Shown here: in pieces, positions 1 through 35,323 of the stretch | How the letters are laid out: each line of letters opens with the position of its first letter | Position numbering within the stretch: position 1 is the stretch's first letter | Origin: an uncultured Alphaproteobacteria bacterium | GTDB lineage: Bacteria > Pseudomonadota > Alphaproteobacteria > CAAGCB01 > CAG-977 | Reading direction: 5' to 3' | Assembly (NCBI GenBank): GCA_944390195.1 | Contig: CALXOZ010000020.1 | Location: forward strand, 1 to 35,323 | DNA length: 35,323 nt | The notes under the pieces: generated by a model | The model's database searches: none | What the model was told of the DNA's origin: nothing | Seen by the model: only the letters and a program-made list of their open reading frames with translations | Position numbers and translations under genes: made by a program

Positions 1-2
1 GC

Positions 3-125
3 CGCCCCGACAGAATAACCAAAACAGACATGGGCAAAAAGCTTCTCGGTCGGGCGAAGGTCATACAGGAATTGTTGGGCCTCGGACGCAGTTTGTCTTC
101 TTTAACTTTGGATAATTGGCAATGA
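3..125 (+). CDS. C-terminal tail of an unidentified protein (5' truncated)
   Basis: One frame is open from the left edge for 40 codons and ends at the TGA at 123-125. The peptide begins RPDRITKTDMGKKLLGRAKV and ends in NWQ. The opening segment faintly resembles the wing-to-helix part of MarR-like regulators, where a basic stretch is followed by T-x-x-G-x-x-L-L, but 40 residues are too few to assign a family. The opposite strand is also open here but has no start codon after its stop, so the plus-strand reading is preferred. Function unknown. Confidence 0.35.
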   Translation, partial: RPDRITKTDMGKKLLGRAKVIQELLGLGRSLSSLTLDNWQ

Positions 126-633
126 CACTAAAAAAAGAAATTTATCAAAAAATCATTTCATTGTGCGGGAGAAATGAGGGGAAGATCGGCTCTATGTTCA
201 AAGGAAAAGTATCATTGCGTCGTATTGTGTTCAAAGAAATCTTTCGTCCTTTGATATTTATCAAAATCTTTCTGATCTTTTCGGTTAAAAAAAAGAAAAC
301 AATAGACAGATATATTTACTTTAAAATTTGTATGTTGAAAATGAAATGATACTGTTCTTGGGGAACAAAGAAAGAAATGCACGCTTTCCGGAAAGTCTCT
401 AAAGGGAGATTAATTTAAACGATGAAGGTGAGCAATCGGGCGATAACAGTGAATCCTGCCAGAGGTTTTTATGAAAGGGATATGATCGTGTTTTACTTTG
501 TTAAGAATAATATCATATTTTGAAACGTGAGGTGTTTTAATTAAAAAGTTATAAACAGGGTATGGCTGTTTTTTTACAGATAAACGGATATACGGTTTAT
601 GTCTTTCTTTTACTGGGGAGGGTGAAAAGTCGT
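126..633. other. AT-rich intergenic region, no convincing gene
   Basis: About 500 bases separate the partial gene from cca. A 77-codon frame starting with TTG at 116 is mostly Lys, Ile and Phe and reads like translated AT-rich spacer. No terminator, tRNA or repeat is evident. The promoter for cca should lie here, but no -35/-10 pair stands out. Confidence 0.5.
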
Positions 634-1914
634 ATGAAAAAATATATTGTCGGCGGTTATGCAAGGGATAAATTGCTTGGGAAAAAACCGGAGGATAAAG
701 ATTGGGTCGTTGTCGGCGGGTGTGAAAATGATATGCTTTCCATGGGGTTGAAAAAAGTCGGAAAATCTTTTCCGGTTTTTATTGATTCAAACGGCGAGGA
801 ATTCGCTTTGGCGCGGAAAGAAAGAAAAACAGGGATTGGGCATAAAAGTTTTGAATTTGATTTCAATCCCTTGGTTTCTTTGGAAGAAGACTTGCAAAGA
901 AGGGATTTTACCATCAACACTTTTGTTATGGATGAGCATGAAAATCCTGTTCACACGTCTTTGACGGACAGGGCGTTGAAAGACTTGTCCGACAGGGTTT
1001 TAGACATTGTTGATGAAAACCATTTTACCGAAGATCCTTTGCGGGCGCTCAGAGCCGTCAGGTTCGCAGCGATACTTGATTTCAGACTAAGTGCGTCGAC
1101 AATTCAGGCTATACGGAAGATTGTAGCCTCGCAAGAACTTTATTCCGTTTCAAAAGAAAGATTTTATGCTGAAATTTCAAAAGTGTTTTTAGCAAGGAAA
1201 GCGTCAAAATTCTTTCTTTTAATGGGAGAACTGAATTTATGGTCTTTTTATTGTAAGGAAATTTCTTCATATTTTTCGCATAGTCCGGAAGATCCCGAAA
1301 AACATCCTGAAGGAAATACGGGAGGTCATATTGCTTCGGCTTTAAAAATTATAGACGGTTTGAAAGATATTCCCGACGAAGATATTTTTCCGCTTTATTG
1401 GGCAGTGCTTTTTCATGATATTGGAAAACCGTTCACACCTGAAAGAGATTTTCCAAAGCACTATAACCACGATGTCATAGGGATGGGGATTCTGACAAAA
1501 GGTTTTTTAAACCGTTTGAAAGTGCCTCAATCCTACCATTTCATCATCCGCTTTGTTTGCCGTCAACACATGAGATGGAAAGATTTCAATCTTATGAGGC
1601 TGAAAAAAAAGATGAAGTTTGTTGAAGAGCTGACAGCGGGTTTTAAACACGACAAATTTGTTAAGGTTTTTATTTATTCCGTTTTGGCGGACCGTTACGG
1701 AAAACCCGATTTCAACCTGCAAGCTTTTAATGAAGAGCTTGATAAATGTTACCGGAAAATAAACATGATTTATTCGGTTTGTAAAAATGTTAAATTGACA
1801 AAAGAAGAAATTGAAACATATCGTCCCGCTATCCTGTCCGATGTGCTATGGCGTAAAAGAATAAGAGCGTTAAGTATGATGAAAGCTTGCCATGATAAGC
1901 CTCGTGAGAATTGA
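634..1914 (+). CDS. cca: CCA-adding enzyme (tRNA nucleotidyltransferase) with HD domain
   Basis: This enzyme adds or repairs the 3' CCA of tRNAs from CTP and ATP in the cytoplasm. The 426-residue product has the class II nucleotidyltransferase signature: GGYARD at 7-12, metal-binding D21-x-D23 in DKDWVVVGG, RRDFTIN at 89-95 and EDPLRALRAVRF at 133-144. An HD-type phosphohydrolase domain follows, with the His-Asp pair at 261-262 (HDIGKP). The layout resembles the E. coli CCA enzyme, whose HD domain has phosphatase/phosphodiesterase activity. The ATG at 634 was chosen because GGGGAGGG lies 11 bases upstream and MKKYIVGG is where the family begins. An in-frame ATG at 562 would add 24 hydrophobic residues with no family match. 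It stands alone. Confidence 0.93.
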   Translation: MKKYIVGGYARDKLLGKKPEDKDWVVVGGCENDMLSMGLKKVGKSFPVFIDSNGEEFALARKERKTGIGHKSFEFDFNPLVSLEEDLQRRDFTINTFVMDEHENPVHTSLTDRALKDLSDRVLDIVDENHFTEDPLRALRAVRFAAILDFRLSASTIQAIRKIVASQELYSVSKERFYAEISKVFLARKASKFFLLMGELNLWSFYCKEISSYFSHSPEDPEKHPEGNTGGHIASALKIIDGLKDIPDEDIFPLYWAVLFHDIGKPFTPERDFPKHYNHDVIGMGILTKGFLNRLKVPQSYHFIIRFVCRQHMRWKDFNLMRLKKKMKFVEELTAGFKHDKFVKVFIYSVLADRYGKPDFNLQAFNEELDKCYRKINMIYSVCKNVKLTKEEIETYRPAILSDVLWRKRIRALSMMKACHDKPREN

Positions 1915-2133
1915 AGCGGATTTTGCGTTTTTATTTTTTTTTATGATTTTGACCTGTTGTGGATTTTCAGAAAAATCAAAGCAAAATATGAAAAATTCCA
2001 GAATATTCGACTGTGAAAGTGGAAAACGGACTGGCAATCTGTTTTAAACGAAATGATCATCAGTGGTAAACTTATATTGAAAACCGGTTTTGTTCGATTA
2101 AATATAAAATATGCTTTTTAAAAAGAGGAAAAA

Positions 2134-3489
2134 ATGACGTCGGATCAAACAGAAAATGAAAAAGGCGGTTTTGCAAGCAAGTTGTTGCCTTTTATAAAAA
2201 AGCAGACCCGTTCTTTTAAAGAAAACTATTTTTGTAAAAGAATTCGTTTGGGGGTAACGGGGCTGTCTAAAAGCGGTAAGACAACATTTATCACATCTTT
2301 GATCTATCAGCTGCAACGCGATCCGACTTTGCAGGTATCAATTGTTCCCGATTTTCCTCGGGATGCCAAAGCTTTTCCTTACGGAGACAATATTACGCGG
2401 TTGTTATCGAAAAATCCGCAATGGCCGGAGTCGACAAAAGAGGAAAGTGAAATTTGTTTGAAAATTATGTTCGGGAAAAAAGAAATTTTTTTGGAGATTG
2501 TAGATTATCCCGGTGAATGGTTGCTTGATTTGCCGATGTTGGAAAAGTCTTATGCGCAATGGAGCGAAAATTTACAAGATTATCTGAAAAATATTCAAGA
2601 AACGGGGCTTGATTGGGTCGATAAAGCCGCTTTTTTATCTCGCAACGAACAGGAAATGGGAGAAACGGAACTTAATGATAAGATTTTGGAGATTGCCGAC
2701 GATTATCGTAAATGGTTGTTAAAATTAAAAGATAAAGGGTTCGCTTATTTACAGCCGGGTCGTTTCGTCTTGCCGGATAATCAGGCGGATCTTTATACAT
2801 ATGTCAATTTTTTCCCGTGGGTTTGGGAAAAGGATATGCCCGTACAAAGTGCTTTATTAAAAAAATTGCAACAACGTTATGAAGCTTATAAGACAGAAAA
2901 GATCATTCCTTTTTATACGCATTTTAAGAACTTGAACAAACAAATCGTTTTGATCGACTGTCTCGGGCATCTGCAAAAAGGTCACAAATCATGGAGGGAT
3001 TTAAAATTCGCTTTATATGAATTGCTTAAAAATTTTTCTTACGGAATGCAAAATTGGCTTTTGTCCCGTCTTTTCCATTCTTTTAAAATTGAAGGAATCC
3101 TCTTTGTGGCGACAAAAGCGGATTACGTTTCCCATGAAGCAAAACGCATAGAAACATTGACGGGGATTTTAAAAAGTGTCGCGGTGGAAGCGTCTGAAAA
3201 GATTTTTGACAAAAAATTGGAACGCAACAAAATAAAATATCGTTCCGTTGCTTCTGTTGCCGTGCAATCCATAAATTATGAAGGCGATCAGAATTGTTAT
3301 TACTTCCCCAATGGAACGGATGGTATCGAACTGCCGAAAATGTTGACAAGGGAATATATTGAAAACTTTAAAGAGGAAGTCGGTAAAGTCTTTTTTTCGC
3401 CTTTGGCGCCGGTTGCTGTCGGCGCAGATGAGGAGCTGCCGAATATAGAAATGTATAATGTGATTGATTTTATTCTCGGAGATAAATGA
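2134..3489 (+). CDS. ycjX: YcjX family P-loop NTPase (DUF463)
   Basis: This is a 451-residue P-loop NTPase of the YcjX family. A Walker A motif GLSKSGKT lies at residues 43-50, and a candidate Walker B / switch segment DYPGEW follows about 90 residues later. The length fits the family. In gammaproteobacteria ycjX sits with ycjF beside the phage-shock (psp) genes and is linked to envelope stress; its molecular role is not settled. Here the ycjX-ycjF pair is kept without psp genes in view. AGAGGA sits 5 bases before the ATG. The stop TGA is followed one base later by the ycjF start, so the two are probably translationally coupled. Confidence 0.88.
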   Translation: MTSDQTENEKGGFASKLLPFIKKQTRSFKENYFCKRIRLGVTGLSKSGKTTFITSLIYQLQRDPTLQVSIVPDFPRDAKAFPYGDNITRLLSKNPQWPESTKEESEICLKIMFGKKEIFLEIVDYPGEWLLDLPMLEKSYAQWSENLQDYLKNIQETGLDWVDKAAFLSRNEQEMGETELNDKILEIADDYRKWLLKLKDKGFAYLQPGRFVLPDNQADLYTYVNFFPWVWEKDMPVQSALLKKLQQRYEAYKTEKIIPFYTHFKNLNKQIVLIDCLGHLQKGHKSWRDLKFALYELLKNFSYGMQNWLLSRLFHSFKIEGILFVATKADYVSHEAKRIETLTGILKSVAVEASEKIFDKKLERNKIKYRSVASVAVQSINYEGDQNCYYFPNGTDGIELPKMLTREYIENFKEEVGKVFFSPLAPVAVGADEELPNIEMYNVIDFILGDK

Positions 3490-3490
3490 A

Positions 3491-4447
3491 ATGGCACAAG
3501 AAAATGAAATCCCCAAATTAAAAAAAATAAGAGTAACAAAAGAAATGTGTCAAAGCATTAAAAGCATTAATTTCCCCGATGAACAATTGGAAGTGAATAT
3601 TACCAGAAAATGGTATCAAAATCCGTTTCTTTTGTTTTTAATTTCAATTACTGTTTTTATGATGCTTCAGATGTATAACACTTTAATTGAAGCTATGAAT
3701 ACTTCTTTGTTTTTAACAAGTGTTTATCTGCTGATTATCGGATTGGCTGTTCTAGGGTTTTTGCTGTTGTCTTTGAAAGAGATTTCTTCTTTTATGACGT
3801 TTCAAAAACAAAAGGATTGCGTTGAAAGCGATAATCGTCAAGACGTTTATAATTTTCTGGCGAACCAAGTTTATAATACCGATCCGGTGATAAAGGAAAG
3901 TTTTTTGCAGTGGAAAAGAAAGGCTTCTTCATGTTTGTTGGCGCAAGATGTAAAAAAGGCGTACAGCGATTTGATATTGGAACCGTATATCGATAAAAAA
4001 GCCGTTCAAATCATTTCCGTCAACGGTTTTCAAGCGGCTTGTTTTGTTGCCGTCAGTCCCTTTGCCATTACGGACATGCTGTTTGTCTGGAGCTCCAATA
4101 TTAAAATGATGAATCAACTGGCTCAATGTTACGGCGTGTCTTTAAGCGCTTATGTCCGTTATCAAATTTATAAAGAGATCTTTAAAAACATGCTTACGGC
4201 GGGCAGTGCCGAATTGTTGACGGATGTGGCTTCGTATTGGGGCATTGGATTTTTGGGGAATTTGTCCGCCAAGATCGGTCAAGGATTGACCAGCGGCTTT
4301 TTTTCAGCAAAAATCGGGATGAAAGTCGCTGAACTTTGCCGTCCTGTGGCATTTACTGAAAAAAATAAAATTTCCACGGGCAGCGTTTTCCAACTCATAT
4401 ACAAAGGGTTTAAAGATAAAAACTTGATTCAAGATGAGGCGGAGTGA
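3491..4447 (+). CDS. ycjF: YcjF family membrane protein (DUF697, UPF0283-like)
   Basis: This is a 318-residue inner-membrane protein. Two adjacent hydrophobic segments lie at about residues 44-64 and 75-97. A conserved C-terminal DUF697-type region follows, with the stretch AACFVAVSPFAITDMLFVWS and glycine-rich helices near the end (GIGFLGNLSAKIGQGL). Position directly after ycjX supports the call, as the two genes are paired in many proteobacteria. The ATG at 3491 was chosen because GGAG at 3479-3482 gives normal spacing and the codon lies one base after the ycjX stop. An upstream in-frame ATG at 3464 would overlap ycjX by 26 bases. Function is unknown. Confidence 0.82.
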   Translation: MAQENEIPKLKKIRVTKEMCQSIKSINFPDEQLEVNITRKWYQNPFLLFLISITVFMMLQMYNTLIEAMNTSLFLTSVYLLIIGLAVLGFLLLSLKEISSFMTFQKQKDCVESDNRQDVYNFLANQVYNTDPVIKESFLQWKRKASSCLLAQDVKKAYSDLILEPYIDKKAVQIISVNGFQAACFVAVSPFAITDMLFVWSSNIKMMNQLAQCYGVSLSAYVRYQIYKEIFKNMLTAGSAELLTDVASYWGIGFLGNLSAKIGQGLTSGFFSAKIGMKVAELCRPVAFTEKNKISTGSVFQLIYKGFKDKNLIQDEAE

Positions 4448-4547
4448 AAAACAATAGAGTCCTTTTCGCTTATTTTTTTTGTTTCGGCGGACGGTCTTCA
4501 TTTCATATAGATTCCTACAAGATCTAAAAGGGGAAAGATAAATATTT

Positions 4548-5426
4548 ATGGAAATCACAACAGCATTAGTAAAAAAGATGATCGATACACAATTCCCCGA
4601 ATGGAGCGGTCTTGAAGTATATCCTGTAGCAAAAGATGGTCATGACAACCGTACTTTTCATTTGGGTAATAAAATGGCTGTTCGTTTGCCAAGCGGATCC
4701 GACTATGTCGCGCAAGTGGAAAAAGAAGCAAAGTGGCTTCCGTTTTTGGCCAAGCACTTGTCTTTGCCCATTACAAATCCGATTGCAATCGGAAAGCCGT
4801 CGGAAGATTATCCATTTATCTGGTCGGTCAACAGCTATTTAGCTGGTGAAACGGCAAGTGAAGATAATATCAGTGATAAATGTTGTTTTGCAAAAGAATT
4901 AGCATCTTTTTTAAGGGAACTTCAAAGTATAGATACAACAGGCGCTCCTGAAGCAGGTAAGCAAAACTTTTACAGGGGAGCAAGCCCCGAAGTTTACAGT
5001 CATCAGGTTGATGAGGCTCTTGAAGCGCACAAAAATGACCTGCCAACAGAAAAATTTCGTATTTTGTGGGAACAAGCGATTTCATCAAAATGGGAACAAA
5101 AACCAAGATGGATACACGGAGATGTGGCATCGGGCAATTTGCTTGTGAAAAACGGCAGTCTTTGCGCAGTGATAGATTTCGGTATTATGGGGATCGGTGA
5201 TCCTGCCTGTGATTATACTATGGCTTGGACTTTCTTTGATAAACAAAGCAGAAAATGTTTTGTTCAGGATCTGGATCAAGCCACCATTGACAGGGCAAGA
5301 GGGTGGGCACTGTGGAAGGCTCTGATTACTTGTACCGATGCCAATGAAGATGTTGCACAAAACGCAAAACATACACTCCATGAAATTATTGTTGAATTTG
5401 ATAAAAATTATGCCCCCTCCCTATAG
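4548..5426 (+). CDS. Aminoglycoside phosphotransferase (APH) family kinase
   Basis: This 292-residue protein has the APH/choline-kinase fold. The catalytic loop is HGDVASGN (H190-N197, catalytic Asp192) and the metal-binding motif is IDFG with D210, followed by GIGDPACDY. The N-terminal lobe has DGHDNRTFHLG, the usual phosphate-loop equivalent, and the segment MAVRLPS. The family transfers the gamma phosphate of ATP to aminoglycosides or other small hydroxyl compounds. The resemblance does not show that this protein gives antibiotic resistance, and the substrate is unknown. It lies about 100 bases downstream of ycjF and has its own purine-rich ribosome site (AAAAGGGGAAAG). The final codons lie inside a palindrome that may act as its terminator. 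Confidence 0.85.
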   Translation: MEITTALVKKMIDTQFPEWSGLEVYPVAKDGHDNRTFHLGNKMAVRLPSGSDYVAQVEKEAKWLPFLAKHLSLPITNPIAIGKPSEDYPFIWSVNSYLAGETASEDNISDKCCFAKELASFLRELQSIDTTGAPEAGKQNFYRGASPEVYSHQVDEALEAHKNDLPTEKFRILWEQAISSKWEQKPRWIHGDVASGNLLVKNGSLCAVIDFGIMGIGDPACDYTMAWTFFDKQSRKCFVQDLDQATIDRARGWALWKALITCTDANEDVAQNAKHTLHEIIVEFDKNYAPSL

Positions 5427-5450
5427 GGAGGAGTTAGGATACCTTTTTTT
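5416..5450 (+). terminator. Palindrome and T-run at the end of the APH-family gene
   Basis: CCTCCC, TATA, GGGAGG form a perfect 16-base palindrome at 5416-5431 that includes the stop codon TAG (5424-5426). A run of seven Ts follows at 5444-5450. The 12-base gap between stem and T-run is longer than ideal for an intrinsic terminator. It lies between two convergent genes and could act in either direction. Confidence 0.4.
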
Positions 5451-5496
5451 GAAGGGCATTTCATAAATGTTTTCGGTTAATGGGGTTTTTTGTATA

Positions 5497-7263
5497 TCAT
5501 GAGGTCTTTTTTTTGAATTGCATTTCATAAAGGGAGGCATATTCTCCACCTTTTTTCAAAAGCTCTTCATGAGAACCGCTTTCAACTATTCGCCCTTGGT
5601 TGATCACAAATATCTTATCGGCATTTTTCACTGTAGACAAACGATGGGCTATGACCAAAACAGTTCTGTCTTTCATTAGATTGTCAATGGCTTGTTGAAC
5701 AATAGCTTCGGATTTATTGTCCAAAGCGGAAGTCGCTTCATCCAGAATGACAACAGGAGCGTTTTTCATGAAGGCTCGGGCAATCGCGACACGTTGTTTC
5801 TGTCCTCCCGACAACAAGATGCCTCTTTCTCCGATTTCCGTATCCAAACCTTTCTCCAGGGTATTTAAAAACTCATCCAGACAAGCGTTCTTTATCGCCT
5901 TTTTCAAATCTTCCTCAGAGTAATCCGTTTTCCCCAATAAAATATTGTCTTTTATTGTTCCGGAAAACAGGAAATTGTCTTGAAACACAATGGCGATATT
6001 CTCTCGTAAATCATGCAGATCTATATTTTGAACGGGAATTCCGTCAATCAGCAATTCACCTTTTGTTATGTCGTAAAAACGGGGCAGCAAATTGACAAAA
6101 GTCGTTTTACCTCCTCCCGAATTGCCGACAAAGGCATACATTTTCCCGATTTCAATATCGGCGGAAACGTCTTTCAAAACCGGTTTGTTTGCCGTATATT
6201 CGAAAGAAACGTTTTTATATTCAATTCTTTTATGAATCTTTTTCAAGGGAACGGGATTGTCTATGTTGCGTACACTCGGAATGGAATCAAGAATGCCGAA
6301 GACTTTTTCCATCATGATAAATGACATTTGAACAGCCGTATAACTGGCTCCGATCCCCTTCATCGGCGTGTACAGCATTAATAGGGCGGCAATGAAAGAA
6401 ACAAAGTTGCCGCTGGTGATTTCTCCGGTAACGATCAGATAGCTGCCCAACCAAATGGCTCCGGCAATTCCCAAAGAAACGATGAAATGGATCAAAGGGG
6501 ACAACATACCGGTCTTTTGAACCATTTTCATTTGTACATGGAACATGTCCTTCAGATCTTTAAAAAAACGCTGTTCCTCGTGTCCATGCAAGTTATATGA
6601 GGCAATGATCCGGTTTCCAGAAAAAGTTTCGTTATAATGTGTTGTAATGGCGGAAATGCCACCAATTTGCTTATTCATCAATTGTTTTATTTTTTTTCTG
6701 ACAGTCGTTAGCGGGTATAAAGCTATGAACATGAAAAATAAAGCAACAATTGAAAGTTGCCATGAATTCCAGAACAGGACGCAGATTAAAGAAACGGAGG
6801 AAAAAAAACGGGTTGTAAACAATTTGACATTTGACAGCAATCCGCTACAAGCGGATTCCGCACAAGTGTTGAAATTCATGATCACTTCTCCGGAGGAAGT
6901 GTGATCGAAAAACGAAGCGTCTTTAAATAACAACTTGCGGTAAAGATCCATTTTCAAATCTATTGTGATTTTCTGTCCGACCCAAGTGTTTAAATAAACT
7001 GCCCCATAGTTGCACAAGCTTTGCAAAGCGCTGCCCAAAACAATGACCAAAGGCATCAAAGAAACGGCCATGGCTTGTTTTTCGACTAGAACGATATCCA
7101 TATAAGGTTTTAGAATCCATGCGGTCAAAGCATCAAAAGAACCGATCGGAATTGTAATAAGAACGGCAAGCAAAGCCCGAACCCTGTACGGTTTTACATA
7201 AGGCCACATTTTGTGATAGTTGGCTATCATCGGGCTGTTTGCTATTTTTTTTAAAATTTGCAT
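5497..7263 (-). CDS. MsbA-like ABC exporter (fused permease and ATPase)
   Basis: This is a half-transporter that should dimerise in the inner membrane and export a lipid or hydrophobic substrate using ATP. From the chosen start it has 588 residues: a six-helix exporter domain over about residues 15-320, then a nucleotide-binding domain. The latter has Walker A GNSGGGKT at 380-387, the ABC signature LSGGQ at about 484-488, Walker B VVILDEATSALD from 504 and the H-loop His in VIAHRLSTV. Domain order and length match MsbA (lipid A flippase) and its multidrug relatives; the substrate cannot be read from sequence. The start is uncertain: an in-frame ATG 75 bases upstream (7338) adds 25 residues, but MQILKK at 7263 is closer to where the family begins. 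It converges on the APH-family gene. Confidence 0.87.
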   Translation of the reverse strand: MQILKKIANSPMIANYHKMWPYVKPYRVRALLAVLITIPIGSFDALTAWILKPYMDIVLVEKQAMAVSLMPLVIVLGSALQSLCNYGAVYLNTWVGQKITIDLKMDLYRKLLFKDASFFDHTSSGEVIMNFNTCAESACSGLLSNVKLFTTRFFSSVSLICVLFWNSWQLSIVALFFMFIALYPLTTVRKKIKQLMNKQIGGISAITTHYNETFSGNRIIASYNLHGHEEQRFFKDLKDMFHVQMKMVQKTGMLSPLIHFIVSLGIAGAIWLGSYLIVTGEITSGNFVSFIAALLMLYTPMKGIGASYTAVQMSFIMMEKVFGILDSIPSVRNIDNPVPLKKIHKRIEYKNVSFEYTANKPVLKDVSADIEIGKMYAFVGNSGGGKTTFVNLLPRFYDITKGELLIDGIPVQNIDLHDLRENIAIVFQDNFLFSGTIKDNILLGKTDYSEEDLKKAIKNACLDEFLNTLEKGLDTEIGERGILLSGGQKQRVAIARAFMKNAPVVILDEATSALDNKSEAIVQQAIDNLMKDRTVLVIAHRLSTVKNADKIFVINQGRIVESGSHEELLKKGGEYASLYEMQFKKKTS

Positions 7264-7521
7264 TTTATTTCTCGTCAGGATCAAACATTTTGTTGGAAGG
7301 GTAGCGAACAAAAATTCTTTCGTCAATATAAAATACAAATGAAGAATTTATGTGAAAAATCATACGGATATAGTCAAGTATTATTTCTATTTAGACTTTA
7401 TAATCAAGTGATAACTTAAAGTAGATCAAAAATTTAAATGAATATATTTATGATTTTTTTATTTATTGTTCTGTTCGCGAAATTAAAATTATTTTTTTTC
7501 ATTTGAAAGTGCTTTTTTATT

Positions 7522-8949
7522 TTAAGGTGTGAAAATACTGTTTAAAATTTTATTCAGGTTTAATGGCTCGTTATTCGTGCGAGACGTGTTGTTTTTTGCC
7601 ACATTATCACTGATATTCAATGAAATCGTATCCAGAATATAAGAACCAATTTGTTCCATGCTGACAGGGTCTTTTTTTGATCCGATATCATGTAAATTCA
7701 TATCAGGCAAGGCGAGTGTGAATTCGATCGGCGCATTAATAAATTCGTTGGACAGGACGACATCTGTAAAAGCTTGTGTTATAGACAATTGTTGAATGAT
7801 AAAGTCTTTTTTCGATTGCTGTTTGTTTTTCTGAACACCTTCTTTTTCGTTTTCGTGTAAAAGTTGTTCGGAAACGGATTCTTTAGAAGAAGACATATTT
7901 TTATACAGCTCGGAAATGTTGCTTTTATCTCCAAGCATTTCATAAGAAATTCTAACTCCCGATATATCAATATTTTTGATAACAGTCGTATCGGACAGTA
8001 AAGTTTTTCCGTCCAGACGGATGACGATGGATTTTATATCCATTAAATAAGGAAGTGTGTATCCTTTTGGGTTCTCTATTTTCAAATCGTTCAGAGTCAT
8101 TTGCATCTTAGGCAGGGAAATTGAGACATGATTTACTTTGAACGGTGTTTTTAAAATATCAGATCCATATTTATTCAGCCCCGTTTTTACAAGAGGATCC
8201 AAAAATAACAGACCTGTTGTACCGATGATAATAAGTACTGCAACTGTATATAATATAAATTTAAGTGATTTTTTAATGATAGTTCTCCATAAATTGAACG
8301 GTGGTATTTCTTTCCATTTGAAAATGTTTTTTTTTACCGGATATGTTACCAGAAAACCTGAAAAAGAAGCAATTTGTAACATAAAGTAAAAATCCCAGTT
8401 GTGATTATAGAATATACTATCATTTTTTAAAAACACAATTGTTTCATAAAAGGATACACCTGTTTGCCATACGGTTAAGGGCAGGAAATCGTTTTCGACT
8501 GATTTTTTTATCACCTCTCTTGGCATGGGGGGATTGTCTTTGTTTGGAAAGATGACTGCATAGCGGAAGGCGATTCCGATGAAAAGAGCGCTCAGATAAT
8601 TCAAGCCCCATAAATAAGGCAGGAAATTGGTGTCGGGTTGAAGTTCGATCAAAAAAAAGGAAGACAGGATATTGGCTAAAACGCAACCGGCGCCGGAGTA
8701 TACTGTAGACAGTAATATTTTTTCCGGGAAAAGAGGTTCTTGGTCGTCATGTCCTTTTTTTTGAAAAGGTTTGATGACTTTGAAATAAACATACAATCCC
8801 AGCCATGATCCCCACAATCCTGTTAAAAACCAAGTGATTTTTGTTATTGTTTGCGCTCGCAATCCGCTGATATCAGTTAAAATTATAAAAGCTGCAACAA
8901 ATCCCGATATAACAAAAAAGACTGAAATATATTCAAACGAAACAAACAT
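7522..8949 (-). CDS. DUF4396 domain fused to an AsmA-like domain
   Basis: This is a 475-residue membrane protein with two parts. Residues 1 to about 205 resemble DUF4396, a multi-helix inner-membrane domain: the small-residue motif SGAGCVLANI (85-94), LTVWQTG (158-164) and FYFMLQIASFSGFLVTYPV (187-205) match the family pattern as I know it. A transmembrane helix lies at about 228-250. Residues 255-475 resemble the start of AsmA/DUF748-like periplasmic proteins: one membrane anchor, then KYGSDILKTPFKVNHVSISLP, LKIENPKGY, and LLSDTTVIKNIDISGVRISYE. AsmA-like proteins are linked to phospholipid transport between membranes. The lipid-export gene msbA lies just downstream on the same strand. A Lys/Ser/Glu-rich low-complexity insert sits near residues 352-390. 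Function is unknown. Confidence 0.72.
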   Translation of the reverse strand: MFVSFEYISVFFVISGFVAAFIILTDISGLRAQTITKITWFLTGLWGSWLGLYVYFKVIKPFQKKGHDDQEPLFPEKILLSTVYSGAGCVLANILSSFFLIELQPDTNFLPYLWGLNYLSALFIGIAFRYAVIFPNKDNPPMPREVIKKSVENDFLPLTVWQTGVSFYETIVFLKNDSIFYNHNWDFYFMLQIASFSGFLVTYPVKKNIFKWKEIPPFNLWRTIIKKSLKFILYTVAVLIIIGTTGLLFLDPLVKTGLNKYGSDILKTPFKVNHVSISLPKMQMTLNDLKIENPKGYTLPYLMDIKSIVIRLDGKTLLSDTTVIKNIDISGVRISYEMLGDKSNISELYKNMSSSKESVSEQLLHENEKEGVQKNKQQSKKDFIIQQLSITQAFTDVVLSNEFINAPIEFTLALPDMNLHDIGSKKDPVSMEQIGSYILDTISLNISDNVAKNNTSRTNNEPLNLNKILNSIFTP

Positions 8950-9110
8950 GTCATTTTCCTGTCTTGCAAGCGACAGAATATATGTTTTTTTATTTTTTTT
9001 AAGAACGTTGAAAGTTTATATCCGATTGTTTTATAAGCTTTTTTTGTATATGTTCTTCTGAATTTTTTCTTTTACACTGGTTATGACTTTCTAAAAAAGG
9101 AAAAATGCCA

Positions 9111-9593
9111 ATGACGGATATTCAGGAAACAAAAGAACGGGTTCACGAAAATATCAAAGAAATATTTGATACATCTTCGTTTATGACATTTTCTCAGACC
9201 TTTTTATATTTTATTGAATCTTGGAAAAAATATTTTGTTTTTTCGGGGAGGGCGAACAGAACAATGTTTTGGTCGGTTGTATTTTTCAATTGTTTTTTTG
9301 CGATTCTCGTCGGTGTCATTGTTGGAAGATACGGGGCGGGTGTTTATGCGATTTGCTGTGTGTTGCCCGTATGGGCGGTTGCCGTTCGCAGGTTGCATGA
9401 CATAGGTCATACAGGGTTATGGATGTTGGCTCCTATGGCTTTTATGGGGGTTTCTTTATATTTTGCGCGAACTGACGACGATTTTTTCACTGCGTTGTCG
9501 TCTTCATTGTTTCTTGTGTCTTTAGTCATTTTGTTATCTTCCTTGTGTTTGAAAAGTGACAAGGAAAACAAATACGGCACGAGGATAAAATAA
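9111..9593 (+). CDS. DUF805 family inner-membrane protein
   Basis: This is a small polytopic protein of 160 residues. It carries the DUF805 hallmarks FSGRANRTMFW before the first helix and VRRLHDIGHTGLW after the second. Hydrophobic segments follow over the remaining third, and the C-terminus has a Gly-Thr-Arg ending typical of the family (KYGTRIK). The family is widespread with no firm biochemical role. Two start codons are possible. ATG at 9111 has AGGA 9 bases upstream, while ATG at 9105 has only 3 bases between AGGA and the codon, so 9111 is preferred. It appears to be monocistronic between two minus-strand units. Confidence 0.82.
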   Translation: MTDIQETKERVHENIKEIFDTSSFMTFSQTFLYFIESWKKYFVFSGRANRTMFWSVVFFNCFFAILVGVIVGRYGAGVYAICCVLPVWAVAVRRLHDIGHTGLWMLAPMAFMGVSLYFARTDDDFFTALSSSLFLVSLVILLSSLCLKSDKENKYGTRIK

Positions 9594-9613
9594 AAATTTT
9601 AGAGCAAGACTCT

Positions 9614-10357
9614 TTATTTTGCCGACCTGATGTTTGAAATGGAAGCTATCACACGGTTGAAATCCAACGGTGATGTTCGATTGTTTTTTCTGTCTTCTTT
9701 AAAAGCTTTCATAGCATTGTTAATCGGGACTGGAACAGGTTTGGATCGTAAAGAGTCTAATAACGCCGCATTTGGCGCTTTTTCTTTTCCGAATAAAGAA
9801 TTAAGCGTGTTTCGTATTTTAAATTTTATTGTTTCCGCCCGTCTTTGAGCCAGCATAACACGTTTTTTAAGAGCCAGTCCGTAAGGAGACAAGCCCATTT
9901 TTCCTTCAGGGATATCGGGGACATCTGCCGCTTTGAGAATGCTAGTGGCAACCGAAGCGCAATTTTTTTCAAAAAGCTTGTAAGTTCCCGGATTTTCTTT
10001 CAACTCTTCAATGACTTTATTTGCAGCCAGATATTGTTCTTTTGAAATATTCCATATGATGGCTTCGTTATAGGGTGAATTATGATCCTCTTTTTCCATT
10101 TCTCCTGACATACCGCAAATGGCTTTGAACAAACGCGGCTCTTTGCAGGTGTATCCCCAACGTTCCTCTTTGCCGTTTTTATCGGTTAAGCCGATAAAAG
10201 CGTGTCCCGTAATCGCGACGGGATCCAATGAATTCGATGTAAGCAAGCTTTCGATTTGATTATGTTTTGTGAAATCTTTAAACGGACGCAATAAAGGCTT
10301 TGGCGTATCAATATACAAAGTTATTCTGTAATTTTTTTGATCCGTAGCTTCAGCCAT
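9614..10357 (-). CDS. Unknown protein; possible permuted NlpC/P60-like fold
   Basis: I do not recognise this 247-residue protein as a named family. It has no signal peptide or membrane helix. Two motifs stand out: TGHAFIGL with H52, and EKNCASVATSIL with C133. Between them lies a WGYT strand. His before Cys, with N-C at the start of a helix, is the arrangement of circularly permuted papain-like (NlpC/P60-related) hydrolases or acyltransferases, so a thiol enzyme is possible; this is inference. The C-terminal 90 residues are very basic. GGGAA upstream of the ATG supports the start. The gene is downstream of lysK on the same strand but separated by a terminator, so it should have its own promoter. 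Confidence 0.6.
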   Translation of the reverse strand: MAEATDQKNYRITLYIDTPKPLLRPFKDFTKHNQIESLLTSNSLDPVAITGHAFIGLTDKNGKEERWGYTCKEPRLFKAICGMSGEMEKEDHNSPYNEAIIWNISKEQYLAANKVIEELKENPGTYKLFEKNCASVATSILKAADVPDIPEGKMGLSPYGLALKKRVMLAQRRAETIKFKIRNTLNSLFGKEKAPNAALLDSLRSKPVPVPINNAMKAFKEDRKNNRTSPLDFNRVIASISNIRSAK

Positions 10358-10426
10358 AATGATTCCCTTTTAATTATTTGGCTATTATAGCAAAAATTTT
10401 GTCAAAAAAAAGATGGATTTTGATAT

Positions 10427-10463
10427 AAAAAAACCTTTTCCGATATCGGAACCGGAAAAGGTT
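10427..10463 (-). terminator. Intrinsic terminator of lysK
   Basis: An 11-bp stem pairs AACCTTTTCCG (10432-10442) with CGGAAAAGGTT (10453-10463) around a 10-base loop. On the minus strand the stem is followed by a T-run (complement of the As at 10427-10433). It lies 19 bases after the lysK stop. Confidence 0.85.
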
Positions 10464-10481
10464 ATCGTTTTTTATGTGTTG

Positions 10482-12068
10482 TTATGCGGATAAAGCTCCG
10501 TTTAAAGCGTTTTCAATGAGGGTGACGGATTCTTTAACGCCGTACAAAGCGATAAACGATCCCATGCGCGGTCCTGTCGATTGTCCCAAAAGTGTTTCAT
10601 ACATGACCTTGAACCAGCCTTTTAAATTGTCCGCATAGTATTTTTTGCCGATTTCGTAGACAACGGTTTGAACATCTTCACCGGAAATATTTTCAGGCAT
10701 TTTTTCCAATTCGGCTTTCAGATCGTTTAACGCGGTGATTTCCGTTCCCGCCGGAGCGCGATATTTCTGTGTCGGTTTGACAAAGTCGTTGTAGTATGCG
10801 ACGGCATACGGAACCAAACGCGCCAAAGTCGGACATTTGTCGATACTGGCTTCAGGGGCGTAACGCGAGATGTAATTCCAGATCACTTTCGGATCATCGG
10901 AATGGCAGACGCTGACCAGATTGAGCAGAATACCGAAAGAAAGTCCCGTTTCCGGTTTCGGCGGATTACCGCTGTGGATGTGCCAGACGGGGTTGTTGAA
11001 TTTGTCTTTTCCTTCCTGACGGTCGTAAGCGCCGATAAAGTTCAGATATTCGTCTGTGGCGCGGGGAATGACATCAAAGTACAAACGTTTAGCTGTTTTC
11101 GGTTTTTGGTACATGAACAGGGACAAAGATTCCGCCGGAGCGTATTTCAGCCATTCTTCCATGGACAAGCCGTTGCCTTTGGATTTTGAAATCTTTTCGC
11201 CTTTCTCGTCCAAGAAAAGCTCGTACGTCAAATTTTTCGGAGGAACCCCGCCCAAAATGCGGCAGATCTTGCCCGACAGCTTGACGGATTCCATCAAGTC
11301 TTTGCCAGACATTTCATAATCAACGCCCAAAGCGTACCAACGCATCGCCCAGTCGGCTTTCCATTGCAGTTTGCAATGTCCGCCCGTAACGGGAACGGTC
11401 GTTGGCGTACCGTCTTCGTCAATAAAGGAAACGGTGCCGTTTTCTTTGTCAATTTCCGTGATCGCGACTTGCAGGACGTTGCCCGTTTTCGGGCTGATCG
11501 GCAGGAACGGAGAATAGGTCGCGCGGCGTTCTTCGCCCAAAGTCGGTAAAATCACGTTGATGACTTTTTCGTAATTTTCCAAGACCTTTAATAAAGCTTT
11601 GTCATAAACGCCCGTTGTGTACAATTCGGTGGCGGATTTAAATTCGTATTCAAATCCGAAAGCGTCCAAAAAGTTTTTCAAACAGTTGTTGTTGTGATGT
11701 CCGAAACTGTCGTGACAGCCGAACGGATCGGGGATTTTTGTTAAAGGTTTGCCCAGATATTGACCGACCATTTCTTTGTTGGGAATGTTGTCGGGGACTT
11801 TGCGCAAACCGTCCATGTCGTCCGAAACGCAGAACAGGCGGACAGGTATGTCGGGATAAAGCGTTTTAAAAGCGTTCATGACCATAGTCGTTCTTGCGAC
11901 TTCGCCAAACGTGCCGATATGAGGCAGACCGGACGGACCGTAACCCGTTTCAAATAAAACGTACCCTTTTTCAGGGACTTTTCCGCCCAACTTTTCATTA
12001 AACAAAGCGCGTGCCTCTTCAAACGGCCAAGCGTTGGCGGTCATTGCGATGCTTGAATCTGCTGTCAT
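10482..12068 (-). CDS. lysK: Lysyl-tRNA synthetase, class I
   Basis: This enzyme charges tRNA-Lys with lysine. The 528-residue protein is the class I type, with a Rossmann-fold catalytic domain. It is unrelated to the class II LysRS of E. coli. The HIGH motif appears as PHIGT (H50) within GPSGLPHIGTFGEVAR, and the KMSKS motif as KISKS from K292. The C-terminal alpha-helical anticodon-binding region fills the rest. Class I LysRS is typical of archaea and alphaproteobacteria, which is one of the main taxonomic clues in the window. The start ATG at 12068 follows a purine-rich GAGAG stretch. The gene is divergent from the DinG-like helicase gene, with only 96 AT-rich bases between them for both promoters. 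Confidence 0.95.
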   Translation of the reverse strand: MTADSSIAMTANAWPFEEARALFNEKLGGKVPEKGYVLFETGYGPSGLPHIGTFGEVARTTMVMNAFKTLYPDIPVRLFCVSDDMDGLRKVPDNIPNKEMVGQYLGKPLTKIPDPFGCHDSFGHHNNNCLKNFLDAFGFEYEFKSATELYTTGVYDKALLKVLENYEKVINVILPTLGEERRATYSPFLPISPKTGNVLQVAITEIDKENGTVSFIDEDGTPTTVPVTGGHCKLQWKADWAMRWYALGVDYEMSGKDLMESVKLSGKICRILGGVPPKNLTYELFLDEKGEKISKSKGNGLSMEEWLKYAPAESLSLFMYQKPKTAKRLYFDVIPRATDEYLNFIGAYDRQEGKDKFNNPVWHIHSGNPPKPETGLSFGILLNLVSVCHSDDPKVIWNYISRYAPEASIDKCPTLARLVPYAVAYYNDFVKPTQKYRAPAGTEITALNDLKAELEKMPENISGEDVQTVVYEIGKKYYADNLKGWFKVMYETLLGQSTGPRMGSFIALYGVKESVTLIENALNGALSA

Positions 12069-12164
12069 GTTCAGTACTCTCTTTTTGTATTTGATTCCGA
12101 TAAAATTATAACATACTTATAATGAATGAAAAGATTTGTAAACTCTTTAAAGGATTAAAGAACT

Positions 12165-14939
12165 TTGTCTGAAAAGCGGCCGTTGGCGATGGCGGCGGGA
12201 GTGAAAGATTTTGTGTTGGCTACGGCGGACGGACAGGACGTTTCCGTCGTTAAAGCCCATGAAGTGTTCCGCAAAACGGACGGAGCGCCGGTTTTATTGT
12301 GCAACCGGTCTTTGATGAAAGGTCGCTTGGGCGGTCGAATGCCCAAAGTGGTCTTGGACGTTTTGGAGCTGTTCGCTTTTGTTTGTCCGGCGCAAAACGT
12401 TGTTCCGACAACGCAAGGCTTGGCGGAAGCTTTGAATGTTACTTTGCCCCGTAATGCGTTGGAGGAAACGAAGACCTTGTTTTCCGTTACGCGGGTTTTA
12501 TTGGGCAAGCTTGCCGCGTTTCATCAGGAAGAACGCAAAAACGTTTCCGCTTTGGCTTTGACGATGGCGCGCGAAGGCGGTTGGATTTGGGGTGCGGACG
12601 TTGTGGCGGCGTTGGGCAAAGATCCGCGGACGACCGGAATTGTCGGGTTGACGGGCTTTGCCGTTTGGGACAGACTGACCGAATGGCAGGAAAGCGCGCC
12701 GATACAGCCGGCGGGAACACAACCGGTCGAGGAATTCGAAGCCGAAAAAAAATTAAAGGAGCTGCTTGCCAGTCCGATTAAAGATTTTGTCGTGGAAGAA
12801 CGCAATGATCAGACGGCTTATGCCAAAACGGCGGCTAAAGCTTTTGATCCGAAGACAGATAAGGAGATTCCTGTAACGGTTCTGGCGCAGGCGGGAACGG
12901 GGATCGGCAAGACGTTGGGGTATCTTGCGCCGGCGGGCGTCTGGGTTGAAAAAAATGCGGGATCGGTCTGGATCAGCACATATACGCGCAATTTGCAACG
13001 TCAGTTGGAACGCGAACTGTCCCGACTTTATCCCGATCCGCAGGTTAAACGGCGCAATGTCGTCGTGCGCAAGGGACGGGAAAACTATTTGTGTTTGTTG
13101 AACTTTGCCGAAGCGGTCGGGCGGATTGTGCAATCTCCACCTTCCGCCGTTCCGTTGGGGTTGATCGCGCGTTGGATCGAAAAAACTCAAGACGGCGATT
13201 TAAGTGGCGGAGACTTCCCCGGCTGGCTGGGCGATCTTTTGAATAAACAAGGTTTGATCAATCTGGCGGATCAGCGCGGAGAATGTATTTACGCGCAATG
13301 CCCGCACTATAAGAAATGCTTTATCGAAAAGATCCTACGCCGTAGCAAACACGCGAAAATCGTGATTGCCAATCATGCTTTGGTGATGACGCAACTGGCG
13401 GGGGCGACTGAAGACATTGCTTTGCCGGCGCGCTATGTTTTTGACGAAGCGCATCATTTGTTTGAAGCGGCGGACGGCGTGTTCGCAGGCGAAATCAATT
13501 TGCGTGAAGGGTTTGAAATCAGGCGTTGTCTTTTGGGAACGGAAGAACGTCGCCATACTGGCAGAACGCAGGGGATTCAAAGAAGACTGGAAGATTTGAT
13601 TCTACTGGTGCCCGATATCGGGGTTTTGACGCAGGACATCGTTCAAACGGCGGGATTTTTACCACGAAGCAACGCTTTGGCGCGTTTGAAAAACAGAACC
13701 CCGCAAGGCAGTTTTGAAAAGTTTTTAATGCAGGTCTTTCGTCAAGTGAACGCGCGCGCTCAACAAGTCGATACGCTGTATTCTTTGGAATGCGATCCGC
13801 GCCCCGCCGATACCGAACTGGTCGATACGGCGTTAAAGCTTTATGGCGATGTCAAGTTGTTGGAAGAAAAAGTCAAATTGCTGATCCGTTTGATTGAAAA
13901 ATACATCAATGACAACGCGGCGGAGATTGAAACCGCTGATAAACAAAGATATACGGCAGCCCTTCGATCTTTGAAAAAAACGGTGGCGGAACCGTTAGCG
14001 GTTTGGCGGGTGATGCTGGAACAGCTGAATCTGGAAACACCGGAAGATTTTATAGATTGGTTGGAAATCACGCGCACGGACGGCTTTGACAGCGATGTCG
14101 GATATCACAGACATTGGGTCGATCCGACTTTTCCGTTTGCGCATATGCTTCGCCAAACCGCGCACGGCGTTTTAATGACGTCCGCGACTTTGACCGATAA
14201 AAGCGGCGATCCGGAAAAAGACTGGAACTATGCCGTCAAAAGAACGGGGACAGCTTATTTTGAAACGCCGGATCTGCCTTTTGAATTGACGCGGGCGAAC
14301 TTTAATTCCCCGTTTGATTACGCGAACAACGCGCGGGTGTTTATCGTTACCGATGTCAACAAAGCCGATGTCGGACAGGTGGCGGCGGCGTATCGGGAGT
14401 TGTTTTTGGCGGCGCAAGGCGGAGCATTGGGCGTTTTTACGGCGATCAAACGCTTGAAAGCCGTTTATCAAAGAATCAAAGAACCGTTGGCGGACGCGGG
14501 CTTGCCTTTGTTGGCGCAGCATATTGATACGGTCAATTTGCAGACGTTGTTGGATATTTTTAAAATGCAACGGGACAGCTGTTTGTTGGGAACGGACGCG
14601 GTGCGGGACGGCATTGACGTTCCGGGGCGGTCTTTGCGCATGATCGTGTTCGATCGGGTGCCGTGGCATCGTCCCGATATCGCGCACAAAGCCAGAAAGG
14701 AAGCGTTCGGCGAAACGGGGGAAGCGTACAACCTGATGCTGGTGCGCATGAAATTGCAACAGGCGTTCGGACGTTTGATCCGTAAAAAAGACGACAAAGG
14801 CGTTTTCGTTTTGCTTGACCGTGCCGTGCCAAGCGAAACGTTGACGGCTTTTCCCGAAGGCGTGACGGTTGAAAAAAACGGACTGAAAGAAGTCATTGAA
14901 AAAATCAAAGAGTTTTTTAAAAACGAAACTTGCTCTTAA
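12165..14939 (+). CDS. DinG/XPD-like ATP-dependent DNA helicase
   Basis: This is a superfamily 2, COG1199-type 5'-3' DNA helicase of 924 residues. It has Walker A AGTGIGKT at 243-250 and the DEAH box in VFDEAHH at 427-430. Four cysteines at C310, C374, C379 and C385 are placed to bind the 4Fe-4S cluster of this family. Downstream are MTSATLTD and the motif VI region QAFGRLIRKKDD. The first 200 residues match the alphaproteobacterial form, in which a degenerate nuclease-like domain precedes the helicase. The likely role is DNA repair or processing of R-loops and G-quadruplexes, as for DinG. The chosen start is TTG at 12165, 10 bases after AAAGGA; an ATG at 12189 is the alternative. Confidence 0.87.
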   Translation: MSEKRPLAMAAGVKDFVLATADGQDVSVVKAHEVFRKTDGAPVLLCNRSLMKGRLGGRMPKVVLDVLELFAFVCPAQNVVPTTQGLAEALNVTLPRNALEETKTLFSVTRVLLGKLAAFHQEERKNVSALALTMAREGGWIWGADVVAALGKDPRTTGIVGLTGFAVWDRLTEWQESAPIQPAGTQPVEEFEAEKKLKELLASPIKDFVVEERNDQTAYAKTAAKAFDPKTDKEIPVTVLAQAGTGIGKTLGYLAPAGVWVEKNAGSVWISTYTRNLQRQLERELSRLYPDPQVKRRNVVVRKGRENYLCLLNFAEAVGRIVQSPPSAVPLGLIARWIEKTQDGDLSGGDFPGWLGDLLNKQGLINLADQRGECIYAQCPHYKKCFIEKILRRSKHAKIVIANHALVMTQLAGATEDIALPARYVFDEAHHLFEAADGVFAGEINLREGFEIRRCLLGTEERRHTGRTQGIQRRLEDLILLVPDIGVLTQDIVQTAGFLPRSNALARLKNRTPQGSFEKFLMQVFRQVNARAQQVDTLYSLECDPRPADTELVDTALKLYGDVKLLEEKVKLLIRLIEKYINDNAAEIETADKQRYTAALRSLKKTVAEPLAVWRVMLEQLNLETPEDFIDWLEITRTDGFDSDVGYHRHWVDPTFPFAHMLRQTAHGVLMTSATLTDKSGDPEKDWNYAVKRTGTAYFETPDLPFELTRANFNSPFDYANNARVFIVTDVNKADVGQVAAAYRELFLAAQGGALGVFTAIKRLKAVYQRIKEPLADAGLPLLAQHIDTVNLQTLLDIFKMQRDSCLLGTDAVRDGIDVPGRSLRMIVFDRVPWHRPDIAHKARKEAFGETGEAYNLMLVRMKLQQAFGRLIRKKDDKGVFVLLDRAVPSETLTAFPEGVTVEKNGLKEVIEKIKEFFKNETCS

Positions 14940-14958
14940 TCCGAAACTTTGCTAGCTT
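14930..14958 (+). promoter_or_regulatory. Candidate promoter of the structured RNA
   Basis: TTGCTC (14930-14935) and TAGCTT (14953-14958) are separated by 17 bases. The match to consensus is weak, and the -35 lies inside the last codons of the helicase gene. Transcription would start near 14965. The RNA may instead be made by read-through from the helicase gene. Confidence 0.3.
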
Positions 14959-14961
14959 TAT

Positions 14962-15160
14962 GGTGCATTCGCGACAGCGGGTGCAGGGCGTCGAAAACCC
15001 TTTTAATTCCAGTCGTAAGCATAACGACTTTAATTTCTATGCCGATTTCTGCCGACAGGCGGGTGTCGGCGTTATAAGGCTTTGCGCGAAATCGCCGAGC
15101 CGTTTGGAATTATACGGTTTTCGAACATCCGCCTACCTTTTAAAGGTAGGTTTTGTTTTT
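14962..15160 (+). ncRNA. Candidate structured RNA or leader with multi-branched fold
   Basis: No protein family fits this stretch, but it folds well by eye. An outer stem pairs 14977-14983 with 15126-15132 (7 bp, one G-U). A second pairs TCGAAAACC (14991-14999) with GGTTTTCGA (15116-15124), and a third pairs TAATTCC (15004-15010) with GGAATTA (15106-15112). Inside are three hairpins: AGTCGT/ACGACT (15011-15029), GCCGACA/TGTCGGC (15051-15070) and GGCT/AGCC (15078-15101). The element ends in a strong intrinsic terminator, and an outer-membrane protein gene starts 28 bases later. It could be a small RNA or an attenuator/riboswitch-like leader. It lacks the signature sequences I know for 4.5S RNA, tmRNA, RNase P RNA and common riboswitches; 6S RNA is not excluded. 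Confidence 0.6.
15132..15160 (+). terminator. Intrinsic terminator capping the structured RNA
   Basis: CCTACC (15132-15137) pairs with GGTAGG (15145-15150), and the stem can extend through TTT/AAA. The tract TTTTGTTTTT follows at 15151-15160. It lies between the folded RNA and the outer-membrane protein gene, as an attenuator would. Confidence 0.85.
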
Positions 15161-15187
15161 AATGTTTAACAAAAGGTGTTCGAAAAG

Positions 15188-15820
15188 ATGAAAAAACTCT
15201 TTTTATTATTGACGGCTTTCGCCGTTTTCTATCCGTTCGGCGCAAAGGCGCAAGACTTTGCTCCGTACGTTTCAGCTAAAGGTGTCATGACCGATCTGTC
15301 GGCTTCGTTGAACGGATATGATATCGATTATGAAAATTTGGGACTGAATGTCGCGCTCGGGACAAAAGTCAATGAAAATATGCGTGTTGAATTTGAAATC
15401 GCTTATCGTGGTGAAGATTCCGTCAACGAATCATATGTGTATGAAGATTCCGGATATTTGTACGGCGGACAGGACGACATCAGTTTGTCAACGATGTCGT
15501 ACATGATTAACGGTTATTATGATTTTTATAATCAGTCCTCTTTAACGCCGTATGTCGGATTGGGACTGGGGTTGGCCAAAGTGAAATACGAAAACGAATG
15601 GTGGGAAGATTCTTCCATGGGTATTTTCAGCGGTAAATGGAAAGCGTCCAAAACAAAGATGGTTTGGAATGTTGCCGCGGGACTTTCTTATAAAATCAAT
15701 GAAAAAACAAATCTGGATTTGGGATACCGTTATGTCGATTACGGGTCTTTTTCAAAAGAGGAAAGTAAATTTGAAACAAAAGCAAACGAATTCAGTTTGG
15801 GCCTTCGTTTCGCTTTTTAA
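15188..15820 (+). CDS. Outer-membrane beta-barrel protein (OmpA-like/opacity type)
   Basis: This is a 210-residue secreted protein. A signal peptide covers residues 1-21 (basic MKK, hydrophobic core, FGAKA cleavage site). The mature part has about eight alternating beta-strands, such as SLTPYVGLGLGLAKVKY and TNLDLGYRYVDYG. It ends in LGLRFAF, the C-terminal aromatic signal recognised by the BAM complex. Size and pattern fit the eight-stranded opacity/OmpA-like porin group, which has structural or adhesin roles; the specific function is unknown. The ATG at 15188 was chosen because AAAAGG lies 11 bases before it and MKK starts the signal peptide. A GTG at 15176 has no room for a ribosome site. 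The structured RNA upstream may control it. Confidence 0.8.
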   Translation: MKKLFLLLTAFAVFYPFGAKAQDFAPYVSAKGVMTDLSASLNGYDIDYENLGLNVALGTKVNENMRVEFEIAYRGEDSVNESYVYEDSGYLYGGQDDISLSTMSYMINGYYDFYNQSSLTPYVGLGLGLAKVKYENEWWEDSSMGIFSGKWKASKTKMVWNVAAGLSYKINEKTNLDLGYRYVDYGSFSKEESKFETKANEFSLGLRFAF

Positions 15821-15827
15821 CGTGATG

Positions 15828-15859
15828 AAAGAAAGCGGGGGAAGCTCCGCTTTCTTTTT
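15828..15859 (+). terminator. Intrinsic terminator of the beta-barrel gene
   Basis: AAAGAAAGCGG (15828-15838) pairs with CCGCTTTCTTT (15847-15857) around the loop GGGAAGCT, and the stem runs directly into Ts up to 15859. It lies 8 bases after the stop codon. Confidence 0.88.
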
Positions 15860-15933
15860 GTCTTAATGCTTGACTTTTGGTTGTTTTCAGAACAGATTTT
15901 AAAAAAATTATTTTTTTGAAAAGGATCTTAAAC

Positions 15934-17391
15934 ATGGAAGTCAGAAGCAGATTTGCCCCGTCTCCGACAGGATATATGCATATCGGAAACCTCAGGACGG
16001 CTTTGTACGAATATCTGGTCGCCAAAAGTGCCGGCGGCAAGTTCATCTTGCGCATCGAAGACACCGATCAGGAACGCTATGTCGAAGGCGCGGTCGATAT
16101 CATTTATAAAACAATGCAAATGGTCGGGCTGCAACATGACGAAGGTCCCGATGTCGGCGGCGATTACGGTCCTTATGTTCAATCCGAACGCAAGCCGATT
16201 TATAAAGAATATGCCGACAAGCTGGTCGATCTGGGCGGCGCGCACTATTGTTTTTGTTCCGAAGAGGAACTGGAAGCCCAGCGCAAAGCTTGCGAAGAAG
16301 CGGGGATACCCTTTAAATTCCGCGATCCGTGCAAAAAATTAAGCGTTGAGGAAGCCAGAAAACGCATTGCCGCGGGGGAAAAATACACCGTGCGGCAAAC
16401 GATCGATCCCAAAGGAACGGTGTCTTTTGACGACTGCGTTTACGGTCATGTCACGGTCGAAGCAAAAACTTTGGATGAAGGCATTTTATTAAAGTCGGAC
16501 GGCTTGCCGACATACAACTTCGCCAATGTCGTGGACGATCATTTAATGAAGATCACGCACGTTTTGCGCGGTAACGAATATTTGTCTTCCACGCCGAAAT
16601 ATAATCTGATGTATCAGGCGTTCGGGTGGGACATTCCGACGTATGTTCATTTGCCCCCGATTATGAAAGACGAACACAACAAGCTGTCCAAACGCAACGG
16701 CGATGCGTCTTTTCAGGATCTGGTCGCCAAAGGCTATCTGCCCGAAGCCATTGTCAACTACATTATTTTGCTGGGTTGGAGCGCCAAAAACGACGAGGAA
16801 ATCTTTTCGATGGCGGAATTGGAAAAGATTTTCAATATCGAAGGTATCAACAAATCTCCGGCGATTTTCGACATTGAAAAATTAAAATGGATGAACGGCG
16901 TTTATATGCGTAATCTGCCCGCCGAAAAATTCCACGAGCTGGCTTTGCCGTACTATAAAGACGCGATCAAGCGCGATATCGACTTGGTCGTGTTGTCAAA
17001 GTGCGTTCAGCCGCGCGTCAACATTTTAAGCGAAATTCCCGAAGCGGTCGATTTTATCGATACGTTGCCGGCATACGACATTGAGATGTATGTCAATAAA
17101 AAGATGAAGACGACACCGGAAATCGCTTTGAAAGCTTTACAAGAGGCCAAACAGGTCATTGCCGGCATGACCGACTGGTCAAGCGTGGAAGCCGTGCACG
17201 ATCCGTTGTTGGCGATGCCTGTAAAGCTCGGCATGAAGAACGGGCAGTTCTTATGGCCGATCAGGACGGCGTTGACGGGCAAGCAGTGCACGCCTGTCGG
17301 AGCGGTCGAAGCGGTCTATCTGTTCGGAAAAGACGAAAGCTTGAAGAGAATTGAAACCGGCATTGAAAAATTAAAAGCCGTTCTTGCTTGA
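15934..17391 (+). CDS. gltX: Glutamyl-tRNA synthetase
   Basis: This class I enzyme charges tRNA-Glu, or both tRNA-Glu and tRNA-Gln in organisms that use the amidotransferase route. The 485-residue product has the HIGH motif as MHIGN (H16) in FAPSPTGYMHIGNLRTALY, and the KMSKS motif as KLSKR from K250. Cysteines C106, C108 and C133 lie where some GluRS enzymes bind zinc. The C-terminal helical anticodon-binding domain is complete. The start at 15934 has AAGGA 8 bases upstream and begins exactly where the family does; an upstream in-frame start at 15877 would add 19 unrelated residues. Many alphaproteobacteria carry two gltX copies, and which one this is cannot be told here. Confidence 0.94.
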   Translation: MEVRSRFAPSPTGYMHIGNLRTALYEYLVAKSAGGKFILRIEDTDQERYVEGAVDIIYKTMQMVGLQHDEGPDVGGDYGPYVQSERKPIYKEYADKLVDLGGAHYCFCSEEELEAQRKACEEAGIPFKFRDPCKKLSVEEARKRIAAGEKYTVRQTIDPKGTVSFDDCVYGHVTVEAKTLDEGILLKSDGLPTYNFANVVDDHLMKITHVLRGNEYLSSTPKYNLMYQAFGWDIPTYVHLPPIMKDEHNKLSKRNGDASFQDLVAKGYLPEAIVNYIILLGWSAKNDEEIFSMAELEKIFNIEGINKSPAIFDIEKLKWMNGVYMRNLPAEKFHELALPYYKDAIKRDIDLVVLSKCVQPRVNILSEIPEAVDFIDTLPAYDIEMYVNKKMKTTPEIALKALQEAKQVIAGMTDWSSVEAVHDPLLAMPVKLGMKNGQFLWPIRTALTGKQCTPVGAVEAVYLFGKDESLKRIETGIEKLKAVLA

Positions 17392-17392
17392 T

Positions 17393-17438
17393 TGTGATGG
17401 AAGTCACATTTTTCGTTTTGGGATTTACAACATATAAT
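17393..17438 (+). promoter_or_regulatory. CRP-like palindrome and -10 box upstream of the RND genes
   Basis: TGTGATGGAAGTCACA at 17393-17408 is a perfect TGTGA-N6-TCACA palindrome, the consensus core for CRP-type regulators. A perfect TATAAT follows at 17433-17438. If transcription starts near 17445, the palindrome centre is at about -44, close to the -41.5 spacing of class II activator sites. No good -35 box is present, as expected for an activator-dependent promoter. The site begins 2 bases after the gltX stop. Confidence 0.6.
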
Positions 17439-17445
17439 ATAAAAT

Positions 17446-17470
17446 ATCACCACTTTTTTCATCTGGTGAT
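17446..17470 (+). repeat. Inverted repeat before the RND adaptor gene
   Basis: ATCACCA (17446-17452) and TGGTGAT (17464-17470) are perfect inverted repeats separated by 11 bases. They cover the predicted transcription start and end one base before the ribosome site AGGAAGAG (17471-17478). The repeat could be a repressor operator or a 5' mRNA hairpin affecting ribosome access. Confidence 0.5.
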
Positions 17471-17484
17471 AGGAAGAGAATAGA

Positions 17485-18690
17485 ATGATAAGACGTTTAG
17501 TATTTGTGTCGGTTTTGTCTGTTTTATCGGCAGGATGTTTTGAAAAGGAGGAAAATAAGCAACCCGTTGCGAATCAAACATTAACTGTCAGCGCGGTGCA
17601 GACAAAGACTAAAGATGTCGATTTGGCTTTTGAGTATACAGGTAAGGCGCAAGGGTCGAAGGAAACGGAGGTCAGAGCTCGTGTAGGCGGCATTTTGTTA
17701 AAAAGAAATTATACGGAAGGTTCCAATGTTCAAGCAGGACAGGTTTTATTTGAAATAGATCCGGAACCTTATAAAATTGCTTTGGACAAGGCAACAGCGC
17801 AGTTGGATCAGCAGACGGCTGATCTAAATGCGGCGGAAAAGCAGTTTGAACGGGTTAAATCTTTGGGAGAAAAGGGATTTTCGAGCTCAAAGGCGCAAGA
17901 TGATGCTGAAGCGCGCGTTTTGTCAATTCGCGCTTCGATCAATGTCGCAAAAGCCGCGTATGAAGACGCAAAGTTGAATTATGAGTATACAAAAGTAACA
18001 GCTCCGATCAGCGGGACGACAAGCATGGAAGTCCATTCGGAAGGGTCTTTGATTTCTACCGCCGGAGAAAACAGCCTGTTGACGACGATAACTCAATACG
18101 ATCCGATTTATGCCGTTTTTTCGATGTCGGACAATGAATTGTTCAAACTGGTGGACATGGTAAAAAAAGGGTATATCCGGAACCCTCGGGGAACGGACGA
18201 AGTCAAAGCTAAAATCGAATTGGCGGACGGCAGCGTTTATGACAAAGACGGCGTTATCAACTTCATCAATCCGATGGTTGACAAGGATACGGGGACGTTA
18301 AAACTCCGAGCCGTATTTGACAATCCCAAACAGCAAATCATTCCCGGACAGTTTTTGCGAGTGTCTTTGGAAGGATTGACACGTCAAAATGCGATCGTCT
18401 TGCCAAAGACCGCCGTTATGCAAGGGGCGAACGGGTCTTTTGTTTATGTTGTCGGTGCCGATGGAAAGGTCGCAACGCGTCCGGTCGTAACAGGATATAC
18501 AACGAAAGCGGGAGAATGGATTATTGATGAAGGTCTGGAAGAAAACGAAACCGTGGTGTTGGATAATTTGGTTAAAATAAAGCCGGGAATGCCTGTTAAT
18601 GTAAAGCTTCAAGAAACTGTGCCGTCGTCCGGATCTGTTTCACAAACTGCGGGAATAGCGTCTCAATCCGTTCAAAAGACCACAGAATAA
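17485..18690 (+). CDS. RND efflux periplasmic adaptor (membrane fusion protein), lipoprotein
   Basis: This is the AcrA/MexA-type adaptor that links an RND pump to an outer-membrane channel. The 401-residue protein starts with a lipoprotein signal peptide ending in the lipobox LSAGC, with C18 as the lipidated residue. Next come a barrel-sandwich hybrid/lipoyl half (VRARVGGILLKRNYTEGSNVQAGQ), an alpha-helical hairpin over about residues 100-160 (QLDQQTADLNAAEKQFERV) and the second lipoyl half (YTKVTAPISGTTS). Beta-barrel and membrane-proximal domains follow, with NPMVDKDTGTLKLRAVFDNP and a LVKIKPGMPVNVK terminus. It lies 9 bases upstream of the pump gene. No tolC-like gene follows, so the outer channel must come from elsewhere. 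Which compounds it handles is not readable. Confidence 0.9.
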   Translation: MIRRLVFVSVLSVLSAGCFEKEENKQPVANQTLTVSAVQTKTKDVDLAFEYTGKAQGSKETEVRARVGGILLKRNYTEGSNVQAGQVLFEIDPEPYKIALDKATAQLDQQTADLNAAEKQFERVKSLGEKGFSSSKAQDDAEARVLSIRASINVAKAAYEDAKLNYEYTKVTAPISGTTSMEVHSEGSLISTAGENSLLTTITQYDPIYAVFSMSDNELFKLVDMVKKGYIRNPRGTDEVKAKIELADGSVYDKDGVINFINPMVDKDTGTLKLRAVFDNPKQQIIPGQFLRVSLEGLTRQNAIVLPKTAVMQGANGSFVYVVGADGKVATRPVVTGYTTKAGEWIIDEGLEENETVVLDNLVKIKPGMPVNVKLQETVPSSGSVSQTAGIASQSVQKTTE

Positions 18691-18699
18691 GGGAAAAAA

Positions 18700-21600
18700 A
18701 TGTTTTCAAGGTTTTTTATTCAACGACCGATTTTTGCCACTGTTTTGTCTTTGGTTATTGTGATTGCAGGGTTGGTTTCGATGAAAGTCCTGCCGGTTGA
18801 ACAGTATCCTAACATTGTTTCTCCGGAAATCCAGATTACAGCCGTTTATCCCGGTGCGACCGCTGATGTTTTGGCGGATACTGTGGCGGCTCCGATTGAA
18901 CAGGCAATCAACGGTGTCAAGAATATGATTTATATGTATTCGACTGCGACAGCAAGCGGTTATTTGACAATCGGAGCCGTTTTTGAAATCGGTACGGACC
19001 CGGATCAGGCAACGATCGACATCAATAATAAAGTCCAGTCGGCAATGTCCAATCTGCCTTCCGAAGTCACAAAACAAGGGGTAACTGTTCAAGAAAAATC
19101 GAATAACATCTTGCAAATTGTTGCAATGAAATCGACTTCTGAACAGTATGATACTGTTTATGTCAGTAACTACGCCTTGTTGAATATTCTTGACGAAATC
19201 AAACGTATTAAAGGGGTGGGGGACGCTTCCTTGTTTGCAACACAGGATTATTCCATGCGTATTTGGCTTAATCCGGAAAAATTGGCGTCTCATGGATTAA
19301 CATCTGTTGATGTCATTTCCGCCATACAAGAACAAAACTCTCAGTTTGCCGCGGGAAAGTTCGGTGAACAGCCGATGACGGAGGAAACGCCGTATACCTA
19401 CAGTGTGAATACAAAAGGGCGATTGGCTGATGAAGAGGAGTTCGGCAATATCATTTTAAAAACGAATAAAGATAATGCCGTTTTGCGCTTGAAAGATGTC
19501 GCTCGCATAGAATTGGGGTCTCAGGATTACAGTGTTTCTTCAAAATTCAACGGAGAGGAGGCTGTCGCTTTTGCAATTTATTTGCAATCCGGAGCCAATG
19601 CTTTGGAAGTTTCCAAACAAGTCCGTGAAACAATGGAGCGGCTGTCCAAAAATTTCCCTGACGGGATTACATATTCCATTCCGTATGATACGACGATTTT
19701 CGTTGAGGTCTCCATTCATGAAGTCATTCATACGTTTTTTGAAGCTGTCATTTTGGTGATTCTTGTCGTTTATTTGTTTTTGCAGAATTTCCGCGCGACT
19801 TTGATTCCCATTTTGGCGGTGCCCGTGTCGATTATCGGGGCTTTCGCCGGCATGTATGCTTTGGGATTTTCCATTAACCTGTTGACGTTGTTCGGCTTGA
19901 TTCTGGCAATCGGAATCGTTGTCGACGACGCGATTATCGTGTTGGAAAACGTTGAACGTTTGATGAGCGAAGAACACATATCGGCAAAAGAAGCCGCCAT
20001 TAAAGCCATGCAGGAAGTGTCCGGACCGGTTGTCGCTGTGGCGCTGGTTCTGTCTTCAGTGTTCCTGCCGATTGCTTTCTTGGGCGGTATGACCGGAGTG
20101 ATGTATAAGCAATTCTCTGTTACGATTGCTGTTTCCGTGATTATTTCAGCTTTTGTCGCTTTGTCGTTGACGCCTTCTTTGTGCGCGTTGTTGATTAAAG
20201 ACAATCATAAAGAACCTAAGGGCTTTTTTAAAGCGTTCAACCTGTTCTTTGAAAAAGTGACAAACGGCTATATTTCTTTGGTGCGTTATTTCTTGCGCCA
20301 CAGAGGGCAGGCTATTGCGGGATTCGCAGTCGTTGTCGCGGGGATTGTCTGGTTGTTTGGCATTATTCCGGGCGGTTTGGTGCCGAATGAAGATCAAGGG
20401 AACTTGCTGGTGTCGTATCAATTGCCGCGGGCGGCTTCTTTGCCAAGAACTGAAAAGTTTACCTCTCAAGTCGCTGATGTGATCGGAAAAGATGACAATG
20501 TTACCGATGTCCTGACGATTAACGGTTTTGATATGTTGTCCTCTTCCCAATCGACGTATTCGGGGATCAGCTTTGTAATCTTGAAGGACTGGGAAAAACG
20601 TCAAACGGTTGAACAAAGTGCTGATGCTTTGATTAAAAAATTTACAAAAACGGGTATGTCTTTTCCGGAAGGGATCGGTTTCGCTTTTTCAATGCCTCCG
20701 ATTATGGGAATGAGTACGACGGGCGGATTTGAAGCCTACATTCAGAACAAAGCCGGAAAGACCTATGAGGAATTAATGGAAAAAACAAACGAATTTCTGG
20801 CAGCGGCAGCGAAAAGCCCCGTCTTGTCCGGCGTTCGTACAACATTTTCTACGGCGACACCGCAATACAGAATTGATCTGGATCGCGAAAAGACTCGTTT
20901 GATGAATATTCCAATCAATTCCGTTTATACGGTTATGCAATCGACTTTTGGCAGTCTGTATGTCAATGATTTTACTTATTTCGGACGCAATTTCCGCGTA
21001 ACTATGCAATCTGAAGCCGATTTCAGAAGGTCTCCGGACGATTTGCATTATGTATATGTCAAATCGAATACGGGGGCTTTGGTTCCTTTGGATTCGTTGA
21101 TTTCGGTCGAACGTGTCGCAGGACCGGAGTTGATCAACCGTTTCAATATCTTTCCCGCAGCCAAAGTTTTGGGGGATCCTGCGCCGGGATACAGTTCCGG
21201 TCAGGCAATTGCGGAAATGGAAAAAATCGCAGATGAAGTTTTGGGAACGGATTATTCTCTTTCTTGGATCGGATCCGCATATCAGGAAAAGTTGGCTGGA
21301 GGCGCCAGTACGCAAGCGTTTATCTTCGGGTTGATCATGGTCTTCCTGATCTTGTCGGCTCAGTATGAAAAGTGGTCTTTGCCATTTGTCGTTTTATTAT
21401 CGGTGCCGTTCGCAATCTTGGGAGCTTTGTTGGCGACTTGGGCGCGCGGGCTGTCAAACGATTTGTATTTCCAAGTCGGTTTGGTCACCTTGATCGGGTT
21501 GGCGGCTAAAAACGCCATTTTAATCGTGGAGTTTGCCGTCATTAAAGCCGAAGAAGGCTTGTCTTATGCCGAAGCGGCTGTCGAAGCGGCAAGATTGCGT

Positions 21601-21813
21601 TTCAGACCGATCGTGATGACATCTTTGGCTTTCACGTTCGGCGTTTTGCCGTTAGCTTTGTCAACGGGAGCCGGATCGGGAAGCCGTCATGCTATCGGAA
21701 CCGGTATGGTCGGCGGTATGATCTTTTCGACTTTTATCGCTACGATTTTCGTGCCGATGATGTATGCGATCATCAGTGAAACTTTCGATAAAAAGAAAAA
21801 AGTCGTCGCCTAA
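18700..21813 (+). CDS. RND multidrug efflux pump, AcrB/MexB (HAE1) type
   Basis: This is the inner-membrane proton-driven pump of a tripartite efflux system, at full length (1037 residues, family about 1030-1050). It begins MFSRFFIQRPIFATVLSLVI, typical of the HAE1 family. The proton-relay aspartates are at D409-D410 in GIVVDDAIIVLENVER (transmembrane helix 4). The matching lysine lies in AAKNAILIVEFA near residue 930 (helix 10). Twelve membrane helices and two large periplasmic loops are evident. No truncation or frameshift is seen. It is co-transcribed with the adaptor and ends at a strong terminator. HAE1 pumps export drugs, detergents, bile salts and similar amphiphiles; the specific substrate is unknown. 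Confidence 0.94.
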   Translation: MFSRFFIQRPIFATVLSLVIVIAGLVSMKVLPVEQYPNIVSPEIQITAVYPGATADVLADTVAAPIEQAINGVKNMIYMYSTATASGYLTIGAVFEIGTDPDQATIDINNKVQSAMSNLPSEVTKQGVTVQEKSNNILQIVAMKSTSEQYDTVYVSNYALLNILDEIKRIKGVGDASLFATQDYSMRIWLNPEKLASHGLTSVDVISAIQEQNSQFAAGKFGEQPMTEETPYTYSVNTKGRLADEEEFGNIILKTNKDNAVLRLKDVARIELGSQDYSVSSKFNGEEAVAFAIYLQSGANALEVSKQVRETMERLSKNFPDGITYSIPYDTTIFVEVSIHEVIHTFFEAVILVILVVYLFLQNFRATLIPILAVPVSIIGAFAGMYALGFSINLLTLFGLILAIGIVVDDAIIVLENVERLMSEEHISAKEAAIKAMQEVSGPVVAVALVLSSVFLPIAFLGGMTGVMYKQFSVTIAVSVIISAFVALSLTPSLCALLIKDNHKEPKGFFKAFNLFFEKVTNGYISLVRYFLRHRGQAIAGFAVVVAGIVWLFGIIPGGLVPNEDQGNLLVSYQLPRAASLPRTEKFTSQVADVIGKDDNVTDVLTINGFDMLSSSQSTYSGISFVILKDWEKRQTVEQSADALIKKFTKTGMSFPEGIGFAFSMPPIMGMSTTGGFEAYIQNKAGKTYEELMEKTNEFLAAAAKSPVLSGVRTTFSTATPQYRIDLDREKTRLMNIPINSVYTVMQSTFGSLYVNDFTYFGRNFRVTMQSEADFRRSPDDLHYVYVKSNTGALVPLDSLISVERVAGPELINRFNIFPAAKVLGDPAPGYSSGQAIAEMEKIADEVLGTDYSLSWIGSAYQEKLAGGASTQAFIFGLIMVFLILSAQYEKWSLPFVVLLSVPFAILGALLATWARGLSNDLYFQVGLVTLIGLAAKNAILIVEFAVIKAEEGLSYAEAAVEAARLRFRPIVMTSLAFTFGVLPLALSTGAGSGSRHAIGTGMVGGMIFSTFIATIFVPMMYAIISETFDKKKKVVA

Positions 21814-21815
21814 AG

Positions 21816-21847
21816 AAAAAAAGCCCTGTCGATCGGGGCTTTTTTTT
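21816..21847 (+). terminator. Intrinsic terminator of the RND operon
   Basis: An A-run plus GCCC (21816-21826) pairs with GGGC plus a T-run (21836-21847). The stop codon of the pump gene lies 2 bases upstream. Confidence 0.9.
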
Positions 21848-21849
21848 CA

Positions 21850-21893
21850 TTGACGCAAGATTAAAGAACGCTTTTAATGAATCAAAAATTCAT
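21850..21893 (+). promoter_or_regulatory. Candidate promoter of the dapL-dapF unit, with inverted repeat
   Basis: TTGACG (21850-21855) and TTTAAT (21873-21878) are 17 bases apart, a good sigma-70-like pair starting just after the RND terminator. ATGAAT (21877-21882) and ATTCAT (21888-21893) form an inverted repeat over the predicted start site and could be an operator. Confidence 0.45.
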
Positions 21894-21938
21894 CTAAAAT
21901 GACAAAAAATATATCGTCTGAAAAATAAGAGATTGAAA

Positions 21939-22223
21939 ATGGATATTAATGAATATGATTTTTTATTTAACGATGATGGCGAATTGATGCTGGTTATGGA
22001 TGGTTTCGATCAAAAACCTGAAAACCCTTGTCTGACTTTGGGGGACAGTCAGGCAATTTTGATCCGCTCGAAAACGATGCCGTCTTTGCGCTTGACTGAT
22101 GTGCCGCACGATATTTGGACAACGCTGGAAAGCGTACCGCAAATTCTGGTCTGTGAAGTTGATGAAGACGGAGCGCCCTCACAAGTTTATGATGCTCCTG
22201 TCAAAAAGATTTTTAATGCTTAG
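21939..22223 (+). CDS. Small conserved-looking acidic protein upstream of dapL
   Basis: I do not recognise this 94-residue protein. It is acidic and soluble, with no signal peptide or membrane helix. It starts MDINEYDFLFNDDGELMLVM and contains the patterned stretch LPHDIW-like VPHDIWTTLESVPQILVCEV. It ends in YDAPVKKIFN, and codon use resembles its neighbours. The ATG at 21939 was preferred over an in-frame TTG at 21933. The gene ends 6-9 bases before dapL and its stop overlaps the dapL ribosome site, so it is co-translated with dapL and dapF. That position suggests a role near diaminopimelate synthesis, but this is only context. Confidence 0.65.
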   Translation: MDINEYDFLFNDDGELMLVMDGFDQKPENPCLTLGDSQAILIRSKTMPSLRLTDVPHDIWTTLESVPQILVCEVDEDGAPSQVYDAPVKKIFNA

Positions 22224-22232
22224 GAAAAAATG

Positions 22233-23426
22233 ATGATTAAAGCAAATCCGTATTACTTTGATTTATCCGCCAATTATTTATTTCAAGAAATTGCTAGAAA
22301 AATAAAACAATTTAAAGAAAAAAAGCCCGATGCCGATATTATCAGTTTGGGAATCGGAGATGTAACGCAACCTATTCCCGCCGCTTGTATCAAGGCAATG
22401 GTCAAAGCTGCTGAAGAAATGGGATCTGCCGTCACAATGCACGGTTACGGTCCGGAACAAGGCTATGAATTTTTGCGTCAAGCCATAGCGGATAACGATT
22501 ATCCCTCTTTAGGGATTGATATTGATGAAATCTTTGTTTCGGATGGCGCCAAATGCGATGTCGGCAATATTCAAGAGGTATTCAGCCAAGCGGCTCGCGT
22601 GGCGATTCCCGATCCTGTTTATCCGGTGTATCGGGACACGAATATCATGGCGGGACGGCAGATCGAATATTTGCCGTGTGTGCGTGAAGCGGGATTTTCT
22701 CCGGCTTTGCCGAAAGAAAAGGCAGAACTGATTTATTTGTGTTCTCCGAACAATCCGACCGGAGCCGTTTTAACAAAAGACGATCTGAAAAAATGGGTGG
22801 ATTACGCCAAAGAAAACGGGGCGGTGATTATTTTTGATTCCGCTTATAAAGAATACATTACAACGCCGGATATTCCGCACAGCATTTACGAGATTGAAGG
22901 GGCGAAGGAAGTTGCAATTGAATTAAGATCTTTTTCAAAAACGGCGGGCTTTACGGGCGTGCGTTGCGCTTACATGGTCGTGCCGAAAGCGTTAAAGGCG
23001 TTGGACGCCCAAGGAAACGAAACGTCCGTCAACGCGTTATGGAGCCGCAGACATTCGACAAAATTCAACGGTGTCGCTTACGTTGTTCAACGTGCTGCCG
23101 AAGCGGTCTTTTCTGCAGAAGGCAAAAAGCAGGTCAGGGAAATGGTCGGGTACTATATGGAAAACGCCCGCTTGATCCGTGAAACGTTGGCAGCAAAAGG
23201 CTTTACGGTTTATGGTGGTGTCGATGCACCGTATATCTGGCTGCAAACGCCTGCCGGTATGACTTCGGTTGCGTTGTTTGAAAAGTTGTTAAACGAAGTG
23301 CAGTTGGTTTGCACGCCGGGGAGCGGTTTTGGAACGTATGGCGAAGGCTTTGTGCGCTTAACGTCTTTCGGAACGCGCGAAAACACTTTAAAGGCTCTGG
23401 AAAGAATAGGAAACCTCTCTTTATGA
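22233..23426 (+). CDS. dapL: LL-diaminopimelate aminotransferase
   Basis: This PLP enzyme converts tetrahydrodipicolinate plus glutamate to LL-diaminopimelate in one step, bypassing the DapD-DapC-DapE acylated route. The roughly 397-residue protein shows fold-type I aminotransferase motifs: SLGIGDVTQPIP, VSDGAKCDVGNIQ, CSPNNPTGAV, FDSAYKEYI and the PLP-lysine segment SFSKTAGFTGVR (K near 236). It ends with TPGSGFGTYGEGFVRLTSFG, which is specific to DapL among aminotransferases. ATG at 22233 is favoured over 22230 because AGGA then lies 7 bases away. The stop overlaps the dapF start as ATGA. DapL is better known from cyanobacteria, chlamydiae, spirochaetes and plants than from alphaproteobacteria. 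Confidence 0.9.
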   Translation: MIKANPYYFDLSANYLFQEIARKIKQFKEKKPDADIISLGIGDVTQPIPAACIKAMVKAAEEMGSAVTMHGYGPEQGYEFLRQAIADNDYPSLGIDIDEIFVSDGAKCDVGNIQEVFSQAARVAIPDPVYPVYRDTNIMAGRQIEYLPCVREAGFSPALPKEKAELIYLCSPNNPTGAVLTKDDLKKWVDYAKENGAVIIFDSAYKEYITTPDIPHSIYEIEGAKEVAIELRSFSKTAGFTGVRCAYMVVPKALKALDAQGNETSVNALWSRRHSTKFNGVAYVVQRAAEAVFSAEGKKQVREMVGYYMENARLIRETLAAKGFTVYGGVDAPYIWLQTPAGMTSVALFEKLLNEVQLVCTPGSGFGTYGEGFVRLTSFGTRENTLKALERIGNLSL

Positions 23427-24244
23427 CGGCAATCCCTTTTACAAAAATGGACGGGCTGGGCAACGACTTTGTCATCATTGACAACCGGTCGGGCAATGTT
23501 AGCTTATCCGAAGATCAAATCGTTGCTCTGGGCAACAGAAAAACAGGAGTCGGCTTTGATCAGCTGATCGTTTTGGAAAAATCGAATAAAGTCGCCGTAA
23601 AAATCCTGTTCTTTAACGCGGACGGATCAAAGGCGGGAGCGTGCGGGAACGGATCTCGATGCACGGGAAAGTTGTTGATGGATCAGATCCGGTCGAACTT
23701 TATTCAAATGGAAGCGCCGGATGGACGTATTTTAACAGCGTCCCGAGAAACCGAAGACGGATTGGTAACCGTCAATATGGGATCTCCTCGCTTATTATGG
23801 AATGAAATCCCTCTGGCAAAGAAAACAGATACGTTAGCCGTTTCAGGAGTGTTACCGGAATTACCAGATCCGTGTTGCGTTTCGATGGGCAATCCGCATG
23901 CTGTATTTTTTGTGGACGATGTTGAACGTTTCGATGTTGCAAAATTCGGTTCTCAAGTCGAAACGCATGCTTTGTTCCCAGATCGCACGAATGTCGAATT
24001 TGCCGAAGTTTTGGCAAAGGATTTGATCCGTATGCGTGTTTGGGAACGCGGTGCCGGAATTACTGAAGCGTGTGGAACGGGGGCTTGTGCGACTTTAGTC
24101 GCTGCTGTCAGACGCGGTTTGTCTGCCGATAAAGCCGAAATCAGAATGGATGGCGGATCTTTGTGGATTGAGTGGAAAGATCAAAAAGATATTTTGATGA
24201 CAGGAAAAACGCATTGTGCATTTACAGGGGTTTATAACGGGTAA
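23423..24244 (+). CDS. dapF: Diaminopimelate epimerase
   Basis: This enzyme converts LL- to meso-diaminopimelate without cofactor, using two cysteines. The 273-residue protein starts at the typical KMDGLGNDFVIID region. It has the first catalytic cysteine in ACGNGSRC (C80) and the second in EACGTGAC (C217). FFNADGSKAG and MGNPHAVFFV are also conserved. The start at 23423 forms an ATGA overlap with the dapL stop, so the two are translationally coupled. A longer in-frame reading from 23309 overlaps dapL by over 100 bases and has no family match. Together the two genes supply meso-DAP for peptidoglycan cross-links and lysine. The Clp-like gene follows after 11 bases. Confidence 0.95.
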   Translation: MTAIPFTKMDGLGNDFVIIDNRSGNVSLSEDQIVALGNRKTGVGFDQLIVLEKSNKVAVKILFFNADGSKAGACGNGSRCTGKLLMDQIRSNFIQMEAPDGRILTASRETEDGLVTVNMGSPRLLWNEIPLAKKTDTLAVSGVLPELPDPCCVSMGNPHAVFFVDDVERFDVAKFGSQVETHALFPDRTNVEFAEVLAKDLIRMRVWERGAGITEACGTGACATLVAAVRRGLSADKAEIRMDGGSLWIEWKDQKDILMTGKTHCAFTGVYNG

Positions 24245-24255
24245 GGGGAGGCTTT

Positions 24256-26385
24256 ATGGGCAGCAAGTATATTATTGATTATGCTGAAAAGCTGAAAAAC
24301 GGCGAGTTGAAGTCGGTTGTCGGTCGCAAAAAGGAAATCCGGCGTGTCATGCATATATTGTTGCGTGACATGAAAAGCAATCCGATGCTGTTGGGACTGA
24401 CGGGGTTGGGAAAAACGTCCATTGTCATCGGTGTTGCGGAGGCTTTGGCCAAGGGGGATTGTCCTCCGAAACTAAGAGGGCGTACGGTGGTCGGTGTCGA
24501 TATAGCGACAATGATGATCGATTCAAAAACGTTGGCAGAGTACGAAGAACATTTAAAAGAGGCGTTTCAGGAAATACAAGCTGCAAACCGTGAAAAAATT
24601 TTGTTCATCAACGACTTGAACTTTTTGGCGTTTATGCCGAACGGTAATAATGAAATTCCTAAATTTTTAAAGCCGAAAGTTTTAGACGGCGGAATTCAAT
24701 GTATAGTCGAGGCGGAAATCAACGCTTATAAGATATATGTTGAAAGGGAACCCGATTTGATGAGTTGTTTGCAGACAATATATATCGAGGAACCCACCGT
24801 TGCGGAAACAACAGACATATTGCGCGGCATAGCGCCAAGGCTGGAGAAAAAATACGCCATTCAGATTCCCGATGAAGTCGTTCAAAAAGCTGTAACGATG
24901 TCGGCTCGTTATATTAAATCCCGTGTTTTTCCGGAAAAGGCTTTGGATTTGTTGGATGAAGCCGCAACGGGACTGATGATGGCGTTGGATGAAGGGACAA
25001 CACAGGATAATGTTTTAAAAGAACAGTATCTGGCGAATATTATTTCTTTTTGGACGGGGATTCCTCTGGATAAAATCGGTTCAGAAGACAAACAAAGGGT
25101 TATTGAAGTCGAAAACTTTATCAGTCGCCGCGTTATCGGTCAGCCTGAAGCGACTTCGGTTATTTCCGGAGCTGTGCGACGTATGAAATCCGGTTTGCAA
25201 GATCCGAATCGTCCTTTGGGAACATTTCTGTTTATCGGGACGACCGGTGTCGGTAAAACGGAAATGGCAAAGGCTTTATCCGAATTTATGTTTGATGACG
25301 AAAAGGCTTTGCTTCGGTTGGATATGTCGGAATTTATGGAAAAGTCGTCTGTAGCGCGTTTGTTGGGACCTCCTCCGGGCACTCCGGGGTATGAACAAGG
25401 TGGATTGTTGACGGAAGCTGTTCGTTTGCGTCCGTATCAGGTTATTTTGTTCGACGAATTGGAAAAGGCTCATAATGATATTTTAAACCTGATGTTGCAG
25501 TTGCTGGATGAAGGGCATCTGACGGACGGGAAAGGTTTGACGGTTGATTTCAGAAATACGATTGTGATTATGACATCAAACTTGGGGGCGGAATTGCCAC
25601 GGTATCAACGTATGGACTTTTTGCGTAAAAATTTGCGTCCTGAATTTCTTGCCCGTATTGACGATATCATTCCTTTCCACGGATTGGCGGAAGAGCATTT
25701 GTTGGCAATTGTTGATATCCATTTGAACAAATTTGTCAAAAGGGCAAAAGCTGTTAATTTGCATGTGGAATTGACGTTGGAGGCTCGAAAATGGTTCGCG
25801 GACGAGGTCTATATTGCTAAAAACGGTGTCCGTGAAATTAAACGCCTGATACAGCACAACATAGAAAATCCGTTGTCGATTTTAATAATGTATGATCAAG
25901 TCAGCAGTCAGGATTTGATTAAGATTATTCGTCCGAAAAATAAAAAAGGCGTTGAAATTGTTGTCTTGAAACCCGAAGAGCAAAATAAAAAGTTTGAGGA
26001 AGCTGTTACGGTTGAATTGAAAATGGAAGACGATGTGGATAATCGTCCGCCACCTCCACCGACATTCAAGTTGAATGAAACCGGAAACGAATTTGACAAC
26101 TTGCCCGCATGGAAACGCGCGGCGATGGCGGCGGCAAGACAACAAGAAGGTTCTCCGGCGGAGAATGCTCAAGTGCATAGAATGTTGAAAGTGCCGGTTG
26201 TCAAAGGATTCAAATCGACTTTAGGAAAAGGGGTCGGTGTGTCAAATGTGTCCGCTGCTATGGTGAAAAATGTGGCGGAAACAGCTCCGTCCATACCTCA
26301 GGTGCCGCCGGTTGTACCTTCTCAACCTGTAGTCGACACGACACCGCGTCCTGTCCCGCCACCAATTATTCCGGCTAAAAAATGA
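24256..26385 (+). CDS. Divergent double-AAA+ Clp/ClpB-like protein with Pro-rich tail
   Basis: This 709-residue protein has two AAA+ modules of the Clp/Hsp100 type. It lacks the N-terminal Clp domain and the coiled-coil M domain. Module 1 has Walker A GLTGLGKT (47-54), but its Walker B reads ILFIND (115-120) instead of the usual LFIDE. The sensor-1 GATT is CIVEAE, and the arginine-finger segment reads EPDLMSCL. Module 2 is intact: Walker A GTTGVGKT (328-335), Walker B ILFDE (397-401), sensor 1 in MTSNLG, and arginine finger R467 in RPEFLARID. Both pore loops lack the usual aromatic residue (KTLA near 91-94; GPPPGTPG at 371-378). Residues 580-709 are a proline-rich tail with PPPPP at 598-602. 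No ClpP-binding IGF/L loop is seen. GGGGAGG precedes the start, and the gene follows dapF by 11 bases. Confidence 0.8.
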   Translation: MGSKYIIDYAEKLKNGELKSVVGRKKEIRRVMHILLRDMKSNPMLLGLTGLGKTSIVIGVAEALAKGDCPPKLRGRTVVGVDIATMMIDSKTLAEYEEHLKEAFQEIQAANREKILFINDLNFLAFMPNGNNEIPKFLKPKVLDGGIQCIVEAEINAYKIYVEREPDLMSCLQTIYIEEPTVAETTDILRGIAPRLEKKYAIQIPDEVVQKAVTMSARYIKSRVFPEKALDLLDEAATGLMMALDEGTTQDNVLKEQYLANIISFWTGIPLDKIGSEDKQRVIEVENFISRRVIGQPEATSVISGAVRRMKSGLQDPNRPLGTFLFIGTTGVGKTEMAKALSEFMFDDEKALLRLDMSEFMEKSSVARLLGPPPGTPGYEQGGLLTEAVRLRPYQVILFDELEKAHNDILNLMLQLLDEGHLTDGKGLTVDFRNTIVIMTSNLGAELPRYQRMDFLRKNLRPEFLARIDDIIPFHGLAEEHLLAIVDIHLNKFVKRAKAVNLHVELTLEARKWFADEVYIAKNGVREIKRLIQHNIENPLSILIMYDQVSSQDLIKIIRPKNKKGVEIVVLKPEEQNKKFEEAVTVELKMEDDVDNRPPPPPTFKLNETGNEFDNLPAWKRAAMAAARQQEGSPAENAQVHRMLKVPVVKGFKSTLGKGVGVSNVSAAMVKNVAETAPSIPQVPPVVPSQPVVDTTPRPVPPPIIPAKK

Positions 26386-26398
26386 GTATCCGTTTTTG

Positions 26399-26429
26399 CC
26401 CGTTACCATATCAGGTAACGGGTTTTTTT
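26399..26429 (+). terminator. Intrinsic terminator of the dapL-dapF-Clp unit
   Basis: CCCGTTACC (26399-26407) pairs perfectly with GGTAACGGG (26414-26422) around the loop ATATCA, followed by seven Ts. Confidence 0.93.
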
Positions 26430-26530
26430 AAAGATATGATTCGCATGTTTTTCAGTCTGTAAATGCTCAAGGGATTGGTGTTACTGAGTGCTCTGTTTAA
26501 GGAGGAGCGCTTGGATAACAGAGATCTGAA

Positions 26531-26569
26531 CATACTTATTTCAGGAATGTTATGAAATCGGTAAGTATG
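26531..26569. repeat. Bulged inverted repeat in the intergenic region
   Basis: CATACTTA (26531-26538) pairs with TAAGTATG (26562-26569), and directly inside it TTTCA (26539-26543) pairs with TGAAA (26553-26557). This gives 13 bp with a four-base bulge on one side. No T-run follows, so it is not a terminator. Confidence 0.4.
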
Positions 26570-27079
26570 AGATTGTCAAAAAACATGATGTAAAATTATA
26601 AACATACAAAAAAGCGTTCAGGAAAGTTTCAAAAGCGGAATAACAAAAACGGTTTGTCATATTGAAAAGTGTTTTTTGTGCTCTTATCAATCGAATATAC
26701 CCGTCGGTCTGTTTTATGATATTATTTTGTTAATCGGCAAAGAATATGTTGTCGTTTGATAACGCTATGTCGGTTATTGTTTTTCGATGAAGTCAGATGA
26801 TTTTAGTGATTTGGAAACACATAAAACAAATAACTTGCAGAAGGATAGTGTTACACTTTTTCCGATAAGCAATATAAAACATTTTCTATCTGGATAACAA
26901 AGCGTGTTTTGGAAATATGAAGATTTATATTTCAAACTCAATTTGATATCCAAGAAATGAATATTTTTTCTCCGTCTTTTTGAATTGGTGAAAATGGGGA
27001 GATTTTTATTTAAAAACGTTTTTTGAAACGGTCTTGCGGCAGGCATGGGCATTGTCGTAAAAAGCTTTTAAAGAGAATA

Positions 27080-27108
27080 TTGACATAAAAAACGTTGATG
27101 ACGTTATT
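27080..27108 (+). promoter_or_regulatory. Candidate promoter upstream of the atp operon
   Basis: A perfect -35 TTGACA at 27080-27085 is followed after 17 bases by GTTATT (27103-27108), a poor -10. The spacer contains the inverted repeat AACGT-TGATG-ACGTT (27091-27105), placed where a repressor would block polymerase. Confidence 0.3.
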
Positions 27109-27244
27109 TGTATTCGCCAGACCAACCGTGAAAATTGTATAAAACAAACGGCGATCTTTTTTTTAAACGCTGTCATTTGTAAAAAAATCAATCAGTGTTT
27201 GATCTTTTTTTCTTTTTTTTTTTTTATAAAAAAGTTACTCTTAA

Positions 27245-28705
<1,461 letters not shown>

Positions 28706-28708
28706 AAC

Positions 28709-29128
28709 ATGAGATTGAAAACGTTGACCCCTTCGGGGATTGTTGTTGACGAACAAGTCTCTCGCATCCGTTTTGACGCGTTGGACGGTTCTTTTACATT
28801 TTTACCGAAACATGCCGATTTTGTTACGGTTATCGTGCCGGGATTGGTTTTCTTTAACCCTTTGGACGGCGAAGGCGATAAAGAAGTGTATATGGCGTGT
28901 GACAGAGGTATTTTGGTTAAAGGCAATGCAACTGTTTTATTGTCCGTCCGTCGCGCCGTTATCAGTGAAAGTTTGGAAGAATTGTCCCGTATCATAACGG
29001 AAGATTTTAAAAAGGAAGAAGAAAGCAGAAAAGTTCTCAACGCCGCAATGGCACGTTTGGAGGCCGGATTGACGCGTGGCGTCATGTTTAGGAACCTTAA
29101 CAATCAACCGGATCAGTTGAAGGGGTGA
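28709..29128 (+). CDS. atpC: N-type ATPase F1 epsilon subunit
   Basis: This is the central-stalk epsilon subunit, 139 residues. The N-terminal beta-sandwich includes PSGIVVDEQVSRIRFDALDG and FLPKHADFVTVIVPG, the region equivalent to the canonical G-x-L-P-x-H-A motif. A short helical C-terminus follows (EESRKVLNAAMARLEAGL). The motif order and its place right after atpD support the call. The stop TGA overlaps the ribosome site of atpQ (AGGGG, 29121-29125). Confidence 0.9.
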   Translation: MRLKTLTPSGIVVDEQVSRIRFDALDGSFTFLPKHADFVTVIVPGLVFFNPLDGEGDKEVYMACDRGILVKGNATVLLSVRRAVISESLEELSRIITEDFKKEEESRKVLNAAMARLEAGLTRGVMFRNLNNQPDQLKG

Positions 29129-29130
29129 AT

Positions 29131-29583
29131 ATGGGGATTAATGCGACAAAAAAAACGCAAAAAAAAGCCAAAGAAGCTTTGGTTTCCCGTTTAACGAAAA
29201 GGGCGGCGCGTCATTTGGTCAATAAAACCGATGACAAAGCGTTTAAACCGACAAGGGGACTCGCCTTTTTGGGAGCCTTAGGCTGGAATATTCCAATTCC
29301 GACTTTTTTAGGAATATTGTTGGGACGGTGGATGGACGCTCATCATAAAGTCAACTCTGTTTCTTGGACGTTGAATTTTTTGCTGTTAGGGTTGTTGATC
29401 GGAATGGCCGGAGCGTGGTTTTGGCTGAAACGCGAAGGCATCGATTATGCCCAAAAAGAACAGGAACGCCGTAACGCGTTGATTAATCAAACACAGTATC
29501 AAGATGATGAAACGACGTCTGAGGCAACCGCTCCGTTGGTTGCTGAAAATGTTCAGGATTCTTTTGAACAGGAGGAAAAATGA
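29131..29583 (+). CDS. atpQ: N-type ATPase accessory membrane protein AtpQ (AtpI-like)
   Basis: This is a 150-residue protein of the ATPase gene 1 / AtpI-like group. A basic N-terminus of about 45 residues is followed by two membrane helices around LGWNIPIPTFLGILLGRWMD and LNFLLLGLLIGMAGAWFWL, and then a charged tail. The motif P-T-x-x-G-x-x-L-G-x-W-x-D between the helices is the family signature. AtpI-like proteins help assemble the c-ring; AtpQ is one of the two markers of N-ATPase operons. ATG 29131 is favoured over GTG 29125 because of the AGGGG spacing. The stop overlaps atpR. Confidence 0.83.
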   Translation: MGINATKKTQKKAKEALVSRLTKRAARHLVNKTDDKAFKPTRGLAFLGALGWNIPIPTFLGILLGRWMDAHHKVNSVSWTLNFLLLGLLIGMAGAWFWLKREGIDYAQKEQERRNALINQTQYQDDETTSEATAPLVAENVQDSFEQEEK

Positions 29584-29900
29584 TGTCATCTTATCTGTCT
29601 TTTTCCACTATTTCGGGCTTTTTAGGAGGTCTGTTTCTGGGGACTTTTTATTTTGTAGGGCTTTGGTGGTCTGTGGCTCGTATTAAACAAGTAAAAAGGA
29701 AAAAATTGTTTTTATTTATCAGTTGGCTTGTTCGATTGGCGGTTTTGTGCGCCGGTTTGTTTTTTTTGGCGCGTCAGGATGCTCGTATGTTAATCAGCGG
29801 TGTTTTGGGATTGTTCATAGCCAGATTTTTCATTTTGCGCACGGTAAAGAAAAAAATAAAAAATGAAAATCCGAAAATCAAGGAGAACGTTGTATGTTAG
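29583..29900 (+). CDS. atpR: N-type ATPase accessory membrane protein AtpR
   Basis: This is a short membrane protein of about 105 residues with three hydrophobic segments: GFLGGLFLGTFYFVGLWWSV, ISWLVRLAVLCAGLFFLA and MLISGVLGLFIARFFIL. The Gly-rich first helix ending in LWW, an arginine inside the second helix, and G-x-x-x-A-R-x-x-x-L-R in the third match the AtpR family. That family occurs essentially only in N-ATPase operons and is thought to act in c-ring or a-subunit assembly. AGGAGG at 29570-29575 supports ATG 29583, though ATG 29580 is equally in frame. The 3' end overlaps the atpB start. Confidence 0.85.
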   Translation: MSSYLSFSTISGFLGGLFLGTFYFVGLWWSVARIKQVKRKKLFLFISWLVRLAVLCAGLFFLARQDARMLISGVLGLFIARFFILRTVKKKIKNENPKIKENVVC

Positions 29901-30622
29901 AAATATATGACCAGCAAATTGCTTTTTATTTGCCATATACAAACATTCCTGTTAATTGGACGATTGCGTCGACATGGATTGTGATGGTCGTTTTAATGCT
30001 GGTATCGTGGCTGGCCACCAGACATTTAAAAACGGGAGACAAGGTTTCCCATTGGCAAACGGCGATGGAAGTGTTGATCAAAGGGATTTATGGTCAAATT
30101 AATGAAGTAACCAAAAGTAATCCCATGACCTATCTGCCGTTTATCGGGACGTTGTTCATTTTTATCATGACATGTAACATATTGACAGTAATCCCGATAT
30201 TCAAAACGCCGACAGCTTCTTTTTCAACCACCTCGGCATTGGCTTTTCTCGTGTTGCTGGGAATACCTTTTTTCGGAATAAAAAATGCAGGGTTGAAAAA
30301 TTATTTGAAAAAATACCTGACACCTTCTCCGGCAATGCTGCCGTTTAACATTTTCAGCGAGCTGGCGTCAACGGGAGCTATGGCAGTCCGTTTGTTCGGA
30401 AATGTTTTGTCCGGTGTGATCATCGGTGCCATTTGTTTTATGCTTGTCCCTATCATATTGCCTTTGCCGATGCAGGTATTGGGACTTTTTACCGGTATGA
30501 TCCAAGCTTACATCTTCGCAATACTGGCTTTGATGTATATATCTTCGGTGAGTGCGCAAGAAGAAGCCCCCGTCGCCGGAGTTGAAAAAAAAGTGCCGGA
30601 CGACCAAGAAAAAAATATGTAA
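29894..30622 (+). CDS. atpB: N-type ATPase Fo a subunit
   Basis: This is the ion-channel stator subunit in the membrane, 242 residues with five to six helices. The essential arginine is R166 in GAMAVRLFGNVLSG, the hallmark of all a subunits. The segment FNIFSELAST just before it and the C-terminal helix AYIFAILALMYIS are also typical. AGGAG lies 8 bases before ATG 29894, and the start overlaps the atpR stop by a few bases. The acidic C-terminus projects into the cytoplasm or periplasm and is not conserved. Confidence 0.92.
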   Translation: MLEIYDQQIAFYLPYTNIPVNWTIASTWIVMVVLMLVSWLATRHLKTGDKVSHWQTAMEVLIKGIYGQINEVTKSNPMTYLPFIGTLFIFIMTCNILTVIPIFKTPTASFSTTSALAFLVLLGIPFFGIKNAGLKNYLKKYLTPSPAMLPFNIFSELASTGAMAVRLFGNVLSGVIIGAICFMLVPIILPLPMQVLGLFTGMIQAYIFAILALMYISSVSAQEEAPVAGVEKKVPDDQEKNM

Positions 30623-30639
30623 TTTCAGGAGGATTAAAT

Positions 30640-30918
30640 ATGGATTTAGTTGCTATTTTGGGTTCTGTATCAATTTTTACGGCAGGTTTGTGTCTTGCCA
30701 TAGGGGGCTTTGCTGTAGCGTTGGGAGAAGGGTATGCCGTGGCTTGCGGATTGACGGCTTTAGCTCAACAACCCGACGAAGCCGGTTCGATTTCACGCAC
30801 AATGTTCATTTCCTTAGCCATTGTCGAAACATCCGGAATTTATTGCTTTGTGGTCGCAATGATTTTGCTGTTTGCGAATCCGTTCTGGCAATATGCAATT
30901 TCCGCCGTCGCTCAATAA
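30640..30918 (+). CDS. atpE: N-type ATPase Fo c subunit (rotor ring)
   Basis: This is a two-helix hairpin of 92 residues forming the rotor ring. The ion-binding glutamate of helix 2 is E63 in LAIVETSGIYCF, with T64, S65 and Y68 matching the polar pattern seen in sodium-binding c subunits. Helix 1 carries a second glutamate, E30, in ALGEGYAVA, at the position where sodium-type rings have glutamine. The polar loop is AQQPDE, and the end is FVVAMILLFANPFW, typical of N-type c subunits. The near-perfect AGGAGGA ribosome site (30627-30633) is the strongest in the operon, fitting the many copies needed per complex. Confidence 0.93.
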   Translation: MDLVAILGSVSIFTAGLCLAIGGFAVALGEGYAVACGLTALAQQPDEAGSISRTMFISLAIVETSGIYCFVVAMILLFANPFWQYAISAVAQ

Positions 30919-30950
30919 ATGTATTCTGAAAACAGATAAGGAATTTTATT

Positions 30951-31733
30951 ATGTCTGCGGATTTTTATACAATTATGGCTCAAATCGTGAATTTTACGAT
31001 TTTAGCATGGGCTTTGTACAAGTTTTTGTACAAGCCGTTGCTGGTCGCCGTCGATAAGCGGGAAAAACGCATCGCAGGCGAAATCAAAAATGCTGAAGAT
31101 CTGGCTGCCGAAGCCGAGAAAAAACTGGATGCGCTGAATAAACGTTATTTGGCAATTGATGACGAACGCACGCAAATATTGAATGAAGCGAGAGAAGAAG
31201 CCGAAGCTTTGCGTCAACAAAAAGAACGTGAAATTCAAGCGGAAATGTTGGAAAAAAGATTAATTTGGCAACAAGAATTGGATAGAGAAAAATCCTCTGT
31301 CGCAAATGAGCTCCGCCAATCGGTCGTCAATAATTTTCTGGAATTTTCCAGAAAAGCTTTTAAACAAATGGCTGATGAAAGTTTGGAAAACCGTTTTATT
31401 TCCGTTTTTAAAAGCCGTCTGGCGGATCTGTCCGGCAAAGATAAAAAGTTGTTGTTGGCGGATAGTCAAGACGCTCCCGTTCAAATCACCTCTTCTCAAG
31501 AATTGACGCAACAAACTCAGGATGATTTGAAAAAGGTTCTGATTGAAACGTTGGATCTTCAAAATCCGGTATTCGTCTTTAAAGTTTCCCCCCGATTGTT
31601 GTGTGGGATCGAATTTTCAATAAACGGTAATGTCGTTTCTTGGAATTTGGACGACTATCTGAATACGTTTACGGAAAAAATGAACGATGCTTTGGAAACA
31701 GTTTCTTTGCGTCTGAGCCGCGAAGAAAATTAA
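30951..31733 (+). CDS. atpF: N-type ATPase b subunit with delta-like C-terminus
   Basis: This is the peripheral stalk protein. At 260 residues it is far longer than a normal b subunit of about 160. A membrane helix at about 6-30 (NFTILAWALYKFLYKPL) is followed by a charged coiled coil over about 30-110. The C-terminal part over about 140-260 includes VFVFKVSPRLLCGIEFSINGN, which resembles the end of the delta subunit (V-x-P-x-L-x-G-G-x-x-I). The operon has no separate atpH (delta) gene, so this extension probably takes its role, as proposed for N-ATPases. AAGGAA lies 7 bases before the ATG. Confidence 0.88.
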   Translation: MSADFYTIMAQIVNFTILAWALYKFLYKPLLVAVDKREKRIAGEIKNAEDLAAEAEKKLDALNKRYLAIDDERTQILNEAREEAEALRQQKEREIQAEMLEKRLIWQQELDREKSSVANELRQSVVNNFLEFSRKAFKQMADESLENRFISVFKSRLADLSGKDKKLLLADSQDAPVQITSSQELTQQTQDDLKKVLIETLDLQNPVFVFKVSPRLLCGIEFSINGNVVSWNLDDYLNTFTEKMNDALETVSLRLSREEN

Positions 31734-31754
31734 TGATGATGAAACGGAAACAGT

Positions 31755-33284
31755 ATGTTAACAGAAGCTTTAAAAGACGCTTTTAATCTTGTTCAAGAAA
31801 CGATAGACCATCAAACGCCTGAAATGAATATTGATGAAATCAGTACGGTTTCATCGGTTTCAGGGGCGACCGCCGAAGTTTCCCGTTTGGACAATGTGCA
31901 AATGGAGGAATTGTTGGTTTTCCCCAACAATGTCATGGGAATGACTTTCATGCTTTCAGAAAATTCGGTCGGGGTCATTTTTTTAAACCAACCGCAAGGT
32001 ATCAAAGCCGGAGACCGCGTGTACCGTACAGGGCGTGTTGTTGATGTTCCTGTCGGTGAACGGTTGTTGGGGCGTGTTATCGATCCGTTGGGTAACCCTT
32101 TGGACGCGCAAGGGCGTATCGTTACGGTTAATCGCAGAAAAATTGAAAGGGAAGCCTATCCGATTATGGCAAGGGCTCCTGTTTCGACGCCGTTGCAGAC
32201 GGGGATAAAAGCCATTGATTCTTTTACACCGATCGGACGCGGGCAACGCGAATTGATTTTAGGAGATCGTCAAACGGGAAAAACGGCTTTGGCAATTGAT
32301 ACGATTATCAACCAGAAAAATACGGGTGTCATTTGCATCTATTGTGCAATTGCCCAACGGGGAACAGCAATTGCGCGTGTGATTGACAATTTGAAAAAAT
32401 ACGGGGTGATGAAAAACACGATCGTTGTCGCCGCTTCCGGAGACGAAACGGCTGGAATGCAATATATTGCTCCTTATGCCGCAACGGCAATCGGTGAGTA
32501 CTTTATGGAAAAAGGACGTGACGTTTTGGTTATTTACGACGACTTGACCAGTCATGCCCGCGCTTATCGGGAATTGTCTTTGTTGTTGCGCAGACCTCCC
32601 GGACGAGAGGCTTTCCCCGGAGACATCTTTTATATCCATTCACGTTTGTTGGAACGATCCACTCATTTGCGTCCCGAGTACGGTGGTGGTTCTTTGACGG
32701 CTTTGCCGATCGTTGAGACGGAAGCTCAAAATATTTCCGCGTATATTCCGACAAATATCATCTCCATTACGGACGGTCAGATTTATTTGTCTTCTCCGAT
32801 GTTCCAAAAGGGGTTGTTGCCGGCGATTGATACGGGACGTTCCGTTTCCCGTGTCGGCGGAGACGCTCAATTACCGGCTTACAGTTCTTTGGTCGGGCCT
32901 TTGAAGTTGGCTTTTTCCCAATTTGAAGAATTGGAAAGTTTTGCAAAGTTCAGATCTCATTTGGACGCTCAAACCGAAAAGCAGCTAAAACGCGGTCAAG
33001 CAATCCGTGCCGTCATGCAACAAAAACAATTTGCTCCGGTTCCTGTTGTCGAACAAATCGCTGTTTTATTCGCGACAACTCAAGGACTTCTTGATAATGT
33101 CAGTGATAAGCTGAGGGAAAAGGCGTATCACACGATTGCCCAATTGATGAAAACAACGCATAAAGACACTGCCGAGTTGATCTTGAACCGTGAAAAATTA
33201 TCACAAGAATGCAAAGAAAAATTGGCAAACGATATAAAAGAAGCATTGATAAACGAACGTATCATTTCTGCTAAACAGGTTTGA
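31755..33284 (+). CDS. atpA: N-type ATPase F1 alpha subunit
   Basis: This is the non-catalytic nucleotide-binding subunit of the F1 hexamer, 509 residues. It has the P-loop GDRQTGKT (170-177), the conserved VVAASGDETAGMQYIAPY and LLRRPPGREAFPGDIFYIHSRLLER. The late signature SVSRVGGDAQLPAY, with the arginine that reaches into the beta catalytic site, is also present. Length and motifs are complete. It comes after atpF and just before atpG, as in other N-ATPase operons. Confidence 0.95.
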   Translation: MLTEALKDAFNLVQETIDHQTPEMNIDEISTVSSVSGATAEVSRLDNVQMEELLVFPNNVMGMTFMLSENSVGVIFLNQPQGIKAGDRVYRTGRVVDVPVGERLLGRVIDPLGNPLDAQGRIVTVNRRKIEREAYPIMARAPVSTPLQTGIKAIDSFTPIGRGQRELILGDRQTGKTALAIDTIINQKNTGVICIYCAIAQRGTAIARVIDNLKKYGVMKNTIVVAASGDETAGMQYIAPYAATAIGEYFMEKGRDVLVIYDDLTSHARAYRELSLLLRRPPGREAFPGDIFYIHSRLLERSTHLRPEYGGGSLTALPIVETEAQNISAYIPTNIISITDGQIYLSSPMFQKGLLPAIDTGRSVSRVGGDAQLPAYSSLVGPLKLAFSQFEELESFAKFRSHLDAQTEKQLKRGQAIRAVMQQKQFAPVPVVEQIAVLFATTQGLLDNVSDKLREKAYHTIAQLMKTTHKDTAELILNREKLSQECKEKLANDIKEALINERIISAKQV

Positions 33285-33287
33285 AAC

Positions 33288-34181
33288 ATGGATATAGAAA
33301 GTTTGCAAAAACGGATAAAAACAACGCAGGATTTACGTTCCATTGTTTCCACAATGAAATCTTTGTCGGCGGTGAGTATTATCCAATATGATACGGCTTT
33401 AAAGTCTTTGGTGGAATACGGGCGGGCAATTAATTTGGGGGCGCTCGCTTTGATGAAAAACAGTGACTTGAAACTGCCTAGGGAGCCGCGTATAAAACCG
33501 CAGGCAAGACGCGCTTTGGCTGTCATTATCGGGTCGGATACAGGATTGGTCGGTAACATGAACCGTGAAGTTGTCCGGTATGCGCAAAACTCTTTAACAG
33601 AGCTTGGTTTTCAGATTAAAAAAACGGGTTTTATCGCTGTCGGACGGCAAATTATCGGGCAATTGATGAACACTCGCTGGAATGTAACGGAAAACTATCC
33701 GATTTCCAATTCCGTTAAAGCAATAAGCAATACAGCGGCATCGATTTTGGTTACAGCCGAAGAATATATGCGTACTCGTCGTGCGATGTATGTCTATGTG
33801 TACTATAATGAAAAGCGTGGGATCGGCGTTTCTCCGACGTCAATAAGGTTAATGCCTTTGGGAACGGAATGGTTGGAACGATTGAAAAAAATACAATGGC
33901 CGGGACGCAACTTTCCGACATATACGCTAAAATCCGATGTAATTTTTTCAGAGTTAATGAAAGAAAGGTTATTAATTGAGTTGTCTACGGCAATTACGGA
34001 AGCCTTGTCCGCAGAGCATCATATGCGTTTGACAACGATGCAGGCGGCAGAAAAAAATATTGATGAAAACCTCAATGAAATGAATTTGCAATATCAGCAA
34101 ATGCGTCAGGAGAACATTACTACGGAATTGCTGGACGTCGTTTCCGGAGCGGAAGCTTTGCGTATGCAGAAAAAGAAGTAA
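33288..34181 (+). CDS. atpG: N-type ATPase F1 gamma subunit
   Basis: This is the central rotor shaft, 297 residues. The N-terminal helix SLQKRIKTTQDLRSIVSTMKSLS is the conserved first strand of the coiled coil. The C-terminal helix ITEALSAEHHMRLTTMQAA...NIDENL matches the conserved E-x-x-x-R-x-x-A-M-x-x-A-x-x-N pattern. The middle is divergent from standard gamma, as is usual for N-ATPases. It is the last gene of the operon, starting 3 bases after the atpA stop, and runs directly into a terminator. Confidence 0.9.
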   Translation: MDIESLQKRIKTTQDLRSIVSTMKSLSAVSIIQYDTALKSLVEYGRAINLGALALMKNSDLKLPREPRIKPQARRALAVIIGSDTGLVGNMNREVVRYAQNSLTELGFQIKKTGFIAVGRQIIGQLMNTRWNVTENYPISNSVKAISNTAASILVTAEEYMRTRRAMYVYVYYNEKRGIGVSPTSIRLMPLGTEWLERLKKIQWPGRNFPTYTLKSDVIFSELMKERLLIELSTAITEALSAEHHMRLTTMQAAEKNIDENLNEMNLQYQQMRQENITTELLDVVSGAEALRMQKKK

Positions 34182-34214
34182 AAAGAACCTTTGCAAAAAA
34201 AGGTTCTTTTGTTG
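34181..34214 (+). terminator. Intrinsic terminator of the atp operon
   Basis: AAAAGAACCTTT (34181-34192) pairs perfectly with AAAGGTTCTTTT (34199-34210) around GCAAAA, and T-rich sequence follows. The first base is the last base of the atpG stop. Confidence 0.9.
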
Positions 34215-34278
34215 CTTTTTGGTCAATTGTTAAAAGAAATATCCGTTTTAATAAAATTTTTAATTTTGTTGTTTTTGC

Positions 34279-34306
34279 AAGGGGCTTGAATAGCTCCTTT
34301 GTTTTT
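34279..34306 (+). terminator. Second terminator-like hairpin downstream of the atp operon
   Basis: AAGGGGCT (34279-34286) pairs with AGCTCCTT (34292-34299), with one G-U, around TGAAT. TGTTTTT follows. There is no gene between this and the atp terminator 70 bases upstream. Confidence 0.6.
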
Positions 34307-34547
34307 GACGGTACGTCTGCCTCCGGTTGTTTTTTACAAAGATTTTATAACGGGATTTTTTGATGAAAACCGGACATTAAAAATGTTTTCGTTGAATTTT
34401 TTTCAGCAAAATGCGCATCACGGAAAAGGGATGGAACGATAGTTTTTACCGAGTGATGTTTGTTTATACCAACATATTGATATTATTGAATAAATAGGCG
34501 TTAATGAAGGTTGTGAGGGCAAACTGAAATATACTTTCCTTTGGCGG

Positions 34548-34581
34548 ATTACCCCTCCGGAAGTTACCTCCGTGTTACCTC
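34548..34581 (+). repeat. Short direct repeats upstream of the integrase gene
   Basis: GTTACCTC occurs at 34563-34570 and 34574-34581, one helical turn apart (11 bases). A related ATTACCCCTC lies at 34548-34557. They end 21 bases before the integrase start. Such iterated sites are where integrase arm-binding domains or excisionases often bind; this role is inferred. Confidence 0.45.
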
Positions 34582-34602
34582 AAATCGAAAGGATAAATGC
34601 CT

Positions 34603-35323
34603 ATGAATATCAATAAATCTTTCATCAACACCCTGTCTTTTTCGGGCAAGGAAACGACCTATTTCGACGATAGCGTCAAGGGCTTCGGCGTCCGCGTCTG
34701 CAAATCGTCCGCGAGTTACATTCTGATGTATCGCAACGCCTACGGGCGGCAGAAGAAACTGACCATCTGCAAAACAACGCTGATGACGCCGACCGAAGCG
34801 CGGGACGAAGCCAAGCGTCTTTTGGCTCTGGTCGTTCAGGGCAAAGACCCGGAACAGGAAAAACTGGAACGCCGCAAAGAACTGACGATTGGCGAACTGG
34901 CGGACGAGTTCCTTAAATTCAAACTGCCGTTTCTGAAACAGGCGACGCGGAACTCGTATCAATCGGCGGTCAAAAAGCACATCAAGCCGGATTTGGGCAA
35001 AATACCGATCAAAGCGTTCAGACATTCGGACGCTCAACGGTATTATAACGACTTGCTGATGGGGAAAGGGATAACGACCGTTCACCCCGGAAAAGAAGAC
35101 TTCCGGCATATCGGTTCGGCGAACACGGTTCTCGTCCCTTTGCGGTGTATGTTCGATTACGCCCGTTCTTTGGGATTGGTGGACTTCAATCCGGTCAAGG
35201 AGTTGCAGACTTTCCCCAATCCGTGCAGTTACGAGTTCTTTGACGAAGCGGAAATCAAGAAACTCGGCAGAATCATAAACACCTGCAATTACGTCAATCC
35301 GTATTATCAGATCGGAAGAGCAC
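34603..35323 (+). CDS. Tyrosine-type site-specific integrase (3' truncated by window end)
   Basis: The frame is open from ATG 34603 to the right edge, 240 codons, of which about 235 are before the adapter sequence. The N-terminus (FINTLSFSGKETTYFDDSVKGFGVRV, then SYILMYRNAYGRQKKLTI) is the arm-binding domain found in DUF4102-type prophage and island integrases. A SAM-like core-binding domain follows from about residue 95 (TIGELADEFLKF ... NSYQSAVKKHIKPDLGKIPI). The catalytic domain with the R-H-R-Y residues begins near residue 210 and is mostly missing. AAAGGA lies 8 bases before the start. Codon use favours CTG, TTC, ATC and CGC, unlike the TTG/TTT-rich neighbours, which suggests recent acquisition. 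The cargo would lie beyond the window. Confidence 0.85.
   Translation, partial: MNINKSFINTLSFSGKETTYFDDSVKGFGVRVCKSSASYILMYRNAYGRQKKLTICKTTLMTPTEARDEAKRLLALVVQGKDPEQEKLERRKELTIGELADEFLKFKLPFLKQATRNSYQSAVKKHIKPDLGKIPIKAFRHSDAQRYYNDLLMGKGITTVHPGKEDFRHIGSANTVLVPLRCMFDYARSLGLVDFNPVKELQTFPNPCSYEFFDEAEIKKLGRIINTCNYVNPYYQIGRA
35309..35323. other. Probable Illumina adapter remnant at the sequence end
   Basis: The last 15 bases, AGATCGGAAGAGCAC, are identical to the start of the Illumina TruSeq adapter. At the extreme end of a sequence this is most likely untrimmed adapter rather than genomic DNA, so the last five integrase codons should be disregarded. Confidence 0.9.

Follow-up and report, generated by a model that had tools for sequence, protein, structure and literature searches.

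What is the structured RNA that lies directly upstream of an outer-membrane protein (OMP) gene in this alphaproteobacterial contig, and what does it do there? In the window (the whole 35,323-nucleotide stretch of DNA analysed), positions 14962-15160 had been predicted to encode an unassigned multi-branched RNA, either a small RNA or an attenuator acting in cis on the beta-barrel gene. It is probably both, a leader with an antisense segment against the translation start: we suggest, with a probability of roughly 0.78, that the element is a C4-type antisense leader repressing translation of the downstream OMP gene. What is known of C4-type control comes mainly from phages P1 and P7 and from phage-derived Acinetobacter RNAs. 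The three-strand C4 layout found here is that of a multicopy chromosomal leader of gut Alphaproteobacteria, often placed before surface-protein genes. Three things go beyond the original prediction: the pairing possible with the translation start, the existence of a multicopy family and the link to sRNA-Xcc1 and C4. The parts of the element are listed in Table 1.

Table 1. Features of the leader RNA and of the gene that follows it, in window coordinates.
Feature	Position	Strand	Basis or remark
Promoter-like site	14930-14958	+	TTGCTC, 17 nt spacer, extended -10 TGCTAGCTT (14950-14958)
5' hairpin	14964-14985	+	Fold; sequence widely variable among copies
a1, the P1a 5' strand, GTCGAAAACCC	14990-15000	+	P1a pairing with 15116-15124; covariation
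b1, the 5' strand of hypervariable P1b	15004-15010	+	P1b pairing with 15106-15112
P2 hairpin, weak terminator-like	15011-15029	+	Loop GCATA pairs with TATGC preceding P3
P3 hairpin (GCCGA/TCGGC), precursor form	15041-15070	+	94.3% of cells paired
Predicted mature antisense RNA	15057-15142	+	Sub-threshold sRNA-Xcc1 (RF02221) match; C4-like fold
5' strand of the closing stem, predicted to be cut at its 5' end	15057-15065	+	Pairs with 15126-15134
P4' arm, CGGCG 15067-15071/CGCCG 15093-15097	15067-15097	+	AU-rich internal loop
P5 hairpin AGCCGT/ACGGTT	15098-15119	+	b' (15106-15112) in loop; fold
a' antisense segment GGTTTTCGAACA	15116-15127	+	Pairing with a1 and with a2
Closing stem 3' strand CATCCGCCT	15126-15134	+	Pairing with 15057-15065
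Terminator-like hairpin (15131-15151) and T-rich tail	15131-15160	+	Terminator check
Shine-Dalgarno-like AAAAGG of OMP gene	15171-15176	+	Sequence
a2 TGTTCGAAAAG, abutting the start codon	15177-15187	+	Complementary to a'
Outer-membrane beta-barrel gene, 210 aa from ATG	15188-15820	+	PF13505 E 1.4e-20; PF02462 Opacity E 6.4e-13

The RNA is real, beyond chance. Its 199 nt fold with a minimum free energy (MFE) of -87.7 kcal/mol, where dinucleotide shuffles give -56.3 +/- 4.4 kcal/mol (z -7.15; none of 200 folded as well), which bears out the earlier view that so much complementarity is unlikely to be accidental, and the terminator expected after it is present as a hairpin with a T-rich tail. No Rfam family reached its gathering threshold in the window, in agreement with the earlier remark that signature motifs of 4.5S, tmRNA, RNase P and common riboswitch classes are absent, and the models for 6S RNA, tmRNA, RNase P RNA and SRP RNA found no match there; the hits to PyrR, rli60, hammerhead and others that appear at relaxed Rfam thresholds are at chance level. 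The two identities that the original prediction named as grounds for abandoning it, 6S RNA and a degraded coding region, were thus not found: no 6S match lay above threshold, there is no long ORF, and covariation excludes a decayed gene. A self-cleaving ribozyme at the closing stem was also considered and seems unlikely, the order of the helices being nested.

Covariation among homologues is strong. It was assessed in an alignment (A2) of 81 distinct homologous copies, fitted to the structure of a covariance model (R1) built from 27 copies, so that the figures that follow lean towards P1-P3 and not towards the helices of the mature form. Of three coaxial stems originally proposed, the inner two are exact and covary: P1a (14991-14999/15116-15124) has 99.4% of its cells paired and P1b (15004-15010/15106-15112) 97.2%, with double changes at 7 of 7 P1b pairs. 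P1b is hypervariable in sequence, yet all four Watson-Crick types occur at most of its pairs, and the match between the reverse complement of b' and the 5' strand is 8.42, compared with 4.17 when permuted (0 of 10000). The outermost stem (14977-14983/15126-15132) is possible in the window copy but not conserved; 14977-14983 makes up the 3' side of the 5' hairpin at 14964-14985, which stands apart from P1, and the conserved partner of 15126-15134 is 15057-15065. Taken together, P1a, P1b, P2 and P3 have 97.8% of cells paired, against at most 46% in slid controls. The count of double-changed cells is 354, where shuffles give 85 and slid controls no more than 63; in addition, the P2 loop covaries with the strand preceding P3.

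The helices of the mature form (closing stem, P4' and P5), of which the closing stem and P4' are mutually exclusive with P3, have 97.3% of cells paired and 56 double-changed cells versus 18. The closing stem (15057-15065/15126-15134) is paired in 99.1% of cells and the P4' arm in 93.4%, with double changes at 4 of 6 pairs, while the 99.7% for P5 comes from four counted pairs that scarcely vary.

The 3' strand of P1 has a second partner. Together with adjoining bases it forms a segment, a', that is complementary to the start region (a2) of the gene downstream, and a1, a' and a2 have changed together across the family. In the window, a' (GGTTTTCGAACA) pairs with a2 (TGTTCGAAAAG) at 15177-15187, abutting the ATG at 15188, as a 12-bp helix in the MFE structure of the full leader (duplex -14.3 kcal/mol). 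The a'/a2 match is copy-specific. Among 65 non-redundant copies, the exact match between a' and the start region averaged 6.88 against 5.74 permuted (0 of 10000), compared with 4.63 against 4.60 in a control region, and cognate duplexes had a mean of -14.7 kcal/mol against -12.15 +/- 0.26 kcal/mol permuted (0 of 5000), in tests that remove composition and the shared motif but relatedness only in part. A stronger argument than these statistics is given by the matched changes in divergent copies: L028 (TTTCGAGA/TCTCGGAAATG), L100 (TTTGTAACATCC/GGATTTTACAAATG), L116 (CTGAAAATCC/GGATTTTCAG) and L063. The gene typically starts 45-60 nt (~50 nt) after the element, irrespective of which gene it is. 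No corresponding b2 signal was seen when b' was compared with the downstream region in the window's branch (4.60 against 4.68 permuted). None of the other copies in the window's genome (L014, L024, L031, L052, L112) has the TTCGA core in a', and the window's a'/a2 pair may therefore be private in its genome.

In copies that precede integrase-like genes (L018, L027, L058, L121, L111), the closing strand and the terminator typical of the family are lost, as is the complementarity to the start site, and a common unrelated sequence replaces the 3' part; the usual a2 arrangement is missing from L018, L027, L058 and L121.

This order of parts is that of a phage immunity locus. In the annotation of P1 immI, a promoter is followed by a1, b1, C4 (77 nt), a2, b2 and icd, and C4 itself folds into a closing stem, a hairpin, a hairpin with b' in its loop, and a single-stranded a'. 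The predicted mature RNA of the window folds in the same way. C4 (RF01695) and c4-a1b1 (RF03163), joined in clan CL00128, share with the window a one-transcript layout and an antisense segment directed at a translation start; RNase P processes C4, whose loops cover the region of the ribosome-binding site (PMC5320573). In contrast to C4, the window RNA has no detectable b2, its a' reaches into the closing stem to cover the start region, it targets a surface-protein gene on the chromosome where C4 targets an antirepressor, and it is multicopy. The C4 model, which does recover P1 c4 at 68.8 bits, found no match in the window at E up to 10 or in 18 related loci at E up to 1. We therefore consider the window RNA to be laid out like C4, since it has the same order of parts and the same fold, and do not file it as a C4 member, because the model has no match and b2 is absent. 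As far as its anatomy tells, it would act like C4.

By analogy with phage P1, we propose the following mechanism. Transcription would begin at the promoter-like site and give a transcript from about 14965 that carries a1/b1, the folded domain with b' and a', the terminator-like hairpin, and then a2 with the start codon. In this precursor, the a1:a' helix (P1) would hold the antisense segment. A cut near 15057, probably made by RNase P, would release a mature RNA of about 85 nt that no longer carries a1. Its freed a' could then bind a2, on the same transcript or on another, and so prevent translation of the OMP. Relief might come in cis from an intact a1:a' helix, or in trans from an a1-bearing leader stopped at the P2 hairpin. 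In 55 of 80 copies an extended -10 of the form TGnTAnnnT lies no more than 60 nt upstream, mostly at a fixed offset, compared with 6 of 80 in a control region; the window copy's promoter-like site did not pass a strict sigma-70 scan. Among the traits of RNase P substrates, a GG start and a CC-rich 3' end are partly present, and the incomplete CC-rich 3' end counts against the model.

Several of these properties would also suit a riboswitch in which P1 and the enclosed domain form an aptamer and a ligand decides between the two partners of a', a1 and the translation start: the fold is complex, with exclusive helices and an additional loop pairing, the AU-rich internal loops are conserved, and the distance to the gene is fixed. 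We think this unlikely, however, as the downstream genes have no pathway in common, no Rfam riboswitch family is matched, and the C4 layout and fold account for the exclusive helices without any ligand.

Two further known systems resemble the window RNA in part. The Group 1 sRNAs of Acinetobacter baumannii are C4-type RNAs with many chromosomal copies per genome, apparently processed at a GG site; in contrast to the window they match the C4 Rfam motif, and the portions of the report available to us describe no linked target gene for each copy (PMC5320573). IsrK of the Salmonella prophage Gifsy-1 (RF01394) is a leader RNA ending at a terminator, and its read-through mRNA is translationally inactive until bound by the short leader RNA (PMC4825925). 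The isrK model matches the P1 c4 leader below threshold. IsrK differs from the window RNA in sequence and in the genes downstream. An activating role for the window's own short leader is a prediction that can be made by this analogy.

The best sub-threshold Rfam match of the window RNA is to sRNA-Xcc1. The sRNA-Xcc1 model (RF02221) matches 15057-15142 with 35.2 bits (E 1.4e-4 for 411 nt searched), which is below its gathering threshold of 53 bits, and it matches five other copies with 28.7-36.7 bits. Many R1 copies likewise give scores short of the threshold, and R1 and RF02221 detect some loci in common. Both groups have a closing stem, an arm with an AAUA-type internal loop and a b' hairpin. 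In contrast to the window family, sRNA-Xcc1 loci often keep both a2 and b2 and lie before antirepressor-type or SymE genes, and sRNA-Xcc1 has hitherto been described as a trans-acting sRNA. A sample of 398 Pseudomonadota genomes gave RF02221 matches in 58, 39 of them above the cut-off. When 42 Xcc1-type loci were read outwards, an upstream strand was found to pair with the region preceding the 3' strand of the closing stem, in many of them the gene start region mimics the upstream a1/b1 strand, and in 18 of the 42 RCC follows the closing stem directly. Among 41 such loci, the upstream match was 7.44 against 5.40 permuted and the downstream match 6.41 against 5.09 (0 of 10000 in each case), with a control of 5.12 against 5.07. 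The genes downstream include BRO-N, KilA-N, P22_AR_N, Rha, SymE and HTH_3; sRNA-Xcc1 has been placed upstream of symE in Xanthomonas integrons (PMC12444791), and Xylella has seven copies, five of them clustered (PMC12189769). The link to sRNA-Xcc1 led us to consider an integron attC site, which seems unlikely, as the a1/a2 copies vary with P1 and have no fixed core. In an nhmmer comparison of Xcc1-type leaders with the P1 c4 leader, the top match of the set (E 0.0026, 12.2 bits) was weak and confined to the terminator-like hairpin, and homology of the two leaders is therefore only suggestive.

In the usual description of sRNA-Xcc1, the window RNA would be the product of a trans-acting sRNA gene, complete with promoter and terminator, whose place beside the OMP gene is fortuitous. 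Its promoter-like site and terminator do delimit a unit of about 195 nt, and in Xanthomonas sRNA-Xcc1 is a discrete 88-nt RNA with mapped ends (PMC2996969). Against this, the antisense segment is specific to the start of its own downstream gene, with matched changes, which makes a purely coincidental neighbourhood quite improbable; additional targets in trans would be compatible with a C4-type leader. The mapped 88-nt RNA fits the predicted processed form, and the members of sRNA-Xcc1 resemble what would be left after processing of a C4-type leader, one that silences the gene immediately downstream. sRNA-Xcc1 thereby gains a concrete mechanism and a target, and, if this is true, reports of it as a trans-acting virulence or vesicle RNA would read differently. 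We found no earlier paper making the link between sRNA-Xcc1 and C4, in a literature coverage that was incomplete.

The window's own family is patchy. By blastn, copies were found in 12 genomes among 96 relatives, with 4 in the window's genome; R1 found 6 in that genome and up to 25 in another genome of the genus. Within the window's family of bacteria the number of R1 copies per genome ranges from 0 to 25, two genomes having none; across the class, 13 of the 289 genomes sampled have R1 members. Most of the named records in which the core motif occurs are metagenome-assembled genomes of rumen and gut Alphaproteobacteria, and the few records from other groups may owe their pattern match to chance. 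A plasmid search for the element gave no match, nor did viral contigs searched with one exact pattern, and a phage search gave a single match, the unannotated faecal contig MT836653.1. This 9.3-kb contig from human faeces, labelled 'Bacteriophage sp.', carries a 75% identical copy (L272:577-755).

The slot between a helicase gene and gltX in which the window copy lies (14939-15934) is variable, with different genes in close relatives: G002, whose GltX is 99% identical, retains only the end of the OMP gene, an unrelated gene occupies the slot in G005, and a different R1 unit adjoins gltX in G001. It therefore seems that units of RNA and gene come and go. Such a variable slot, together with copies that are numerous, dispersed, patchy and often close to contig ends, could be taken to indicate a mobile repeat, a MITE-like DNA element whose folds serve DNA transposition and have no function as RNA. 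We regard this as highly improbable, given that the compensatory changes in P1b and the relation of a1, a' and a2 are properties of RNA function, that the spacing between gene and element is constant, and that foreign insertions fall inside copies.

R1 copies often precede surface-protein genes. We put forward, tentatively and as an idea more probably wrong than right, that in rumen and gut Alphaproteobacteria an immunity RNA of phage type has been domesticated and now forms a silencing network spanning the genome, with dozens of surface-protein genes each having a C4-type RNA of its own and with units also silencing paralogues. If so, shared a'/a2 sequences would let one unit silence paralogues, and the hypervariable b1/b' stem would keep each precursor folding on itself. 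The combination of shared a'/a2 and private b1/b' folding would make expression of the surface repertoire mutually dependent through RNA.

Some copies have themselves been interrupted. Two different insertions occupy an identical point within the closing-stem 5' strand, directly after GGGCGGAT (L106:1501-1778, L076:1501-1656, L107, L111; L104, L105, L109, L110). One is palindrome-rich, about 120 bp long and also present in a genome of another family; the other is represented by its end, CAACCCAGTTAAAAAG, where contigs stop. Insertions may thus favour the repeated RNA gene as a target site. The G004 orthologue of the window copy (L002; G004:C12:1733-1827) is split over two contigs inside the P2 hairpin. 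The cause is apparently an insert, one end of which recurs in L108.

Two RNA copies lie close together on the same strand in L006/L113, L088, L092 and L104. A group of cysteine-rich secreted repeat proteins (CPANATC...) is encoded at L003, L013, L022, L051, L078, L080 and other loci (G002, G004); these proteins have weak Pfam matches to MSC, EGF_MSP1_1 and Giardia VSP, and many of their genes sit behind an RNA copy of their own.
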